This document shows positions 1 to 64,000 of a DNA stretch of 64,000 nucleotides, piece after piece. Source of the stretch: Malaciobacter mytili LMG 24559 (GTDB taxonomy: Bacteria > Campylobacterota > Campylobacteria > Campylobacterales > Arcobacteraceae). The stretch is taken from positions 868,001 through 932,000 of the forward strand of contig NZ_CP031219.1 of NCBI RefSeq assembly GCF_003346775.1. Direction: 5' to 3'. A model generated the notes under the pieces. It saw only the letters and a program-made list of their open reading frames with translations. It was not told the DNA's origin and searched no databases. Positions within the stretch are counted from its first letter, which is position 1. Each line of letters starts with the position of its first letter. Both the position numbers and the translations under genes were made by a program.

Positions 1-46
1 TTTAAATAAAAAAATAAAAGAATTGGAAGAAATGGTAAAAAAATGA
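1..46 (+). CDS. 3' end of an upstream gene (partial)
   Basis: An open frame enters from the left edge in frame 2 and ends at a TGA at 44-46. The visible C-terminus is LNKKIKELEEMVKK, a lysine/glutamate-rich helical tail. The stop overlaps the ATG of the PIG-L gene as ATGA, the arrangement of translationally coupled genes that recurs through this locus. No function can be read from 14 residues. The call rests on the open frame and the coupling geometry only. Confidence 0.4.
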   Translation, partial: LNKKIKELEEMVKK

Positions 47-732
47 GTTTATTTAAAAATAAAAAAATATTAGTTTTAGGAGCTCATTGTGATGATGAAG
101 TTTTAGGAGTGGGTGGAACAATCTTAAAAGCAAAAGAAGATGGTGCGAAAGTAGATGTTTTAATTTTAACTGATAGTTCTTCATCTCAACATTTAAATGA
201 TTTAGAAAAACAAAAAAATAGAAATACTTATTTTTATGAATGTTGCAATATTTTAAATGTTGATAATGCTTATAAATGGAATTTACCAGATATGAAGCTT
301 GATACATTATCACATATTGAAATAAATAAAAAATTAGAAGAATTTTTATGTGAAAAAAAATATGATATTGTTTTTGTACATCATCCAAATGATATTAATA
401 AAGATCATCAAATAGTTTTTGATTCATTAATGGTTGTTGCAAGACCAGTTCCAAACCAATCTATAAAAAAAATATTTACTTACTATACTCCAAGTTCAAC
501 AGAATGGGGAGGATATAGTTCTTCTACTCAATTTTTACCTAATTGTTATATTGATATTACAAAATTTTTAGAAAAAAAGAAACTAGCATTATTAAAATAT
601 AAAGATGAATTAAAAGAGTTTCCCCATCCAAGAAGTATAGAAAATATAGAACATATGGCAAAATTTTTTGGATCTCAAGTTGGTTTATTGGCAGCAGAGC
701 CCTTTAATTTAATAAGAATAATTGAAAGATAA
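43..732 (+). CDS. PIG-L/LmbE family deacetylase
   Basis: Probable zinc-dependent N-acetyl-sugar deacetylase, 229 residues, the usual length of the family. The N-terminal strand is followed by AHCDDE (His15, Asp17, Asp18), the family's AHPDDE metal/catalytic motif with Cys in place of Pro. A second metal-site block, HHPNDINKDH, lies at residues 113-122. There is no signal peptide, so it should act in the cytoplasm on a nucleotide- or lipid-linked sugar. It is coupled by ATGA to the preceding gene and followed 7 bases later by a DegT aminotransferase, which fits amino-sugar editing in a surface glycan pathway. The family assignment is firm; the substrate is unknown. Confidence 0.85.
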   Translation: MSLFKNKKILVLGAHCDDEVLGVGGTILKAKEDGAKVDVLILTDSSSSQHLNDLEKQKNRNTYFYECCNILNVDNAYKWNLPDMKLDTLSHIEINKKLEEFLCEKKYDIVFVHHPNDINKDHQIVFDSLMVVARPVPNQSIKKIFTYYTPSSTEWGGYSSSTQFLPNCYIDITKFLEKKKLALLKYKDELKEFPHPRSIENIEHMAKFFGSQVGLLAAEPFNLIRIIER

Positions 733-739
733 TAAAAAA

Positions 740-1846
740 ATGAAAAATAGAATCTTCTTAAACTCGCCTCATATGAGTGGAAATGAAATAAAATATATTG
801 AAAAGGTATTTGAAAGTAATTATATAGCACCTCTTGGTGAATATGTAAATAAATTTGAAGAAAGCATTAAAAATTATATAAAAAGTGAAAATGCTCTTGC
901 TGTTAATAGTGGAACAGCTGCAATTCATCTGGCTCTTCGAGTTTTAGGAATAGGAAATGGAGATGATGTTTTAGCTTCAACTTTTACCTTTATTGGTTCT
1001 GTAAATGCAATTCTTTATCAAAATGCAAATCCAGTATTTATAGATAGTGATAATAAATCATGGAATTTATCACCAGAACTTTTAGAAGAGTATTTAAAAG
1101 TTTGTGAAAAGAAACCTAAGGCATTGATATTAACTCATCTTTATGGAATGTGCGCAGATATAGAAAAAATAGCAGAAATTTGTAAAATTCATAATATATA
1201 TCTTATTGAAGATGCAGCAGAAAGCTTAGGTGCAACTTTCAATGGTAAGCATACAGGAACTTTTGGTGATTTTGGAATATATAGTTTTAATGGGAATAAA
1301 ATCATTACTACAAGTGGTGGAGGAATGCTAGTAAGTCCTAATAAAAATTGGATTGAAAAGGCAAAATACTATTCTACACAAGCAAAAGAACCTTTTCTTT
1401 ATTATGAACATGAAGAATATGGATATAATTATCGTATGTCAAATGTTTTAGCTGCAATTGGTGTAGGTCAAATGGAAATTATTGAAGAAAGAGTAAGTAA
1501 GAAAAGAGAAATTTTTAATTGGTATAATGAAAATTTAAAAGATATTGAAGAGATAAATTTTATGCCGGAACTTAAAAATAGTAGAGGTAATAGATGGCTA
1601 ACAGCAGTAACTTTTGAAAATACTTCTTATGAAAAGATAATTAAAGTATTAGATGAAATTAATGTAGAATCAAGACCATTATGGAAACCAATGCATATGC
1701 AGCCATTATTTAAAAATTCAAAATCATTTGTCGATGGAACTAGTGAAAACTTATTTAAAAAAGGACTTTGTTTAGCAAGTAGTACAACACAGACAAAAAA
1801 TGATGTTGAATTTATATGTAATACTATAAAAAAGAACTGTAATTAA
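740..1846 (+). CDS. DegT/DnrJ/EryC1/StrS family PLP sugar aminotransferase
   Basis: Probable PLP-dependent aminotransferase acting on a nucleotide 4-keto-6-deoxysugar, PglE-like by appearance. Visible motifs are SGNEIKYIEKVFESNYIAPL near the N-terminus, NSGTAAIHLAL at 56-66, EDAAESLG at 157-164 (PLP ring Asp) and SFNGNK at 182-187 with Lys187 as the Schiff-base lysine. The C-terminal SRPLWKPMHMQPLF is typical of the family. ATG at 740 is preferred over an in-frame TTG at 722, which would overlap the deacetylase gene. It may pair with the WbpM-type dehydratase at 27495 to make a 4-amino-4,6-dideoxy sugar. The exact product cannot be fixed from sequence. Confidence 0.88.
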   Translation: MKNRIFLNSPHMSGNEIKYIEKVFESNYIAPLGEYVNKFEESIKNYIKSENALAVNSGTAAIHLALRVLGIGNGDDVLASTFTFIGSVNAILYQNANPVFIDSDNKSWNLSPELLEEYLKVCEKKPKALILTHLYGMCADIEKIAEICKIHNIYLIEDAAESLGATFNGKHTGTFGDFGIYSFNGNKIITTSGGGMLVSPNKNWIEKAKYYSTQAKEPFLYYEHEEYGYNYRMSNVLAAIGVGQMEIIEERVSKKREIFNWYNENLKDIEEINFMPELKNSRGNRWLTAVTFENTSYEKIIKVLDEINVESRPLWKPMHMQPLFKNSKSFVDGTSENLFKKGLCLASSTTQTKNDVEFICNTIKKNCN

Positions 1847-1889
1847 TTTTATTTTGTAGTTTTTACTTGATTAAAAAAGGTAAAAATAG

Positions 1890-4800
1890 TTGTTATTAAG
1901 TGGAAATGAATCATCAACATATATTGCTTATAAATTAAATGATATATTATTTTATTATCCAATAACTCCTTCTTCTCCTATGAGTGAAGATTTTGAAAAA
2001 AAAGCTTTAAATGGAGAAAAAAATATCTGGGGGAGAATCCCCTTATATGAACAAATGCAAAGTGAGATAGGTGTAGCTGGGGCTATACATGGATCTTTAC
2101 AAACAGGTGTTCCAACTACAACTTTTACTTCTTCTCAGGGACTTTTATTAATGAATTCAGCTATGAATAGAATTGCTGGAGAATTACTGCCTACTGTTAT
2201 TCATGTTGCTTCAAGAAGTTTAGGTTACCAAGGTGGAAATATATATGGTGATCATTCTGATGTAATGTCTTTAAGACATAGTGGATTTGCTATGTTGTGT
2301 TCAAATAATAATCAAGAAATTATGGATTTTTCATTAATAGCAAATACTTTAACTTATTTATTAAGAGTTCCTTTTATACACTTTTTTGATGGTTTTAGAA
2401 GTAGTCATGAGATAGTTGATGTTAAATTAATAAGTGATGAACAAATAGTTAAGTTTTTTAAAGCATCAAATTTTAATAATTTTTACTATAATATGCCAAA
2501 TAATCAATTCCCCGCAATAAGAGGTGCAATATATAGTAGTGATATAGGTTTTCAAGTAAGAGAAACCATAAATAAGAATTATGATAGATTGCCTATAATT
2601 TTACAAAAATTAATGAACAAATTTGAAAAACTTACAGGTAGAAGTTACAAAATATTTGAGTATTATGGAGAAAAAGAAGCTACTAAATTAATCATTATAA
2701 TGGGATCTGCTTCAGAGTGTGTTAAAGAAGCAGTAGATATTAGAAATAGCAAATATAAAGATTGTGGTGTATTAAAAGTTAGATTATTTAGACCCTTTTG
2801 TGTTGATTTTTTTATTAAAGAAATACCTAAAACTATTACTCATATTGCTGTATTAGATAGAACAAAAGAAATTGGAGCAGTGGGAGAACCTTTATATCAA
2901 GAAGTCTGTAGTGCATTTATAAAAATATATTCAAATAAAAAATTAAATAGTAATTTTCCTTTAATTATACATGGAAGATATGGTTTATCTTCAAAAGATT
3001 TTACTCCAAATATGGCCTTATCAGTATTTAATGAACTTGATAAAAAAAATCCTAAAAATACTTTTACCATAGGAATAGAAGATGATAAATTAGGACTTAA
3101 ATATACTAATATTGAATTTAAAAATGATTTAATCGAAGTTCTTTTTTATGGATTGGGTTCAGATAGAACAATATCCACTGTAAAATTAATTATAAATAAT
3201 ATTTTTAAAAAAAAGTTATATACTCAAACTTTCTTTGAATATGATGCAAGAAAATCAGGTGGTATAACAATTAGTCACTTAAGAATAGGTGAAAAAACTT
3301 TTTCAAAGCCATATAAAATAAAAATTGCAGATATATTGGTTTGTAATCAATTTTATTTTTTAGAAAAATATTCTTTAGTTGATAATTTAAAAAAGAAAGG
3401 AATACTTTTAATAAATAGTTCTTTTTTAGAAAATAAATTTAATAAAGTTATTTCTCCTTTAACTAAAAAAAAGATTAGAGATAAAGAAATTAAGATTTAT
3501 GTTTTTGATGCAGATTTTATAAGTAAAAAGTATAAACAAAAAATATCTTTTATTATACAAATAGCTTTTTTTTATATTATGGAAAAGTTAGAAAAAAGGA
3601 TATTTAATAACTCAAAAGATAGTCTAATTCAAGATACAATAATAGCTGATATTAAAAAGTCTATTTATCTTTATAATATTATAAAAACAAATGAACCAAT
3701 TAAACAATTTAAGCAATCTAAAAATTTAAAAGAATTAATGAGTGAAAATTTAGGAGATTTAATTCCTGTTCATAAGTTTAGGAAAGATGCAATCTGGGAA
3801 ATTGAACCAACATATGAATTTGAAAAAAGAGAGTATGTAGATAAAATCCCTATGTGGAATCCTAATAGCTGTATCCAATGTAATAAATGTGTATTTGTTT
3901 GTCCTCATGGTGCAATTAGAAGTAAGATTATTACAAAAAAAGAAAAGAAAAATATATTTTATGATTTTAATTCTGCAATTGCACTTGATGATAATTTTCA
4001 ATTTACACAAAATGAATTTATTATTCAAATTTCACCTAATGGGTGTGTTGGTTGTGAATTATGTATAGAAGTATGTCCAACTTCGAATGAAGATGAATAT
4101 TCAATTGATTCTTTAATTCAAATAGAAAAAAAACAAATCTTAGAAAAAGAAGAAGGAAAATGGAATACTTTCAATAATACAATTGTTGAATCACAAAAAA
4201 ATAAATATATTGATAAAATTAAAAATACTCAGTTTATTGATCCTCTTTTTGCCTTTTCTTCTGCTTGTGCAGGATGTGGTGAAACAGCTTATTTAAAACT
4301 TTTGACACAATTATTTGGAAGTAGATTATATATTGCTAATGCTTCAGGTTGCTCAACAGTGTATTGTGCAAATTTACCTTCTATCCCTTGGAATAAAGAT
4401 ACTAATGGAAAAAGTGTTGTCTGGTCACATTCATTATTTGAAAACAATGCGGAATTTGGTTTTGGATTAAAACTTGGAATTCAATCACATAAAAAACAAG
4501 CTTATGAGTTACTTTCAACTCTTAAATATGATAATATTAAAAAAGAAATTTTAAATTGTATTGATTTTGAAAAGCAAGAACAAATTGTTAATAAACTAAA
4601 TAAAACTCTTTTAAAAAAAGAAAATTGTTTAAATTCAAAAAAACTATTAAAAATAAGTGATTATTTAATAGAAAAATCTTTGTGGATTATTGGCGGAGAT
4701 GGATGGGCATATGATATTGGATATGGTGGAATAGATCATATTCTTAATAAAAAAGAAGATATAAATATTTTAGTTTTAGACAATGAAGGCTATGCAAATA

Positions 4801-5303
4801 CAGGAGGGCATACTTCTAATTCAACACCATTGGGTGCAAAAATGAAATATTCTCTTGAAGGTAAAAATATATCAAAAAAAAATTTAGGCTTATTAGCTTT
4901 AAATTATTCCCATGTATATGTTGCTTCAATTGCAATGGGTGCAGATGCAGAACATACTTTAAAAGTTTTTAAAGAAGCTGAAAAATTTAAGGGACCTTCA
5001 ATAATTATAGCTTATTGTCCTTGTATTACTCATGGATATAATTTAAAATATGGAATAGAACAACAAGAAATGGCAGTAAAAAGTGGTATTTGGCCACTTT
5101 ATTCTTTTAATCCTGATAATTTAATTATAAATAAAAATCCTATGAATATTTATTATGAACCAGATTTATCATTTTTAAATAAATATTTAGAAAAAGAAAA
5201 AAGATTTACAAATAGTATTTATTTAATAGAATTATATAAAGATTTTATAGAAAAACAATATAAAAAAATAAAAAATATTCAAGATTTTTATAATTTAAAA
5301 TAG
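1890..5303 (+). CDS. nifJ: Pyruvate:ferredoxin (flavodoxin) oxidoreductase, single chain
   Basis: Catalyses CoA-dependent oxidative decarboxylation of a 2-oxoacid, normally pyruvate to acetyl-CoA, with ferredoxin or flavodoxin as acceptor. All domains are present in order: N-terminal pyrimidine domain with YPITPSSPMSE; transketolase-like domain; gamma domain with YDARKSGGITISHLRIG; two 4Fe-4S motifs (CIQCNKCVFVCP near residue 661, CVGCELCIEVCP near 717); and the TPP domain with CAGCGE near 792, GGDGWAYDIGYGG near 935 and NTGGH. At 1137 residues it is slightly shorter than typical NifJ (about 1170-1190). The start is a TTG after AAAAAAGG at 1873-1880; no ATG fits. It is a central-metabolism enzyme lying inside a glycan locus and may be an acquired paralogue. 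Confidence 0.9.
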   Translation: MLLSGNESSTYIAYKLNDILFYYPITPSSPMSEDFEKKALNGEKNIWGRIPLYEQMQSEIGVAGAIHGSLQTGVPTTTFTSSQGLLLMNSAMNRIAGELLPTVIHVASRSLGYQGGNIYGDHSDVMSLRHSGFAMLCSNNNQEIMDFSLIANTLTYLLRVPFIHFFDGFRSSHEIVDVKLISDEQIVKFFKASNFNNFYYNMPNNQFPAIRGAIYSSDIGFQVRETINKNYDRLPIILQKLMNKFEKLTGRSYKIFEYYGEKEATKLIIIMGSASECVKEAVDIRNSKYKDCGVLKVRLFRPFCVDFFIKEIPKTITHIAVLDRTKEIGAVGEPLYQEVCSAFIKIYSNKKLNSNFPLIIHGRYGLSSKDFTPNMALSVFNELDKKNPKNTFTIGIEDDKLGLKYTNIEFKNDLIEVLFYGLGSDRTISTVKLIINNIFKKKLYTQTFFEYDARKSGGITISHLRIGEKTFSKPYKIKIADILVCNQFYFLEKYSLVDNLKKKGILLINSSFLENKFNKVISPLTKKKIRDKEIKIYVFDADFISKKYKQKISFIIQIAFFYIMEKLEKRIFNNSKDSLIQDTIIADIKKSIYLYNIIKTNEPIKQFKQSKNLKELMSENLGDLIPVHKFRKDAIWEIEPTYEFEKREYVDKIPMWNPNSCIQCNKCVFVCPHGAIRSKIITKKEKKNIFYDFNSAIALDDNFQFTQNEFIIQISPNGCVGCELCIEVCPTSNEDEYSIDSLIQIEKKQILEKEEGKWNTFNNTIVESQKNKYIDKIKNTQFIDPLFAFSSACAGCGETAYLKLLTQLFGSRLYIANASGCSTVYCANLPSIPWNKDTNGKSVVWSHSLFENNAEFGFGLKLGIQSHKKQAYELLSTLKYDNIKKEILNCIDFEKQEQIVNKLNKTLLKKENCLNSKKLLKISDYLIEKSLWIIGGDGWAYDIGYGGIDHILNKKEDINILVLDNEGYANTGGHTSNSTPLGAKMKYSLEGKNISKKNLGLLALNYSHVYVASIAMGADAEHTLKVFKEAEKFKGPSIIIAYCPCITHGYNLKYGIEQQEMAVKSGIWPLYSFNPDNLIINKNPMNIYYEPDLSFLNKYLEKEKRFTNSIYLIELYKDFIEKQYKKIKNIQDFYNLK

Positions 5304-5374
5304 CTATCATTTTTTAATTTAATAATTTTTATTTAAAGGATAAAATGCCGTATTTAAATTATTAAATAATCTTT

Positions 5375-5380
5375 TATAAT
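5375..5380 (+). promoter_or_regulatory. Candidate -10 element upstream of the Wzz-like gene
   Basis: A perfect TATAAT lies in the 120-base gap between the pyruvate oxidoreductase and the Wzz-like gene, 44 bases before the TTG start at 5424. The gap is one of the few in this otherwise overlapping gene string. No clear -35 is visible, which is common in Campylobacterota promoters but also makes a chance match likely in such AT-rich DNA. Confidence 0.3.
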
Positions 5381-5423
5381 ATATTAGATATTATATTAAA
5401 ATATAAAAAATAGGATAAGTACA

Positions 5424-6530
5424 TTGCAAAAAACACATATTTTTGAACAGGGAATTGATTTAAAAGAAATATTTACTAAAATTTGGCAAAAAAAAATATT
5501 TCTATTCATTTTTACAAGTATTGTGACTATTATGGGAATAATTTATGTATCTAAGAAACCTACTATTTATGAAGTTAAATCTGTGGCAAGAATAGGTTAT
5601 ATTAACCATACTTTAGTGGAAGATAGTAATATTTTAGAAAAAAAGTTAAGACTTATCTATAATGTTGATAATAAAAATAATAAAGTTGCAGAAAATAAAG
5701 CTATTGTATCAAATATTAAAACTGTAAGAAATATAAATAATTTTATTGAAATTTCAACACAATCATATTCAAAAAAACTTGCTTTAGAAAAAAATAAAGA
5801 GGTTGTATTATTTATTCAAAATGAATATAAATATAAAATAGATGAATTTATTTTAAAAACAAAATTTAATATAGAAAATCTAAAAGAAAATATAACTCAT
5901 ATTGAAAATGTAGAAAAATTGGAGATTGAGAAAAATATAGAAAAAATAAAACAACAAGCAATTCCTAAAATTGATGAAGAAATAAATTTAATTAAAAATG
6001 TACAACTTAAAACTATTGAAAATAAATTAAATTTTTATGAGAAAAAACTTAATGACTACGAAAATATTTTGATAAAAGTTGCAAAACAAAAATCTTCAAA
6101 TGATACTCAAAATATGTTAATGTCAATGCAAATGTTAAATACTCAAAATTTAATACTAGAAATTCAAAATAAAATTCAAAATCTTTTTATTGAAAAAGAA
6201 AAATTAAAATCAATTACATTAAAAGATTTAAAAATAAAAAAAGAAAATTTACTTAATGAAAATATTAGACAATTAGAAACAAAATTATCTATTGATATTG
6301 AAAGTAGATTAAAAAACTTGAAAAAAAATATAGAATTTGAAGAATTAAAACTTAAAAATGGTAATATCAGTAATACAGAAGTTATAGGTGAAATTTTAGT
6401 TGATTTTCAACCTACAAATATTAAAAAAGTTATAATTATTTTTACTTTATTTTTATTTGGACTTATTTTGTCAATTTTCTTAATCTTTTTTATTAATTTT
6501 TTAAATAATTTTAAATCAAATAGTAACTAG
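5424..6530 (+). CDS. Wzz-like chain-length determinant / polysaccharide co-polymerase
   Basis: Probable inner-membrane polysaccharide co-polymerase that sets glycan chain length with Wzy. The layout is diagnostic: a short cytoplasmic start, a transmembrane helix at about residues 25-43, a long periplasmic part that is mostly predicted coiled coil (about 110-310, rich in K, E, N), and a second helix at about 338-362. A VDFQPTNIKK stretch just before the last helix corresponds to the proline-containing motif of Wzz proteins. The start is TTG at 5424 after AGGATAAG. The sequence is low in complexity, so the call rests on topology and context (Wzx and Wzy are further along) rather than strong motifs. 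Confidence 0.72.
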   Translation: MQKTHIFEQGIDLKEIFTKIWQKKIFLFIFTSIVTIMGIIYVSKKPTIYEVKSVARIGYINHTLVEDSNILEKKLRLIYNVDNKNNKVAENKAIVSNIKTVRNINNFIEISTQSYSKKLALEKNKEVVLFIQNEYKYKIDEFILKTKFNIENLKENITHIENVEKLEIEKNIEKIKQQAIPKIDEEINLIKNVQLKTIENKLNFYEKKLNDYENILIKVAKQKSSNDTQNMLMSMQMLNTQNLILEIQNKIQNLFIEKEKLKSITLKDLKIKKENLLNENIRQLETKLSIDIESRLKNLKKNIEFEELKLKNGNISNTEVIGEILVDFQPTNIKKVIIIFTLFLFGLILSIFLIFFINFLNNFKSNSN

Positions 6531-6532
6531 AT

Positions 6533-7723
6533 ATGTCAAAAATTTTAGATTTAATTGGCCGAACAAAAGAACTTTTTGTTGAAGATATAAATAGTTATAA
6601 TAAACAATTAGAAAAAATAGTATCTTCTTCAACTTTTTTAGTAATAGGTGGAGCAGGGAGCATAGGTCAAGCTGTAACAAAAGAAATATTTAAAAGAAAC
6701 CCTAAAAAACTCCATGTAGTTGATATATCTGAAAACAATATGGTTGAATTAGTACGAGATATAAGAAGTAGTTTTGGATATATAAATGGAGAATTTGCAA
6801 CATTTGCACTTGATATAGGAAGTAGTGAATATGATGCTTTTATAAAAGCTGATGGAAAATATGATTATGTATTAAATCTTTCAGCCCTTAAGCATGTAAG
6901 AAGTGAAAAAGACCCTTTTACTCTTATGCGAATGATTGAAACAAATATTTTTAATACTGATAAAACACTTCAACAATCAATTGAAAATAAAACAAAAAAA
7001 TATTTTTGCGTAAGTACGGATAAAGCAGCAAATCCTGTGAATATGATGGGTGCAAGTAAAAGAATTATGGAAATGTTTGTAATGAGAAAATCAAAGCAAA
7101 TAAATGTTTCAATGGCAAGATTTGCAAATGTAGCTTTTAGTGATGGAAGTTTACTTCATGGCTTTAATCAAAGAATTGAAAAAAATCAACCAATTGTTGC
7201 ACCAAATGATATAAAAAGATACTTTGTTACACCACAGGAAAGCGGTGAATTATGTCTTATGTCTTGTATTTTTGGAGAAAATAGAGATATCTTTTTCCCA
7301 AAACTTAGTGAAACTTTGCATCTTATAACTTTTGCAGAAATAGCAGTGAAATATCTTAAAGGTTTAGGATATGAGCCATATTTATGTAAAGATGAAGATG
7401 AGGCAAGAGAATTATCAAAAATACTGCCATTAAAAGGTAAATGGCCATGTTTATTCACATCAAGTGATACAACTGGAGAAAAAGATTTTGAAGAGTTTTT
7501 TACTGATAAAGAAGTTTTAGATATGAATAGATTTGAAAATCTAGGGATTATAAAAAATGAAGCTTTATTTGATGAAAATAAACTTAATCATTTTGAAAAT
7601 AAAATTAAAGATTTTAAATTAAATTTATCATGGACAAAAGAAGATATAGTAAAAGAATTTTTTACAATGATACCAGACTTTGGACATAAAGAAACAGGAA
7701 AATACTTAGATGGCAAAATGTAA
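6533..7723 (+). CDS. NDP-HexNAc 4,6-dehydratase, Polysacc_synt_2 (CapD/WbpM-like) family
   Basis: Extended SDR enzyme predicted to convert an NDP-GlcNAc into the 4-keto-6-deoxy intermediate. The Rossmann motif GGAGSIG is at about residues 39-45. The active site reads STDKAANPVNMMGASKR: Met replaces the usual catalytic Tyr of YxxxK, as in WbpM/PglF-type dehydratases. ALKHVRSEKDPF is the family's substrate-loop signature. A C-terminal extension of about 100 residues makes it 396 residues rather than the usual 330-345. It is followed by LegC-type and PglD-type genes, so it is the likely first dedicated step of the nonulosonate pathway (LegB role). Whether it uses UDP- or GDP-linked substrate cannot be seen. 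Confidence 0.82.
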   Translation: MSKILDLIGRTKELFVEDINSYNKQLEKIVSSSTFLVIGGAGSIGQAVTKEIFKRNPKKLHVVDISENNMVELVRDIRSSFGYINGEFATFALDIGSSEYDAFIKADGKYDYVLNLSALKHVRSEKDPFTLMRMIETNIFNTDKTLQQSIENKTKKYFCVSTDKAANPVNMMGASKRIMEMFVMRKSKQINVSMARFANVAFSDGSLLHGFNQRIEKNQPIVAPNDIKRYFVTPQESGELCLMSCIFGENRDIFFPKLSETLHLITFAEIAVKYLKGLGYEPYLCKDEDEARELSKILPLKGKWPCLFTSSDTTGEKDFEEFFTDKEVLDMNRFENLGIIKNEALFDENKLNHFENKIKDFKLNLSWTKEDIVKEFFTMIPDFGHKETGKYLDGKM

Positions 7724-7817
7724 AATTTCTAAAGTAAATAATAATTTTATTTTTGCAGATTTAAAATCATTTGAGAAAAGTTTTATTATTGCTGGAGATA
7801 GTTTATGCAAAAAATAG
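7710..7817 (+). CDS. Possible 35-residue ORF bridging two sugar-enzyme genes
   Basis: An ATG at 7710 opens a frame ending in TAG at 7815-7817. It overlaps the end of the dehydratase gene by 14 bases and the start of the LegC-type gene by 13. AGGAAA lies nine bases upstream of the ATG. The product would begin MAKCKISKVNNN and end AGDSLCKK, with two cysteines, no transmembrane helix and no domain I recognise. It fills the only gap in this part of the operon and could couple translation, or be a gene remnant or a chance frame. Confidence 0.25.
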   Translation: MAKCKISKVNNNFIFADLKSFEKSFIIAGDSLCKK

Positions 7818-8941
7818 TAGATTTTATAAAACAAACTTTTAATACAAATGAATTTATACCTTTACATGAACCAAAATTTATTGGAAATGAAAAAAAATAT
7901 TTAAATGATTGTATTGATTCTTCATTTGTATCAAGTGTTGGTAAATATGTAGATGAATTTGAAAAAAAGATTGCTACGTATATTGGAAGTAAATATGCAG
8001 TTGCAACCGTAAATGGAACAGCTGCACTTCATATTTCCCTAATACTTGCAGATGTAAAAAAAAATGATGAAGTAATTACACAACCATTGACTTTTATAGC
8101 TACTTGTAATGCTATTAGTTATTGTAATGCTAATCCTATATTTGTGGATGTTGATTTAGATACAATGGGAATGTGTCCAAATTCACTTAAGAGTTTTTTA
8201 GAAACAAATTGTGAAATTAAAGAAAATAAGTGCATAAATAAAACAACAGGAAAAACAATAAAAGCTTGTGTTCCTATGCATACTTTTGGGCATCCTTGTA
8301 AAATAGATAAAATAAAAGAAATTTGCGATAATTGGAATATCTCACTTGTTGAAGATGCAGCAGAGAGTTTAGGAAGTTACTATAAAGGTAAGCATACAGG
8401 AACTTTTGGAAAAATTGCAGCTTTTAGTTTTAATGGCAATAAAATTATCACTTCTGGTGGTGGAGGTGTAATTGTTACTGATGATGAAGCTATTGCAAAA
8501 AGAGCAAAACATATTACAACAACAGCAAAAATTGCACATCCTTATGAGTATGTACATGATGAGATAGGATACAACTATAGATTACCAAATATAAATGCTG
8601 CACTTTTAGTTGCCCAACTAGAACAACTAGAAAAATTTTTAGCTTCAAAAAGAGATTTGGCTATAAAATATAAGGAATTTTTCTTAGCAAATAACATAAC
8701 TTTTGTAATGGAGCAAAAAGATTCAAAATCAAACTATTGGCTTCAAGCTATTTTATTAGATAATATAAATCATAGAAACAACTTTTTAGAGTTTACAAAT
8801 AAAAATGGTGTAATGACAAGACCTATTTGGCGACTTATGAATGAACTTAAAATGTTTGAAAATTGCCAATGTACAGATTTGAAAAATGCAAAGTATCTTG
8901 AAGAAAGAGTTGTAAATATCCCAAGTTCGGTGATTTTATAA
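7805..8941 (+). CDS. LegC-family PLP aminotransferase
   Basis: Probable aminotransferase forming the 4-amino sugar in a legionaminic-acid-type pathway. It carries the LegC-group N-terminus (IPLHEPKFIGNE, SSFVSSVGKYVDEFE), VNGTAALH at 69-76, PMHTFGHP at 157-164, EDAAESLG at 183-190 and SFNGNK ending at Lys213, the PLP lysine, followed by GGGG. Its length of 378 is normal. It is related to but clearly distinct from the DegT enzyme at 740, so the locus makes at least two amino sugars. The stop shares a base with the ATG of the acetyltransferase gene, implying coupled synthesis of the transaminase and N-acetyltransferase. Confidence 0.85.
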   Translation: MQKIVDFIKQTFNTNEFIPLHEPKFIGNEKKYLNDCIDSSFVSSVGKYVDEFEKKIATYIGSKYAVATVNGTAALHISLILADVKKNDEVITQPLTFIATCNAISYCNANPIFVDVDLDTMGMCPNSLKSFLETNCEIKENKCINKTTGKTIKACVPMHTFGHPCKIDKIKEICDNWNISLVEDAAESLGSYYKGKHTGTFGKIAAFSFNGNKIITSGGGGVIVTDDEAIAKRAKHITTTAKIAHPYEYVHDEIGYNYRLPNINAALLVAQLEQLEKFLASKRDLAIKYKEFFLANNITFVMEQKDSKSNYWLQAILLDNINHRNNFLEFTNKNGVMTRPIWRLMNELKMFENCQCTDLKNAKYLEERVVNIPSSVIL

Positions 8942-9600
8942 TGAAAGATATTTATATTATTGGTTCTAGTGGATTTGCTAGTGAAGTTACTGAATATATT
9001 TTAGATAATGAAGATTACAATATTAAAGGTTACTTTGATATTAATGAAATAGAATATAAAAAATATGGATATAAAGCTCCTTTTTTAGGAAATGAAAGAG
9101 ATTTTAATTTTGCTTTAAATGATAATGTAGTTATTGCTATTGCTGATTCTAATCTTAGAAATAAAATATATTTGTATTTAAAAGATAAAGGGGTTAATTT
9201 CCCAAATATTTTTCATAAAAGCTCATTTATTTCTAAATCATCAATTATTGATGAAGGCTGTGTCCTTTGTCCTTTTGTAACAATAACTTCAAATATAAAA
9301 ATAGGTAGAAATTTTCAAGCTAATATTTATAGCTATATTGCTCATGATTGTGTTATAGGAAATAATGTAACTTTTGCTCCTTCTGTTAAATGCAATGGCA
9401 ATGTAATTATAGAAGATGATGTTTATATTGGTACAGGGGTTATTATCCATCAAGGAAAGTCAAATAAACCTCTAAAAATTGGAAAAGGTTCTGTAATTTC
9501 TGCTGGTTCGGTTGTAACTAAAAGTGTGCCAGCAGGTAAGGTTATGTTTGGAAATCCAGCTATTGAATTAACAAAAGAAAACCTAAAACGAAGAAAATAA
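8941..9600 (+). CDS. PglD/NeuD-like sugar O/N-acetyltransferase (left-handed beta-helix)
   Basis: Probable acetyl-CoA-dependent N-acetyltransferase for the 4-amino sugar made by the preceding enzyme (PglD/LegH role). The N-terminal PglD-type Rossmann-like domain (YIIGSSGFASEV at 5-16) binds the nucleotide sugar. From about residue 95, hexapeptide repeats form the beta-helix. His135 in YIAHDCVIG is in the position of the catalytic histidine of PglD. GNPA near residue 205 closes the acetyl-CoA site. The gene overlaps the LegC-type gene by one base. It could also serve the 4-amino sugar from the upstream DegT enzyme. Confidence 0.85.
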   Translation: MKDIYIIGSSGFASEVTEYILDNEDYNIKGYFDINEIEYKKYGYKAPFLGNERDFNFALNDNVVIAIADSNLRNKIYLYLKDKGVNFPNIFHKSSFISKSSIIDEGCVLCPFVTITSNIKIGRNFQANIYSYIAHDCVIGNNVTFAPSVKCNGNVIIEDDVYIGTGVIIHQGKSNKPLKIGKGSVISAGSVVTKSVPAGKVMFGNPAIELTKENLKRRK

Positions 9601-9626
9601 TTTATAAGTAAAATAAGGAGTAATTA

Positions 9627-10445
9627 ATGAAATGTATTGTGTGTGAATCTTCAATGAACTACTATTTTTCAAAAACATACAATAAAGAGCCTTTTAAAAC
9701 AATGATGAAAGATATAGGCGAAGTAAAATATTATAAATGTGAAAATTGTTCATTAACTATTTCTAAAACTCATAAAGAATTAGAACAAAATAAATGGGAA
9801 AAATTAAATTTTGATTTTCACCATTATTTAGAAAATAATAGTACAGATATAAATCAACCTCCATACTTAGAACAAGCATTATTAATAAAAATACTTTCAG
9901 AAAATGGTATTATAAATAGTGAAAATATGTTAGATTATGCAGGAGGATATGGAAGTTTAAGTAAATTATTAAAAAAATATTTTAATATAAATTTACCAGT
10001 ATATGATCCATATGTTCAAAATAATAGTTTTGTTGAATATATAAATAAAGAAAATTTAACAAAATATTCCACTGTAATAAATAGTGCTTTATTTGAACAT
10101 TTAGTTTATAGAAAACAATTTGATGAAATTAATTCATTAGTTATTCCTAATAATGGAGCAATGATAATTCATACAAGAATTAGTGAAGATATTCAAAATG
10201 ATCCCAATTGGTTCTATTTAGAACCTCCTGTACATACAACTTTTCATACTAATAAAAGTATGGAAATCTTAATGGAACAGTGGGGATATAAATCAAGTAT
10301 TTATTGTATGTCTGCAAGATGTTGGATTTTATTGAAAAGTGATGATTCAATAATTGAGCAAAAAGTAAATGAAATAAATAAAGAGATGCAAACTGAATAT
10401 TTAGTATATAAAAAATCTTTTGTAGATTATTGGAAAGGTTTTTAA
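9627..10445 (+). CDS. SAM-dependent methyltransferase with N-terminal zinc-ribbon-like motif
   Basis: Class I methyltransferase of 272 residues. The N-terminus has two CxxC pairs (CIVC at 3-6, CENC near 38-41), a putative zinc-binding segment found in sugar C-methyltransferases and related Methyltransf_13-type proteins. The SAM-binding loop reads LDYAGGYGSL at about 111-120, and an acidic YDPY follows as expected for ribose contact. AAGGAG at 9614-9619 is a good ribosome binding site for the ATG. Placed between the acetyltransferase and the MaoC gene, it probably methylates a sugar or a sugar substituent. Acceptor and methylation position are unknown. Confidence 0.75.
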   Translation: MKCIVCESSMNYYFSKTYNKEPFKTMMKDIGEVKYYKCENCSLTISKTHKELEQNKWEKLNFDFHHYLENNSTDINQPPYLEQALLIKILSENGIINSENMLDYAGGYGSLSKLLKKYFNINLPVYDPYVQNNSFVEYINKENLTKYSTVINSALFEHLVYRKQFDEINSLVIPNNGAMIIHTRISEDIQNDPNWFYLEPPVHTTFHTNKSMEILMEQWGYKSSIYCMSARCWILLKSDDSIIEQKVNEINKEMQTEYLVYKKSFVDYWKGF

Positions 10446-10481
10446 AAATCATTTATAATATCTAAATAATAAGGAAATAAA

Positions 10482-10925
10482 ATGGGCGAAAATCTAGTTT
10501 TTAATAAAATTCCATTTGAAAATATTGAAATTGGAATGAGTGTGAGTTATTCTCAGACTATTACAGATTCTGATATTAAAAGTTTTTCTGGAATATCTGG
10601 AGATAGAAATCCTATACATTTAGATGAAGTTTATGCAGAGAATTCTAAATATAAAAAAAGAATTGCACATGGTCTACTTACTGCATCATTTTTTTCTGCA
10701 TTATTTGGTACAAAAATACCAGGTGAAGGTTGTGTTTATGTTTCTCAATCATTAAATTTCAAAAGACCTGTTTATATAAATGATACAGTAACGGCAATTG
10801 TGGAAGTTATAAAAATTGATAAAATAAAAAGAAGAGTTTTCTTTAAAACAGTATGTAAAGTTAGAAATAAAATTGTTACTGATGGGGAAGCAGAATTATA
10901 TGTGCCAAATGTTGATAGGGATTAA
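10482..10925 (+). CDS. MaoC-family hot-dog hydratase/dehydratase
   Basis: Single hot-dog domain protein, 147 residues, close to PhaJ-type (R)-specific enoyl-CoA hydratases. The catalytic motif is ISGDRNPIHLD, with Asp41 and His46 in the positions of the hydratase Asp/His pair, followed by AHGLL at about 66-70. The known family reaction is hydration of crotonyl-CoA to (R)-3-hydroxybutyryl-CoA. The gene follows the methyltransferase gene by 36 bases, has AAGGAA at 10471-10476, and is followed without a gap by a glycosyltransferase. A plausible job is supplying a 3-hydroxyacyl donor for N-acylation of an amino sugar. That role is inferred only from position. Confidence 0.8.
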   Translation: MGENLVFNKIPFENIEIGMSVSYSQTITDSDIKSFSGISGDRNPIHLDEVYAENSKYKKRIAHGLLTASFFSALFGTKIPGEGCVYVSQSLNFKRPVYINDTVTAIVEVIKIDKIKRRVFFKTVCKVRNKIVTDGEAELYVPNVDRD

Positions 10926-11777
10926 ATGAATAAAAAAATTGCATTATTAACAACAATATTTCCTATGAATGAGTCATATCTTATACAATTTTTTGATTCT
11001 TTAGAAAAGCAAACTTTTAAAGATTTTGATATTATTGTTGTAAATGATGGTTATAAAGATTTTAATAAAATTAAAGATAAATATGCAACTTTAAAAATTA
11101 TAGAATTAAATTATTCAAATACACATGCGAAAAATAGAGAATATGGAATTAACTATGTAATTAGTAATAGCTATGATATTCTAATTTTTGGAGATAGTGA
11201 TGATTATTTTAAAAATAATAGAGTTGAAGTAAGTATTGAAAAACTAAAAAAATATGACATAGTAATAAACGACTTATCACTTTTTTATAATAAAAATTAT
11301 TACAATAAAATGTATTTTTCAAATAGAATTAATAATAATTCAGAAATTAAATTAGAATTAATATTAGATAAAAATATTTTTGGGATGTCAAATAGTGCAA
11401 TTAAATTAGAAAAAGTTGATTTAATAGAGTTTGATAAAAGTTTAATAGCTATTGATTGGTATTTATTTTCATATTTATTAATAAAAGGTTTAAAAGCTGT
11501 ATTTACAAATGAAACTGAGACATTTTATCGACAACATAGTGATAATATAATAGGTATAGGAAAATTAACAGAAGATAAAATTTTAAAAGGAATTGATTTA
11601 AAAATCAAACAATATAAACTACTTATTAAAGAAAATATAATTTATGCTGATTTATTAAAACAGATGTTGGAATTAAAAGATAAAATTAAATGTATAAAAA
11701 CTTTAGAATTAATAAATAATCAAAATATTAAATTTCCACTTTGGTGGGAAGAAATAAAACTTATAGAGGAAAAATAA
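10926..11777 (+). CDS. GT2-type glycosyltransferase
   Basis: Probable cytoplasmic inverting glycosyltransferase of the GT-A fold, 283 residues. The N-terminus has the GT2 pattern (IALLTTIFPMNE, LEKQTFKDFDIIVVNDG at about 26-42). The metal/nucleotide-binding acidic cluster is FGDSDDYF at 88-95. No transmembrane helix is visible. It begins directly after the MaoC stop and its stop shares a base with the NeuB start, so it is co-expressed with nonulosonate synthesis. Donor and linkage cannot be predicted; it is one of only three clear sugar transferases in the locus besides the initiating enzyme. Confidence 0.8.
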   Translation: MNKKIALLTTIFPMNESYLIQFFDSLEKQTFKDFDIIVVNDGYKDFNKIKDKYATLKIIELNYSNTHAKNREYGINYVISNSYDILIFGDSDDYFKNNRVEVSIEKLKKYDIVINDLSLFYNKNYYNKMYFSNRINNNSEIKLELILDKNIFGMSNSAIKLEKVDLIEFDKSLIAIDWYLFSYLLIKGLKAVFTNETETFYRQHSDNIIGIGKLTEDKILKGIDLKIKQYKLLIKENIIYADLLKQMLELKDKIKCIKTLELINNQNIKFPLWWEEIKLIEEK

Positions 11778-12841
11778 TGAAAAAAATAAAACTGACTGCA
11801 GAAAAAGAGATTTATAATTTTTGTAAACCCTATATTATTGCTGAGTTAGGAGCTAATCATAATGGGGATATGGAATTAGCAAAACAACTTATAATACAAG
11901 CAAAAGAAGCTGGTGCAGATTGTGTTAAATTTCAAAGTTGGAGCAAAGATTCAGTTTTATCTAGAAAAAAATATGAAGATAACTATTTTTTAACAGATGA
12001 TTATAGAGATAGAACAGATTATACATTAGAAGAAATAGTTGATAAGTATTCAATATCAGAAGAAGAACTTTTAGAAATGAAAAAATTTGCAGATGAAGTT
12101 GGAATTGATTGTACATCAACACCTTTTTGTAAAAAAGAAGTAGATTTTTTAATTGATAAATTAGATGCTCCTTTTATAAAAGTTGCTTCAATGGATTTAA
12201 ATAATTATCCTTTTTTAGAATATATTGCAAAAAAAGGTAAACCTGTTGTAATTTCTACTGGATTAAGTGAGTTATATGAAATTGATAAAGCAGTTAAAAC
12301 TATTGAAAGTACTGGAAATAAAGATATTATTATTTTACATTGTGTATCTACATATCCACCAATTGATAGTGATGTTCATTTAAATAATATCAAAACTCTT
12401 ATGACAACTTATCCTGAATATCCTATTGGATTTTCTGATCATACTTTAGGTATAGCTATACCTCTAGCTTCTGTTGCTTTAGGTTCTTGTATCATTGAAA
12501 AACATTTTACATTAGATAAAAATATGGAAGGTTGGGATCATAAAGTATCTGCAACTAAAGATGAAATGATAAATATAGTAGAAGGTTCTAAAAGAATTTC
12601 TGATGCTTTAGGCTCATATAGAATAATTGTAAGTGAAACTGAAGAAAAAAAGAAAGAGTTTAGAAGAAGTATAGTAATAACAAGAGATATGAAAAAAGGT
12701 GAAGTAATAAAATACGAAGATATTGATTATAAGAGGCCAGGTGAAGGATTTCTTCCTGAAATGACAGAGTTCTTAGTTGGTAGAACAATAAATAAAGATT
12801 TAAAATTTGATCATATTTTATTAAAAGAGGATATAGTTTAA
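11777..12841 (+). CDS. neuB: NeuB-family nonulosonic acid synthase
   Basis: Condenses phosphoenolpyruvate with a six-carbon 2,4-diacetamido or N-acetyl hexose to give a nine-carbon nonulosonic acid. The TIM-barrel NeuB domain has IIAELGANHNGD, KFQSW, CTSTPF, KVASMDL, STGL, HCVSTYPP and GFSDHTLG motifs. The C-terminal SAF/antifreeze-like domain (about 290-354) includes RSIVITRDMKKGEVI. It looks closer to sialic/legionaminic synthases than to PseI. The start is ATG 11777, which shares a base with the previous stop and has AGAGGA upstream; an upstream in-frame start would extend into the glycosyltransferase gene. NeuA follows after two bases. The exact product is not resolved. Confidence 0.9.
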   Translation: MKKIKLTAEKEIYNFCKPYIIAELGANHNGDMELAKQLIIQAKEAGADCVKFQSWSKDSVLSRKKYEDNYFLTDDYRDRTDYTLEEIVDKYSISEEELLEMKKFADEVGIDCTSTPFCKKEVDFLIDKLDAPFIKVASMDLNNYPFLEYIAKKGKPVVISTGLSELYEIDKAVKTIESTGNKDIIILHCVSTYPPIDSDVHLNNIKTLMTTYPEYPIGFSDHTLGIAIPLASVALGSCIIEKHFTLDKNMEGWDHKVSATKDEMINIVEGSKRISDALGSYRIIVSETEEKKKEFRRSIVITRDMKKGEVIKYEDIDYKRPGEGFLPEMTEFLVGRTINKDLKFDHILLKEDIV

Positions 12842-12843
12842 TA

Positions 12844-13530
12844 ATGATAGCAATTGTTCCTGCTAGAGGTGGTTCTAAGGGATTGCCTGGCAAAAATATA
12901 AAAGATCTTTGTGGTAAACCAATGATTGCATATACTATTGAAGAAGCATTAAAATCTAAGTATATCACTGAAGTTATTATCTCAACTGATTGCAAGGAAA
13001 TAGAAGAAATCGCAATTAAATATGGAGCAAAAAGTCCTTTTCTAAGGCCATCTTTTCTAGCTTCAGATACTGCCCTTGCAATAGATAATTATATTTATAC
13101 AATTGATAGGCTAAATAAAGATTTCAATTATAATATAAAAGATTTTGTTGTTCTTCAACCTACTTCTCCTTTAAGAAAAAAGGAAGATATTGATGGTGCT
13201 ATTGAATTATTTAAAAATAAAAAAGCACATAGTGTAATAAGCTATACAGAAGAACATCATCCTTTACAATGGCATAAATATATCAATGAAGATGGAACAT
13301 TTGAAAATATATTTAAAGATACTATTCAAAATAGACAAGAAATAAAAAAAAGCTATTATCCAAATGGTGCAGTTTTTGTTTTTAATTATGATTTAATAAA
13401 AGCAGGAAAATATTTTAGTGATAATTCATACGCATATATAATGCCTAGAAATCGTTCTATTGATGTTGATACAATTGAAGATTTTATGTATATTGAATAT
13501 TTATTAAAAGGAAATAATATTAATGTATGA
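12844..13530 (+). CDS. neuA: NeuA-family CMP-nonulosonate cytidylyltransferase
   Basis: Activates the nonulosonic acid with CTP to the CMP-sugar used by glycosyltransferases. The signature is at the N-terminus: AIVPARGGSKGLPGKNIKDL at residues 3-22, the CTP-binding motif of NeuA/KdsB-like enzymes. LQPTSPLR near 104-111 and DIDGAI follow, and the C-terminal IDVDTIEDF supplies the metal-binding Asp pair. At 228 residues it is a single-domain enzyme like LegF/PtmB. It lies two bases after neuB and overlaps the acyltransferase gene by 8 bases. Confidence 0.9.
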   Translation: MIAIVPARGGSKGLPGKNIKDLCGKPMIAYTIEEALKSKYITEVIISTDCKEIEEIAIKYGAKSPFLRPSFLASDTALAIDNYIYTIDRLNKDFNYNIKDFVVLQPTSPLRKKEDIDGAIELFKNKKAHSVISYTEEHHPLQWHKYINEDGTFENIFKDTIQNRQEIKKSYYPNGAVFVFNYDLIKAGKYFSDNSYAYIMPRNRSIDVDTIEDFMYIEYLLKGNNINV

Positions 13531-14629
13531 AAAAAATATTGATTATTTTAGAGGTTTTTTTGCTTCTATAATTGTACTAATTCATACATATCAGATTTTA
13601 TTACTTCCTTTAATTTATGATCCAGATAGTTTACTTTTAAAAGTTGTACAATCTGCTGGAGTAGATATTGTAGCTTGCTTTTTTTTAATATCTGGATATT
13701 CTATAGCAAATAATTTACACTCAAATTATTTAAAAAATAATAAAAATATAAATATAAAAATTTTTATAAAAAGTAGGTTTAATCGTATACTTCCACCTTT
13801 TGTGTATTCTATTATTCTACTTATTATAATTGTATTTATAATTCAATATTTTCAGTTAAATGGCAGTGAATTATATAGACTGGCTGAAGATAAATATGTT
13901 CCAAGAGAAAAAGCCATATATGATTGGGAAGCAATACTTTATAATTTATTGTTTTTGCCTAGTGTTGTTTATAATATTTCTACTCCAAGTATGAATGGTC
14001 CATTGTGGTCAATAAATTTTGAAATTTATAATTATATGCTTACTGCTTGTGTATTTATTCTTTTTTTTAATAAATACTACTCTTTAAAATTTATTATTTC
14101 TTTATTAATTATAATTTCTTTTTTTATATTTCAATTTACTTATAATAATTATATAAATTATAGTTTTTTATATTTTTTATTATATTATTTTATAGGACTA
14201 ATAACTTATTTTATTAAGCTTAAACAATTACTAAGTATTAAAAGAATAAAACAATTATTTATAGTTTTTTTATTTTTGATTTTGGCTTTAATGGTGTATG
14301 ATATTAATTATTTTAGGGCATACCAAGGAATTGCAAGTTTTAATACATTGACAATACTTTCAATTTTTTTAATTCTTTTTTATTGTATATATTTAAGTGA
14401 GAAAAAACTTTATTTTTCTAATTTATTTTTTAGTGTAACAAAATACTCATATACTATATATATAATTCATTTTCCATTGCTATTATTGTCTTTGTCACTT
14501 TTTCATAAAAATATTTTTAAAATGAATATATTTGAATTAACTATTTTAATTTCTTGTATACTTTTTTTTATTTTTAAATTTAGTAAATATTCTAGCTATA
14601 TAGTTGAGAGGAAGAATTATAGAAAATGA
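13523..14629 (+). CDS. Acyltransferase-3 family membrane O-acyltransferase
   Basis: Integral membrane acyltransferase predicted to O-acetylate a glycan unit at the inner membrane. The family's N-terminal motif is present: IDYFRGFFASIIVLIHT, with Arg10 and His21 as the conserved pair. About ten hydrophobic helices follow, and GPLWSINFEIYNYML near 155-169 matches the family's W(S/F)xxxE block. At 368 residues it is normal in size. It overlaps neuA by 8 bases and the next gene by 4, so it is part of the same transcript, and O-acetylation of the nonulosonate or another residue is a reasonable guess. Confidence 0.85.
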   Translation: MYEKNIDYFRGFFASIIVLIHTYQILLLPLIYDPDSLLLKVVQSAGVDIVACFFLISGYSIANNLHSNYLKNNKNINIKIFIKSRFNRILPPFVYSIILLIIIVFIIQYFQLNGSELYRLAEDKYVPREKAIYDWEAILYNLLFLPSVVYNISTPSMNGPLWSINFEIYNYMLTACVFILFFNKYYSLKFIISLLIIISFFIFQFTYNNYINYSFLYFLLYYFIGLITYFIKLKQLLSIKRIKQLFIVFLFLILALMVYDINYFRAYQGIASFNTLTILSIFLILFYCIYLSEKKLYFSNLFFSVTKYSYTIYIIHFPLLLLSLSLFHKNIFKMNIFELTILISCILFFIFKFSKYSSYIVERKNYRK

Positions 14630-15654
14630 GTAAAATAATATTAACAAAACAAACAACATTTAGAGATGCTTTAGAAAAACTAGATAAAAATGGGAATGGT
14701 GTTTTAGCTGTTGTTGATAAAAGCAATAAATTAATAGGAATAATTACAGATGGTGATGTAAGAAGAGCAATTTTAAATAATAATTTAAATTTAGAACAAG
14801 TTATTAATAAAAATCCTTTTAGTTTGCATATTAACTCTTCAAAAATACAAATAATTAATTTTCTTAAAAAAATACATAGAAGACATATCCCTCTTGTAGA
14901 TGATGAAAATAAATTTATTAAGATGTTTACTCTTGATGAAATAGATTTTAATTTAAAACCTAATTGGGTAGTTATAATGGCAGGTGGATTAGGTACAAGA
15001 TTAGGTGATTTAACAAAAAATACACCAAAACCAATGTTAAAAGTTGGAAGTAAACCCATGCTTGAACATATAATTGATACTTTTGTAGGATATGGCTTTA
15101 CAAAATTTATCTTAAGTGTTAATTATAAAGCAGAAGTAATAAAAGATTATTTTAAAGATGGTTCATCTTTAGGAATAAAAATTATTTATCTTGAAGAAAA
15201 GACTAGACTAGGTACAGGTGGGTCACTTAGTTTAATTGATTTTGAAATTGATGAACCTTTTTTTGTTACAAATGGAGATGTTTTATCTCCTTTTAACTAT
15301 GAAGATTTATTGGAATTTCATAAAAATAATAAATCTAATGCAACAATGTGTATAAGAAAACATAGTTACCAAATACCATATGGGGTAATAGAAGTTGATA
15401 AAGATAAAAACATAATTGAAATGAAAGAAAAACCAATAAATGAATTTTTTATTAATACTGGAATTTATGTGCTAAATTCATCTGTTATTAAATATATACC
15501 TAAAAATACTTTTTATGATTTACCTTCTTTATTTGATGAATTAAGAAAAAGAAAAAAAATAATTAAAAGTTTTGAAATTAGTGATTATTGGATTGATATG
15601 GGAAAACCTAGTGATTATAATGAAATAAATGAAAAACTAGAAGGAAAACTATGA
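14626..15654 (+). CDS. CBS-domain sugar-phosphate nucleotidyltransferase (PtmE-like)
   Basis: Two tandem CBS motifs fill residues 1 to about 112 (IITDGDVRRAIL, HIPLVDDENKFIKMFT). They are followed by a GlmU/RmlA-like nucleotidyltransferase starting WVVIMAGGLGTRLGDL at about 116 with TPKPMLKVG. TNGDVLS near 221 holds the metal Asp. This fusion is the architecture of Campylobacter PtmE, which makes GDP-GlcN in the legionaminic acid pathway. By analogy this gene may supply the GDP-linked precursor; the CBS pair could sense adenine nucleotides. The gene is coupled by ATGA on both sides. No PtmF- or PtmA-like gene is visible in the window. Confidence 0.82.
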   Translation: MSKIILTKQTTFRDALEKLDKNGNGVLAVVDKSNKLIGIITDGDVRRAILNNNLNLEQVINKNPFSLHINSSKIQIINFLKKIHRRHIPLVDDENKFIKMFTLDEIDFNLKPNWVVIMAGGLGTRLGDLTKNTPKPMLKVGSKPMLEHIIDTFVGYGFTKFILSVNYKAEVIKDYFKDGSSLGIKIIYLEEKTRLGTGGSLSLIDFEIDEPFFVTNGDVLSPFNYEDLLEFHKNNKSNATMCIRKHSYQIPYGVIEVDKDKNIIEMKEKPINEFFINTGIYVLNSSVIKYIPKNTFYDLPSLFDELRKRKKIIKSFEISDYWIDMGKPSDYNEINEKLEGKL

Positions 15655-16994
15655 AAATAATGTATCATGTAGGACCTTGGTGCGTTCAACAATATAAAAC
15701 AATAGTAAAAGGTATTGATGAAAATGCACAAACACTTCAAATAAGTGGATTTAAAAAACTTGACAAATCAAATTTATCAAATAGATATTATGAATTACTA
15801 AAAGAGAATAAGAGTAAACATTTTACCTTAACTGAACTTGATAATGATATTATTAAAAGATGTAGGCTTTTACGTTCTTTAGAAGAAAAAGAAGCCCTTT
15901 TACATTTATACTCAATGAGACAATCAGTAAAAGAGACTTTTGATAGTTTTAATCCAGAATTAGTTGTAAGTGAAACAATAGACCAATATTTAATGGATTT
16001 AATCTTTCATGAATGTAATGAAAGAAATATTCCTTTTGTAGGTTTATTAGTAACTTTTATAAATGGTTATTATAGAATTTCTGCAAAGGGAGAAAATACT
16101 TATTGCCGTGAATCTACTAAAGATGAAATAAATCAAGTTATTCAAATGCTAACTAATAAAGATTATAAACCTAGATTTGTAATTAATTCATCAAAAAATA
16201 TTTATAAATCTTTATTAAAAAAACATATACGAAATTTAATTAAAATACCATATTTTTCCATTAAAAGATTAATTAGTTCAGAAAAATATAATTATCACTA
16301 TTGGGCTACACAAAAATCATCAATTGATAGTTTTCAATTATTTCCTAAAATAGATATTGGAGATAAAGATTTTTTAAATAAAATACAACAAAGCAATAAA
16401 AAAAAGATATTTATTCCTTTACAGTTTTTCCCTGAAGCTACTATAGATTATTGGTGCGAAGAACTTGATGTAATTGAATATGAAATAAAACTTATAGAAT
16501 ATTTAAAAAAATTATCAAAAGATTTTCTAGTTGTAGTTAAAGAACATCCAAATGTTACAGGATTAAGAAAAAATAGTTTTTATAAAAAATTATTAGAAGT
16601 TGAAAATCTAATACTTTGTCCTACTAATGAAAACTCTAATTTTTTAATTAATATATCTGATGCTGTATTAGTATGGACAGGTAGTGTAGGCTTTGAAGCA
16701 GCACTAAGAGGAAAACCTGTTTTAACAGTTACAAAACCATATTATATGTATGGAAAACAGTTTATGCATATAAATATAAATACTGATGCAAATGAAATAC
16801 TTGATTTTATAAAAGAAAGAACAAATGTTATTACAAAAGAAGAACAAGAGAAATTAGTTGCATATGTGTTAAATTCATTTATACCAGGTAAATATATAAA
16901 TGATGCTTCATGGAAATTAAGTAATGAAAAGGATGTAATTGATTCACTTAATATAGGTAGAGATATAAGAAATATATATGTTCAGCAAAAATAA
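15651..16994 (+). CDS. Capsule_synth-like putative glycosyltransferase
   Basis: A soluble protein of 447 residues whose C-terminal half resembles Capsule_synth (KpsS/KpsC-like) transferases: VVVKEHPNVTG near 299-309, ILCPTNENSNFLI, and TGSVGFEAALRGKPVLTV near 343-360. The last is the GT-B donor-site block seen in CDP/CMP-sugar and Kdo transferases. The N-terminal half is divergent. It overlaps the PtmE-like gene (ATGA) and the Wzx gene by 17 bases. Since related enzymes transfer Kdo from CMP-Kdo, it is a candidate transferase for the CMP-nonulosonate made nearby, but that is an inference. Confidence 0.65.
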   Translation: MKIMYHVGPWCVQQYKTIVKGIDENAQTLQISGFKKLDKSNLSNRYYELLKENKSKHFTLTELDNDIIKRCRLLRSLEEKEALLHLYSMRQSVKETFDSFNPELVVSETIDQYLMDLIFHECNERNIPFVGLLVTFINGYYRISAKGENTYCRESTKDEINQVIQMLTNKDYKPRFVINSSKNIYKSLLKKHIRNLIKIPYFSIKRLISSEKYNYHYWATQKSSIDSFQLFPKIDIGDKDFLNKIQQSNKKKIFIPLQFFPEATIDYWCEELDVIEYEIKLIEYLKKLSKDFLVVVKEHPNVTGLRKNSFYKKLLEVENLILCPTNENSNFLINISDAVLVWTGSVGFEAALRGKPVLTVTKPYYMYGKQFMHININTDANEILDFIKERTNVITKEEQEKLVAYVLNSFIPGKYINDASWKLSNEKDVIDSLNIGRDIRNIYVQQK

Positions 16995-18234
16995 AATAAT
17001 ATATATAGTTTTAATGGGCTTATCTGCCTTACTTAGTATTGTAAAATTAACACTATTTTCTTCAATTTTAGGTCCTGAGGAGTATGGTTTATATAGTTTA
17101 GTTCTTAGTACTTATATTTTTATTGTCTATTTAGGTGGATTGGGTTTAAATGAAGCAATTATAAAATTAGGCTCAAAAGCATATGGTAAACAAGAATTTA
17201 AATATATATTGAAACTTAGAGATATTTCAATTTTTTATAGTATTTTATTAGCTGTTTTTTTTAGTATAGTTTTCTTTATAGTAATTAATTTTATACAAAT
17301 AGATAATAAAGTTTATAACTCTTTATTATTATCTATTTTTTTGGCTATTTCTGCTTTAGAATTTAATTTAATGGATGCTTTTTTAAGAGTTCAACATAGA
17401 TTTGTCTCTTATTCTTTAATGTTATTCTCAAAATCTTTTTTAGTAGTATTAACTGGTTATTTTATTGCTCCTATATATAAAGCAAATGGTGTAATATGGG
17501 TTGAAATTGTATCTTTTTTTATTATATTTATAGTAGTGTTATTTTATAACAAAAATGAAAGATTTTGTTTTTCTCATTTAAAAAATAGTTTAGATTTTGT
17601 CACTGATGCAATTAAAAATGGAATAGCTATCCTTTCATCAAATATAATTAGAAATTTAACTTTAAATATTGATAAATGGGCGATTACTTCGTCTTTAGGA
17701 TTAGTCTCTTTAGGAAAATACTCTTTTTCAATGATTATATATATGATGGCTATATTTTCTTTAGGTTTAATTACAACCGTATTGGGACCAAAATGGTTAT
17801 CTGAATTTAGTTCCTTTAATAATTCTAAGATACTATTAGATAAAATCAATAAAGTAATTATACTTGTGGTTATTTCAGGAATATTAGTTTTTTTATTATT
17901 TATTTTTTATTTACAGTCGTTTTTAAACACTTTTTATCCAGATTACAGTGATATTACAATTTATAAAACGATATTAATTATTTTCTTAGGTTTGTTATTT
18001 CAAATACCAGTTTTTTTATATGATTGGTTTTTTATAGCAGTTTCTAATGAAAAGTTTGTTTTAAAAATGACATTTAATATGTTTATGATTACATTTATAA
18101 TGATTTTATTATGTTGGTATTTTAAGACTAGTATAATTTATTTCGCATTAGTATTTACAATAGTTAGAATTTATATATTAACCCATTATTTAGTATATAT
18201 TTATAAAAAATTTGCAGTTAAGGATTATAATTAA
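16978..18234 (+). CDS. wzx: Wzx-type O-unit flippase (polysaccharide transporter family)
   Basis: Multispan inner-membrane protein with about 12 hydrophobic helices and no large soluble domain, 418 residues. The start KNKIIYIVLMGLSALLSIVKLTLFSS and GPEEYGLYSLVLSTYIFIVYLGG-like region are characteristic of the polysaccharide transporter (PST/MVF) family: a GxxxYG motif after the first helix. It is expected to flip the undecaprenyl-PP-linked repeat to the periplasm for Wzy. It overlaps the previous gene by 17 bases and shares one base with the amidotransferase gene. Its presence together with the Wzy and Wzz candidates argues against an ABC-exported polymer. Confidence 0.82.
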   Translation: MFSKNKIIYIVLMGLSALLSIVKLTLFSSILGPEEYGLYSLVLSTYIFIVYLGGLGLNEAIIKLGSKAYGKQEFKYILKLRDISIFYSILLAVFFSIVFFIVINFIQIDNKVYNSLLLSIFLAISALEFNLMDAFLRVQHRFVSYSLMLFSKSFLVVLTGYFIAPIYKANGVIWVEIVSFFIIFIVVLFYNKNERFCFSHLKNSLDFVTDAIKNGIAILSSNIIRNLTLNIDKWAITSSLGLVSLGKYSFSMIIYMMAIFSLGLITTVLGPKWLSEFSSFNNSKILLDKINKVIILVVISGILVFLLFIFYLQSFLNTFYPDYSDITIYKTILIIFLGLLFQIPVFLYDWFFIAVSNEKFVLKMTFNMFMITFIMILLCWYFKTSIIYFALVFTIVRIYILTHYLVYIYKKFAVKDYN

Positions 18235-19373
18235 TGAAGAGAGAATATCAAATTTGTAAGAGTTGCATTATGGATACTTCTGATCCAAATATAACATTTG
18301 ATGAAGATGGTGTTTGTGAATATTGTAATAATTTCAAAAATAGTATTTTGCCAGAATGGAATTTTGGAGTTGGTAGAGAAAAAGAGTTACTTGAACTTGC
18401 TAAAAAAATTAAAAATAATGCTAAAGATACAGAATTTGATTGTATTATAGGACTTAGTGGAGGATTAGATAGTTCTTATACTGCGTATGTAGCAACAAAA
18501 ATAATGGGGCTTAAACCCCTTCTTTTACATGTTGATGCAGGGTGGAATACAGAACAAGCTGTTGAAAATATAGAAAAGCTTGTTGATGGATTAGGATTAG
18601 ATTTATATACAGAAGTAATTAACTGGGAAGAAATGAAAGATTTACAAAAATCATTTTTTAAATCTCAAATTGCAGATCAGGATTTACCTCAAGATACTGC
18701 TTTCTTTTCTGCATTATACAAATTTGCAAGAAAAAATAAAATAAAGTATGTTTTAACTGGAGGAAATTATTCTACAGAATGTTGTAGAGAACCTGAAGAA
18801 TGGGGAGCTTACCCTGGACTTGATAAAAGATTAATTACAGATATTCATACTAAATTTAGTAAAAATAAATTGAAAACTTTCCCTATTATTGATATTTTTG
18901 TATATAAAATTATATATAAATATTTATTTGGAATGCAGGTTATTAAACCACTAAACTATCTTCCTTATAAAAAAACAGAAGCAGAGGCAAAACTTTTTGA
19001 ATTATTTGGTTGGAAACCTTTTCAACATAAACATCATGAATCTAGATTTACAAGATTTTATGAAGATTATTGGATGCCTAAAAAGTTTGGATATGAAAAA
19101 AGAAGAGCACATTTTTCAAGTTTAATAATGACAAAGCAAATGAGTAGAGAAGAAGCTATAAAAAGAATTTCTAAACCAGAATTAAGTGATGATTTTTTAA
19201 ATAAAGAGTTTGAATATGTTGCTAGTAAGTTAGACTTAACTACAAATGAACTTAAAGATATTTTTGAAGGAGAAAATAAAACATTTTACGACTATAAAAA
19301 TAAAAGATATCTAATAGGACTTGGTGCAAGAATAATGACCTTTTTAGGATTAGAAAAAAGGCTATTTAGATGA
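18234..19373 (+). CDS. N-acetyl sugar amidotransferase (WbpG/PseA/LfnA family)
   Basis: Predicted to convert a sugar N-acetyl group to an acetamidino group using ammonia delivered by the adjacent HisH-type glutaminase. The zinc-type cysteines are Cys8, Cys11, Cys28 and Cys31 (CKSC...CEYC). The PP-loop ATP-pyrophosphatase motif is SGGLDS at 75-80. LTGGNYSTECC near 178-190 and the C-terminal WKPFQHKHHESRFTRFYEDY block are family signatures. Length 379 is normal. Homologues act on nonulosonic acids (PseA, PtmG) or on L-FucNAc (LfnA) and ManNAc3NAcA (WbpG); both a nonulosonate and L-FucNAc pathway exist here, so the substrate is open. Confidence 0.88.
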   Translation: MKREYQICKSCIMDTSDPNITFDEDGVCEYCNNFKNSILPEWNFGVGREKELLELAKKIKNNAKDTEFDCIIGLSGGLDSSYTAYVATKIMGLKPLLLHVDAGWNTEQAVENIEKLVDGLGLDLYTEVINWEEMKDLQKSFFKSQIADQDLPQDTAFFSALYKFARKNKIKYVLTGGNYSTECCREPEEWGAYPGLDKRLITDIHTKFSKNKLKTFPIIDIFVYKIIYKYLFGMQVIKPLNYLPYKKTEAEAKLFELFGWKPFQHKHHESRFTRFYEDYWMPKKFGYEKRRAHFSSLIMTKQMSREEAIKRISKPELSDDFLNKEFEYVASKLDLTTNELKDIFEGENKTFYDYKNKRYLIGLGARIMTFLGLEKRLFR

Positions 19374-19987
19374 TAGGTATTATTGACTATGGGGTGGGAA
19401 ATATAAAAGCATTCTCTAATATCTATAAGAATTTAAATTTAGATTTTAGTATTGTTAAAACTAAAGAAGAACTTAAAAATGTTAATAAAATTATTTTACC
19501 AGGAGTTGGTTCTTTTGATCATGCTATGCAAAGTTTAAATAAGTCTGGAATGAGAGAACTTTTAGATGAATTAGTATTAGAAAAAAAAATACCAGTTTTA
19601 GGAATATGTGTAGGATTACAAATGCTTGCAAATTCTAGTGAAGAAGGAAGCTTATCAGGTCTTGGATGGATTGATGCAACTGTAAAAAAAATAAAAATAA
19701 GTGAAGAATTAAGAAATAAATTTCCTTTACCTCATATGGGTTGGAATACAATGTTAGATATAAAAGAAAATAGATTATTTAAAGGAATTGACAATCATTC
19801 AAGTTTTTATTTTTTACATTCTTACTTTATTGAATGCTTAGATGAAAATAATGTTATAGGATATTCTGATTATATTCAAAAATTTGCTTGTGCAATAAAT
19901 AAAGAAAATATATTTGGAATACAGCAACATCCTGAAAAAAGTCATAATAATGGGATTACTATATTGAAAAATTTTGGAGAAATGTAA
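19370..19987 (+). CDS. hisH: HisH-type glutamine amidotransferase serving the acetamidino pathway
   Basis: Class I glutaminase of 205 residues that should release ammonia from glutamine for its HisF/amidotransferase partners. The catalytic triad is intact: nucleophile Cys80 in LGICVGLQ, His187 and Glu189 in QQHPEK. PGVGSF at 44-49 gives the oxyanion region. It overlaps the amidotransferase gene by ATGA and shares a base with the hisF-like gene. No other his gene is nearby, so this is the polysaccharide-linked paralogue as in P. aeruginosa O-antigen loci rather than the histidine operon copy. Confidence 0.88.
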   Translation: MIGIIDYGVGNIKAFSNIYKNLNLDFSIVKTKEELKNVNKIILPGVGSFDHAMQSLNKSGMRELLDELVLEKKIPVLGICVGLQMLANSSEEGSLSGLGWIDATVKKIKISEELRNKFPLPHMGWNTMLDIKENRLFKGIDNHSSFYFLHSYFIECLDENNVIGYSDYIQKFACAINKENIFGIQQHPEKSHNNGITILKNFGEM

Positions 19988-20760
19988 TGTTAAAACCAAG
20001 AATTATACCTTGCTTATTGATTCATAATAAAGGTTTAGTTAAAACTGTAAAATTCAATGATCCAAAATATGTAGGGGATCCTATTAATGTTGTTAGAATA
20101 TTTAATGAAAAAGAAGTTGATGAATTAATTGTTTTAGATATTGATGCTTCAGTAAAAAATGAAGAACCTAATTATACTTTAATAGAAAAACTTGCAACAG
20201 AATGTAGAATGCCATTATGTTATGGTGGTGGTATAAAAAATGCAAGTCAAGCACAAAAAATATTTAATTTAGGTGTTGAAAAAATAGCAATAAGTTCATC
20301 AGCTATATTAGATATAAACTTAATAAAAGAAATTTCAAAAGAAGTTGGCGCTCAAAGTGTTGTTGTAATTATTGATGTAAAAAAGAAACTTTTTGGTGGA
20401 TATGATATTTATATTTATAATGGTAAAAAGAAAGTAAAAAAAGATTTAAAAAACTTTATTCTTGAAATTCAAGAGTTAGGAGTTGGTGAAATAGTGCTAA
20501 ATTCTATAGATAATGATGGAGTAATGAAAGGTTATGATATAGATTTAATTAGTAGTATCAAATCTTTAATTAATGTTCCAATGACTATTTTAGGTGGAGC
20601 AGGAACAATTGATGATATAAAAGAAGTTGTAAATAAATTTGGAATTATAGGTGTTTCAGCTGGAAGTTTATTTGTTTTTAAAGGTAAATATAAAGCTGTT
20701 TTAATTAATTATATTAGTAAATTAGATAAGGTTAAAATTTTTGATAGTATTTCCAAATAA
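19987..20760 (+). CDS. hisF: HisF-like ammonia-channel subunit lacking catalytic Asp11
   Basis: TIM-barrel protein of 257 residues homologous to imidazole glycerol phosphate synthase cyclase subunit. Aligning by eye with Thermotoga HisF, the N-terminal RIIPCLLIHN replaces RIIACLDVKD, so the catalytic Asp11 is Leu11, while Asp130 (VVVIIDVKK) and the phosphate-binding GGGI and GGAG loops remain. This should abolish cyclase activity in histidine synthesis but keep a barrel able to bind HisH and conduct ammonia. It fits a dedicated role with the amidotransferase two genes upstream. The stop lies inside the start region of the Wzy gene. Confidence 0.87.
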   Translation: MLKPRIIPCLLIHNKGLVKTVKFNDPKYVGDPINVVRIFNEKEVDELIVLDIDASVKNEEPNYTLIEKLATECRMPLCYGGGIKNASQAQKIFNLGVEKIAISSSAILDINLIKEISKEVGAQSVVVIIDVKKKLFGGYDIYIYNGKKKVKKDLKNFILEIQELGVGEIVLNSIDNDGVMKGYDIDLISSIKSLINVPMTILGGAGTIDDIKEVVNKFGIIGVSAGSLFVFKGKYKAVLINYISKLDKVKIFDSISK

Positions 20761-22012
20761 TTTTTATTTTATTACAAATATTTTAATTATATCTTGGAGT
20801 TCGTTCCTCTTATTATTTTTTTTTGGACCTATTCAATATCCTTATAGTTCAGAAATTTTTTATTTAAATCTTATATTTTTTATAGGATTTTACTTTGGAT
20901 ACTTTTTTTATAGTTTATTGCCTAAAAAAATTATTGTCAAAAATAAAAATGAGAATAATGAAAATAGTTTAATTATAAAAGCTACTTTATTATTTAGCTT
21001 ATTGTATTTAATTTTAGTAATATATGACTCTTTAATAGCTGGAAATGTTTTAGAATATGGTATTACAGTAGCAAGAGAAATGATGTATTATGAAGGTAGA
21101 AGAGGTTCTGTTATTGGTATGCTTAATATATTATTAGGTGGAATGCCTATTATAGGTATAACAATATTAATAGTTTTAAAAAAAGAAGAAATAGGTAATT
21201 ATTTTTATTTACTATTAGGTAGTTCTATATTAGGAATATTTAGTTATTTTTTAAGTGGAGGAAGAAATTTCTTTGTAATTTCTTTATTTGTACTTTTTTT
21301 TGTATATTTACTTCAAAATAAAAATAGACAAAAGACTAATCTTTTAAAAAAGATAAAAACTAAATATAAAATTTTAATTGCTATTTTAATATTGTTAAGT
21401 ATATCCTATGTTCTTTATTTATTTATAGAAAGAGCAGAATTAAGAGGAATAACAGTTTATGACACTGCAATGAATTTAGAAAGAGATTTTGGAGTAAAAG
21501 TTACTTTATCTCCTTTTCAAAATGAATTTTTGAGTTTAATATATTATATCTTTGTAATGTTAGTTTTTTATATTACTCACTCATTAAGTTTATTATCTGA
21601 GTATTTTTATATAAATTATGAACAACTATTAGGGGGAGTAAATACTTTTCCTCTTTTTACAATGTTTATTGATAAAATATTTGAAACAAGTTTTTATCAA
21701 GAGGCAATGAATAAATTGTTATTAAATGGTATTTATTTATCGTTATTAGGTAGAGTATATTTAGATTTCTCATTTTTTGGAGTTTTTATGGTTTCCTTCT
21801 TTTTAGGAATTATTTTAAATTATACTCTATCTCGTGCTAGATATAGTGATGGTATTTTAATAAAATTGGTCTCTGCGACAATGTGTGCAACTATTCTTTT
21901 AATGCCAATGTATAATATATTAGCTGGAACAGCAATATCTATTATTTTATCAATATTTATAATTTATTTTACAAAAGTATTTTTTTTAAGGAAAAATGAT
22001 GTTCAAAGATAA
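20741..22012 (+). CDS. wzy: Wzy-type O-antigen polymerase (oligosaccharide repeat unit polymerase)
   Basis: Integral membrane protein of 423 residues with about 11 hydrophobic helices and a larger loop in the second half (about 222-275, containing FIERAELRGITVYDTAMNLE). The LSGGRNFFVISL stretch near 168-179 matches the SGGRxxxxxxL pattern found in the O-antigen polymerase-like family. The start is a TTG at 20741 that overlaps hisF by 20 bases; the first ATG is further in. Predicted role: periplasmic-face polymerisation of undecaprenyl-linked repeats, with Wzz. Wzy proteins share little sequence, so topology and locus context carry much of the call. Confidence 0.75.
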   Translation: MIVFPNNFYFITNILIISWSSFLLLFFFGPIQYPYSSEIFYLNLIFFIGFYFGYFFYSLLPKKIIVKNKNENNENSLIIKATLLFSLLYLILVIYDSLIAGNVLEYGITVAREMMYYEGRRGSVIGMLNILLGGMPIIGITILIVLKKEEIGNYFYLLLGSSILGIFSYFLSGGRNFFVISLFVLFFVYLLQNKNRQKTNLLKKIKTKYKILIAILILLSISYVLYLFIERAELRGITVYDTAMNLERDFGVKVTLSPFQNEFLSLIYYIFVMLVFYITHSLSLLSEYFYINYEQLLGGVNTFPLFTMFIDKIFETSFYQEAMNKLLLNGIYLSLLGRVYLDFSFFGVFMVSFFLGIILNYTLSRARYSDGILIKLVSATMCATILLMPMYNILAGTAISIILSIFIIYFTKVFFLRKNDVQR

Positions 22013-23027
22013 AATTTTATGTATAACAGGTGGGACGGGTTCATTTGGGAATGCAGTCCTAAGAAATTTTTTAAATACAGATATAAAAGAGATAAGAATA
22101 TTTTCAAGAGATGAACTAAAACAAGATGAGATGCGAAAGAGATATAATAATGATAAATTGAAGTTTTATCTAGGTGATGTAAGAGATAAGAATTCGTTAG
22201 AAGATGCGATAAGAGGGGTAGATTATATATTTCATGCAGCAGCATTAAAACAAGTACCATCATGTGAGTTTTATCCAATGCAAGCAGTACAAACAAATGT
22301 AGTAGGAACAGAGAATGTACTAAATGTAGCAATAAAAAATAAAGTAAGAAATATAGTAGTATTAAGTACAGATAAAGCAGTGTATCCAATAAATGCAATG
22401 GGAATAAGTAAAGCAATGATGGAAAAAGTAGCAGTAGCAAAAAGTAGAAACCTTGATGATAATGAGACAGTAATATCATGTACAAGATATGGGAATGTAA
22501 TGGCAAGTAGAGGGTCAGTAATACCACTTTTTATAAACCAAATAAGAACAGGGAAAGAAATAACAATAACAGATCCAAAAATGACAAGATTTATGATGAG
22601 TTTAGATGATGCAGTAGATTTAGTGATGTTTGCATTTAAGAACGCAAGAAATGGGGATATATTTGTACAAAAAGCACCAGCATGCACAGTAGAGCTACTA
22701 GCAAAAACAATAAAAGATATGTTAGGTAAGCCAGAGCATAAAATAAATATAATAGGGACAAGACATGGGGAGAAGTTGTATGAGACACTCTTAACAAGAG
22801 AAGAGATGGTACAAGCAATAGATATGGAAGGATATTATAGAATCCCAGCAGATACAAGAGATTTAAATTATAATAAATTTGTAGAGAGTGGAGAAGAAGT
22901 GATAACAGAATCAGGGGAATATCATTCACATAATACAAAACAATTAAAAGAAGAAGAATTAAAAGAGATGTTAATGAGATTAAAAGAGATAGAAGAAGAT
23001 TTAAGAGAGTTTGGAGTAAAAAAATGA
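21999..23027 (+). CDS. fnlA: UDP-GlcNAc 4,6-dehydratase/5-epimerase (FnlA/WbjB/CapE)
   Basis: First enzyme of UDP-L-FucNAc synthesis, inverting-type dehydratase. Motifs: TGGTGSFGNAV at about 10-20, FHAAALKQVPSCEFYP near 80-95 and STDKAVYPINAMGISK near 122-137, with Met in the usual Tyr position of YxxxK. RHGEKLYETLL is typical of the family. ATG 21999 is preferred to 21996 because AAGGAA (21988-21993) then has a five-base spacer. Codons end in A almost throughout (GTA, ATA, AGA, GCA), unlike fnlB next door, and this opens long artefactual frames on the minus strand. It overlaps the wzy end and the fnlB start. Confidence 0.92.
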   Translation: MFKDKILCITGGTGSFGNAVLRNFLNTDIKEIRIFSRDELKQDEMRKRYNNDKLKFYLGDVRDKNSLEDAIRGVDYIFHAAALKQVPSCEFYPMQAVQTNVVGTENVLNVAIKNKVRNIVVLSTDKAVYPINAMGISKAMMEKVAVAKSRNLDDNETVISCTRYGNVMASRGSVIPLFINQIRTGKEITITDPKMTRFMMSLDDAVDLVMFAFKNARNGDIFVQKAPACTVELLAKTIKDMLGKPEHKINIIGTRHGEKLYETLLTREEMVQAIDMEGYYRIPADTRDLNYNKFVESGEEVITESGEYHSHNTKQLKEEELKEMLMRLKEIEEDLREFGVKK

Positions 23028-24142
23028 AAATTTTAATAACAGGTTCAAATGGTTTTATAGCGAAAAATTTAATAGAACATTTAAAAACAAATGAAAATTT
23101 ACATCTTTATTTATTTGATAAAAAAGACTCTTTAAATATTTTAGAAACTTATGTTAAAGAAGTTGATTTTATATTTCATCTTGCAGGTGTAAATAGACCA
23201 AAAGATATTACTGAATTTTATGAAGGAAATAGTAATTTAACAAAAAATATTGTAAATATTTTAAAAGAAAATAAAAAAAATACACCTATTTTATTTTCTT
23301 CTTCTATTCAATCAAATTTAGATAATGATTATGGAAAAAGTAAATTAGAAGCAGAAAAAATTCTTCTAGAATATTCTAAATCTACACAAGCAAAAGTATT
23401 TATATATAAATTACCAAATGTATTTGGTAAATGGTCTAAACCAAATTATAATAGCGTAATTTCTACTTGGTGTTATAATATTGCAAATAATTTAGATATA
23501 CAAATAAATGATGAAAAAGTAGAACTAAACTTAGTTTATATAGATGATGTTATTAAATCTTTTATAAAACAATTAGAAATAAAAGAAATAAAAGATTATT
23601 ATGTAGAAATAGAAACAATTTATAAAAAAACTTTAGCAGAAATTAGAGATTTACTTTTTGCTTTTAAAGAAAATAGAACTACTTTACTTATCCCAAATGT
23701 TGCTTCTGGATTTGAAAGAGCCTTATATGCAACATATTTAAGTTATTTACCTACTGATGATTTCTCATATACTTTAAATGGACATAAAGATGAAAGAGGA
23801 ACTTTTTACGAAATATTAAAAACTTTAAATAGTGGTCAATTTTCTTTATCAACTACAGCTCCTGGTATTACAAGAGGAAATCATTATCATCATACAAAAA
23901 ATGAAAAATTTTTAGTTGTACGTGGTGAAGCATTAATTGAATTTAGGCATATTGTAACAAATGAGATTATTTCATATAAAGTAAGTGATAAAAAAATGCA
24001 AATAGTTGAAATGATTCCTGGGTATACTCATAATATTAAAAATACAGGTACAGAAGAGATGATTTTAATCTTATGGGCAAATGAAACTTTTGATCAAAAA
24101 AATCCAGATACATATTTTTTAAAGGTACGAGATGAAAAATAG
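23024..24142 (+). CDS. fnlB: UDP-2-acetamido-2,6-dideoxy-hexulose reductase with cupin domain (FnlB/WbjC/CapF)
   Basis: Second enzyme of UDP-L-FucNAc synthesis. Residues 1 to about 245 are an extended SDR domain (TGSNGFIAKNL at 5-15, FHLAGVNRP, then YGKSKLEAE carrying Tyr/Lys). Residues about 250-372 form a cupin with RGNHYHHTKNEKFLVVRGEA, whose histidines bind metal. This two-domain architecture is that of Staphylococcus CapF, where the SDR domain performs the reduction and the cupin a 3-epimerisation. Length 372 matches. It is ATGA-coupled to fnlA and overlaps fnlC by 11 bases. Codon use is T-rich and normal for the locus, in contrast to both flanking genes. Confidence 0.92.
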   Translation: MKILITGSNGFIAKNLIEHLKTNENLHLYLFDKKDSLNILETYVKEVDFIFHLAGVNRPKDITEFYEGNSNLTKNIVNILKENKKNTPILFSSSIQSNLDNDYGKSKLEAEKILLEYSKSTQAKVFIYKLPNVFGKWSKPNYNSVISTWCYNIANNLDIQINDEKVELNLVYIDDVIKSFIKQLEIKEIKDYYVEIETIYKKTLAEIRDLLFAFKENRTTLLIPNVASGFERALYATYLSYLPTDDFSYTLNGHKDERGTFYEILKTLNSGQFSLSTTAPGITRGNHYHHTKNEKFLVVRGEALIEFRHIVTNEIISYKVSDKKMQIVEMIPGYTHNIKNTGTEEMILILWANETFDQKNPDTYFLKVRDEK

Positions 24143-25274
24143 AGGAATAAAAAGATTAAAAGTGATGACAATAGTAGGGACAAGACCAGAGATAATAAGA
24201 TTGTCATCAGTAATACAAAAATTAGAAGAGACAGAAGCAATAGAGCATATATTAGTACATACAGGGCAAAATTATGATTATGAATTAAATGAAGTATTTT
24301 TTAAAGATTTTAATTTAAAAAAGCCAGATTATTTTCTAAATGCAGCAGGCGGAGGAGCCATAGAGACAATAGGGAAAATATTTATAGCAATAGAACCAAT
24401 ATTAGAGAAAGAAGAACCAGAAGCAGTTTTAATCTTAGGAGATACAAATAGCTGTCTATGTGCAATTCCAGCCAAAAAGAGGAAAATACCAATATTTCAT
24501 ATGGAAGCAGGGAATAGATGCTTTGATGCAAGAGTACCAGAAGAGACAAATAGAAAAATAGTAGATCATACAGCAGATATAAACCTAACATATAGTGATA
24601 TAGCAAGAGAATATCTATTAAGAGAAGGGTTACCAGCAGATAGAATAATAAAAACAGGTTCCCCAATGTATGAAGTATTAAATAAAAAGCTAAAAGATAT
24701 AAATAATTCAAAAATATTAGAAGAATTAAAATTAAGAGAAGGAGAATACTTTGTAGTATCAGCACATAGAGAGGAGAATATCAGTTCAGATAAGAACTTT
24801 CTAGATTTAGTAGATAGCTTAAATACAATAGCAAAGAGATATAAAAGACCAATAATAGTATCAACACATCCAAGAACAAGAAATAGAATAAAAGAATTAA
24901 ATATAAGGTTTGAAGCAGAGATACAATTACAAAAACCTTTAGGATTTGATGATTATGTAAAACTACAAAAAGAGGCAAAAGTAGTATTAAGTGATAGTGG
25001 AACAATAAGTGAGGAGTCATCAATATTAGGTTTTCGAGCGTTAAATATAAGAGAGGCCCATGAACGACCAGAAGCGATGGAAGAGACAAGTGTAATGATG
25101 GTAGGATTAGAGAAGAGCAGAATAATACAAGGGATAGATATTTTAGAGAGTCAAAAAGAGGATACATTAAAAAGAGTAGAAGATTATAGTAAGCCAAATG
25201 TATCAGAGAAAGTAATAAGAATAATATTATCATATACAGATTATGTTAATAAAACAGTTTGGAAAAAAAGTTGA
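24132..25274 (+). CDS. fnlC: UDP-L-talNAc 2-epimerase, UDP-GlcNAc 2-epimerase family (FnlC/WbjD/CapG)
   Basis: Third enzyme of UDP-L-FucNAc synthesis, a non-hydrolysing 2-epimerase with the GT-B-like fold. Motifs: TIVGTRPEIIRLSSVI near the start, VHTGQNYDYELNEVFF, GDTNSCL, HMEAGNRCFD, PEETNRKIVDHTAD, SAHREEN and SDSGTISEES. It lacks a hydrolysing-type signature, so it is not an obvious substitute for NeuC/LegG. As in fnlA, codons end heavily in A. It starts 11 bases inside fnlB and its TGA overlaps the TTG of the next gene. Confidence 0.92.
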   Translation: MKNRGIKRLKVMTIVGTRPEIIRLSSVIQKLEETEAIEHILVHTGQNYDYELNEVFFKDFNLKKPDYFLNAAGGGAIETIGKIFIAIEPILEKEEPEAVLILGDTNSCLCAIPAKKRKIPIFHMEAGNRCFDARVPEETNRKIVDHTADINLTYSDIAREYLLREGLPADRIIKTGSPMYEVLNKKLKDINNSKILEELKLREGEYFVVSAHREENISSDKNFLDLVDSLNTIAKRYKRPIIVSTHPRTRNRIKELNIRFEAEIQLQKPLGFDDYVKLQKEAKVVLSDSGTISEESSILGFRALNIREAHERPEAMEETSVMMVGLEKSRIIQGIDILESQKEDTLKRVEDYSKPNVSEKVIRIILSYTDYVNKTVWKKS

Positions 25275-26464
25275 AAGAAAGAATTATTGTAGTTACTGAA
25301 TACTTTTATCCAGAAGAAAGAAATGATGCAATTTTAATAACTAAAATTGTTAAAGCTTTAAATAATACTTCAAATAATGTTGAAGTAATTTGTACTTCTA
25401 ATCTTGGAAATGAAAAAGAATTAGATTTTATTAATGGCAAAGTTCATAGATTAAAAAGTATAGATTTTAAAAGTAAAAATATAATTTTTAGAGTGTTTAA
25501 ACTATTGTTTTTAACTTTTCAATTAATATTAAAATCAATATTTTTTTTAAAGAAAGAAGATAAAGTATTTATTGTTACTAATCCAGTTTTTTTATTACCT
25601 TTTATGGCATTTTTAAAGAAAATAAAAAAATTTGAAATAACTTTACTTGTATATGATGTGTTTCCTGAAAATCTAATAGCAACTAATATTTTAAACCCTA
25701 AAAATATATTTTATAAATTTTTAAAAAAAGTTTATGATTGGTCATATAAAAATATGGATAAGTTAATTGTTATTGGTCGTGATATGCAAGAGTTTATCCA
25801 AAAGAAAGTTGATTATAAAAAAGATATTTTTTTAATTGAAAATTGGTGTGATCATAAGAAAATAATTCCAATGAAAAAAGAAGATAATCCAATTATAAAA
25901 AAATTTAAATTAGAAAATAAAATTGTATTTTCTTTTGTTGGAAATTTTGGTTTAGTTCAAGGTATTGAAAATTTATTAGAAGCAGCATCTTTAGTAAAAA
26001 ATAAAAAGTTTGTATTGCTTTTTATTGGTGATGGGGCAGAGAAAACTAAAATAGAAAAATTTATAAAAAATAATACAAAAAATAATATTATATATGCTGG
26101 TAAATATCCATCAAAAGAAGAAAATATATTTTTAAATGCTTGTGATATTTCAATAGTATCATTAAATAATTCAATGTATGGTTTAGGTGTCCCAAGTAAA
26201 TCTTATTATAATATGGCTGCGCAAAAGCCTTTATTATATGTTGGAGATAAAAATACTGAGATAGGAAAAGTTATTAATGATAATAAAATAGGTTGGACTT
26301 GTACTCCTTCAAATCCTAGTTTATTAGCAAATCTAATAGATGAAATTTGTGAAAATGAAGATAGTCTCATTCAATTAGGAAAAAAATCAAGAGAGACTTT
26401 AATAAAATATTATTCTGAAGAAATTATTCTTAATAAATATATTAGAATATACAATAAGGATTAA
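25271..26464 (+). CDS. GT4-type glycosyltransferase, WbuB-like
   Basis: Probable GT-B retaining transferase of about 397 residues. N-terminal VVTEYFYPEERND and the C-terminal donor block (FSFVGNFGLVQGIENLLEA, FIGDGAEKTKIEKF, then PSKEENIFLNACDISIVSLN, GVPSKSYYNMAAQKPLL) are those of GT4 enzymes. WbuB-type transferases commonly follow fnlABC and add L-FucNAc, so this is a candidate L-FucNAc transferase. Start choice: TTG at 25271 overlaps the fnlC TGA in a TTGA junction with GGAAAAA ten bases upstream; an in-frame TTG at 25259 would only add four residues. It carries no signal peptide and should act on the cytoplasmic face of the membrane. Confidence 0.8.
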   Translation: MKERIIVVTEYFYPEERNDAILITKIVKALNNTSNNVEVICTSNLGNEKELDFINGKVHRLKSIDFKSKNIIFRVFKLLFLTFQLILKSIFFLKKEDKVFIVTNPVFLLPFMAFLKKIKKFEITLLVYDVFPENLIATNILNPKNIFYKFLKKVYDWSYKNMDKLIVIGRDMQEFIQKKVDYKKDIFLIENWCDHKKIIPMKKEDNPIIKKFKLENKIVFSFVGNFGLVQGIENLLEAASLVKNKKFVLLFIGDGAEKTKIEKFIKNNTKNNIIYAGKYPSKEENIFLNACDISIVSLNNSMYGLGVPSKSYYNMAAQKPLLYVGDKNTEIGKVINDNKIGWTCTPSNPSLLANLIDEICENEDSLIQLGKKSRETLIKYYSEEIILNKYIRIYNKD

Positions 26465-26468
26465 AGTT

Positions 26469-27431
26469 ATGTTTTATTTTATTTTGTTTATTTTATCATT
26501 TTTTCTTACATATTTTATAAAAAATTATGCAATTAAAAAATCACTTGTGGCACAAGTAAATGAAAGAAGTTCACATACTGTTCCAACTCCCCATGGCGGA
26601 GGAATTGCAATTGCTATTACTTGGTTTATAGGTTTAGTTTATTTATATTTTAATTCACAAATAGAAACTAATCTTTTTTATGCATTATTAGTAGGTTTTT
26701 TTATAAGTATTGTAAGTTTTTTTGATGATTTATATGAATTAAGTCCTAAATTAAGATTATTAGTACAAGCTTTAGTTGCAATGCTAGGTCTTTATTTTTT
26801 AGGTGGTTTTGAAACTTTAACTTTTGGTTTATTTGATATTTCAAACTTTATTATTACAAATATTTTTGCTTTTTTTATGATAATTTGGTTTATAAACCTT
26901 ACAAATTTTATAGATGGGATAAATGGGTATGTGGGAAGTGAATTTATCTTTTTATCTATTGCAGGTTTTTTACTTTTTGGTGATTCTCTTTTTCTTGTAT
27001 TAGCTATGGCTATTCTTGGGTTTTTATACTGGAATTTTAATAAAGCTAAAATCTTTATGGGAGATGTAGGAAGTACTCTTTTAGGATACAATATAGCTAT
27101 TATTTCTATTTCTTATGCTAATAATGAGCCTTCAAATTTATGGATTTGGATTATTTTGTTTTCTCTTTTTTGGTTTGATGCAACTTTAACACTAATAAGA
27201 AGAAAGATTAATAAAGAAAAACTATCTCAAGCTCATAAAAAACATGCTTATCAAAGGCTTACACAAGCAGGATGGAGTCACTTTAAAGTTACAAATTATT
27301 CAATACTTATAAATATTATACTATTTTTAATAGTATATTTTATTTCAAATATTTTTATAGCTTTTTGCCTTTGTTTAATCTTATTAGTTTTTATAATGAA
27401 ATATATTGATAAAAAAAAGGCTTTTTTATAA
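26469..27431 (+). CDS. WecA/WbpL-type undecaprenyl-phosphate HexNAc-1-P transferase
   Basis: Polyprenyl-phosphate sugar-1-phosphate transferase that starts the repeat unit on undecaprenyl phosphate. About ten membrane helices in 320 residues. Family motifs are all visible: SSHTVPTPHGGGIAIA at 34-49, FFDDLYELSPKLR near 83-95 (the DD pair), NLTNFIDGINGYVGSE near 144-159, NFNKAKIFMGDVGSTLLGY and the cytoplasmic KKHAYQRLTQAGW near 256-268 (HxxxYQR loop of the WbpL/WecA group). Followed by the WbpM-type gene exactly as wbpL-wbpM end P. aeruginosa O-antigen loci; FucNAc-1-P is thus a likely substrate. The five-base gap implies co-transcription with the upstream genes. Confidence 0.9.
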   Translation: MFYFILFILSFFLTYFIKNYAIKKSLVAQVNERSSHTVPTPHGGGIAIAITWFIGLVYLYFNSQIETNLFYALLVGFFISIVSFFDDLYELSPKLRLLVQALVAMLGLYFLGGFETLTFGLFDISNFIITNIFAFFMIIWFINLTNFIDGINGYVGSEFIFLSIAGFLLFGDSLFLVLAMAILGFLYWNFNKAKIFMGDVGSTLLGYNIAIISISYANNEPSNLWIWIILFSLFWFDATLTLIRRKINKEKLSQAHKKHAYQRLTQAGWSHFKVTNYSILINIILFLIVYFISNIFIAFCLCLILLVFIMKYIDKKKAFL

Positions 27432-27494
27432 TATGATATTTTTATGACAAATTAAGTATTATACAGCACTATTATATTAAGGAAAATAACAAAA

Positions 27495-29231
27495 ATGATA
27501 AACTATCTTGATAAAAGAATATTAAATTTTATAGTAATAATAGCTCTTACTATTATTACTTTTTCTTGGACTTTTTTTATATTTAAAATTCCTTTTGAAC
27601 TAGATGTAGTTTTTGCAGTAATTTTTGTAAGAGTTTTATGCTCTTTTTTAATCTTTAAGGATTATTCATTATCTTGGAGTAAATCTACACAAAAAACTTT
27701 TCTTATTAAAAGTATAGTTTATATAATTGCTTTTTGTGTCTATATGCCTTTTTATTATGGAAAAATTAGAATAGCATTTATGGTATCTGAACTTGCATTT
27801 TATCTTTTTGCAATAAATTTTTCTATGTATGCATACTACTATTTATTAAATAGAGGAAAAATACAAAAAACAAAAAATGTTGTAATTTATGGTGCAGGAA
27901 AAGCTGGTATAAAGCTTGAAGAAGAGTTTGAACAAAGTAGTTATAAAGTAAAATATTTTGTAGATGATGATAAGATTTTACAAAAAAGAACAATTGATGC
28001 AGTATATATTTTATCAAAAGAAGAACTAATTAAAAAAATAGGAAAAGATAAGCTTGATTTACTTGTAATTGCAATGCCAAGTGTTCCAAAAGATAGAATA
28101 AAAGAGATTTATGAAGAGTTAAGCTTATATTTTAATGCAATTAAAATTCTACCATCACTGCAAGAAATTCTAAATGAAAAAAGTTTTTCAGATCAATTAA
28201 AAGATATAAGTGTAGAAGATTTACTTGCAAGGCATCCAAAAGACTTAGATAAAAAGCAAATAGAAAAATTTATTAAAAACAAAGTAGTTTTAATAACAGG
28301 TGCTGGTGGAAGTATAGGAAGTGAGATAAGTAGACAATGTAAAAAATTTGGTGCTAAAAAACTTATCTTAGTTGATCATAGTGAATATAATTTATATAAA
28401 ATAACAGAAGAGTTAAACTCTTCAAATGTAGTATCTGTTATGCAAACTGTTAGAAACTTTGGTTTTATAGAAAATACTTTTAAAAAGTATGAACCTCAAA
28501 TAGTTATCCACGCAGCTGCTTACAAGCATGTCCCTTTAGTGGAAGAAAATATTTTAGAAGGTATTTCAAATAATATAATAGGAACTAAAAACTGTATAGA
28601 TTTAGCTATTAAATATAAGGCTGAAAAGTTTGTATTAATTTCAACTGATAAAGCAGTTCGTCCTACAAATGTAATGGGAACTACAAAAAGAATTTGTGAA
28701 TTATATGCTCAAAATGTAAACTCTTTTGATACTGAAATTGTATCTGTAAGATTTGGAAATGTTTTAGGAAGTAGTGGAAGTGTAATTCCAAAATTTAAAG
28801 AGCAAATAAAAAATGGTGGTCCAATTACTGTAACACATCCAGAAATTACAAGATATTTTATGCTAATTCCAGAAGCGTGTGAGCTAGTTTTACAAGCAGC
28901 TTCAATTGGAAAAGGTAATGAACTATTTATTTTAGATATGGGTGAACCAGTTAAGATATATGATTTAGCTAAAAAGATGTGTCAATTAAGTGGTAGAGAA
29001 GATATTAAAATAGAGTTTTGTGGTTTAAGACAAGGAGAAAAACTTTATGAAGAACTTCTTATTAATGATACAGATAAAAAAACAGAATATGACTCTATTA
29101 TGGTAGCAAGTGCTACAAAATACGATATAGCTAAGTTAAATAAAGATATAGAGGAACTTTTAGTTTGTGAAGATAAACTTGCAAAATTAAAAGAGATAGT
29201 TCCTGAGTTTAATCATAATACAAGTAACTAA
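27495..29231 (+). CDS. wbpM: Membrane nucleoside-diphosphate sugar 4,6-dehydratase (WbpM/PglF type)
   Basis: Retaining UDP-GlcNAc 4,6-dehydratase anchored in the inner membrane. Residues 1 to about 125 hold four hydrophobic helices; about 128-240 form a CoA-binding-like domain (VIYGAGKAG); the catalytic SDR domain starts at about 270 with LITGAGGSIGSEI. Its active site reads STDKAVRPTNVMGTTKR, with Met for Tyr as in WbpM and PglF. Length 578 fits PglF/Cj1120c and is a little short of WbpM. It probably supplies the 4-keto sugar for UDP-D-FucNAc or bacillosamine-type sugars, using the DegT aminotransferase at 740 or the acetyltransferase at 8941. A 63-base gap precedes it. Confidence 0.9.
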   Translation: MINYLDKRILNFIVIIALTIITFSWTFFIFKIPFELDVVFAVIFVRVLCSFLIFKDYSLSWSKSTQKTFLIKSIVYIIAFCVYMPFYYGKIRIAFMVSELAFYLFAINFSMYAYYYLLNRGKIQKTKNVVIYGAGKAGIKLEEEFEQSSYKVKYFVDDDKILQKRTIDAVYILSKEELIKKIGKDKLDLLVIAMPSVPKDRIKEIYEELSLYFNAIKILPSLQEILNEKSFSDQLKDISVEDLLARHPKDLDKKQIEKFIKNKVVLITGAGGSIGSEISRQCKKFGAKKLILVDHSEYNLYKITEELNSSNVVSVMQTVRNFGFIENTFKKYEPQIVIHAAAYKHVPLVEENILEGISNNIIGTKNCIDLAIKYKAEKFVLISTDKAVRPTNVMGTTKRICELYAQNVNSFDTEIVSVRFGNVLGSSGSVIPKFKEQIKNGGPITVTHPEITRYFMLIPEACELVLQAASIGKGNELFILDMGEPVKIYDLAKKMCQLSGREDIKIEFCGLRQGEKLYEELLINDTDKKTEYDSIMVASATKYDIAKLNKDIEELLVCEDKLAKLKEIVPEFNHNTSN

Positions 29232-29288
29232 TTTTTATTAATAACTAACTATCAATAATAATTAATATTATTTTTATTTAAAACCTTT

Positions 29289-29294
29289 TATAAT
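29289..29294 (+). promoter_or_regulatory. Candidate -10 element for the pseudopilin gene
   Basis: A TATAAT lies 26 bases before the chosen pseudopilin start at 29320, after a 73-base gap that separates this gene from the polysaccharide locus. The upstream DNA is T-rich with no evident -35. The position suggests a new transcription unit starting here. Confidence 0.45.
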
Positions 29295-29319
29295 TTAAAA
29301 AATTATGAAAGGCTTTACT

Positions 29320-29715
29320 ATGAAACAAGCATTCTCTTTATTAGAACTAGTATTTGTTCTTGTAATTTTGGCTATTATTGGAAGTTTTGCTGTTCCAAAA
29401 TATATGAATACAAGGGATGTTGCAGTTGTAACAACTGTTAAAAGAGATATTACTACAATTGTAAATGCTTTGCAAACTCAATATTTAGCAAGTGGAAGAA
29501 TAGACGATATTTCAAAATTTGTTACAATCAATAATAAAAATTGGAATGTAAATAAAAATAAGATGTGGTATAGTGTTGGTGAAAAAGAGTGTGTCTCTAT
29601 AACTTTAAATGAAAGCCAAGCCACAATAGAAGTTAAGATTAATAAAGATATTGATAAGATTTGTAAAAAATTAAGAGAAGCTGGAGTGAAAGATAGCTTA
29701 TTTGATTTATACTAA
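29320..29715 (+). CDS. Type IV/II prepilin-like protein (pseudopilin)
   Basis: Small secreted pilin-like protein, 131 residues from the start at 29320. The N-terminus MKQAFSLLELVFVLVILAII is a class III signal: a short basic leader, Phe at +1, Glu at +5 and a hydrophobic helix, with Ala rather than Gly at -1. This start is preferred to ATG 29305 because AAAGG at 29308-29312 has a seven-base spacer and the leader is then the normal length. The C-terminal domain (about 30-131) with two cysteines (KECVS, DKICKK) has no enzyme motif. No secretin, ATPase or peptidase gene is nearby, so it is a lone component. Confidence 0.8.
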   Translation: MKQAFSLLELVFVLVILAIIGSFAVPKYMNTRDVAVVTTVKRDITTIVNALQTQYLASGRIDDISKFVTINNKNWNVNKNKMWYSVGEKECVSITLNESQATIEVKINKDIDKICKKLREAGVKDSLFDLY

Positions 29716-29723
29716 GGAAGATT

Positions 29724-30248
29724 ATGCAAAAAGCTTTTTTTATAGATAGAGATGGAGTTATTAATATTGATAAAAACTATGTTTATAAAATAGATGATTT
29801 TGAGTTTATTGAAGGTGTTTTTGATAGTTTTAAATATCTTCAAGAAAAAGGATATAAACTATTTATTATTACAAATCAATCAGGAATTGGAAGAGGGTAT
29901 TATAAAGAAGAAGAGTTTTTAGAACTTACTTCTTGGATGAAACAACAGTTCGATAAAAAGGGCATACAAATAGAAGAAGTAAAATATTGCCCTCATTCTC
30001 CTGAGTCTAATTGTAACTGCCGAAAACCAAAAACTGGTATGATAGATGAGATTTTAAAAAGTTATGATATTGATTTGGAAAACTCATGGCTTATTGGGGA
30101 TAAAGACTCAGATATTAATTGTGCAATAAATGCAGGAATAAAAAACTCTATTCAGGTAAAATCAGGACAAGAATTTGATGAGAAAAAATCACAAGCTACT
30201 TTTATAATAAATAGTATAAAAGAGATTAAAAAAGTAGTAACAATTTAA
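29724..30248 (+). CDS. gmhB: D-glycero-beta-D-manno-heptose-1,7-bisphosphate 7-phosphatase
   Basis: HAD-family phosphatase of the ADP-heptose pathway that removes the 7-phosphate to give heptose-1-phosphate. The DxD motif is DRDGVIN at 8-14 (Asp8 nucleophile, Asp10 acid/base). ITNQSGIGRG near 50-59 supplies the Thr of motif II. The GmhB zinc loop is CPHSPESNCNCRKPKTGM near 93-110. IGDKDSDINCA gives motif III. Length 174 is normal. AAGGAAG precedes the ATG. hldD and hldE, the steps before and after, lie just downstream, though a terminator intervenes. Confidence 0.93.
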   Translation: MQKAFFIDRDGVINIDKNYVYKIDDFEFIEGVFDSFKYLQEKGYKLFIITNQSGIGRGYYKEEEFLELTSWMKQQFDKKGIQIEEVKYCPHSPESNCNCRKPKTGMIDEILKSYDIDLENSWLIGDKDSDINCAINAGIKNSIQVKSGQEFDEKKSQATFIINSIKEIKKVVTI

Positions 30249-30256
30249 TCTCTTTT
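30218..30256 (+). terminator. Intrinsic terminator at the end of gmhB
   Basis: A perfect 13-bp inverted repeat, AAAAGAGATTAAA at 30218-30230 and TTTAATCTCTTTT at 30244-30256, flanks a 13-base loop. The gmhB stop (30246-30248) lies inside the downstream arm, which ends in TTTT. It should separate gmhB transcription from hldD. Confidence 0.65.
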
Positions 30257-30284
30257 CCACTAATAGTACAGCTAAATCTTCCTA

Positions 30285-30306
30285 TTTATTACCTTTTTAT
30301 TACCTT
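30285..30306 (+). repeat. Perfect 11-bp tandem repeat upstream of hldD
   Basis: TTTATTACCTT occurs twice back to back at 30285-30295 and 30296-30306, in the 103-base gap before hldD. The period of about one helical turn puts both copies on the same DNA face. TTTACA at 30305-30310 and TAAAAT at 30326-30331 nearby might be parts of the hldD promoter, with a short 15-base spacer. A regulator site or a chance duplication are both possible. Confidence 0.4.
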
Positions 30307-30363
30307 TACATAATGCTTTTTTGGCTAAAATATTCTACTTTACAAATATGAGTGAGAAATAAA

Positions 30364-31374
30364 ATGAAATATATTGATATAGACTTTAATAATAAAACGA
30401 TTTTAATAACTGGTGCTGCTGGATTTATAGGTTCAAATTTATGTTTTTATTTTCAAGAAAATTTTCCAGAAGCTAAAATTATAGCTTTAGATTGTTTTAG
30501 ATCAGGAGAAACTTTTTCAAATGGAAACCTAAAAAGTTTTGGGCATTTTAAAAATCTTATTGGATTTAAAGGTACTGTAATAAGCGGTGATATAAATGAT
30601 AAAGAGATATTATTAAATTTAGAAAATGAGTATAAATTTGATTATATTTTTCATCAAGCTGCTATTTCAGATACAACTGTTAGTGAACAAGATTTAATGG
30701 TAAAAACAAATGTAAATGCTTATGAAGATTTACTAAAATTGGCAATTAAACATAAAGCAAATATGATTTATGCAAGTTCAGCTGCAACATATGGAGATGC
30801 TTCAAGTCCACAAACTGTTGGTAATGAATCACCAAATAATGTATATGGTTTTAGTAAATTAATGATGGATAATATCACATACTCATATCTTAAAAAAGGT
30901 TTAGATATTTCTATTGTGGGACTTAGATATTTTAATGTATATGGACCAAAAGAGTTTTTTAAAAATAAAACAGCTTCAACAGTAGTTCAATTTGCTCATC
31001 AATTATTAAAAGGGAATGCTCCAAAATTATTTGAAGGAAGTGATAAAATTTTAAGAGATTTTATCTATATTGAAGATGTCATTCAAGCTAATATTAAAGC
31101 TTGTTCTCCTAAAAAAAGTGGAATTTATAATGTGGGAACAGGAAAAGCTAGATCTTTTCAAGATATTGCAGATATTTTACAAAAAGAGTTAGGAACTTCT
31201 TTTCAAACTGAATATATCCCAAATCCTTACATAGGACAATATCAATTTCATACAGAAGCAAATGTACAAGCTTCAAAAGAAGAGTTAGGTTTTGAAGCTA
31301 GATTTGAGCTTGAAGATGGAATTAAAGCTTATATTCCTGAAATAAAAAGGCTATTTGAACAAGAGGTAAAATAG
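30364..31374 (+). CDS. hldD: ADP-L-glycero-D-manno-heptose 6-epimerase
   Basis: Extended SDR enzyme that epimerises ADP-D,D-heptose to the L,D form used in the LPS core. The NADP-binding GAAGFIGSNL lies at about 17-26; YASSAATYGD near 140-149 and YGFSKLMMD near 163-171 carry the Ser and Tyr/Lys catalytic residues; LRYFNVYGPKE is the HldD signature. Start: ATG 30364 with GTGAGAA upstream is preferred over an in-frame GTG at 30352. The length of 336 residues is normal. hldE follows after one base. Confidence 0.93.
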   Translation: MKYIDIDFNNKTILITGAAGFIGSNLCFYFQENFPEAKIIALDCFRSGETFSNGNLKSFGHFKNLIGFKGTVISGDINDKEILLNLENEYKFDYIFHQAAISDTTVSEQDLMVKTNVNAYEDLLKLAIKHKANMIYASSAATYGDASSPQTVGNESPNNVYGFSKLMMDNITYSYLKKGLDISIVGLRYFNVYGPKEFFKNKTASTVVQFAHQLLKGNAPKLFEGSDKILRDFIYIEDVIQANIKACSPKKSGIYNVGTGKARSFQDIADILQKELGTSFQTEYIPNPYIGQYQFHTEANVQASKEELGFEARFELEDGIKAYIPEIKRLFEQEVK

Positions 31375-31375
31375 T

Positions 31376-32803
31376 ATGATAACAATAAATAAAAAACCAA
31401 ATATTTTAGTAATAGGTGATCTTATGATAGATCACTATTTATGGGGAAGTAGTGATAGAATATCTCCTGAAGCACCAGTTCCTGTTGTGGATATAAAAAA
31501 AGAGACAACTGTTTTAGGTGGTGCTGGAAATGTAATAAATAATCTTTTATCTTTAGGCTCACAAGTGGGAGTTATCTCAGTAGTTGGAGATGATGAAGTA
31601 GCAAAAGAGTTGAAATCTATGCTTGATAAAGCAGGGGCAAAGTCTTTTTTAATAGAGCAAAAAGGAAGAAAAACTTCTAAAAAATCAAGAATTATGGCTT
31701 CTCACTCTCAAGTTGTAAGATATGATCATGAAAGTAAAAACTCTATTTCCTTTGAAAGTGAAAAGAAAATCTTTGAAAAATTCCAAGAGCTAATCAATAG
31801 ATATGATATGATACTTTTTTCAGATTATGGAAAAGGTGTCCTAACAAAAGAGTTATCTAAAAAAATAATAGCTTATGCAAAAAATAATAATAAAAAAGTA
31901 ATAGTTGATCCAAAAGGGGAAGATTATTCAAAATATGAGGGTGCATATTTTTTAACTCCAAATAAAAAAGAGGCACAAATTGCTTCAAAAGTTCAAATAG
32001 AAAATCCAGATACATTAAAAAAAGCTTTAGTTGCTTTAAAAACTTGTGCAAATTTACAATACTCTATTATTACTTTAAGTGAGCAAGGAATTGCACTTTT
32101 AAAAGATGATGAGGTAATTATTAGACCAACTGTGGCAAGAGAGGTTTTTGATGTAACAGGTGCAGGAGATACAGTTTTAGCTTCATTAGGATTTGCTTTA
32201 AGTTTAGGAAATGATTTAGTAAGTTCAATAGAGTTTGCAAACTTAGCTGCTGGTGTGGTTGTGGGAAAAATTGGAAGTGCAACAGTAACTTTAGATGAAA
32301 TTGAAGAATATAAATCAAGCTTAAATAAAAGCTCAATTGAGCTTCATATAAAAACTTTTGATGAAATAGAAAAAATAGCAAATAGATTAAGAACTCAAGA
32401 TAAAAAAATAGTTTTTACAAATGGATGTTTTGATATTTTACATAAAGGTCATGTAAGTTATTTAAATGTGGCAAAATCTTTTGGTGATGTGCTAATTTTA
32501 GGTTTAAACTCTGATGAGAGTGTAAAAAGACTAAAAGGAGAAGACAGACCCATAAATACTCAAGAGGATAGAGCTTATATTCTTAGTGCTTTAGAGTGTG
32601 TAGATTATGTGGTAATTTTCAATGAAGATACTCCTTACGAACTAATTTCTAAAGTTAAACCTGATGTACTTGTAAAAGGTGCTGATTATGAAGGTAAAGA
32701 AGTCGTAGGTAGCAATATAGCAAAAGAGACTAAACTTGTAGAGTTTGTAGATGGTAAAAGTACAACAAAAACAATTGAAAAAATTAAAAGTGTAGGAAAA
32801 TAA
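31376..32803 (+). CDS. hldE: Bifunctional heptose-7-phosphate kinase / heptose-1-phosphate adenylyltransferase
   Basis: Carries both flanking steps of the GmhB reaction. Residues 1 to about 315 are a PfkB-family kinase ([30 protein letters not shown]; catalytic [13 protein letters not shown] near 255-267). Residues about 335-475 are a cytidylyltransferase-fold adenylyltransferase ([17 protein letters not shown] near 346-362 with the HxGH motif, and the C-terminal TTKTIEKIK). The full fused form, 475 residues, matches E. coli HldE. It starts one base after hldD and shares a base with apt. Confidence 0.93.
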
Positions 32804-33351
32804 TGAAAGAATTAACTGCTAAAGATAAAGAGTTTTTATTAAATTCTATTAGAAATATATATGATTTTCCAAAAGAGGGTATCGTTTTTAAAGATATTAC
32901 AACTTTATTAAATAATAAAGAAGCTTTTAATCTTCTAATGACGCATTTAGAAGATAGATATAAAGAGTATAATTTAGATTATGTAGCTGGTATTGATAGT
33001 AGAGGATTTATTTTTGGTGCTGCACTTGCGGATAGACTAAATGTAGGTTTTGTACCTGTTAGAAAAAAAGGAAAACTTCCAGGAACTACGGTTTGTGAAA
33101 AGTATGAGTTAGAGTATGGTTTTGATGAAGTTGAGATACATCTAGATGCTTTTAATGAAAAAAAAGATGCAAGAGTTTTATTAATAGATGATTTAATAGC
33201 AACAGGTGGAACAGCAAACGCAGCAGCTAAACTTATAAAAAATGTAAAAGCTAATCTTGTAGAAGTGTGTTTTTTACTAAATCTTACATTTTTAGATGGT
33301 AAAAAAAGAGTAGAAGAACATGCTAATGTTTACACTATTTTAGATATATAA
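32803..33351 (+). CDS. apt: Adenine phosphoribosyltransferase
   Basis: Type I PRPP transferase converting adenine to AMP in purine salvage. The PRPP motif is [17 protein letters not shown] at about 126-142, and [10 protein letters not shown] near 64-73 and [10 protein letters not shown] near 86-95 are Apt-specific. The length of 182 residues is normal. Its start shares a base with the hldE stop, so it is co-transcribed with heptose synthesis although the pathways are unrelated. Confidence 0.93.
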
Positions 33352-33365
33352 AAAAGAGAAAATAA

Positions 33366-34574
33366 ATGAGTGATTATATCCCAAAGATAAGTAAATTTGA
33401 TCCTGATGAAAATGGACATTTTGGTATATTTGGTGGTAGATATGTTCCTGAAACATTGATGCCAATTTTACAGGAACTTGAAACTGAATATAAAAAATAT
33501 AGATTTGATAAAGAGTTCTGGAATGAAGTTAATGCTTTATTAAAAGATTATGTTGGAAGAGAAAATCCATTATATTTTGCAAAAAGCATTTCAGAAGAAA
33601 TAGGTGCAAAAGTATATTTAAAAAGAGAAGATTTAAATCATACAGGTGCTCACAAAGTAAATAATGTAATAGCTCAAGGTTTACTTGCAAAGAAATTAGG
33701 AAAAACTAAGGTTATTGCAGAAACAGGAGCAGGGCAACATGGAGTTGCAACAGCTACGATTGCTGCACTATTAGGATTAGAATGTACTATTTTTATGGGT
33801 GCAAAAGATGTGGCAAGACAAGAGTTAAATGTATTTAGAATGAAACTTCTTGGAGCAAAAGTAATTGCAGTTGAAAGTGGAAGTAAAACTTTAAAAGATG
33901 CAATGAATGATGCCATTAGATACTGGGTTACAAATGCAAGGGATACTTTTTATATAATTGGAACTGTTGCAGGTCCTCATCCATATCCTATGATGGTAAG
34001 AGATTTTCAAGCTATTATTGGTTATGAAGCTAGAAAACAAATTTTAGAAAAAGAGAATAAATTACCTGATTATGTGGTTGCATGTATTGGTGGTGGTTCA
34101 AATGCTATAGGAATGTTTTCTCACTTTTTAGAAGATGAAGAGGTAACTTGTATTGGTATTGAAGCTGGAGGTTTAGGGCTAGATACAAATATGCATGGTT
34201 GTAGTTTAGAAAAAGGAACTCCTGGTGTTTTACATGGGCAATGTTCATATTTACTTCAAGATGAAGATGGACAAGTTTTAGAAGCTCATTCTATTAGTGC
34301 AGGGCTTGATTATCCTGGAATTGGACCAGAACACTCTTTTCATAAAGATAATAAAACTGTAAAGTATGATTCAATAACTGATGAAGAAGCACTAGAGGCT
34401 TTTGTATGGCTAAGTAGAAGTGAGGGAATTATTCCAGCTTTTGAAAGTGCGCATGCAATAGCTTATTTAAAAAAAGCAAAAGAGAAATTAAAAGATAAGA
34501 TAGTAATAGTAAATCTTTCAGGACGTGGTGATAAAGATATGATACAAGCAAAAAGCTTATTAGACTTTGAATAG
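33366..34574 (+). CDS. trpB: Tryptophan synthase beta chain
   Basis: PLP enzyme joining indole and serine. [17 protein letters not shown] at the N-terminus is the TrpB1 signature; Lys97 in GAHKVNN is the Schiff-base lysine; ETGAGQHG near 115-122 holds the catalytic Glu; [10 protein letters not shown] is the phosphate loop; LSGRGDKD near the C-terminus is conserved. The full TrpB1 length (402) implies it needs a TrpA partner, but no trpA or other trp gene is in the window; neighbours are apt and a DedA gene. It has a 14-base gap from apt with AAAGAGAA as a weak ribosome site. Confidence 0.94.
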
Positions 34575-34583
34575 GGTGTTTTT

Positions 34584-35276
34584 ATGGAAAAGTTTTTTAA
34601 GACAATACAACCTCATTCTGGAAAAATTTTAGCTTTTGTAGTAATAATATTTTTTTCATATCTGGGATATAACCTTTATCATGCACCTGTTGATGGGTTT
34701 GAAAATAAATTTGTATATTTATTAAAAGAGTATGGTTATATTATTCTTTTTGCGTGGGGGATGTTAGAAGGAGAAGCAGGGCTAATTATGGCAGGGCTTC
34801 TTTCTCATACAGGAGATATGAGCCTTTATATTGCTATTTTTGTAGCTGGTCTTGGTGGGTTTGCAGGAGATCAGGTATATTTTTATATTGGAAGATTTAA
34901 TAAATCATATGTTCATAGAAAATTTAGAGGACAAAGAAGAAAATTTGCCCTTGCTCACTTATTACTAAAAAAGCATGGTTGGCCTATTATTTTTATACAA
35001 AGATATATGTATGGGATGAGAACAATTATTCCAATTTCAATAGGACTTACAAGATATAGTGCAAAAATGTTTGCTTTTATTAATCTTATTTCTGCTTGGT
35101 TATGGGCGGCTATTACTATAGTTCCTGTTTGGTATTTTGGAGAAGAGATTTTAAAAGTATTACATTGGGTAAAAGAACATTGGTATTTTGCTTTACCATT
35201 TGCACTTGTTTTTGGTGGAAGTATAATATATTATTTTAATAAAGCTACTCAAAAAAAGGATAAATATGAAAATTAA
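34584..35276 (+). CDS. DedA/SNARE-associated family membrane protein
   Basis: Polytopic inner-membrane protein, 230 residues. After an N-terminal helix, the DedA domain spans about 45-200: MLEGEAGLIMAGLL, LGGFAGDQVYFYIGRF with its conserved G and acidic residue, and FIQRYMYGMRTIIPISIG near 137-154, the F/G-x-R-x-x-P block of the family. DedA proteins are implicated in lipid (undecaprenyl phosphate or phospholipid) recycling and proton-motive-force-dependent functions; that is family knowledge, not visible here. It overlaps pepA by 11 bases. Confidence 0.85.
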   Translation: MEKFFKTIQPHSGKILAFVVIIFFSYLGYNLYHAPVDGFENKFVYLLKEYGYIILFAWGMLEGEAGLIMAGLLSHTGDMSLYIAIFVAGLGGFAGDQVYFYIGRFNKSYVHRKFRGQRRKFALAHLLLKKHGWPIIFIQRYMYGMRTIIPISIGLTRYSAKMFAFINLISAWLWAAITIVPVWYFGEEILKVLHWVKEHWYFALPFALVFGGSIIYYFNKATQKKDKYEN

Positions 35277-36669
35277 TTTAGTAGATAAAAATAAAAAACT
35301 AAAATCTGGTTTAGAGATAATTATATTAAATGATTTAGAAAAAGCAAAAGATAAAAAAGCCTTAAAAAGCTTAAACTTTGAGCCAAAAGATGAAGCTTGT
35401 ACTCTTTTAGTAGAGAGTGAAAGAATTTATGTTGGGTGTGAAGGAAGTGATTATGATAGTATTGCTATTGCAATAGCAACTGCGATTAAAAAGTTTAGTT
35501 CAACAACTTTTAAAAGTGCTAAAGTTTATATAGAAGATACAACTTTATTAAAAGCAGTAGTTGAAGGGGCACTTTTAGGTAATTATAAATTTGAAAACTA
35601 TAAATCAAATGCTAAAAAAAGTAAAAAACAAGAGTTAAATATTATTGTAGATGAGGTTTCTTCAAAACTTGAAAAAGTTTTAGAAGATTCAACTACTATT
35701 TGTAAGGCTGTAAATAAAGTAAGAACTATGGTAAACACTGCACCAGCAGATTTTTATCCAGAAGTTATGGCAGAAATTGCAAATAATATTGCTTTAGAAA
35801 ATGAGTTAGAGTGTAGTATCTTTGATGAAAAGTATTTAGAAAAAAACTCTATGAATGCAATGCTTAGTGTGGGAAGAGCATCAGTTCATGAATCAAAACT
35901 TATTCACTTAGCTTATAAACCAAAAAATGCTTCTAAAAAAATAGTACTTGTTGGTAAAGGTTTAACTTATGATTCAGGTGGGTTATCTTTAAAGCCTGCT
36001 GATTATATGACAACAATGAAATCTGATAAATCAGGTGGATGTGCTGTTTTAGGTATTTTATATGCAGTTGCAAAGCTAAAATTACCAATTGAAGTTCATG
36101 GAATAGTTGGAGCTGTTGAAAATATGATTGGTGGAAATGCTTATAAGCCAGATGATATTTTAACTGCAAAAAATGGTACAACTATTGAAGTTAAAAATAC
36201 AGATGCAGAAGGAAGATTGGTTCTTGCTGATTGTTTATGTTATGCTCAAGATGAGATTAAAGATATAGATTATATTTTTGATTTTGCTACATTAACGGGA
36301 GCTTGTGTAGTTGGAGTTGGAGAATATACTACAGGTATTATGGGAAATAATGATATTTTAAAAAGAAATGCAGTTTTAAGTGCTTTAAGAGCAGGAGAAT
36401 ATGCTACAACTTTAGACTTTAATAGATTTTTAAGAAAAACAATAAAATCAGAAGTTGCTGATATAAGTAATATTGCAAATACTAGATATGGTGGAGCAAT
36501 TACTGCTGGAATTTTCTTAGATAATTTTATTTATGAAGAAAATAAAGACAAATGGATACATTTTGATATAGCAGGACCAGCATATGTTGAAAAAGCTTGG
36601 GGATATAACCCTTTTGGAGCAAGTGGTGCTGGGGTTAGAATGACTTTAGAGTTTTTAAAAAGCTTATAA
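35266..36669 (+). CDS. pepA: Leucyl aminopeptidase (M17)
   Basis: Cytosolic metallo-aminopeptidase, 467 residues. The M17 catalytic domain contains VGKGLTYDSGGLSLKPADYM near 228-247, KSDKSGGCAVLG, and the NTDAEGRLVLAD signature near 313-324 that supplies metal ligands and the catalytic Arg. The N-terminal domain (1-160) is poorly conserved, as is normal. PepA homologues can also bind DNA in E. coli, but nothing here shows that. The gene overlaps the DedA gene by 11 bases and ends in a bidirectional terminator. Confidence 0.92.
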   Translation: MKINLVDKNKKLKSGLEIIILNDLEKAKDKKALKSLNFEPKDEACTLLVESERIYVGCEGSDYDSIAIAIATAIKKFSSTTFKSAKVYIEDTTLLKAVVEGALLGNYKFENYKSNAKKSKKQELNIIVDEVSSKLEKVLEDSTTICKAVNKVRTMVNTAPADFYPEVMAEIANNIALENELECSIFDEKYLEKNSMNAMLSVGRASVHESKLIHLAYKPKNASKKIVLVGKGLTYDSGGLSLKPADYMTTMKSDKSGGCAVLGILYAVAKLKLPIEVHGIVGAVENMIGGNAYKPDDILTAKNGTTIEVKNTDAEGRLVLADCLCYAQDEIKDIDYIFDFATLTGACVVGVGEYTTGIMGNNDILKRNAVLSALRAGEYATTLDFNRFLRKTIKSEVADISNIANTRYGGAITAGIFLDNFIYEENKDKWIHFDIAGPAYVEKAWGYNPFGASGAGVRMTLEFLKSL

Positions 36670-36695
36670 GAAGAAGTGTTTAACACTTTTTCTTA
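36667..36695. terminator. Bidirectional terminator between pepA and the DUF134 gene
   Basis: TAAGAAGAAGTG (36667-36678) pairs with CACTTTTTCTTA (36684-36695) with one G-U pair and a five-base loop. The arms contain the stop codons of both convergent genes, and A/T-rich tracts flank both sides, so the hairpin can serve pepA on the plus strand and the regulator on the minus strand. Confidence 0.65.
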
Positions 36696-37280
36696 TATTG
36701 GAATATTTGCTAAATCATTAAATTTTATTTGTTTTTTCAAAATAGTATAAATACCTTTAGATAATAAAGAGTTTTTAAGTCCTGCTCCTATTTCATTTAC
36801 TAAAAAGAAGTTTACACGCTGTTGCACTAAAAGCTTTGGTAAAATCATTCCTGGCTTTTGATTTTCAAAAAATACAGGATTTTCTATACATTTTAAAAGA
36901 GTATATTTTTTATCTTGAATTTCAAAAATTAAAATATATTTTCCTCTTGCATTGCAGTTGATTAATTCCTCTTCCTCATCACTACAAATAGCAATTAAGT
37001 AACTATCTTTTTGGTCATGTATATGCAGTTTTGCTCCACTAATTAGACAATTTGCTACTTTATGTCTTGCATTTCTAATAATTCTAGAGAATGTAGGTCT
37101 TGATACATTCATTCTTTTTGCTGCATCCTCTTGGTAAAGTCCTAATAAATCCATAAGATAAATTGCTTCAATCTCTTCATGAAGTAGGGCTATTTCATTT
37201 TTATTTTCAATTTGTGTTTGCCCAAATTTTTTAAAAAGTGGTTTGAAGTTTAATTCTCTTTGATTTTTATCTCTAGCCAT
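36693..37280 (-). CDS. DUF134 (UPF0251) DNA-binding protein fused to a NifX-like domain
   Basis: Putative transcription regulator of 195 residues. The N-terminal half is a DUF134-type helix-turn-helix (LMDLLGLYQEDAAKRMNVSR, then PTFSRIIRNARHKVANCL, about 37-75). The C-terminal half (about 90-185) has the dinitrogenase iron-molybdenum cofactor / NifX fold pattern: AICSDEEEE..., GKYILIFEIQDKKYTLLKCIENP, VNEIGAGLKNSLLSKGI. This domain binds metal clusters in NifX/NifB relatives, so it could be the sensory part. It is transcribed divergently from the cytochrome bd operon across a 120-base region with paired palindromes. AAGGAATTAA precedes its ATG. Function is inferred, not known. Confidence 0.85.
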   Translation of the reverse strand: MARDKNQRELNFKPLFKKFGQTQIENKNEIALLHEEIEAIYLMDLLGLYQEDAAKRMNVSRPTFSRIIRNARHKVANCLISGAKLHIHDQKDSYLIAICSDEEEELINCNARGKYILIFEIQDKKYTLLKCIENPVFFENQKPGMILPKLLVQQRVNFFLVNEIGAGLKNSLLSKGIYTILKKQIKFNDLANIPI

Positions 37281-37341
37281 TTAATTCCTTATAATAAAAA
37301 AGATATTTTATCATATTTTCAATAATTTGTCATTTTATTTC

Positions 37342-37386
37342 TTGACATATGTTCATAAAAGTTGTAAAATTATGAACATATGTTCA
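37342..37386 (+). promoter_or_regulatory. Sigma70-like promoter covered by two palindromic operators (cyd operon)
   Basis: TTGACA at 37342-37347 and TAAAAT at 37365-37370 with exactly 17 bases between them make a near-consensus promoter, unusually strong for this genome. A perfect 14-bp palindrome, TGAACATATGTTCA, lies at 37373-37386 over the expected transcription start. A 12/14 match to it lies at 37342-37355 over the -35. In addition ATGTTCATAA (37349-37358) and TTATGAACAT (37370-37379) form a perfect 10-bp inverted repeat. Two dimers spaced about three helical turns apart would block the promoter. The divergent DUF134-NifX protein is the obvious candidate to bind it. Confidence 0.75.
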
Positions 37387-37400
37387 AAAAGGAGAGCATA

Positions 37401-37613
37401 ATGAACTTTTTAAAATCAGTTTTTAATCTTTATTATGATGGATTTAGAAACTTAACAATAGGAAAAAGTTTATGGAAAATAGTAATTATTAAATTGATTA
37501 CTATTTTAGTGGTATTAAATATTTTTGTTTATGACAAAAATTTTAAAAGTGAATATAAAACAAAAGAAGAAAAACAAGATTTTGTTTATAAAAATATGAT
37601 AAAAGGGAATTAG
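37401..37613 (+). CDS. DUF4492 small membrane protein of the cytochrome bd operon
   Basis: Seventy-residue protein, MNFLKSVFNLYYDGFRNL..., with one membrane helix at about 27-46 (VIIKLITILVVLNIFVY) and a charged C-terminal tail. It matches the DUF4492 type found directly upstream of cydA in Campylobacterota and Bacteroidetes. ATG 37401 follows AAAGGAGAG (37388-37396); an upstream in-frame ATG at 37380 lies inside the operator palindrome and is rejected. cydA begins one base after its stop. It is presumably an accessory subunit or assembly factor of the oxidase. Confidence 0.85.
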   Translation: MNFLKSVFNLYYDGFRNLTIGKSLWKIVIIKLITILVVLNIFVYDKNFKSEYKTKEEKQDFVYKNMIKGN

Positions 37614-37614
37614 C

Positions 37615-39141
37615 ATGGAAGAGAGTTTAGTTGACTGGTCCAGGGCTCAGTTTGCATTAACAGCAATTTATCACTTTTTATTTGTTCCTTTAACATTGGG
37701 ATTATCTTTTATAATTGCAATTATGGAAACAATTTATGTAAAAACAGGACAAGAAAAGTATAAAAAGATGACTAAGTTTTGGATGACTTTATTTGCAATT
37801 AATTTTGCAATTGGAGTTGCAACTGGTATTATCATGGAGTTTGAATTTGGTACAAATTGGGCAAATTATAGTTGGTTTGTAGGGGATATTTTTGGTGCAC
37901 CATTAGCTATTGAGGGAATTTTGGCTTTTTTTATGGAATCAACTTTTTTTGCAGTAATGTTTTTTGGATGGGACAAAGTATCTAAAGGTTTTCATCTTTT
38001 ATCTACTTGGTTAGTTGCAATAGGTTCAAATTTAAGTGCTTTTTGGATTTTAGTTGCTAATGGATGGATGCAATATCCAGTGGGAATGAAATTTAATATA
38101 GATACAGTTAGAAATGAGATGGTAAATTTTTGGGATGTGGCTTTATCTCCAGTTGCAATTAGTAAATTTTTACATACTGTTGGCAGTGGTTATGTAATAG
38201 GTGCACTTTTTGTTGTTGGAATTAGTGCTTGGTATTTACTTAAAAAAAGAGAAGTTGCTTTTGCAAAAAGTTCTATGTTAGTAGGAGCTACATTTGGATT
38301 AATTGTGTCTATTTTTTTGGCTTTAAGTGGAGATGAATCAGCTCATCAAGTTGCTTTAAAACAGCCAGTTAAACTTGCAGCTATGGAAGGACTTTATGAA
38401 GGTAAAGAAGCAGCCTCAATTGTAGCTATTGGAGTTTTAAATAGTAAAAAAACTATAGACAATAATGAAAAAACTTTTCATTTTGAATTAGAAATACCTT
38501 ATGCACTTTCACTTTTAAGTTACCATAATTCTAATGCTTTTGTTCCTGGATTAAAAGATTTGGTTTATGGAAATGAAAAATATAATATTGAAAGTGCAAA
38601 AGAGAAAATTCTAAAAGGGAAAATTGCTCTTGAAGCTTTTAAACAGTATAAAAAATATATAAAAGAAGGAAATACTAAAAAAGCAAATGATGCAAAATTT
38701 GTTTTAGAAAGTTATATAAACTATTTTGGGTATGGTTATTTAACTGAACCAAAAGATATTATTCCTCCTATTTCACTTACTTTTTATTCCTTTCATCTAA
38801 TGGTTACACTTGGTGGATGGTTTATTTTACTTTTTGCAGTTGTTTTATTTTTACTTCTTAAAAAAGATATTACTAAACAAAGATTTTGGTTATATGCAAG
38901 TATGTATTCTATTCCTTTAGGTTATATTGCTGCTGAAGCTGGTTGGATTGTAGCTGAAGTGGGAAGACAACCTTGGGCGATACAAGATTTAATGCCAGTT
39001 GGAATTGCTGCAACAAATATTGCTACTGCAAATGTTCAAATTACTTTTTGGTTATTTGCAATTTTATTTACAGCATTATTAATTGCAGAACTAAAAATTA
39101 TGGCAAAACAGATAAAAATTGGTCCAAATGGAGGTCATTAA
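37615..39141 (+). CDS. cydA: Cytochrome bd ubiquinol/quinol oxidase subunit I
   Basis: Large subunit of the high-affinity terminal oxidase carrying haems b558, b595 and d. Nine or so membrane helices in 508 residues. His20 in the first helix (ALTAIYHFLFVPLT) and His187 (KFLHTVGSGYV) are in haem-ligand positions, and Glu100 in APLAIEG matches the conserved Glu of the proton/haem d pathway. GRQPW near 451-455 is the family signature. The Q-loop is the short form. It is part of DUF4492-cydA-cydB-cydX-like-NifX-like, with a one-base overlap to cydB. Confidence 0.94.
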   Translation: MEESLVDWSRAQFALTAIYHFLFVPLTLGLSFIIAIMETIYVKTGQEKYKKMTKFWMTLFAINFAIGVATGIIMEFEFGTNWANYSWFVGDIFGAPLAIEGILAFFMESTFFAVMFFGWDKVSKGFHLLSTWLVAIGSNLSAFWILVANGWMQYPVGMKFNIDTVRNEMVNFWDVALSPVAISKFLHTVGSGYVIGALFVVGISAWYLLKKREVAFAKSSMLVGATFGLIVSIFLALSGDESAHQVALKQPVKLAAMEGLYEGKEAASIVAIGVLNSKKTIDNNEKTFHFELEIPYALSLLSYHNSNAFVPGLKDLVYGNEKYNIESAKEKILKGKIALEAFKQYKKYIKEGNTKKANDAKFVLESYINYFGYGYLTEPKDIIPPISLTFYSFHLMVTLGGWFILLFAVVLFLLLKKDITKQRFWLYASMYSIPLGYIAAEAGWIVAEVGRQPWAIQDLMPVGIAATNIATANVQITFWLFAILFTALLIAELKIMAKQIKIGPNGGH

Positions 39142-40274
39142 TGTTTGAAAATTTAACATATTTACAACTTCAACAATATTGGTGGATAATTATTTCACTT
39201 CTTGGTGGGCTTTTTGCTTTTATGATGTTTATTCAAGGAGGACAAACTTTACTTGGTAAAATATCTCAAGGTGATGAGACTTTAAAAACAATGTTAATTA
39301 ACTCTTTGGGTAGAAAGTGGGAGTTAGGCTTTACCACTTTGGTTTTATTTGGTGGAGCATTATTTGCAGCTTTTCCTTTATTTTATTCTACAAGTTTTGG
39401 TGGAGCTTATTGGGTTTGGATGGGAATACTTTTTTGTTTTATTCTACAAGCAGTAAGTTATGAGTTTAGAACAAAACCAAATAACTTTTTTGGTCAAAAA
39501 ACTTATGAAATATTTTTATATATAAATGGAAGTTTGGGAGTATTTTTACTTGGGGTTGCAATTGCTACTTTTTTTAGTGGTTCGGAGTTTTATATTGATG
39601 AAAGAAATTTTTCATATTGGCAAAATAGTTTAAGAGGATTGGAGGCTTTAAGTAACCCTTTTAATGTACTTTTAGGAATATCACTTTTATTTTTAGTTCG
39701 AATTAGTGCAGCTATGTATTTTATAAATAATATTGACAATATACTAATTAAAAAACGAAGTATAAACTCTATAAAAATTGATATGATAGTTTTTTTAGTA
39801 TTTTTCTTAAACTTTTTATATATGCTTTTTACAAGAAGTGGTTTTTCTTATGATAAAAATGCTCATATTTTTATAGAAAAATATAAATATTTAAATAACT
39901 TTATAGATATGCCTTTTGTTGGATTACTTTTTATTTTAGGAATTATACTTGTAATAATTTCTGTTTTTAATACAGTTGAAAAACAAAAAAGTTGTTGTAT
40001 TAAAACTGGTGGAGTAGGTATAGTTTTAACAGTAATGGCACTTTTTTTAAATGTGGGATTTAATGGTACTTCATACTATCCCTCACTTTATAATTTACAA
40101 AGTTCTTTAACAATTGAAAATAGTTCAGGTAGTGAATATACCTTAGTTGTGATGAGTTATGTTTCCTTAATGGTTCCTTTTGTTATTGCATATATTGCAT
40201 ATGCTTGGTTTCAAATGGATAAGGTAAAAATCACCAAAGAAGAAATTATGTCAAAAGATGCACATAATTATTAG
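39141..40274 (+). CDS. cydB: Cytochrome bd oxidase subunit II
   Basis: Second subunit of the bd oxidase, 377 residues with about eight or nine helices. The N-terminal LQQYWWIIISLLGGLFAFMMFIQGGQTLLG and the following RKWELGFTTLVLFGGALFAAFP block are typical of CydB. The true start is ATG 39141, sharing its first base with the cydA stop, with GGAGG at 39130-39134; the longer frame beginning at 38973 only runs antiphase through cydA. It ends ten bases before the small CydX-like gene. Confidence 0.93.
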   Translation: MFENLTYLQLQQYWWIIISLLGGLFAFMMFIQGGQTLLGKISQGDETLKTMLINSLGRKWELGFTTLVLFGGALFAAFPLFYSTSFGGAYWVWMGILFCFILQAVSYEFRTKPNNFFGQKTYEIFLYINGSLGVFLLGVAIATFFSGSEFYIDERNFSYWQNSLRGLEALSNPFNVLLGISLLFLVRISAAMYFINNIDNILIKKRSINSIKIDMIVFLVFFLNFLYMLFTRSGFSYDKNAHIFIEKYKYLNNFIDMPFVGLLFILGIILVIISVFNTVEKQKSCCIKTGGVGIVLTVMALFLNVGFNGTSYYPSLYNLQSSLTIENSSGSEYTLVVMSYVSLMVPFVIAYIAYAWFQMDKVKITKEEIMSKDAHNY

Positions 40275-40283
40275 GAGAAAAAT

Positions 40284-40391
40284 ATGGATTATACAAGTTC
40301 ATTAATTTGGTTAAGTGTTTGGCCTTTTGTAATATATATGGCTTATAGATTTTGTTTTAAAAACGCACAAAAATTTGACGAGGAGTTTTAA
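40284..40391 (+). CDS. 35-residue single-helix protein, CydX-like
   Basis: Short gene between cydB and the NifX-like gene. AGGAGA at 40273-40278 precedes the ATG. The product MDYTSSLIWLSVWPFVIYMA continues to YRFCFKNAQKFDEEF: one membrane helix at about 7-24, then a basic and acidic tail. Size, topology and position after cydB match CydX/CydH-type accessory subunits, although the sequence is not close to E. coli CydX. Its last codons contain GAGGAG, the ribosome binding site of the next gene, so the two are linked. Confidence 0.7.
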   Translation: MDYTSSLIWLSVWPFVIYMAYRFCFKNAQKFDEEF

Positions 40392-40392
40392 A

Positions 40393-40806
40393 ATGTATGC
40401 ATTTCCAGTAAAAACATCAAAAGAAAATAGTGCAATAGCACCATCATTTTGTAAAGCAAAATATTTTGCTTTTTATGATGGAACTAACCTTAGTATTAAA
40501 AAAAATGAGAGTAGTTGTGGAAGAAGTGTAATGAAATGGCTTTTAGAAAATAATGTAAAAAAACTAATTATTAAAGATATTGGAAGAAACCCTTATAATC
40601 TTGCAAAACAGAATAATTTTGAGTTTTTTTATGCGGGAGATGAGAGGATTGAAACTTTTGAGATTTTAGAAAAAATAAAAACTTCAAAATTAGAAAAATT
40701 AACTCAAGAAAAACTTCAAGTAATTTTAGATAATCACAACGATAGTTTTCACAATCATTCACACTCTCATACCCACACAAATAAAAAATCTTTAATTTTT
40801 ATTTAA
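40393..40806 (+). CDS. NifX-like dinitrogenase iron-molybdenum cofactor domain protein with His-rich tail
   Basis: Soluble protein of 137 residues. Residues 1 to about 105 have the NifX/NifB-C fold pattern (FPVKTSKENSAIAPSFCKAKYFAFYD, then SCGRSVMKWLLENNVKKLIIKDIGRNPYNLAKQNNF). The C-terminus HNDSFHNHSHSHTHTNKK carries seven histidines in 18 residues, a metal-binding tail. ATG 40393 follows GAGGAG; an upstream TTG at 40375 lies inside the small CydX-like gene. No nif genes are present, so a cofactor role in nitrogenase is excluded. It is the last gene of the cyd operon and shares its fold with the C-terminal domain of the divergent regulator. Confidence 0.82.
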   Translation: MYAFPVKTSKENSAIAPSFCKAKYFAFYDGTNLSIKKNESSCGRSVMKWLLENNVKKLIIKDIGRNPYNLAKQNNFEFFYAGDERIETFEILEKIKTSKLEKLTQEKLQVILDNHNDSFHNHSHSHTHTNKKSLIFI

Positions 40807-40834
40807 AAGGTCTCATTTTTATGAGACCTTTTTT
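40805..40834. terminator. Strong bidirectional intrinsic terminator
   Basis: AAAAGGTCTCAT (40805-40816) pairs perfectly with ATGAGACCTTTT (40821-40832) around a TTTT loop, followed by more T on the plus side and preceded by A (T on the minus strand). It lies between the convergent NifX-like gene and the TorA-like gene and can end both transcripts. Confidence 0.9.
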
Positions 40835-40835
40835 A

Positions 40836-43307
40836 TTATAGACTTTGAAGAATTTTTGGTTTTGTAAAGGCATTTATTGGTTTTATTACACCTTTATATT
40901 TTTCAATTTCTACTAATGCTGTATGAGCAATATTACTTTGAGCAATTTTTGAAGTTCCTTTATCTATACTAAGAACATTTACATTTCCATGTTGGCATAA
41001 AGATTTCTCTCCTGGTACTTCAGGAGAATACCAAGCTCCTTCGCACATTACAGCAACTCCTTCAATTACATCATTTGTAATATGTAATCCTGCTAAAATT
41101 TCTCCTCTATCATTAAATACTCTAATAATATCCCCTTGTTTTAAACCTCTTTTTTGTGCTTCTTTAGGATTTAATAATAGTGGTTCTCTTCCACTTATTT
41201 CATAAAGTCCTCTAATATAAGTATTATTAAGTTGAGAGTGTAATCTATATTTAGAGTGTGGACTTACTATATGAATAGGATATTTCTCTGCTTTTTTATT
41301 TCCAAGCCATTCAATTGGCTCTATCCAAGATGGGTATCCTTTACAATCGTCATATTTAAATTTTTCAATAACAGGAGAAAAAATTTCAATTTTCCCTGAT
41401 GGTGTACCTAATCTATGTTTATAAGGGTTATTTCTAAATTCTTCATATCTTGTATAATTTTCAGTTGATTTATCATCTTCTTCAAATTTAACATAACCTT
41501 TTTCCCAAAACTCTTCAAATGATGACATTTTAATATTTAAAGAGTTTGCTTTTTCTACTGCATTTTTATAAATATATTTAACCCACTCAAATTCTGTATT
41601 TTTCTCTTCTGTAAATACCTCTTCATATCCCCATCTTTTACATAACTCTCTACAAATCCAAAAGTCACTTTGACTCTCTCCCGCTGGTTTTATATGAGCC
41701 TTTCTTGCAATAATATATTCTTTAGTACTTCCTGTTTGGTCAATATCAACTCTTTCAAGTTCAGTTGCAACTGGAAATACAATATCTGACATTTTTGCAG
41801 TTGATGTCCAATAAGGCTCTGCTGTAATAACAGTATCAACTTTTTTCCATTGTTCAAGCATATTATTTACATTTTGATGCCTAGTTAAAGGAGAACCAGA
41901 AGCATTATACATAAGTCTAATATGAGGTAATTTTATTTTTTTACCATTTTGTTCTATTATTTTTCCTGGATTTTCTAAGGCTTCAATTGATCTTGAAGAA
42001 GGAATAATTACATCATGATTTTTTAACCAAGGTGCATTAGGATATTTTTGATTATACTTTTCAGGAATTGATTGGCTAATACCAGCAATTGTTGGAGCGA
42101 TTTTATCTGTTGCACCACTTGAGTTATACCCTAAAGAAAACTCAATTCCTCCACCAGGTAATCCAATATATCCCAACATAGCAGAAAGTACAGTACACAT
42201 CCAGTGTGGTTGCTCTCCATGGTCTTGTCTTTGTAGTGCTCTACCACATAAAATCACAGTTCTTTCTTTTGCTAAAGTAGTTGCAAATTGTGCAATTTCT
42301 TCTTCTTTTACACCTGTAATTTTTGAAGCCCATTTTATATCTTTTACTTCATTATCTATTTCACCAAGAAAATATTTTTTAAATTTATTAAAACCTACAG
42401 TATATTTTTTTATAAACTCGGCATCATATAGTTTTTTAGTATATAAATAATGTGCCATTCCTATCATTAAAGCAACATCTGTTCCTGGTCTAAGGGCTAT
42501 ATGTTTTGAATTTAAAAATCTTGCAGTATCATTTACTCTTGGATCAACACTAAAAGTTTTAATTTTTCCACTAATAGAAGCTTGCTGAAGTTTTTCAAAG
42601 TCTTTAAAACATCTATGTAAAGGTATTGCCCAATTTATTTGGTTTGTAACTATTGGGTCTTGTCCCCATATTACAACATTTTTTGCATTTTCTATAATAG
42701 CTTTCCATTTAGTTGGTGTATCATAAACCGCAGAACCACCTAAAACATGAGGCATAATAACTAATCCTGCCCCAGTAGAATAATCTCCTGATTCAGTTAC
42801 AAATCCTCCTAAGATTTTCATCATTCTTCTAGAAACTGTTCTTCCCCAGCTAACTCTACCAGAACCTCCCCACCAATAGCACTCTCCATATATACTTTCA
42901 GGTCCATATTTATCAAAAGTAGTTCTCATTTGTTTTGCAGCTAAATCTAGTGCCACATCCCAAGAAACTCTAACAAACTCCTCTTTACCTCTTAAATGAG
43001 GATTTGAAGGTCCTTTTGCTTTTAAATAAGATTTTCTAACCATTGGGTATTCAACCCTTGTTGTATTTTGTAATCTATCAGCAATTGCTCTTATCATTGG
43101 ACTTGGAAAATAATCCCCCTCAAAGGGTTTTGTTTCAATTACTTCTCCACTTTGAATTGTTGCATAAAACATACCAAATCTATTTGCACTAAGGACTTTT
43201 TTTCTATCAAAATTTGTTAAATCTATCCATCCATCTAAACCACTTGCTTGAATAGTTGTTGATGCACCTACCACTGAACTTAATTTAATAAAATCTCTAC
43301 GTTTCAT
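40836..43307 (-). CDS. torA: Molybdopterin S-/N-oxide reductase, TorA/BisC-like (Cj0264c type)
   Basis: Periplasmic molybdenum enzyme reducing trimethylamine N-oxide, dimethyl sulfoxide or similar oxides as respiratory acceptors. The N-terminus MKRRDFIKLSS is a twin-arginine signal. GECYWWGGSGRVSWGRTVSR near 141-160 and GDYSTGAG at 174-181 match the DMSO-reductase family with Ser177 as the Mo ligand; there is no N-terminal 4Fe-4S cysteine motif, as in the TorA/DorA group. IWGQDP and the C-terminal molybdopterin-dinucleotide domain (from about 690) are intact. At 823 residues it is full length. A monohaem cytochrome gene precedes it, as in C. jejuni. Confidence 0.9.
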   Translation of the reverse strand: MKRRDFIKLSSVVGASTTIQASGLDGWIDLTNFDRKKVLSANRFGMFYATIQSGEVIETKPFEGDYFPSPMIRAIADRLQNTTRVEYPMVRKSYLKAKGPSNPHLRGKEEFVRVSWDVALDLAAKQMRTTFDKYGPESIYGECYWWGGSGRVSWGRTVSRRMMKILGGFVTESGDYSTGAGLVIMPHVLGGSAVYDTPTKWKAIIENAKNVVIWGQDPIVTNQINWAIPLHRCFKDFEKLQQASISGKIKTFSVDPRVNDTARFLNSKHIALRPGTDVALMIGMAHYLYTKKLYDAEFIKKYTVGFNKFKKYFLGEIDNEVKDIKWASKITGVKEEEIAQFATTLAKERTVILCGRALQRQDHGEQPHWMCTVLSAMLGYIGLPGGGIEFSLGYNSSGATDKIAPTIAGISQSIPEKYNQKYPNAPWLKNHDVIIPSSRSIEALENPGKIIEQNGKKIKLPHIRLMYNASGSPLTRHQNVNNMLEQWKKVDTVITAEPYWTSTAKMSDIVFPVATELERVDIDQTGSTKEYIIARKAHIKPAGESQSDFWICRELCKRWGYEEVFTEEKNTEFEWVKYIYKNAVEKANSLNIKMSSFEEFWEKGYVKFEEDDKSTENYTRYEEFRNNPYKHRLGTPSGKIEIFSPVIEKFKYDDCKGYPSWIEPIEWLGNKKAEKYPIHIVSPHSKYRLHSQLNNTYIRGLYEISGREPLLLNPKEAQKRGLKQGDIIRVFNDRGEILAGLHITNDVIEGVAVMCEGAWYSPEVPGEKSLCQHGNVNVLSIDKGTSKIAQSNIAHTALVEIEKYKGVIKPINAFTKPKILQSL

Positions 43308-43318
43308 TTTATACTCCT

Positions 43319-43900
43319 TTATTTTGCATCAGCAGCATTTTGCTGAAGATATTTGATAATTAAATTTTTTGTTGTATCATCAAGTGCCACTTGCTCCATC
43401 ATACTTTCAATTTGTTGAGGCCATTGATTAACTGTATAAGCAGTTGAAAGAGGAAGATGATGACACATAGAACAAGTTCTTTCATATGTTTTTTTTGCAT
43501 TTAGATATAAGTTATCTTTATCTTTTGTAAGAGTATTTGTACTTACTGTAAATTCTCCTTCAACTTCATGCCAAACTTCTCCATACTCATCTTCATAAGT
43601 TTTAAGAATTTTAAAAGAGTTATTTGCAATAGTTTCATCTTTAAACTCTGCATATAACTCTTTTCTTTTTATATCTCTTACTATCATTTGAGGATAGTTT
43701 TCAAGTCTAAACCCTTTTATTTTAATAACACTGTTTTCTTTATTTGATTTTATAATCTCAACTGGTGTTAATATTTGTACAAAACCAATGGTTTTGCCAT
43801 TTTGTATTAAGTCAGACTTTTTTTCTAATATAGAATTAGAAGCTATAGCTAAAGTTCCACTTAAAAATAAGCATAAACCTATCTTTGAAATGTAAGTCAT
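43319..43900 (-). CDS. Monohaem c-type cytochrome, electron donor to the TorA-like reductase (Cj0265c-like)
   Basis: Exported cytochrome of 193 residues. A Sec signal peptide occupies about 1-20 (ISKIGLCLFLSGTLAIAS). The central 25-135 segment is a beta-rich domain without a recognised motif. The single haem site is CSMCH near 143-147, followed by a C-terminal helix ending in KYLQQNAADAK, typical of class I cytochromes of this group. The arrangement cytochrome-then-TorA with an 11-base gap equals that of Campylobacter Cj0265c/Cj0264c, where the cytochrome passes electrons to the reductase. AGGAGA precedes the ATG. Confidence 0.85.
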   Translation of the reverse strand: MTYISKIGLCLFLSGTLAIASNSILEKKSDLIQNGKTIGFVQILTPVEIIKSNKENSVIKIKGFRLENYPQMIVRDIKRKELYAEFKDETIANNSFKILKTYEDEYGEVWHEVEGEFTVSTNTLTKDKDNLYLNAKKTYERTCSMCHHLPLSTAYTVNQWPQQIESMMEQVALDDTTKNLIIKYLQQNAADAK

Positions 43901-44000
43901 ATTTGTCTCCTATAGTTTTTTAGTTTCTATAGAAATTTTATGGCAAGAGTATAAAATAAGTATAAACTTTTTATTTAATTTTAGAAAAATATTTTAAGTT

Positions 44001-44693
44001 TTATTTTAGTGAGAGCTTATATCCAATTCCTTGAATATTTTGAATTAATTCTGGGTATATTTTTTTTCTAAGTTTATTTATAAACATACGTATAGTATCT
44101 GCAGTTGCTCCATTTTCAATCCAAACAAAGTTTTCTATTAAACTAAAAGGAACTATATGTTCTTGATTTTTAAGTAGTAATTCTAAAAGTCTTTGTTCTT
44201 TTTTAGTTAAATTTATAAGTGCTTTATTAAAAAATAACTCTTTAGTATTTAAATTATAAGTATATCCTTTTAAAAGATCAAAGTTATTAGAGTCTTCTAT
44301 TGTTGAAGAAAGAGCTAGCATCATTGAAATTACAAGTTGTTTTTTATCAAAAGGTTTTTTTAAAATACTTTTACTTCTTATTTCTACTGCTTGTAACATA
44401 TTTTCATCCGTATCATAGGCAGTTAAAAAAATAATAGGAACATTACAGTCATATTTTCTTATTTCATAACTCATTCTTAAACCACTCATTTTAGGCATAT
44501 GAATATCTGATATAATTAAATCTATTTCTTCTTTTTGAAAATAGTTTAATCCCTCTAAACCATTTGAAGCTATAAATACTTTTTTTACATACTCTTGAAT
44601 TGAATCAACTATTATCTCTCTTAAACTCTCTTCATCTTCAACAATTAATATATTTTTATCTTTTAAAAGTTTTTTAGCTTTTTCATACATCAT
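44001..44693 (-). CDS. OmpR-family response regulator
   Basis: Two-domain regulator of 230 residues. The receiver domain (about 12-125) has the acidic pair ED/E at 19-22, phosphoacceptor Asp63 in IISDIHMPKMSG, Thr of FLTAYD and Lys of ILKKPF. The C-terminal winged helix (about 140-230) has the OmpR/PhoB pattern ending IQGIGYKL. The gene overlaps the kinase gene by 11 bases. Position suggests it controls the torCA-type genes downstream, whose 100-base upstream gap would hold the sites, but no binding site was recognised. Confidence 0.88.
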   Translation of the reverse strand: MMYEKAKKLLKDKNILIVEDEESLREIIVDSIQEYVKKVFIASNGLEGLNYFQKEEIDLIISDIHMPKMSGLRMSYEIRKYDCNVPIIFLTAYDTDENMLQAVEIRSKSILKKPFDKKQLVISMMLALSSTIEDSNNFDLLKGYTYNLNTKELFFNKALINLTKKEQRLLELLLKNQEHIVPFSLIENFVWIENGATADTIRMFINKLRKKIYPELIQNIQGIGYKLSLK

Positions 44694-46698
44694 TTGTTCC
44701 TATTTGAATTATAAATTTAGTTGGATTTTTTAAATTATCAAGAAAAAGTTTTCCATTAATTTTATTTTCTATTAATAATTTACATAAATATAAACCAGTT
44801 CCAGTACCTTGATCTTTTTTTGTTGTAAAAAAAGGTTTAAAGATTTTTTCTTTATGTTCAGCTAAGATACCTCTTCCATTATCTTCAATACTAATTAGAA
44901 AATTATTTTCTTCTTTAGATAAAAAAATCTTTATTTTGCCTTCATATAAAGGCTCATCTTTTAAAATAATTGAAAGTTCATCTTTTGCATTTGAAATTAG
45001 ATTAATAAGTACTTGTTTTATATATGAGGGATAACTTTCTAAAGTATAATTATGCTTTTCATTATATTTAAACTCTAATTCAAGGGCATTCATTTTCATT
45101 TGAGGAGAGCTTATTAAGATTACTTCATTTATTATATCTATTAGATTAAAGTTACTTTTTTCAAAGTCTTCTTTATAAAAATTTCTAAAAGCATTTACTG
45201 TTTCATTCATATATTTAATAGTATCTTTAGATCTACATAGATAATTTATGGCTTTTGGATTTTCCTTACTAATAAACTCTTCTACATTACTAAGTAACAT
45301 TAAAAGAGTGCTTAAAGGTTGTCTCCATTGATGTGCAATTGCACTAACCATTTCTCCTAATGCAGCCATTTTACTATTTTGAATTAAGATTTGTTCATGT
45401 TCACTCTCTTTTTTTTCAAGATATTTTTCATGGCTAATATCATTAACTGTAATAATTGTACCTTCAAGTTTTTTTTGATAATTATTTACTAAAGGAGTAA
45501 TTTGAATACGATAATATTTCCCTTTATGTTCTAAAGGATAACTTTTCATAGAATAGATATTATCTTCAATATCTTTAAAGCATAATATTTGATTATTGTT
45601 TTTTTGATTAATTTTTAATTTTAAAAGAATATTATTTATGGATTTATTATATAAAGCTTTGCTTTTTAAAGAAAAAAGTTTTTCAAAAACTTTATTTATA
45701 AATATAATATTGCCATTTTTATCTGTAAGTAAAATACCCCAAGTTGGGCTTTTTGCAAAGTGTCCTAATAAAAGATGCTTTTCATATAGCTTTTTTTGAA
45801 TAAATGAAATAAATATTATAGTTGCAAATCCTAATAAAAACAGAAAAACTGAAGCTAAAAGGTTCATAAATAATTGATAATTTAAATCTTTGTAAATCTC
45901 TTTTTCATCTAATACTGATACAAATAACCAGTCACTTTTTTCTAAAGTTTCATAAGTAAAAATATAGTGCTTATTAGCAATTTTGTAAGTACTATATCCA
46001 ACTTTGTTTTTTGAAAAAGAAGATAAAAACTCTTTTAGATTTTTATTACTAAAATCAATTCCTAGTTTATTTGACTGGGCTATTACTTGGGCATTATTTG
46101 TCATTAGAAAAGCAAAACCATTTTTTAAAGGAAATAGTTTAGTTAATTCTTTTTGCACAGATTCCAATTCCAAATCACTAGCCATAACGGCAACTAATTT
46201 ATTTTGTTTATAAATAGGAGATACAATACTTATATATAATTTATCTTCAAAACCAGCAGAGCCTATATAAGGCTTAGAAATAATAGTTTTATTTGCTTTT
46301 ATAGCTTCTATATACCAAGGTCTTTTAGTTGCCACATAATCTTTTGTATAATACCAGTCAGGTCTTCCTGAAATAGTAAAATTATCAGGATAAGAGATAT
46401 AAACACTTGTAAATCCATTACCAGAAATCATTGCATTTGTTAAAGTCTCTTTTATATTTTTAAACTCTTTGTTCCTATCTTTATCTATTAAACTTTTACC
46501 TAAAGTCTCTACAATTCTTTTTAAAGCAGCTAATCTTTCATCAAATTTTTCTTTATATGCATATACTAATTTAAGCTGATTATTTTTTGTATTTTCTAAA
46601 AGATATTTTTTATTTTCAGTGTATGTAAAATATATAATAAATATATATAAAAGAAAAAATATTGTTAGTAATAAAATATAGATTTTATTATGTTTCAT
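44683..46698 (-). CDS. Sensor histidine kinase with Cache and PAS domains
   Basis: Membrane sensor of 671 residues. The first helix is at about 7-27. A periplasmic double-Cache domain follows (about 35-275; ISYPDNFTISGRPDWYYTKD, KPYIGSAG, VSPIYKQNKLVAVMASDLEL), then a second helix near 280-303. A PAS domain lies at about 310-420. The H-box is SAIAHQWRQPLSTLL, the N-box LINLISNAKDEL, and the G-boxes DNGRGI and GTGTGLYL. Cache domains usually bind small organic ligands; that may be an oxide substrate or another cue. Length and domains are complete. It is coupled to the response regulator. Confidence 0.88.
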   Translation of the reverse strand: MKHNKIYILLLTIFFLLYIFIIYFTYTENKKYLLENTKNNQLKLVYAYKEKFDERLAALKRIVETLGKSLIDKDRNKEFKNIKETLTNAMISGNGFTSVYISYPDNFTISGRPDWYYTKDYVATKRPWYIEAIKANKTIISKPYIGSAGFEDKLYISIVSPIYKQNKLVAVMASDLELESVQKELTKLFPLKNGFAFLMTNNAQVIAQSNKLGIDFSNKNLKEFLSSFSKNKVGYSTYKIANKHYIFTYETLEKSDWLFVSVLDEKEIYKDLNYQLFMNLLASVFLFLLGFATIIFISFIQKKLYEKHLLLGHFAKSPTWGILLTDKNGNIIFINKVFEKLFSLKSKALYNKSINNILLKLKINQKNNNQILCFKDIEDNIYSMKSYPLEHKGKYYRIQITPLVNNYQKKLEGTIITVNDISHEKYLEKKESEHEQILIQNSKMAALGEMVSAIAHQWRQPLSTLLMLLSNVEEFISKENPKAINYLCRSKDTIKYMNETVNAFRNFYKEDFEKSNFNLIDIINEVILISSPQMKMNALELEFKYNEKHNYTLESYPSYIKQVLINLISNAKDELSIILKDEPLYEGKIKIFLSKEENNFLISIEDNGRGILAEHKEKIFKPFFTTKKDQGTGTGLYLCKLLIENKINGKLFLDNLKNPTKFIIQIGTNDV

Positions 46699-46822
46699 TG
46701 TATCACTTTATGTTTTTACTTTTATAATAATACTAAAAAATAAAAAAAGTATAAATATAAGGATAATATAAAAAGATTTTTTCTTTAAAATTATTTTCAG
46801 CCTTCAAAAAGTCAAATTTAGA

Positions 46823-46884
46823 TATAATCAATACTTATTGCACAAATTAAAAGCTAAAAATATTAAAAAGTATTTTTAGCTTTT
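46823..46884 (+). promoter_or_regulatory. Promoter and leader hairpin upstream of ychF
   Basis: TATAAT at 46823-46828 would start RNA near 46835. About 14 bases later, AAAAGCTAAAAATA (46849-46862) and TATTTTTAGCTTTT (46871-46884) form a perfect 14-bp hairpin with an eight-base loop. It ends in TTTT, 24 bases before the ychF ATG. The hairpin looks like an attenuator or a terminator for a roughly 50-base RNA; it could also simply insulate ychF from upstream transcription. Confidence 0.5.
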
Positions 46885-46908
46885 AGTTAATTATAAAAAA
46901 GGAAATTA

Positions 46909-48012
46909 ATGGGATTAGGTGTAGGAATAGTAGGACTTCCAAATGTAGGTAAATCAACAACTTTTAATGCTTTAACAAAAGCTCAAAATGCAGAGGCACA
47001 AAACTATCCATTTTGTACAATTGAACCAAATAAAGCAATAGTTCCGGTACCAGATAGAAGATTAGAAGCATTAGCTAAAATTGTAAATCCTGATAAAATT
47101 CAATACTCAACAATTGACTTTGTTGATATTGCAGGACTTGTAAGAGGTGCTAGTAAAGGTGAAGGTTTAGGTAATCAATTCTTATCAAATATTAGAGAAG
47201 TTGAAGTTATTTTACATATGGTAAGATGTTTTGAAGATGGAAATATTACTCACGTTGAGGGTGATGTAAATCCTTTAAGAGATATTGAAATTATTGAAAC
47301 AGAACTAATCTATGCTGATATAACACAATGTGAAAAGAAAATAGATAAATTAAAAAAACAATCAAAAGGTTCTAAAGATGCAGCTGCTCAATTGGAAGTT
47401 GCTTTAAAACTTATGGAACATTTAGGTGAATTACAACCTGTTAAAACTTTTGAAGATTTAGATAATGAACATTTTAAAGCATTAGATAAAGAGTTAAGAT
47501 TTTTATCTAATAAAGATGTAATTTATGGAGCTAATGTTGATGAAGATTCATTAGCAGATGGTGGAAATAAATATGTTGATGAGTTAAAACAACATGCACA
47601 AGAAGTTGGTGCTGATGTTATTATGCTTTGTGCTAAAATTGAAGAAGAATTAGTAGGTTTAGAAGAAGATGAAGCTAAAGAGTTTTTAACTGATTTAGGT
47701 GTTGAAGAATCAGGACTAGAGCAAATTATTAGAACAGCTTTTGATAAATTAGGTTTACAATCATATTTTACAGCAGGTAAAATTGAAGTTAGAGCTTGGA
47801 CAATTAGAAAAAATACAAAAGCACCACAAGCTGCTGCTGTAATTCATAATGATTTTGAAAAAGGTTTTATAAAAGCTGAGGTTATCTCTTATGAAGATTT
47901 TGTAAATTATGGTGGTGAAGCTAAATGCAAAGAAGCAGGAAAGTTAAGACTTGAAGGAAAAGATTACATTGTTCAGGATGGAGATGTAATGCATTTTAGG
48001 TTTAATGTTTAA
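46909..48012 (+). CDS. ychF: Ribosome-associated ATPase YchF (OLA1/Obg family)
   Basis: Universal Obg-like P-loop NTPase that hydrolyses ATP rather than GTP. G1 is GIVGLPNVGKSTTFNALT at 6-23; YPFCTIEPN near 33-41; G3 is VDIAGLVRGASKGEGLGNQFL near 66-86; the C-terminal TGS domain spans about 280-364. Length 367 is normal. AAAGGA at 46898-46903 precedes the ATG. It has its own promoter and leader, as the gene to its left is divergent. Confidence 0.95.
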   Translation: MGLGVGIVGLPNVGKSTTFNALTKAQNAEAQNYPFCTIEPNKAIVPVPDRRLEALAKIVNPDKIQYSTIDFVDIAGLVRGASKGEGLGNQFLSNIREVEVILHMVRCFEDGNITHVEGDVNPLRDIEIIETELIYADITQCEKKIDKLKKQSKGSKDAAAQLEVALKLMEHLGELQPVKTFEDLDNEHFKALDKELRFLSNKDVIYGANVDEDSLADGGNKYVDELKQHAQEVGADVIMLCAKIEEELVGLEEDEAKEFLTDLGVEESGLEQIIRTAFDKLGLQSYFTAGKIEVRAWTIRKNTKAPQAAAVIHNDFEKGFIKAEVISYEDFVNYGGEAKCKEAGKLRLEGKDYIVQDGDVMHFRFNV

Positions 48013-48061
48013 TTAAAGATTAGTTATAATCAAACAATTTTGACTTTATTAGGAGTTTTAA

Positions 48062-48883
48062 GTGTCAGAAAATATTTTAGAAAGAATTGAATCTTTACCA
48101 CCATTACCAAAAACAATTGCTGAAATTGAAGAGTTTAGACAAAAAAGGGATAAAGAAGCCTTTGAATTATTAAAAATAATAGAAAAAGATGCTTTAATAA
48201 TCTCAACACTTTTAAAAGTTTCAAACTCTGCAATGTTTGGATTTAGAAGTAAAGTAGAAACACCAAGTAGAGCTATTAATCTTCTTGGGATTAACTTTAC
48301 AATTTCTATTGCAATTGGTGGAACAGTTCAAAATCTATTAAAAGCAAATTTATCTCCTTATGGAATTAATAGCGATGATTTTATGAGAGTTTCAAATATG
48401 GCTACAACTCTTACTAATTTGTGGCTTTCTAAAGTATCATATGATTTAAAAGAAGAACTTATTTTACCTGCATTATTACAAGAAGCAGGTAAATTTGTAA
48501 TTGCTGATATTTTAGAATTAGAAGGCAAAACTTCTGAATTTCAAGCTCTTTTATCACAAGGTTATTCAACTGCACAAGCAGAAAAAGAACTTCTAGGTCT
48601 TACAACTTCTGAAATAACAGCAAGAATATTTAGGCACTGGAAATTAAGTGATACTTTAATAAACTCAATTGAATTTGTTGATGATTTATCAAATGTTGAT
48701 GAAGCATTTAGACAAAGAGCAGAGATTTTAAATGTAGTAAAAACAGCTTGTGAAGTAAACTGTGCTTTAAGTGATGAAAGTATCCAAAATGCTATTGAAA
48801 AAGCAAAAGAATTTAATTTAGATGTAAAAGCTTTAGAAATTGCTATTGAAAAACTTCAAGATAGATTATTAGATGAAGAGTAA
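48062..48883 (+). CDS. HDOD-domain signalling protein
   Basis: Protein of 273 residues made of one HDOD domain (about 8-205): RIESLPPLPKTIAEIEEF, then IIEKDALIISTLLKVSNSAMFG and the RAINLLGINFTISIAIG block. HDOD proteins lack the metal His/Asp of active HD phosphodiesterases and act as regulators, often in c-di-GMP, DNA-uptake or stress signalling. No second domain is fused. The start is GTG at 48062 with TAGGAG at 48050-48055. It ends in a terminator shared with the convergent gene. Confidence 0.85.
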   Translation: MSENILERIESLPPLPKTIAEIEEFRQKRDKEAFELLKIIEKDALIISTLLKVSNSAMFGFRSKVETPSRAINLLGINFTISIAIGGTVQNLLKANLSPYGINSDDFMRVSNMATTLTNLWLSKVSYDLKEELILPALLQEAGKFVIADILELEGKTSEFQALLSQGYSTAQAEKELLGLTTSEITARIFRHWKLSDTLINSIEFVDDLSNVDEAFRQRAEILNVVKTACEVNCALSDESIQNAIEKAKEFNLDVKALEIAIEKLQDRLLDEE

Positions 48884-48908
48884 TAGTTAAGGTTAAACCT
48901 TAACTATT
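48882..48908. terminator. Bidirectional terminator between the HDOD gene and the degenerate GGDEF gene
   Basis: A near-perfect 27-base inverted repeat: AATAGTTAAGGTT (48882-48894) and AACCTTAACTATT (48896-48908) around a single A. Both stop codons of the convergent genes fall in or beside it. TTTTAATT follows on the plus strand. Confidence 0.7.
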
Positions 48909-51288
48909 TTAATTCTAAACTTTTTTTACCATCTTTTCTAGCAAGTGCTATACAACAAGCAGATTTCTCTAAAATATTATTTTTATTTCCCCATGTTATT
49001 GCATATGTATTTTCAAATTTGATTTCTTCTTCATAACTTAATACTACGATTTTTTCAATATTCATAATTAACTCTTTATAGTTAAAATCTGAAGGTAAAA
49101 CTATTCCAAGTTTTGGACCAGATAATCTATATAAGTCTGTTATTTGTTCTATCTTACTTATATACTCTTTAAAAATCTCATTTGTTTTTGCATAACCAAA
49201 TTTAGTATTTAGTTCTTCTATTGAATGAAGATAAAACTCTATAAAGATAAACTCATTTGGAAGTTCTTTAAAATCTTTTTGAAGTCTATTTACATTTCTT
49301 AATCCTGTAACTTTATCAAAAAACATAGGAATTGTTTTTTGATAAGTAATTATTATGTTTGAGACATTTTTTTCTATATACTCTTTAGTATTTAAATAGA
49401 TATTTTGAAATACATCTTTATAAACTGTTGAGTAGGCAATTTTTAAAGTAAATTGTTTAAATAATGGAATTTGTATTATCTCATACCCTAAGTCTAAAAC
49501 TTCACATTTGTTTTTACATAAACCATCAACTGCACAAAATACTAAGCCATAAAAAATATCTTTTGAGATAAATTCTTCAATATAACTATTGATTTTTTCA
49601 TCATCTAAGTTTTGTTCATTTAAAATCTTAGTTAGTAAATCAGAAAGCTTTTGATTCATATAAAACTTTTTATTTATTTTATTTTGTGTTATATGCTTTA
49701 TTACACTTTTTTCACCTAAAGTATAAAATTTATCATTTTTAACACCATTTACTTCTATTCCCAATTCTTCTATTAAGTTTTTACCATAATTTACAAGAAT
49801 TTTTCTATTTATAGAAGAATACTCATTATTTAGAAGATTATATCCATTGATATTAATATAAATAGCATAATAGTTTTTAGAAAGCTCTATTGATTTAAAA
49901 TCATTAAAATTTGAATAATATAAACTTAAAGATAAAAATACCTTTGTATATATAGAAATAAGATGTGAAGCAACGCTATTTTCATTTATGTAATCAACTA
50001 AAATTTTAGAAAGTTCTTCATCTAAAACAAAATTATTGTGTCTTATTAATTTATTGATTATCACATCACAAATATTTAGTTTATAAAACTCTAAATAGTC
50101 ATTGTGAAACTTCTCCATACTAAGGAATTTTCTTAGAATCTCAATTAAAGTATCATTTTTAATATCACTATACAAAGTAATTGCATAGATGATTTGAATA
50201 GTAGAATTATCAAATTGTTTATTACTAAAAAAATCATTAATAATAATATCAACGCTATCTTCACAATTTCCACTATAAATAAAAATATAATTATTAATTA
50301 GATGTTTTTTTAACTCAAAAATAGTTTTAATTTTTGGTATATTTGTATGAACTATTACTTCTTCATATAAATCTAAAATATTTTTAAATAATGCCAAATC
50401 TTTATATTCATTATATTCATACTCACTTTCTAATTTATAAATCATATTTGATAAAAGAGTAGAAATAGTATTTAAAAATAGTTTATATTCTTTTAATTCA
50501 TTTGAATTTCCAAAAGAAGTATTCTTTGAAAGTTGATACCCTGCAATTGATTTTTCAAAGTTAAAATAAAACTCATCAATTACATCAAAAAGTTTTCTAT
50601 TTGTAATATCAATATAAGGAATATGGGCATAATAAAATAGTAATTTCCCTAAGATATTATTTAAAATATTTACTTTTTCTTCATTTAGTGAAATTTTAAA
50701 TTTTAAGATATTTATAGTTTCAGTTAAAATCTCAATAATAGGATTTATTGTTTTTTTTCTTTGTACATCACTTGAGTTTATTTTACATAAAACATTAATA
50801 ATTTCTATTAGTAAAGTATAGTGAGCAAAAAGTAGTTCAAATTCTTCTTTTATATTTTGGTTTTTTTCTAATTTTTCTTCATATTCTCTAAAAAGTGAAG
50901 AAAGATTATCTAAATTGTAAGATATATAATTTTCAAAAATATTAAAATTTTTTCCAAAAGATAGTAAATTAATTATAGTTACAATTTCTTTAAAAACTAT
51001 AGTTTTCTTATCAAAAAAGATATTATCGATTTTTATTATTATATTTTTTATTAAAAAACTTCTAAAATTGATGTTATGTAGAAGTTGATTTTTTATATCA
51101 TCAGGAAGAGTTTGATTTTTTATAAATAGTTCTCCAATGTAGTTAATCAATGATTTATAATCATCCTCTACATCAAATAAAAACGAGTTGTTTTTTGATG
51201 AAATTTTATATTTTGTGATAATATTAGTTACTGCTATATCTTCTTCTTCTAAATCCAAATAAGCTGTAGCATTATAGTCATCTAGCAT
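48904..51288 (-). CDS. Large protein with degenerate C-terminal GGDEF domain
   Basis: Protein of 794 residues with no signal peptide or membrane helix. Residues 1 to about 640 are mostly predicted alpha-helical with no domain I recognise. The last 140 residues follow the GGDEF fold order (FFDKVTGLRNVNRLQKDF; FIFIEFYLHSIEELNTKFGYAKTNEIFKEY; YRLSGPKLGIVLP), but the signature GGDEF reads SGPKL, so cyclase activity is not expected. GYAKTNEIF matches the GHxxGD region only loosely. The start at ATG 51288 is chosen because GGGAGAAGAG lies just upstream; a TTG at 51303 is possible. A scaffold or c-di-GMP/GTP-binding sensor is conceivable. Confidence 0.7.
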   Translation of the reverse strand: MLDDYNATAYLDLEEEDIAVTNIITKYKISSKNNSFLFDVEDDYKSLINYIGELFIKNQTLPDDIKNQLLHNINFRSFLIKNIIIKIDNIFFDKKTIVFKEIVTIINLLSFGKNFNIFENYISYNLDNLSSLFREYEEKLEKNQNIKEEFELLFAHYTLLIEIINVLCKINSSDVQRKKTINPIIEILTETINILKFKISLNEEKVNILNNILGKLLFYYAHIPYIDITNRKLFDVIDEFYFNFEKSIAGYQLSKNTSFGNSNELKEYKLFLNTISTLLSNMIYKLESEYEYNEYKDLALFKNILDLYEEVIVHTNIPKIKTIFELKKHLINNYIFIYSGNCEDSVDIIINDFFSNKQFDNSTIQIIYAITLYSDIKNDTLIEILRKFLSMEKFHNDYLEFYKLNICDVIINKLIRHNNFVLDEELSKILVDYINENSVASHLISIYTKVFLSLSLYYSNFNDFKSIELSKNYYAIYININGYNLLNNEYSSINRKILVNYGKNLIEELGIEVNGVKNDKFYTLGEKSVIKHITQNKINKKFYMNQKLSDLLTKILNEQNLDDEKINSYIEEFISKDIFYGLVFCAVDGLCKNKCEVLDLGYEIIQIPLFKQFTLKIAYSTVYKDVFQNIYLNTKEYIEKNVSNIIITYQKTIPMFFDKVTGLRNVNRLQKDFKELPNEFIFIEFYLHSIEELNTKFGYAKTNEIFKEYISKIEQITDLYRLSGPKLGIVLPSDFNYKELIMNIEKIVVLSYEEEIKFENTYAITWGNKNNILEKSACCIALARKDGKKSLELK

Positions 51289-51423
51289 CAACTCTTCTCC
51301 CAATTAAATTAAAACATTATATGATTTTTTTACTTACTAATCTTTAAAAACAAAAATTAACCAATATTAAATCTTTTTATCTAAAAATTATTATAATTAA
51401 ATATTATTTAATAATTTATTATA

Positions 51424-52041
51424 TTATAAGCCTTGAAGTAAAATATTCCATAAGTAATCAATTTCTTCATCTGTAAAATTAATTAGTGAGTTTTCTTCAA
51501 ACATCTCTTTTACTTTATCTATAGAAAAAATCTTTGAAAAAGTGCATTGTGGATGAGCAGGTAAAAAGCTTCTAACTAAAGAGATTTTATCTTCAATTTC
51601 AATATCACATAAAAAACAAGTATAATCAGTATGTAGTCTTCCTTCATATTCAAGAAGTTTTAAATAAGCTTGAAGTATTGCTCTTTTTTCATTTTGTTTT
51701 ATCATCATATGAACTAATTCATTTAATAAATTAAAATAAAATTCATCTATTTCTTCAATATCTCTAAAGTGTGAATTAAAAAGCTTTATAAATCTTTGCC
51801 AAGCATACATTTTTTGTGAATTTAATATCCACTGATAATTTAATTGCATAACATCCCTAAGCCTTGAAATATCACTTTTTAAGCTACCTTCTAGTTCAAA
51901 GTCTATTTTATAGCCTATATTTATAGTTGAATGTCTTGCTCCATAGAATCTATATGTAGTATAAATTCTATTTTCTGTTAGTATTATTACTATTAAATCA
52001 TCATCTTTAACGGGTTTTATATCTAAGATATAGCCTTGCAT
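51424..52041 (-). CDS. recO: Recombination protein RecO (short Campylobacterota form)
   Basis: Putative mediator of RecA loading in the RecFOR pathway. It begins MQGYILDIKPVKDDDLIVIILTEN, an OB-fold start typical of RecO (GxVLxxxxxxDxDLIVxLLT). A helical domain follows, with CFLCDIEIED near 142-151 as the remnant of the zinc site and PAHPQC near 163-168. At 205 residues it is shorter than E. coli RecO (242), as in Campylobacter and Helicobacter homologues. It stands alone between AT-rich gaps of about 135 bases on either side, in which no other gene is visible. Confidence 0.82.
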   Translation of the reverse strand: MQGYILDIKPVKDDDLIVIILTENRIYTTYRFYGARHSTINIGYKIDFELEGSLKSDISRLRDVMQLNYQWILNSQKMYAWQRFIKLFNSHFRDIEEIDEFYFNLLNELVHMMIKQNEKRAILQAYLKLLEYEGRLHTDYTCFLCDIEIEDKISLVRSFLPAHPQCTFSKIFSIDKVKEMFEENSLINFTDEEIDYLWNILLQGL

Positions 52042-52139
52042 CTATTAAAATACCTATATGTTTGTTTATTTGTAATACAATTTTTCTAAAAAATTATAAC
52101 AAATCTAAAATAGATATATGCTTCATACGAATTTTATGG

Positions 52140-52145
52140 TATGAT
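52140..52145 (+). promoter_or_regulatory. Candidate -10 for ppnP
   Basis: TATGAT lies 28 bases before the ppnP ATG, in the 132-base gap between divergent recO and ppnP. It overlaps an upstream in-frame ATG at 52141, which argues that the latter is not the translation start. Confidence 0.4.
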
Positions 52146-52173
52146 ATTTGATAAATATAGGAAAGGAAATTTA

Positions 52174-52485
52174 ATGGCAGAATTTAAAAATGTTACTGTT
52201 TCAAAAGCAGCTAATATCTTTTTTGAAGGAAGAATTACAAGTAGATCTATTATATTTGAAGATGGTAGTAGAAAAACACTTGGTATTATGCTTCCAGGAG
52301 AGTATGAACTAAATACTGTTCATAAAGAAGTTATGGATATTCAAACAGGTGTTTTAGAAGTAATGTTACCTGCGGAGGATTGGATGGAAGTTAAAGGACC
52401 TGCTTCTTTTGAAATCCCATCAAACTCAAAATTTAAATTAAGAGTAAAAAGTTTAGTTGACTATTGCTGCTCTTTTATTAAATAA
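52174..52485 (+). CDS. ppnP: Pyrimidine/purine nucleoside phosphorylase (DUF1255 cupin)
   Basis: Single-domain cupin of 103 residues, the size of E. coli PpnP (YaiE), which phosphorolyses several nucleosides. Matching blocks are VSKAANIFFEGRITSRSIIFEDG, KTLGIMLPGEYELNT near 35-49, IQTGVLEVMLPAEDWM and the C-terminal FEIPSNSKFKLRV...DYCCSF. The start is ATG 52174 after AGGAAAGGAAA; the frame stays open upstream to 52141, but that region looks like the promoter. It is monocistronic. Confidence 0.9.
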   Translation: MAEFKNVTVSKAANIFFEGRITSRSIIFEDGSRKTLGIMLPGEYELNTVHKEVMDIQTGVLEVMLPAEDWMEVKGPASFEIPSNSKFKLRVKSLVDYCCSFIK

Positions 52486-52496
52486 GCTGTTATTAA

Positions 52497-52517
52497 CAAT
52501 GCGATTAAATCGCATTG
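52497..52517. terminator. Hairpin between ppnP and the NosL gene
   Basis: CAATGCGAT (52497-52505) and ATCGCATTG (52509-52517) form a nine-bp stem, extendable by one A-T pair, with a three-base loop. It sits between convergent genes. There is no clear T-run on either side, so it may be a weak or Rho-assisted terminator. Confidence 0.5.
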
Positions 52518-52526
52518 TCATATGGC

Positions 52527-53621
52527 TTAGTAAAATAAGCTTTCTTTTACCTCTTCAAATTTTAAAACTTTTTTCCCATAATGTGACTCTTTAAAGCTTT
52601 TTGCAGATTTTTCATCTTTAAAAGGAATTAACTCTTCTCCCATTGGGCCATACACATTTGAACCAATAACATAATAGGCTTTTTTCCCATCTATTTCTTC
52701 TAAAGTATAATAGTCTGTTACTTTTATCTCTTGTATTTGTTCTTTTTTGTGATTATGTGCATATTTAGAAGGATTAAAGTAGAACTTAAACATATCTTTT
52801 GTTCCATCAAAATAATGAGTATGTTCATTTACACTCATTTTTGCAGCCCATTTTGGAAACTTAGCTACAAACATACCACAAACTGGACATTTCACATCTG
52901 TTGGAATTTGCATTTTTTTATTATCATCTGTTGCATAAGCTGGGTTAAAAGTATAAATTGCAACTGCTTGTAGCATATCAGGTTTTAGGTTTTTGCAAAC
53001 TTTATTATCAATTAAATATTGTTTAGCTTCTCCCACTGAATTAAAAGAAGGAAGTTCTTTTTTATTGCACATTGTTTCAAAAATTTTTTTACCTTTTTTT
53101 GCAACTTTTTCTCTTTTTTTATCTACCATCATCTCATCTTTTGGTAAAGCTTTTGTTGCAATTTCTAAAGCTTCATTAAATGTTTTTAGTTCACCACCAT
53201 TTTTAGAGATAAATTCAAGTGCTGCTTCTTTTTGTAAAAAAGCATATTTACTTACCATACTCATAGTTCCTTTTATTGAACTTCCAACTACATAATAAGC
53301 TTTTGTTGCATCTATTAATTTTAAAGATTTTGTATCTACAACCTCTACTTTTTTTATCTTATTGCCAAAATTTTCATTTATTTTTGCAAAACAATGAAGT
53401 GAACAATATTGTTCTTTATGTCCATTTTTAAACTCCACTGCATGAGAAGTTTTATAAAATTTTGTAAGATTCATTCCACATACATTACAAAACTCTTTAC
53501 TACTATCTATTTTTACTAAAGTTGCATCTTTTTTATTAACAGTTTGAAACATTTGATTATTTTGTGATGCAAAAACACTAAATGTTAAAAATAGCATTAT
53601 TATTGAGATTTTTTTAAGCAT
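52527..53621 (-). CDS. nosL: Exported protein with two NosL-type copper-binding domains
   Basis: Periplasmic protein of 364 residues. A signal peptide spans about 1-18 (ISIIMLFLTFSVFA). Domain 1 (about 40-150) has CNVCGM at 45-50 and CSLHC at 73-77; domain 2 (about 240-355) has CPVCGM at 245-250 and the NosL ending YYVIGSNVYGPMGEELIPF. NosL delivers copper to nitrous oxide reductase; each CxxCGM is a Cu(I) site. The linker at 175-227 (GKKIFETMC...MLQAVAIYTF) resembles the fold pattern of a cytochrome c without a CxxCH haem site. No nosZ or other nos gene is in the window. Tandem NosL proteins may act in general copper handling. Confidence 0.82.
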   Translation of the reverse strand: MLKKISIIMLFLTFSVFASQNNQMFQTVNKKDATLVKIDSSKEFCNVCGMNLTKFYKTSHAVEFKNGHKEQYCSLHCFAKINENFGNKIKKVEVVDTKSLKLIDATKAYYVVGSSIKGTMSMVSKYAFLQKEAALEFISKNGGELKTFNEALEIATKALPKDEMMVDKKREKVAKKGKKIFETMCNKKELPSFNSVGEAKQYLIDNKVCKNLKPDMLQAVAIYTFNPAYATDDNKKMQIPTDVKCPVCGMFVAKFPKWAAKMSVNEHTHYFDGTKDMFKFYFNPSKYAHNHKKEQIQEIKVTDYYTLEEIDGKKAYYVIGSNVYGPMGEELIPFKDEKSAKSFKESHYGKKVLKFEEVKESLFY

Positions 53622-53696
53622 TTAACTCTCCTACTTTTTTCTATGATTTTAGTAAAAAAGAGTTAATTATTTGTTAAAAAATAATATATTAAAAAT

Positions 53697-54629
53697 TTAT
53701 TTTTTTAAAATATCTTTAGGTCTTATTTTGAACTCTTTATAAAAGGCATTTGTGAAATTATTTGCAAATTTATAACCTATTTGTAAAGCTACTTCATTAA
53801 TATTATATTCTCCACTTTGAAGCATATTTTTTGCAAGTTTCATTTTGTGAGTTAGTAATAACTGATAAGGAGTAGTTTTATATAACTGTTTAAATCCTTT
53901 TTTTAGTTTTACTTCACTTAAATGAACCCTTTTAGCAAGAGTAACTATTGAAGGTGGATTTTGTAAATTCTCTAATAAAATTTCTTTTGCTTTTAAAATA
54001 GCATTTTTATCATATTCATCAAGAGTTATTTCTTCTTTATTTTTTTGAAGCTTGGAAATTTCTAAAGATAATAACTCAAAAACTTTCCCTTGTATATACA
54101 TATTTCTTAATTCCCCAATTAATTTGCAATTTAATATATCATTTAATAAAAATTGAGATTCTAAACTAGTTAAACTAAAATCTAATAATTGCAAATTTTC
54201 TTTATTATAAAAAAATTTTTCAACTAGAGATTTTTGGAAATTTCTTTTTAGAAAATTTTCATTTAAAATTAATCTAATTTGGCTTATTTGTTTATCTTTA
54301 AACTCTCTAAAACCTTCTGTATTTTTAAATAAAGATATTGTTGTAAATCCTTCTTTGAAGGGTAAAGTTTTTTTATCATAATTATTTGTGTAAGTTGAAT
54401 TACCTTTAGTACATATTGTTATAACAAATTTTCTTTCATTTTGTTTTTTTGCTTCTAAAAATATAGGATTTTTAATATTATAATCTGTTTTTAAAAATAA
54501 AAGACCCTCTTGCAAATATATTTTCTCCATATAATCTACTCCTATTTCAGAAGGAAAACTATTTTTTATAATATTATTTTCACAATTAAAATTGGAATTT
54601 ATTAAATCTTTTAAATACAATCTTGACAT
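53697..54629 (-). CDS. AraC-family regulator, PchR/YbtA-like
   Basis: Regulator of 310 residues. The N-terminal 200 residues form a ligand-type domain without a known motif. The C-terminal pair of helix-turn-helices (about 210-305) is clear: IVTLAKRVHLSEVKLKKGFKQ, then INEVALQIGYKFANNFTNAFYKEF and RPKDIL. It is divergent from a siderophore-type TonB receptor gene, the usual layout for PchR/YbtA/AlcR regulators that respond to the imported siderophore. The 111-base intergenic region holds a palindrome over the receptor promoter. Confidence 0.85.
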   Translation of the reverse strand: MSRLYLKDLINSNFNCENNIIKNSFPSEIGVDYMEKIYLQEGLLFLKTDYNIKNPIFLEAKKQNERKFVITICTKGNSTYTNNYDKKTLPFKEGFTTISLFKNTEGFREFKDKQISQIRLILNENFLKRNFQKSLVEKFFYNKENLQLLDFSLTSLESQFLLNDILNCKLIGELRNMYIQGKVFELLSLEISKLQKNKEEITLDEYDKNAILKAKEILLENLQNPPSIVTLAKRVHLSEVKLKKGFKQLYKTTPYQLLLTHKMKLAKNMLQSGEYNINEVALQIGYKFANNFTNAFYKEFKIRPKDILKK

Positions 54630-54668
54630 TTTAACCTTCTATAATAGAAATAAAACCTTTTATAATAT

Positions 54669-54706
54669 TATTGATATTGACTATCAATATTTAAGAATTA
54701 TATACT
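54669..54706 (+). promoter_or_regulatory. TonB-receptor promoter with overlapping Fur-like palindrome
   Basis: TTGACT at 54677-54682 and TATACT at 54701-54706 (18-base spacer) form a plausible sigma70 promoter 35 bases before the receptor gene. The inverted repeat TATTGATA (54669-54676) and TATCAATA (54682-54689) centres on the -35. Its length, AT-richness and GATA/TATC arms resemble a Fur box. A PchR-like site is the alternative. Confidence 0.55.
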
Positions 54707-54740
54707 ATAAATATTAAATTTTTATAAAAGGTAAAAATAA

Positions 54741-56726
54741 ATGAAAAAAACAAAAGTATTATTATCTTTTTCTTTATTGCTTATAACTGAACTATTAGCA
54801 AAGAATATTACTGCATTAGATGATATTACCGTAACTGCACAAAAGAAAGAAGAAAGAGTTATTGATGTACCTATTAGTTTAAGTGTATTTGATGAAATAT
54901 CAATTGAAGATAAATCTATCTCATCTTTAGAAGATATTGGAAAATATACTCCAAATTTGATACTTTATAATACAGGACAAGAGGGATTAATCGTTCCTTC
55001 AATTAGAGGAATAAGTGGAAATGTTTTATCTTATTCAACACCTGTAGGGCTTTATGTTGATGGGATTCCAACTACTAGTGCTTTTGGTTTTGATGACGCA
55101 TTAGGTGATATTGAAAGAATAGAGGTTTTAAGAGGGCCACAAGGAACACTTTATGGTAAAAATTCTGAAGCTGGAGTTATAAATATCATTACAAAACAGC
55201 CAAATAATGAAATAAGTGGAAAAATCTTTTCAACAATAGGAAATAATAAAAGAAAAGATGTTGGATTTAATATATCAGGGCCAATAGTAAAAGATAAATT
55301 TTATGTAGGTGTTACTTATAAACATCAACAAAAAGATGGTTTTATAAAAAATAGTCTTACAAATGAGTATATAAATGATAAAAAAAGTGATTATGGAAAA
55401 CTTATTTTACGAACTACTCCAACTGATAATTTAGATTTATCCTTAATAATCTCAAAAAATAAAGAAGATAATGGTGCTCATAATTGGGTAAGTTCTAAAG
55501 ATAACAAAAAGGAAGTAAGTTCAAATCTAAAAGGTTATTCAACTCCTATAGATACCACTTATGCTTTGAATATTAATTATAATTTAGATGAATATTCTAA
55601 AATAAAATCAATAACTACAAAAAAAGAGTATAAAGATAAAGCTATTGTAGATGCAGATATGACTCCTTTGACTTTAAGGCATATATATAAAAATAATGAA
55701 TTAAATACAATTTCTCAAGAATTAAGATATGAAACTTTATTTGATAAAGTAGAACTAATTTCAGGAATATATTTAGATAAAAAAAATGATGATTTACATA
55801 CAAGAATAGTAACTCCTTTTAATCCAACAGGCTTTGCCAATCCACAAGAAATGAATTCAAAAAGTGTTGGAATTTTTACAAATATTATTTATCCATTAAA
55901 TGAAGATTGGATTTTAAAAGCAGGAGTTCGGTATGACAAAGAAAAAAAACAATTAGAAGTTAAAAATACAAATATTGATTTAGAAAGTAGTTATAGCAAT
56001 ATTTCTCCAAAAATAGGAATTCAATACAATATAAATCAAAATCAAATGAGTTATTTTACAATAGCAAAAGGTTATAGAAGTGGTGGATTTAATCCCTATG
56101 CTCCAGTAAATAAACAAGCTTATGGTGAAGAAAAGTTAATCTCTTATGAGCTGGGATATAAAGGTATATTTTTTGATAATCGTCTAAAATTTAATACAAA
56201 TATTTATTATATGGATATAAAAGATATGCAAGTTGAAGAGGCACCAGTTGCTGGTACTATTTATATGGTAAATGCAGCAACGGCAACTTCAAAAGGTTTT
56301 GAAATGGAAGTTGAAGGAATGATAACTAATGAATTAACTTTATTTGCAAGTGTTGGAATAAATAAAACAACATTTGATAATTTTAGTGATTTAGCAGGTA
56401 ATTATAGTGGAAATTATAATCTTCTTGCTCCCAAATATAATTTTAATATAGGAACTCAGTATAGAGCAAATAATGGCTTATATGCAAGAGTTGATTTTAA
56501 TGGTTATGGAAAAACATATTTTGATAAAGCAAACACAAACTATCAAAAAGCGTATAGCTTAGTAAATATGAAAATGGGTTATGAAACAAATAATTTTGAT
56601 ATATATTTTTATGTAAATAATCTATTGGATAAAAATTATGATGCTATTGGTGCATATTTTAATGGAACAACAACTATTTTAAGAGAAGAACAAGAGTTTG
56701 GTATTAAATTAGCTTATAGATTTTAA
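54741..56726 (+). CDS. TonB-dependent siderophore receptor, FyuA/FptA-like
   Basis: Outer-membrane ligand-gated barrel of 661 residues. A signal peptide covers about 1-20 and is followed by the TonB box region LDDITVTAQ at 26-34. The plug domain contains IPSIRGI-like VPSIRGISGN, GLYVDGIPTT, and IEVLRGPQGTLYGKNSEAGVINIITKQP near 128-156. The barrel includes IAKGYRSGGFNPYAP near 440-454 and YVNNLLDKNYDA, and ends in AYRF, with the terminal Phe required for outer-membrane insertion. The layout by eye is closest to FyuA, the yersiniabactin receptor. It has its own promoter and is followed by a methyltransferase and a permease gene. Confidence 0.88.
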   Translation: MKKTKVLLSFSLLLITELLAKNITALDDITVTAQKKEERVIDVPISLSVFDEISIEDKSISSLEDIGKYTPNLILYNTGQEGLIVPSIRGISGNVLSYSTPVGLYVDGIPTTSAFGFDDALGDIERIEVLRGPQGTLYGKNSEAGVINIITKQPNNEISGKIFSTIGNNKRKDVGFNISGPIVKDKFYVGVTYKHQQKDGFIKNSLTNEYINDKKSDYGKLILRTTPTDNLDLSLIISKNKEDNGAHNWVSSKDNKKEVSSNLKGYSTPIDTTYALNINYNLDEYSKIKSITTKKEYKDKAIVDADMTPLTLRHIYKNNELNTISQELRYETLFDKVELISGIYLDKKNDDLHTRIVTPFNPTGFANPQEMNSKSVGIFTNIIYPLNEDWILKAGVRYDKEKKQLEVKNTNIDLESSYSNISPKIGIQYNINQNQMSYFTIAKGYRSGGFNPYAPVNKQAYGEEKLISYELGYKGIFFDNRLKFNTNIYYMDIKDMQVEEAPVAGTIYMVNAATATSKGFEMEVEGMITNELTLFASVGINKTTFDNFSDLAGNYSGNYNLLAPKYNFNIGTQYRANNGLYARVDFNGYGKTYFDKANTNYQKAYSLVNMKMGYETNNFDIYFYVNNLLDKNYDAIGAYFNGTTTILREEQEFGIKLAYRF

Positions 56727-56735
56727 GGAGTTTAA

Positions 56736-57725
56736 ATGAAAAATATAAATAAATATTTAAATATGTTATTAATTCAACAAAAAACAGAAATTTTAGAAAT
56801 AGCTTTAAATTTAAAAATTTTTAAATTAATACAAGAAGGTGTAAATAGAGTTTTTGATATTTCTTTAAAAATAAAAATAGATGATTCTAAAACTAAAATA
56901 TTATTGGATAGTTTAGTTTTTATGGAATTACTTGAAGTAAAACAAGATAAATATTATGTTACACAATTTGCTAAAGAATTTTTTATTTGTGGAACTTCTT
57001 CATATTGTGGTGATGTTTTTTTACATAGAAAACAAATGATAGAAAATGGAAAAAAGATGATTAAATCACTATTAGAAGAAGATATAAAATTAAAAGATAA
57101 TAAAACTGCAAAACTTTGGGCTGATGCTTCAAAAAAATTTTTAAAGCAAGAACAAAGAAATCTAATTGCTCCAATTGCACTTGATATTATAAAAAATTTA
57201 AAAGAGTTTAATTTTATAAATAAAATGCTTGACTTAGGTTGTGCTTCTGGAATTGTTGGTTTAGAAATTACAAAAAATCATCCAACTTTAAAAACTACTC
57301 TTTTTGATTATAAAGAAGTAACAGATATTGCAAAAGAGCATATTAAAGAGTATAAATTAGAAAAGCAAGTTACAGTTTTAAGTGGAGATATTGAAAAAGA
57401 TGAAATAGGAACAAACTATGATTTAATTTGGTGTAGTAATATTTTCTATTTTTTTAAAAATAAAAAAGAAGTGATTGAAAAAATTTACAATTCCTTAAGT
57501 CCTAATGGTATTTTAGTAAGTTGTCATGTGGAGATTGATACAAAAAATAATCTTGATGAAAATAGTTTTTTTTATTTTTTATCTTTAAATTTGCAAGGTA
57601 AAAACATATTAAAACCTATGGAATTATCAAAAATTTTTGAAGAAGTAGGATTTAGTACTATAAATTCATACACAACATATAAAACTCCTATGACACCAAG
57701 TCAAATTCATATTTGTAAGAAGTAA
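56736..57725 (+). CDS. O-methyltransferase-like SAM enzyme in the siderophore island
   Basis: SAM-dependent methyltransferase of 329 residues. The N-terminal 100 residues resemble the winged-helix dimerisation domain of plant/actinobacterial-type O-methyltransferases (small helices, then LLDSLVFMELLEVKQDKYYVT). The Rossmann domain starts near 160 with MLDLGCASGIVGLEI (motif I) and continues TLFDYKEVTDIA, LIWCSNIFYFF and LSPNGILVSCHVEID. AAGGAG precedes the ATG, nine bases after the receptor stop, and the permease gene follows after three bases. It may modify an imported siderophore or a metal-bound product, or sense SAM; the substrate is unknown. Confidence 0.8.
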   Translation: MKNINKYLNMLLIQQKTEILEIALNLKIFKLIQEGVNRVFDISLKIKIDDSKTKILLDSLVFMELLEVKQDKYYVTQFAKEFFICGTSSYCGDVFLHRKQMIENGKKMIKSLLEEDIKLKDNKTAKLWADASKKFLKQEQRNLIAPIALDIIKNLKEFNFINKMLDLGCASGIVGLEITKNHPTLKTTLFDYKEVTDIAKEHIKEYKLEKQVTVLSGDIEKDEIGTNYDLIWCSNIFYFFKNKKEVIEKIYNSLSPNGILVSCHVEIDTKNNLDENSFFYFLSLNLQGKNILKPMELSKIFEEVGFSTINSYTTYKTPMTPSQIHICKK

Positions 57726-57728
57726 ATT

Positions 57729-58907
57729 ATGAATCAATTGACAAAAAAAAATATCTTATTTTCAATTTTATTTACATCAATTTTAACTCCTATGATTTTT
57801 TTTGTTATGGGACTTCCTATGATTTTGCAAATAAAAGGTTTTGATGCATCATTAATTGGAATTTTTCAATTAGCTGGTTTACCAATGATATTTAAGTTTT
57901 TAATGTCACCTCCAATAGATAAAATAGTATTTGATAAAAAACATTATAAAAAATGGATATTTTATATAGGAATATTTTATATTTTTCTATTAATTGTAAT
58001 TAGTTTTTTATCCTTAGAAAATAGTATTTATACGGTTTTTATAGCTATTTTAATAACAGCTTTTGTTTCGACTTTTATGGATATTCCACTTAATGCTTTG
58101 GCAATTAAAACTTTTAAAAAAGAAGAAAGAATTAGTGCAGGAAGTTATAAAATAATTGCCTATGGTACGGCATCTTTATTGGGAGGTGGAGTTTTTTTAC
58201 TTATTTTTAATTATTTAGGTTGGAATTTTACATTTATTTTAATGGCTTGTTTTATTCTTTTTTCACTATTTGCTTTACATTTTATAGAAGAAAATAATGA
58301 AGTTATAAATACAGAGAAAATATCTTTAAAAAATATAATCACTTTTTTTAAACAAAAAAATATTGGAATTTGGATTTTTATTTTAAGTTTTTATTTTGTT
58401 TCAATAAGTGCTCTTTGGGTATTTATGAAGCCATATTTAATAAATAAAGGTATATCTGCTAATGATGTAGCTATTTATGTGGGAATTTATGGAAGTTTTG
58501 TAGCTATTTTAGGAGGAGGTTTAAGTAACTATATTGGGCAAAAATTTTCAAAGAGAAATTTACTTATTATTTTTATGATTTTTAATATTTTAAGTACATT
58601 AATTTTAATTTTTATTGAATACTATAATCTAACATTTTATTATCTAATAATAAGTATTACTTTTATAGCTTTAGCTATTTCTTTATCTTCAGCTATAATT
58701 TTTTCTATGATAATGGATTATTCAAGGAAAGAATCACGAGCAATTGACTATTCAATTCAATCAAGTATTTTTTCATTTACTAGGATTATTTCAGCCGTAA
58801 TAGCAGGAATTATAGTCTCAAATTTTGGTTTTGCAAAAATGTTTATTTTTGAGCTTATATGTTTAATTATAGTTGTATTTTTTATTTATAAAAAATACAA
58901 AGATTGA
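57729..58907 (+). CDS. MFS permease, RhtX/FptX-like siderophore importer
   Basis: Twelve-helix inner-membrane transporter of 392 residues. The N-terminal FVMGLPMILQIKGFDASLIGIFQLAGLPMIFKFLMSPPID pattern and the loop FDKKHYKKWIFYIG (after helix 2) recall the AmpG-related RhtX/FptX group that imports siderophores without an ABC transporter. FVSTFMDIPLNALAIKTFKKEERISAG near 117-143 is the mid-loop of that group. With the receptor and the AraC regulator it gives the PchR-FptA-FptX set. The family call is firm at MFS level; the substrate is inferred. Confidence 0.8.
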   Translation: MNQLTKKNILFSILFTSILTPMIFFVMGLPMILQIKGFDASLIGIFQLAGLPMIFKFLMSPPIDKIVFDKKHYKKWIFYIGIFYIFLLIVISFLSLENSIYTVFIAILITAFVSTFMDIPLNALAIKTFKKEERISAGSYKIIAYGTASLLGGGVFLLIFNYLGWNFTFILMACFILFSLFALHFIEENNEVINTEKISLKNIITFFKQKNIGIWIFILSFYFVSISALWVFMKPYLINKGISANDVAIYVGIYGSFVAILGGGLSNYIGQKFSKRNLLIIFMIFNILSTLILIFIEYYNLTFYYLIISITFIALAISLSSAIIFSMIMDYSRKESRAIDYSIQSSIFSFTRIISAVIAGIIVSNFGFAKMFIFELICLIIVVFFIYKKYKD

Positions 58908-58976
58908 ATTGAGGGAAAGTATGTTTTGTAAATAATTAGATTAACTCAAAAGTAAAAATAACAAACTTTTTAGTCA

Positions 58977-59008
58977 AAATATCTTAAGATATTTACAAAA
59001 TATATAAT
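58977..59008 (+). promoter_or_regulatory. tetR promoter with perfect palindromic operator
   Basis: AAATATCTTAAGATATTT at 58977-58994 is a perfect 18-bp palindrome. TATAAT follows at 59003-59008, so the palindrome covers the -35 region of the TetR gene that starts at 59021. This is the expected layout for an autorepressed TetR regulator. Confidence 0.65.
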
Positions 59009-59020
59009 ATGGAACAATAA

Positions 59021-59617
59021 ATGCCAAAAATAGTTAACTTTGATGAAAAAATTGATTTTATATGTGAAAAAGCATACGAAGAATTTATAAAAAATGGAGT
59101 AAACAATTTTTCTTTAAATAAATTTATTGAGTCTTTAAATATGTCAAAAGGACAATTTTATTATTACTTCAAAACAAAAGAAGAGTTGATTTTTGAAGTA
59201 ATTGATAAAAAAAGTGAAAAATTTTTTATTGATACGGAAAAAGAGATAAATGAGGCTCAAACATTTTCTGAGAAACTTTTAGCTCTTTTTTCTTTCTATT
59301 TAGTTCTATCAGATCCTGAAAATAAATCTTTTGATAAATTAATGAAAGATACATTTTATATGTATTTAAATGTGGAAAATGAATTTATAAAAGAAAAAAA
59401 TGCTGAGTGCTATGATTATTTATTTAGTGTTACAAATGAAATCTTTGATGATATGATTGCAAAAAAAGTTTTGAAAGAAAATGCTAAAAATTTTATTCCA
59501 AGTTTAATTGCAACAGCAGATGGAATGTATCTGCAATCTATGATTTTAGAAAATTATGACTTGAAAAAGAATCTAATTGATTATATTAAAATGTTAGAAG
59601 ATTTATTAAAAAGATAA
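59021..59617 (+). CDS. TetR-family transcriptional regulator
   Basis: Regulator of 198 residues. The N-terminal helix-turn-helix is typical: ICEKAYEEFIKNGVNNFSLNKFIESLNMSKGQFYYYFKTKEELIFEVID at about 13-61 (written here in parts: NNFSLNKFIESLNMSKG is the recognition region). The C-terminal 130 residues are a helical ligand domain without identifiable ligand. It has its own promoter with a palindrome, separated by 113 bases from the permease gene. Likely targets are itself and perhaps the MATE gene at 59962, whose upstream region has a related sequence. Confidence 0.85.
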   Translation: MPKIVNFDEKIDFICEKAYEEFIKNGVNNFSLNKFIESLNMSKGQFYYYFKTKEELIFEVIDKKSEKFFIDTEKEINEAQTFSEKLLALFSFYLVLSDPENKSFDKLMKDTFYMYLNVENEFIKEKNAECYDYLFSVTNEIFDDMIAKKVLKENAKNFIPSLIATADGMYLQSMILENYDLKKNLIDYIKMLEDLLKR

Positions 59618-59629
59618 ATTTTATATTTT

Positions 59630-59927
59630 TTACATTTGTTTTTCAAACTTAAACATTTCATCATCTTCCTCATCAAAATTTTGATTTGACTTAAAATTTG
59701 GATCGGGATGATATTTACTAAAATATTCCACAATTTTAAAGCCACACTTATTTACATAAAAATGAATATTTCTTTTTTCAAAATAGGGTGTAGTAGTTTC
59801 CCATACTTTTGTCTTTGGATGATTTTTTCTATTGCTTTCCAAGCTTTATATCCACTACCTTGACTATGACAATTAGTTGATATAAAAAATAATATTTAAT
59901 TTATTTGTATGGTTTTTCATAATTCAT
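59630..59927 (-). pseudogene. GNAT acetyltransferase remnant, frameshifted and N-terminally deleted
   Basis: The 3' part encodes a GNAT C-terminus ([20 protein letters not shown], then [20 protein letters not shown]). Just upstream, in another frame, reads [20 protein letters not shown], the acetyl-CoA loop (QGxG) and following helix, so a shift has occurred near 59815-59825 in an A-rich run. Further upstream, ATGs at 59927 and 59920 run only 8-15 codons before stops, and the first 70 or so residues of a normal GNAT are missing. A short TTG-initiated frame of 70 residues remains open but cannot form an active enzyme. Confidence 0.75.
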
Positions 59928-59961
59928 TTCCTATTTATATAGTTTTATTAATTCTATTTTC

Positions 59962-61284
59962 TTAAGTGATTTTTCTAGGGTTAAATTTTCTATATAAAAT
60001 TACTGCGATTATAAAAGTAATAAATTCAGCCATTGGTATTGCTATAAAAATACCATCTAAATCAAATAAAAATGGTAATGTAAATATAAAAAATACAGGA
60101 AAAATAAAACTTCTTGATAACGCAATAATCATTGATTGTAAAGGCTTATGAATTGCAGTAAAATAAGCAGAAATCACAAGATTAATACCATCAAAAAGAA
60201 AAACTATCCATATAAATGTAGCAAAATTTAAAACTAATTGTTTTGTTTTATGATTAGTATCTTCTAAAAAAATATTTGCAAGTTTATCTGGAATAAATAT
60301 AATTAAGCTTATCATTATAAGACCAACTAAACTTGTAGAAATAAAAGCTAATTTTAAAAACTCTTCTATTCTTTTACTCTGTTTTGCACCAAAGTTTTTA
60401 CTAATAATTGGTTGTAAAGAGTCACTTATTCCAAAACTTATCATTATTCCAATAAATAAAAGATAATTTATAACTGTAAATGCTGCAATTCCTTCTACAC
60501 CAAAATTCTTTATCATAACATAGTTAAAAATTAAAGTCATTATTCCTATTGAAATTTCATTTACAAACTCTGAAGCACCATTATAACAAGCTTTTGCAAT
60601 TTGAATATAACTTCCTATAGGTTTTACAAATCTAAGAGTTGCTTTTTTTGAAAAAAAATGAGGTAAAAGAATAATCAACAAAGTAAGTTGAGAAATACCT
60701 GTAGCTAGAGCTGCTCCAAAAATACCTTTTTGTAAATATACAATCATAAACCAATCTAATATAAAATTTATTAGAGCACTAGAAAGTAAAGCTATAAAAG
60801 CAAGATTTGGTCTATTATCAATTCTTACAAAATAATCTAAAACTATTCCAATCATTAAAAAAGGAATAAAAAATAACATAATAGATAAATACTGTATGGC
60901 AACATTTGTTAAGTATTCATCTGCCCCAAAAAAATGTAAAATAGTCTCAATATTTAAAAATAAAACACTGCAAATTATAAAACTAAAAATAGTTACACAA
61001 ATCATCGTTTTAGTAAAAATAATAGAGGCTTTTTTAATTTCTCCTTCACCTATTAGTTTTCCAGCTACAACACTACTACCAATTGCTAACATAAAAGCAA
61101 ATCCAAATAAAAAAGAGAAAATAGGTAAGCTTATATTTATTGCTGCAAGTCCAAAATCTCCTACATAATTTCCTATAAAAAATCCATCAACTATATTTGC
61201 TGATGAAATTGCTAACATACCTAATACAGATGGTATTGAGTATTGAAAAAAGACTGATAATATTTTATTTTTTGTTACATTCAT
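59962..61284 (-). CDS. MATE-family multidrug/cation efflux transporter
   Basis: Twelve-helix membrane protein of 440 residues with the two-fold MATE repeat: FQYSIPSVLGMLAISSANIVDGFFIGNYVG at the N-terminus, AGKLIGEGEIKKASIIFTKT, and IGISFG-like MISFGISDSLQPIISKNFGAKQ in the second half. Acts as a Na+ or H+ antiporter exporting organic cations or drugs in this family. It is monocistronic, minus strand, 34 bases from the GNAT remnant. A near-palindrome lies just upstream of its start. Confidence 0.88.
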   Translation of the reverse strand: MNVTKNKILSVFFQYSIPSVLGMLAISSANIVDGFFIGNYVGDFGLAAINISLPIFSFLFGFAFMLAIGSSVVAGKLIGEGEIKKASIIFTKTMICVTIFSFIICSVLFLNIETILHFFGADEYLTNVAIQYLSIMLFFIPFLMIGIVLDYFVRIDNRPNLAFIALLSSALINFILDWFMIVYLQKGIFGAALATGISQLTLLIILLPHFFSKKATLRFVKPIGSYIQIAKACYNGASEFVNEISIGIMTLIFNYVMIKNFGVEGIAAFTVINYLLFIGIMISFGISDSLQPIISKNFGAKQSKRIEEFLKLAFISTSLVGLIMISLIIFIPDKLANIFLEDTNHKTKQLVLNFATFIWIVFLFDGINLVISAYFTAIHKPLQSMIIALSRSFIFPVFFIFTLPFLFDLDGIFIAIPMAEFITFIIAVILYRKFNPRKIT

Positions 61285-61299
61285 ATAAATTTCTTTTTC

Positions 61300-61316
61300 G
61301 TATCTTATTATGATAC
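61300..61316 (-). promoter_or_regulatory. Near-palindrome upstream of the MATE gene
   Basis: GTATCTTATTATGATAC has matching arms GTATC/GATAC plus inner TA/TA with one mismatch pair, centred at 61308, 16 bases before the MATE start codon. The TATCTTA half is shared with the palindrome in front of the TetR gene. A repressor site is likely; the identity of the repressor is inferred. Confidence 0.45.
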
Positions 61317-61428
61317 ATAGCTAAATCAAAGAATTTAAGTATTTGTTTCTTGATTTTCTATGATAGTTTTCTTTATTTATTATTCTAATAATATTTTCTA
61401 AAAATAAGTAATTTAATACTAGCAAAAG

Positions 61429-61475
61429 AATACTTTCATTTAAATAAACCACTAGTTTATTTAAAAAGTATTTTT
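61429..61475. other. Long AT-rich hairpin in the MATE-DoxX intergenic gap
   Basis: An 11-bp stem TTTAAATAAAC (61439-61449) with GTTTATTTAAA (61455-61465) around CACTA is extended by an outer AATACTT (61429-61435) with AAGTATT (61466-61472), leaving a three-base bulge. TTTTT follows on the plus strand at 61471-61475. No coding frame is present in the 270-base gap 61285-61554. It resembles a plus-strand terminator or a structured RNA, although no plus-strand gene precedes it. Confidence 0.4.
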
Positions 61476-61533
61476 AAATATTTAGGTTTCTTTTTAATAA
61501 AGTAGTAAGTTTTTTATAGTTTAAAAAGTGAAG

Positions 61534-61559
61534 AATAGACTCTTTTAAAAGAGTCTATT
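61534..61559. terminator. Hairpin at the end of the DoxX gene
   Basis: A perfect 26-base palindrome: AATAGACTCTTTT (61534-61546) and AAAAGAGTCTATT (61547-61559). The DoxX stop codon (61555-61557 on the minus strand) lies inside one arm. T-rich sequence follows on the plus side, but the minus side (downstream of DoxX) lacks an immediate T-run, so termination efficiency is uncertain. Confidence 0.55.
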
Positions 61560-61980
61560 TTCTATATTTTGCATCTAGGCTATATTTACCTGCTCCTATA
61601 AATATTATTGAAATAGAAATTAATAGATAAATTAAAGGTAATTCAATTACTAGACCACCTGTTTCTTCTAAAGTAAATATATCTGTACTATGGGCTAAAA
61701 ATATGGCAAAAAACATTGTTAAAGCAAAAAATAAAGATGAAATCCTTGTAAATAAACCAATGATTATCAAAATTGGAAAAATAATTTCCCCCAAATAAAC
61801 ACCATAAGCTATAAATTCAGGAAGTTTTGCTTGTGTAACTAGGAATTTTATTCCATCAATTCCATTAAAAAGTTTAAAAAAACCATGAAATAACATAAGT
61901 CCTGCTATACTTAATCTTAAGATTAATTTACCAATATTTTCATTTAAAACACAAGCTAATCTATTTTCGCAACTTGTCAA
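61555..61980 (-). CDS. DoxX-family membrane protein
   Basis: Four-helix inner-membrane protein of 141 residues. ILRLSIAGLMLFHGFFKLFNGIDGIKF near 19-45 is the DoxX signature (R...G..fl.hG..Kl), followed by YGVYLGEIIFPILIIIGLFTR near 59-79. DoxX relatives are linked to oxidative stress or thiol/sulfur metabolism, but no specific role is visible. The start is a TTG at 61980 with AAAAGGA and a six-base spacer; no ATG fits upstream. It is divergent from the chemoreceptor gene. Confidence 0.82.
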   Translation of the reverse strand: MTSCENRLACVLNENIGKLILRLSIAGLMLFHGFFKLFNGIDGIKFLVTQAKLPEFIAYGVYLGEIIFPILIIIGLFTRISSLFFALTMFFAIFLAHSTDIFTLEETGGLVIELPLIYLLISISIIFIGAGKYSLDAKYRK

Positions 61981-62095
61981 AATGTATCCTTTTTTTAATT
62001 TTTGGGATTATATTTTTTTAATGTTTAATAATTGTTAAGTAATAAAATTTTAATAATAATTTATCAAAAAATAAAAATTTTTAGATAAATTTTGT

Positions 62096-62134
62096 TACAA
62101 TAGACACAATTAATTGGTAAAAGTGACACTTTTA
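62096..62134 (+). promoter_or_regulatory. Chemoreceptor promoter element and leader palindrome
   Basis: TACAAT at 62096-62101 is a plausible -10. TAAAAGTGACACTTTTA at 62118-62134 is a perfect 17-base inverted repeat with a one-base centre. It lies in the expected 5' leader, ten bases before the AGGAGA ribosome site of the receptor gene at 62155. It could be an operator or an RNA hairpin near the ribosome site. Confidence 0.45.
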
Positions 62135-62154
62135 TTTAGATAGGAGATATTAAA

Positions 62155-63726
62155 ATGTTTAATTTTGGAAAAACTGAAGAAGAAATAGGAAGACTTAATG
62201 CAATGGAAGAAAACTTTGCAATTATATCTTTTGAACCAAATGGTAAAATTATACATGCAAATGATAATTTTTTAAATGCTTTAGGATACAAACTTAATGA
62301 AGTTGTTGGTAATCACCATAGAATATTTTGTGATAAGACATATACAAATTCAAAAGCTTATACCAAATTTTGGAATGATTTAGCAAATGGAATATCTCAA
62401 ATAGATGAATTTGAAAGATTTAAAAAAGATGGTACTTCTATTTGGATTCAAGCTTCTTATACTCCTGTAAAAAATAAAAGTGGCAAAGTAACAAGAGTTA
62501 TTAAATTTGCACAAGATATTACTGATTCAAAAAAAGTGATAGATGCTGTTAAAAATTCTATTGATTTAGCAAAAACAGGAATTATGAAACAAACTATAAC
62601 TGAATCAACTAAAAATGAAGGAATTGAAAATCTTAAAAATGGTATAAATGAACTATATCAAATTGTCTCTTCTAAAGTTGATGGAGATTTAAATAAAATA
62701 TCTACTTCTTTAACTTCTTTTCAAAATTTAAACTTTACACATAGAATAAGTGGTGATTTAGGGGAAGTATCAATAGGATTAAATAATCTAGCAGATATTA
62801 TAAATGAAATGTTAGTTGAAAATAAATCAAATGGTCTAACTTTAGATGAAAGTTCAAATATCCTTTTATCAAATGTAGATAAATTAAATATTAGTTCTAA
62901 TGAAGCAGCAGCTTCTTTAGAAGAAACAGCAGCAGCACTTGAAGAAATAACATCAAATATTAGAAATACTACAAGTAATATAGCAAAAATGTCTAGTCTT
63001 TCAAATAATGTAACTACTTCAGCATCACAAGGTGAAAAGCTTGCAAGTAAAACAACTGTTGCTATGGATGAGATTAATACTCAAGTAAGCCTAATTACTG
63101 AAGCTATAAGTATAATAGATCAAATTGCATTTCAAACAAATATTTTAAGTTTAAATGCAGCAGTTGAAGCTGCAACAGCAGGAGAAGCTGGTAGAGGGTT
63201 TGCCGTTGTTGCACAGGAGGTTCGAAATTTAGCTTCTAGAAGTGCAGAAGCAGCAAAAGAGATTAAAAATATTGTTGAGACGGCTAAAAGTAAAGCAGAT
63301 GAAGGGAAAGAAATAGCAAGTCATATGATAGATGGATATAAAGAGTTAAATCAAAATATTCAACAAACTATAACTCTTATTTCTGATATAGAGATGTCAA
63401 GTAAAGAGCAATTAACTGGAATTGAACAAATAAATGATGCTGTAACTCAACTAGACCAGCAAACTCAACAAAATGCACAAATAGCATCACAAGCTCATGA
63501 TGTGGCACAAATAACTGATAATATAGCAAAATTAGTTGTAAATGATGCCAATACAAAAGAGTTTATTGGTAAAAATGAAGTTAAAGCAAAAAATATTAAC
63601 TTAAATAAATCAAATTCGCATAATTCAAATTCAATTTATCAATCTTCTAAAAAAACTCCTATAAAAGTTGAAAGAAGTAAAACTATTACACCTAAAAATA
63701 ATAATGATGAGTGGGAAAGCTTTTAA
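62155..63726 (+). CDS. Soluble PAS-domain methyl-accepting chemotaxis protein
   Basis: Cytoplasmic chemoreceptor of 523 residues without membrane helices. The PAS domain (about 15-125) has [19 protein letters not shown], the NHHRIFCD...FWNDLANG stretch and [12 protein letters not shown]; this type in Aer/BdlA-like receptors often binds haem or flavin. The signalling hairpin (about 240-440) contains [20 protein letters not shown] near 320-339 and [22 protein letters not shown]. The extreme C-terminus EWESF resembles the NWETF CheR/CheB docking pentapeptide, after a 50-residue flexible linker. AGGAGA precedes the ATG. Confidence 0.92.
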
Positions 63727-63830
63727 ACTTCTCTCTCATACTTATATTTAACTTGTGTGATTTTTAATATATGATTATGTTTTTATTTTAAAGTGCACAA
63801 ATTATAAATTTTACTTGCTAATAAGCTATT

Positions 63831-63866
63831 AAAATAAAAAAGGTAAGAAGTTTTTACTTCTTACCT
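63831..63866 (-). terminator. Intrinsic terminator of the minus-strand gene at the right edge
   Basis: AGGTAAGAAG (63841-63850) pairs with CTTCTTACCT (63857-63866) around a six-base loop. On the minus strand it is followed by TTTTTTATTT (63840 down to 63831), giving a textbook intrinsic terminator 24 bases after the stop of the partial gene. The 164 bases between the chemoreceptor stop and the partial gene otherwise hold nothing recognisable. Confidence 0.85.
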
Positions 63867-63890
63867 TCCTAATAGAATAGGGCTTATAGC

Positions 63891-64000
63891 TTATTCTGCA
63901 ACTTCTACTGTTACGGGTGTACCTTCCCAGATACCATGCTTAGTACAGTATCCATGAGCAACTAAGTTAAGTTTTTTACCAGTTGGAATAATTGTAAAAG
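63891..64000 (-). CDS. 3' end of a probable superoxide reductase / desulfoferrodoxin-type gene (partial)
   Basis: The visible 35 C-terminal residues read FTIIPTGKKLNLVAHGYCTK, then HGIWEGTPVTVEVAE and a stop. YCTKHGIWE matches the C-terminal iron-binding block of class II superoxide reductases and desulfoferrodoxins (YCNxHGxW), where Cys and His ligate the mononuclear iron. The rest of the gene is outside the window. The enzyme would reduce superoxide to peroxide in a microaerophile. A terminator follows. Confidence 0.6.
   Translation of the reverse strand, partial: FTIIPTGKKLNLVAHGYCTKHGIWEGTPVTVEVAE

Follow-up and report, generated by a model that had tools for sequence, protein, structure and literature searches.

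A putative metallophore uptake module with a resident methyltransferase in Malaciobacter mytili and its recurrence in other bacteria

Organization of the locus

We analyzed a 64,000-nucleotide stretch (the window; contig NZ_CP031219.1) of the complete genome of the Arcobacteraceae member Malaciobacter mytili LMG 24559 (3.04 Mb, 2 contigs). A first-pass annotation, made from the sequence alone, had described four genes at 53697-58907, and all four open reading frames were found to be intact there. The genes and the predicted elements in their vicinity are as follows.

53697-54629, minus strand: AraC-family regulator, 310 aa, divergent from the operon (HTH_18, E 5.8e-16 at 231-309)
54634-54646 and 54655-54667, plus strand: two 13-bp direct repeats, 21 bp apart, upstream of the -35; candidate AraC-type operator
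54672-54686, no strand assigned: Fur-box-like palindrome TGATATTGACTATCA (12/14 consensus positions, shuffle p about 0.02)
54677-54706, plus strand: predicted sigma-70-type promoter of the receptor operon, TTGACT-18-TATACT (10/12 consensus matches)
54741-56726, plus strand: TonB-dependent receptor, FyuA-like, 661 aa (Plug and TonB_dep_Rec_b-barrel, Pfam)
56736-57725, plus strand: SAM-dependent methyltransferase, 329 aa (Methyltransf_2 architecture, Tyr238/His264 signature)
57729-58907, plus strand: MFS permease, AmpG/FptX-type, 392 aa (MFS_1, E 3.4e-30)

Only 9 bp separate the receptor and methyltransferase genes, and 3 bp the methyltransferase and MFS genes. The methyltransferase is thus tightly set between receptor and permease, as had been noted, and because the gaps are so short, the sequence suggests that the three genes form one operon.

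The locus had also been called an island. Indeed, the segment 53697-63890 fills a site between two conserved genes, a NosL-like gene on the left (52527-53621, two NosL-type domains) and a conserved 128-aa gene, desulfoferrodoxin-type by eye, on the right. Three congeners lack the module and have other cargo between the same flanks, namely an iron-chelate-type ABC importer and a DUF364 protein (G003 and G002) or unrelated large ORFs (G005). Since the same flanks enclose different cargo in congeners, we consider the site to be a variable cargo site. A link between the module and the adjacent NosL-like gene was considered and rejected, since this gene forms part of the conserved flank and other genes neighbor the module in relatives.

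Conservation of the module

Orthologues were searched for in 60 relatives, in 397 genomes of the phylum, and in one scan of GTDB contigs. Strong methyltransferase orthologues were present in 10 of the 397 phylum genomes, representing five genera, and two further matches in the phylum were weak, generic enzymes. The closest named match in the genome collection was that of Aliarcobacter vitoriensis, with 77% identity. A search for the same four-gene order had been proposed as a check: the divergent AraC gene and the receptor-methyltransferase-MFS order were found in all 11 further Campylobacterota loci that were long enough (L039 to L042, L045, L046, L063 to L065, L067, and L068), with the MFS of L067 matching over 222 residues only. 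The AraC regulator shares 51 to 80% identity with its module orthologues in this phylum. In L068 (genome G170), the methyltransferase gene is frameshifted in a run of seven T at about 7896-7908, while the receptor, MFS, and AraC genes stay open; the frameshift may reflect a sequencing error, decay, or phase variation.

Three loci carry an insertion of about 236 bp between the receptor and methyltransferase genes (L039, 9569-9804; L042, 7765-8000; L065, 8414-8648). Translation of the L039 insertion gave a DUF2798 membrane protein of 74 aa; the L042 and L065 insertions resemble it at the DNA level.

Outside Campylobacterota, the evidence comes from plasmids only. The complete gene order recurs on a plasmid of Vibrio nigripulchritudo, with identities of 35% for the receptor, 26% for the methyltransferase, 29% for the MFS, and 26% for the AraC protein. 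The order is AraC-MFS-receptor-methyltransferase in Azospirillum. In Rhodobacter capsulatus and Rhodovulum it is AraC-receptor-methyltransferase, with a NitT/TauT-type ABC importer next, and the Rhodovulum module adjoins a full 2,3-dihydroxybenzoate siderophore synthesis cluster. Pantoea sp. At-9b harbors only the AraC and methyltransferase genes, divergently arranged, with the receptor absent nearby. The permease therefore varies between versions while AraC and methyltransferase stay, since Rhodobacter and Rhodovulum have an ABC importer in place of the MFS. The alignments with the AraC partners of Vibrio and Pantoea (25 to 26% identity) cover most of the protein, N-terminal part included. 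A chance neighborhood of the four genes was rejected, because the order recurs across phyla. As a control, we inspected seven annotated plasmid loci, and a TonB receptor beside the methyltransferase was absent in all of them.

On the R. capsulatus plasmid pRCB133 (L076/L091), nos genes are found about 10 to 15 kb away from the module, as is a pseudoazurin gene, and a copper link of this version is possible. In Burkholderia multivorans (L081), an unannotated cluster combines a CoA-transferase-like gene, a ligase-methylase fusion, an ABC pair, a receptor, and an AraC gene; this cluster resembles quinolobactin-type synthesis.

Regulatory elements

The spacer between the AraC and receptor genes is 111 bp long, and within it the Fur-like palindrome overlaps the -35 of the predicted promoter. 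Promoter predictions across the region were no commoner than in shuffled sequence; the sequence of the predicted operon promoter is kept in aligned relatives. Fur-box-like sites of at least 12/14 occur three times in the 64-kb window, the operon's palindrome among them. A palindrome was found at the same place with 12/14 positions in L040, L041, L045, and L064, 11/14 in L039 and L063, and 10/14 in L046. The Vibrio spacer holds a Fur-box-like site of 13/14 (p 0.0005), and a 13/14 site lies upstream of the Azospirillum AraC gene. No clear Fur box was found in the Rhodobacter and Rhodovulum spacers or beside the Azospirillum receptor.

The two 13-bp direct repeats are identical at 12/13 positions in the window (shuffle p 0.004), at 13/13 in L039, and at 12/13 in L064, and they were not clear in more distant loci.

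Receptor, permease, and ligand

The best PDB relative of the receptor was the FyuA/pesticin receptor 4epa (E 4.8e-50, residues 29-648), far ahead of the next matches, CntO (7.7e-21) and then FptA (4.2e-14). With its Plug and β-barrel domains, the protein is FyuA/FptA-like, as the first-pass annotation had it, and against the subfamily TIGR01783 it scored 190 bits, under the cut-off of 223.5. The ligand is probably a phenolate- or aryl-type chelator of the kind that FyuA and FptA handle. The resemblance of the receptor to FyuA and the linkage to YbtPQ/PchHI-like ABC genes are no more than pointers to a thiazoline.

The proposed FptX/RhtX-like identity of the permease was not upheld. The MFS protein reached 69.8 bits against RhtX/FptX (TIGR02718, curated cut-off 356) and 127 bits against the AmpG family (TIGR00901), also below cut-off, and it matched the AmpG structure 8zgz with an E of 3.8e-19. 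It is therefore closer to AmpG than to RhtX/FptX.

A YbtQ-like ABC gene and two MFS genes lie near the module in six relatives; the protein P0015 of one relative matched YbtQ with an E of 1.2e-137. The source genome has such a YbtQ-like/MFS cluster away from the module (C1:387000-398000; G000, L074). The FptX-like MFS of this cluster was found, at 55% identity or more, in 7 of the 10 module carriers versus 3 of the 387 other genomes (Fisher p 5e-11, a statistic that ignores kinship). In P. aeruginosa, uptake of both pyochelin-Fe and PQS-Fe requires FptX together with PchHI (PMC10846271). In the source genome (G000, L074), L039, L040, and L042, the YbtPQ-MFS-MFS cluster ends with a small membrane protein that is MntP-like by eye.

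No siderophore-synthesis gene was found in the region. Ligase, sulfur-transfer, or NRPS genes are absent from the module and adjacent DNA, and for a fused or neighboring adenylate ligase with sulfur-transfer genes, as in thioquinolobactin-type biosynthesis, the range 50000-62000 was negative. Domain searches of the complete genome retrieved neither an NRPS condensation domain nor an IucA/IucC NIS synthetase. An own siderophore made via NRPS or NIS was rejected, as these searches found no such domain. The earlier claim of siderophore piracy hence stands in part: the region lacks a biosynthetic gene, and for the whole genome the basis is two negative domain searches. Because the Rhodovulum module adjoins 2,3-dihydroxybenzoate synthesis, the ligand class may vary, and piracy is not general.

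A methyltransferase clade with an altered catalytic pair

The methyltransferase matched Methyltransf_2 with an E of 1.7e-15 and 57.4 bits, above the gathering cut-off of 22.3, which bears out the O-methyltransferase architecture assigned to it at first; the dimerisation domain gave a weak match just below threshold (Pfam). The best PDB match to its profile was 2r3s (E 7.7e-19), with RedM and DsyB also among the nearest. A fold search with the predicted structure agreed with the profile search on the nearest relatives; the model was of moderate quality (pLDDT 68) and served for fold class only.

A maximum-likelihood tree placed the 15 receptor-linked methyltransferases and that of Pantoea on one side of a branch with a support of 98/99, and a comparison set of 11 family members from other settings plus one QbsL-like fusion domain on the other. 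By sequence, the receptor- or AraC-linked methyltransferases are thus one clade.

The family-typical catalytic His and its Asp/Glu partner were not found in the methyltransferase, which has Tyr238 and His264 instead. At the position of the catalytic His, 15 of the 16 clade members harbor Tyr and Vibrio harbors His, compared to 8 His, 3 Asp, and 1 Glu in the other 12 rows. At the end of the following strand, all 16 have His, and the other rows have Asp (7), Glu (4), or Gly (1). We take these two aligned positions to be the His-Glu pair of plant COMT. Because the pair is Tyr238/His264, an oxygen acceptor is not assured. DsyB, an S-methyltransferase, is also without the catalytic His in the profile alignment, and judging from the residues, the acceptor atom may be O, N, or S. 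We know of no clade member with a known substrate.

Interpretation and alternatives

The first-pass annotation had read the locus as a complete uptake route with a resident methyltransferase. We arrive at the same view for a metallophore, and the comparative data tie the methyltransferase to uptake. Gene order and its conservation, the Fur-type site, the clade, the altered catalytic pair, and the ABC linkage were established by comparing sequences; the ligand class, the role of the ligand as methyl acceptor, and the purpose of methylation are inferences. The explanation that we favor, for which we consider the case to be evenly balanced, is that Fur represses and AraC controls the import of a ferric chelator of foreign origin, and that the ligand is methylated in the cytosol. 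Iron starvation would lift Fur repression, and the receptor would bring in the ferric complex, which the MFS permease, alone or with a YbtPQ/PchHI-like ABC pair encoded elsewhere, would move to the cytoplasm. The AraC protein would sense the complex and activate the operon, and the methyltransferase would methylate the imported ligand in the cytoplasm. As to the purpose, we prefer the capping of a metal-binding group: the ligand would release its iron and, once free, could no longer bind iron again or hold the regulator in its active state.

The uptake part of this explanation is very probable, and the imported iron-binding molecule is apparently made by other organisms. The recurrence of one methyltransferase lineage beside importers in distant bacteria suggests a chemical modification of the imported molecule in the cell, and the imported ligand is, by a little, the likelier methyl acceptor. 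The purpose, metal release or disposal, is tentative. The Pantoea pair of AraC and methyltransferase without a receptor would fit a cytosolic step that is seen by the regulator. Counting against our explanation, the frameshift in G170 may mean that the methyltransferase is dispensable. The Rhodovulum module beside synthesis genes and the receptor promoters of the Alphaproteobacteria, where a Fur box is not clear, also count against it.

An alternative, which we regard as unlikely, is that detoxification comes first and iron gain is secondary: the receptor would admit antibiotic or signal chelators, such as hydroxyquinolones or thiocarboxylates, and the methyltransferase would cap their OH, N, or S. 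In P. aeruginosa, FptA and FptX indeed carry PQS-Fe3+ besides pyochelin (PMC10846271). Such a role would also be consistent with the varied small aromatic or sulfur acceptors of this fold family and with the retention of AraC and methyltransferase in Pantoea, where no receptor is nearby. However, the module has no conserved efflux gene or additional resistance gene, and the Fur-type control and the coupling to a YbtPQ-like importer point to nutrition first. A literature search for quinolone-methylating detoxification enzymes gave nothing usable.

It is improbable that the methyltransferase acts in biosynthesis in the manner of QbsL, making or completing a small chelator for the cell itself from a precursor that is common or scavenged. 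QbsL O-methylates xanthurenic acid en route to quinolobactin; it is an adenylate ligase-methylase fusion that acts on this acid (PMC13122635). A ligase-methylase fusion accompanies AraC, an ABC pair, and a TonB receptor in the Burkholderia plasmid relative, and siderophore synthesis genes adjoin the Rhodovulum module. The QbsL-like fusion domain, however, falls outside the methyltransferase clade, and the lack of ligase, sulfur-transfer, and NRPS genes around the module and of condensation or NIS domains in the genome likewise argues against synthesis. Similarly improbable, finally, is that the AraC protein binds the methylated ligand as a check that it has reached the cytoplasm: AraC and methyltransferase do travel together even without a nearby receptor (Pantoea), and the AraC alignments cover most of the protein, with the presumed sensor part, but the sequence demands no modified inducer, and in the pyochelin model PchR responds to the unmodified siderophore.

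Import followed by ligand methylation thus remains our preferred reading. To our knowledge, the exit of iron from aryl or thiazoline siderophores in the cytoplasm and the fate of the used ligand are poorly understood, and our literature search returned no relevant paper on siderophore methylation after uptake and no description of a receptor-methyltransferase-MFS module. If true, metallophore methylation would be a third siderophore-unloading route besides reduction and hydrolysis. A methyltransferase lineage that stays with the receptor and the regulator in different phyla, even where the permease is exchanged, would offer a direct handle on both questions: a single enzyme with its residue signature, in an operon that is conserved. 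Campylobacterota would also be known to use a wider range of chelators. The broader generalization, that a Tyr/His-marked enzyme family in Campylobacterota, Gammaproteobacteria, and Alphaproteobacteria methylates imported metallophores in the cytoplasm to release the metal or end the signal, is rather doubtful at present.

Comparison with known systems

The Family 2 small-molecule O-methyltransferases (2r3s, RedM, PhzM, ASMT, and DnrK) were the top fold-search matches of the modeled methyltransferase. Like these enzymes, it has N-terminal dimerisation-type helices and a SAM domain, and the SAM motif LDLGCASG is intact; unlike them, it has Tyr238 in place of the catalytic His and His264 in place of the Asp/Glu partner.

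With QbsL of the thioquinolobactin cluster, the methyltransferase shares the broad fold family, and in the QbsL-like Burkholderia cluster the methylase likewise lies beside AraC, an ABC pair, and a TonB receptor. However, the QbsL domain is fused to an adenylate ligase, whereas the methyltransferase of the module is a free-standing protein, is encoded within an uptake operon, and falls in a different clade.

The module differs from the yersiniabactin and pyochelin systems in that biosynthesis genes are missing, the MFS is nearer to AmpG, and a methyltransferase is added; we know of no methyltransferase in either uptake system. It resembles their uptake parts (FyuA-YbtPQ-YbtX-YbtA and FptA-FptX-PchHI-PchR) in that it combines a FyuA-like receptor, an AraC regulator, and an MFS permease, and a YbtQ-like ABC gene is present as well, close to the module in six relatives and, in M. 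mytili, in a cluster of its own.
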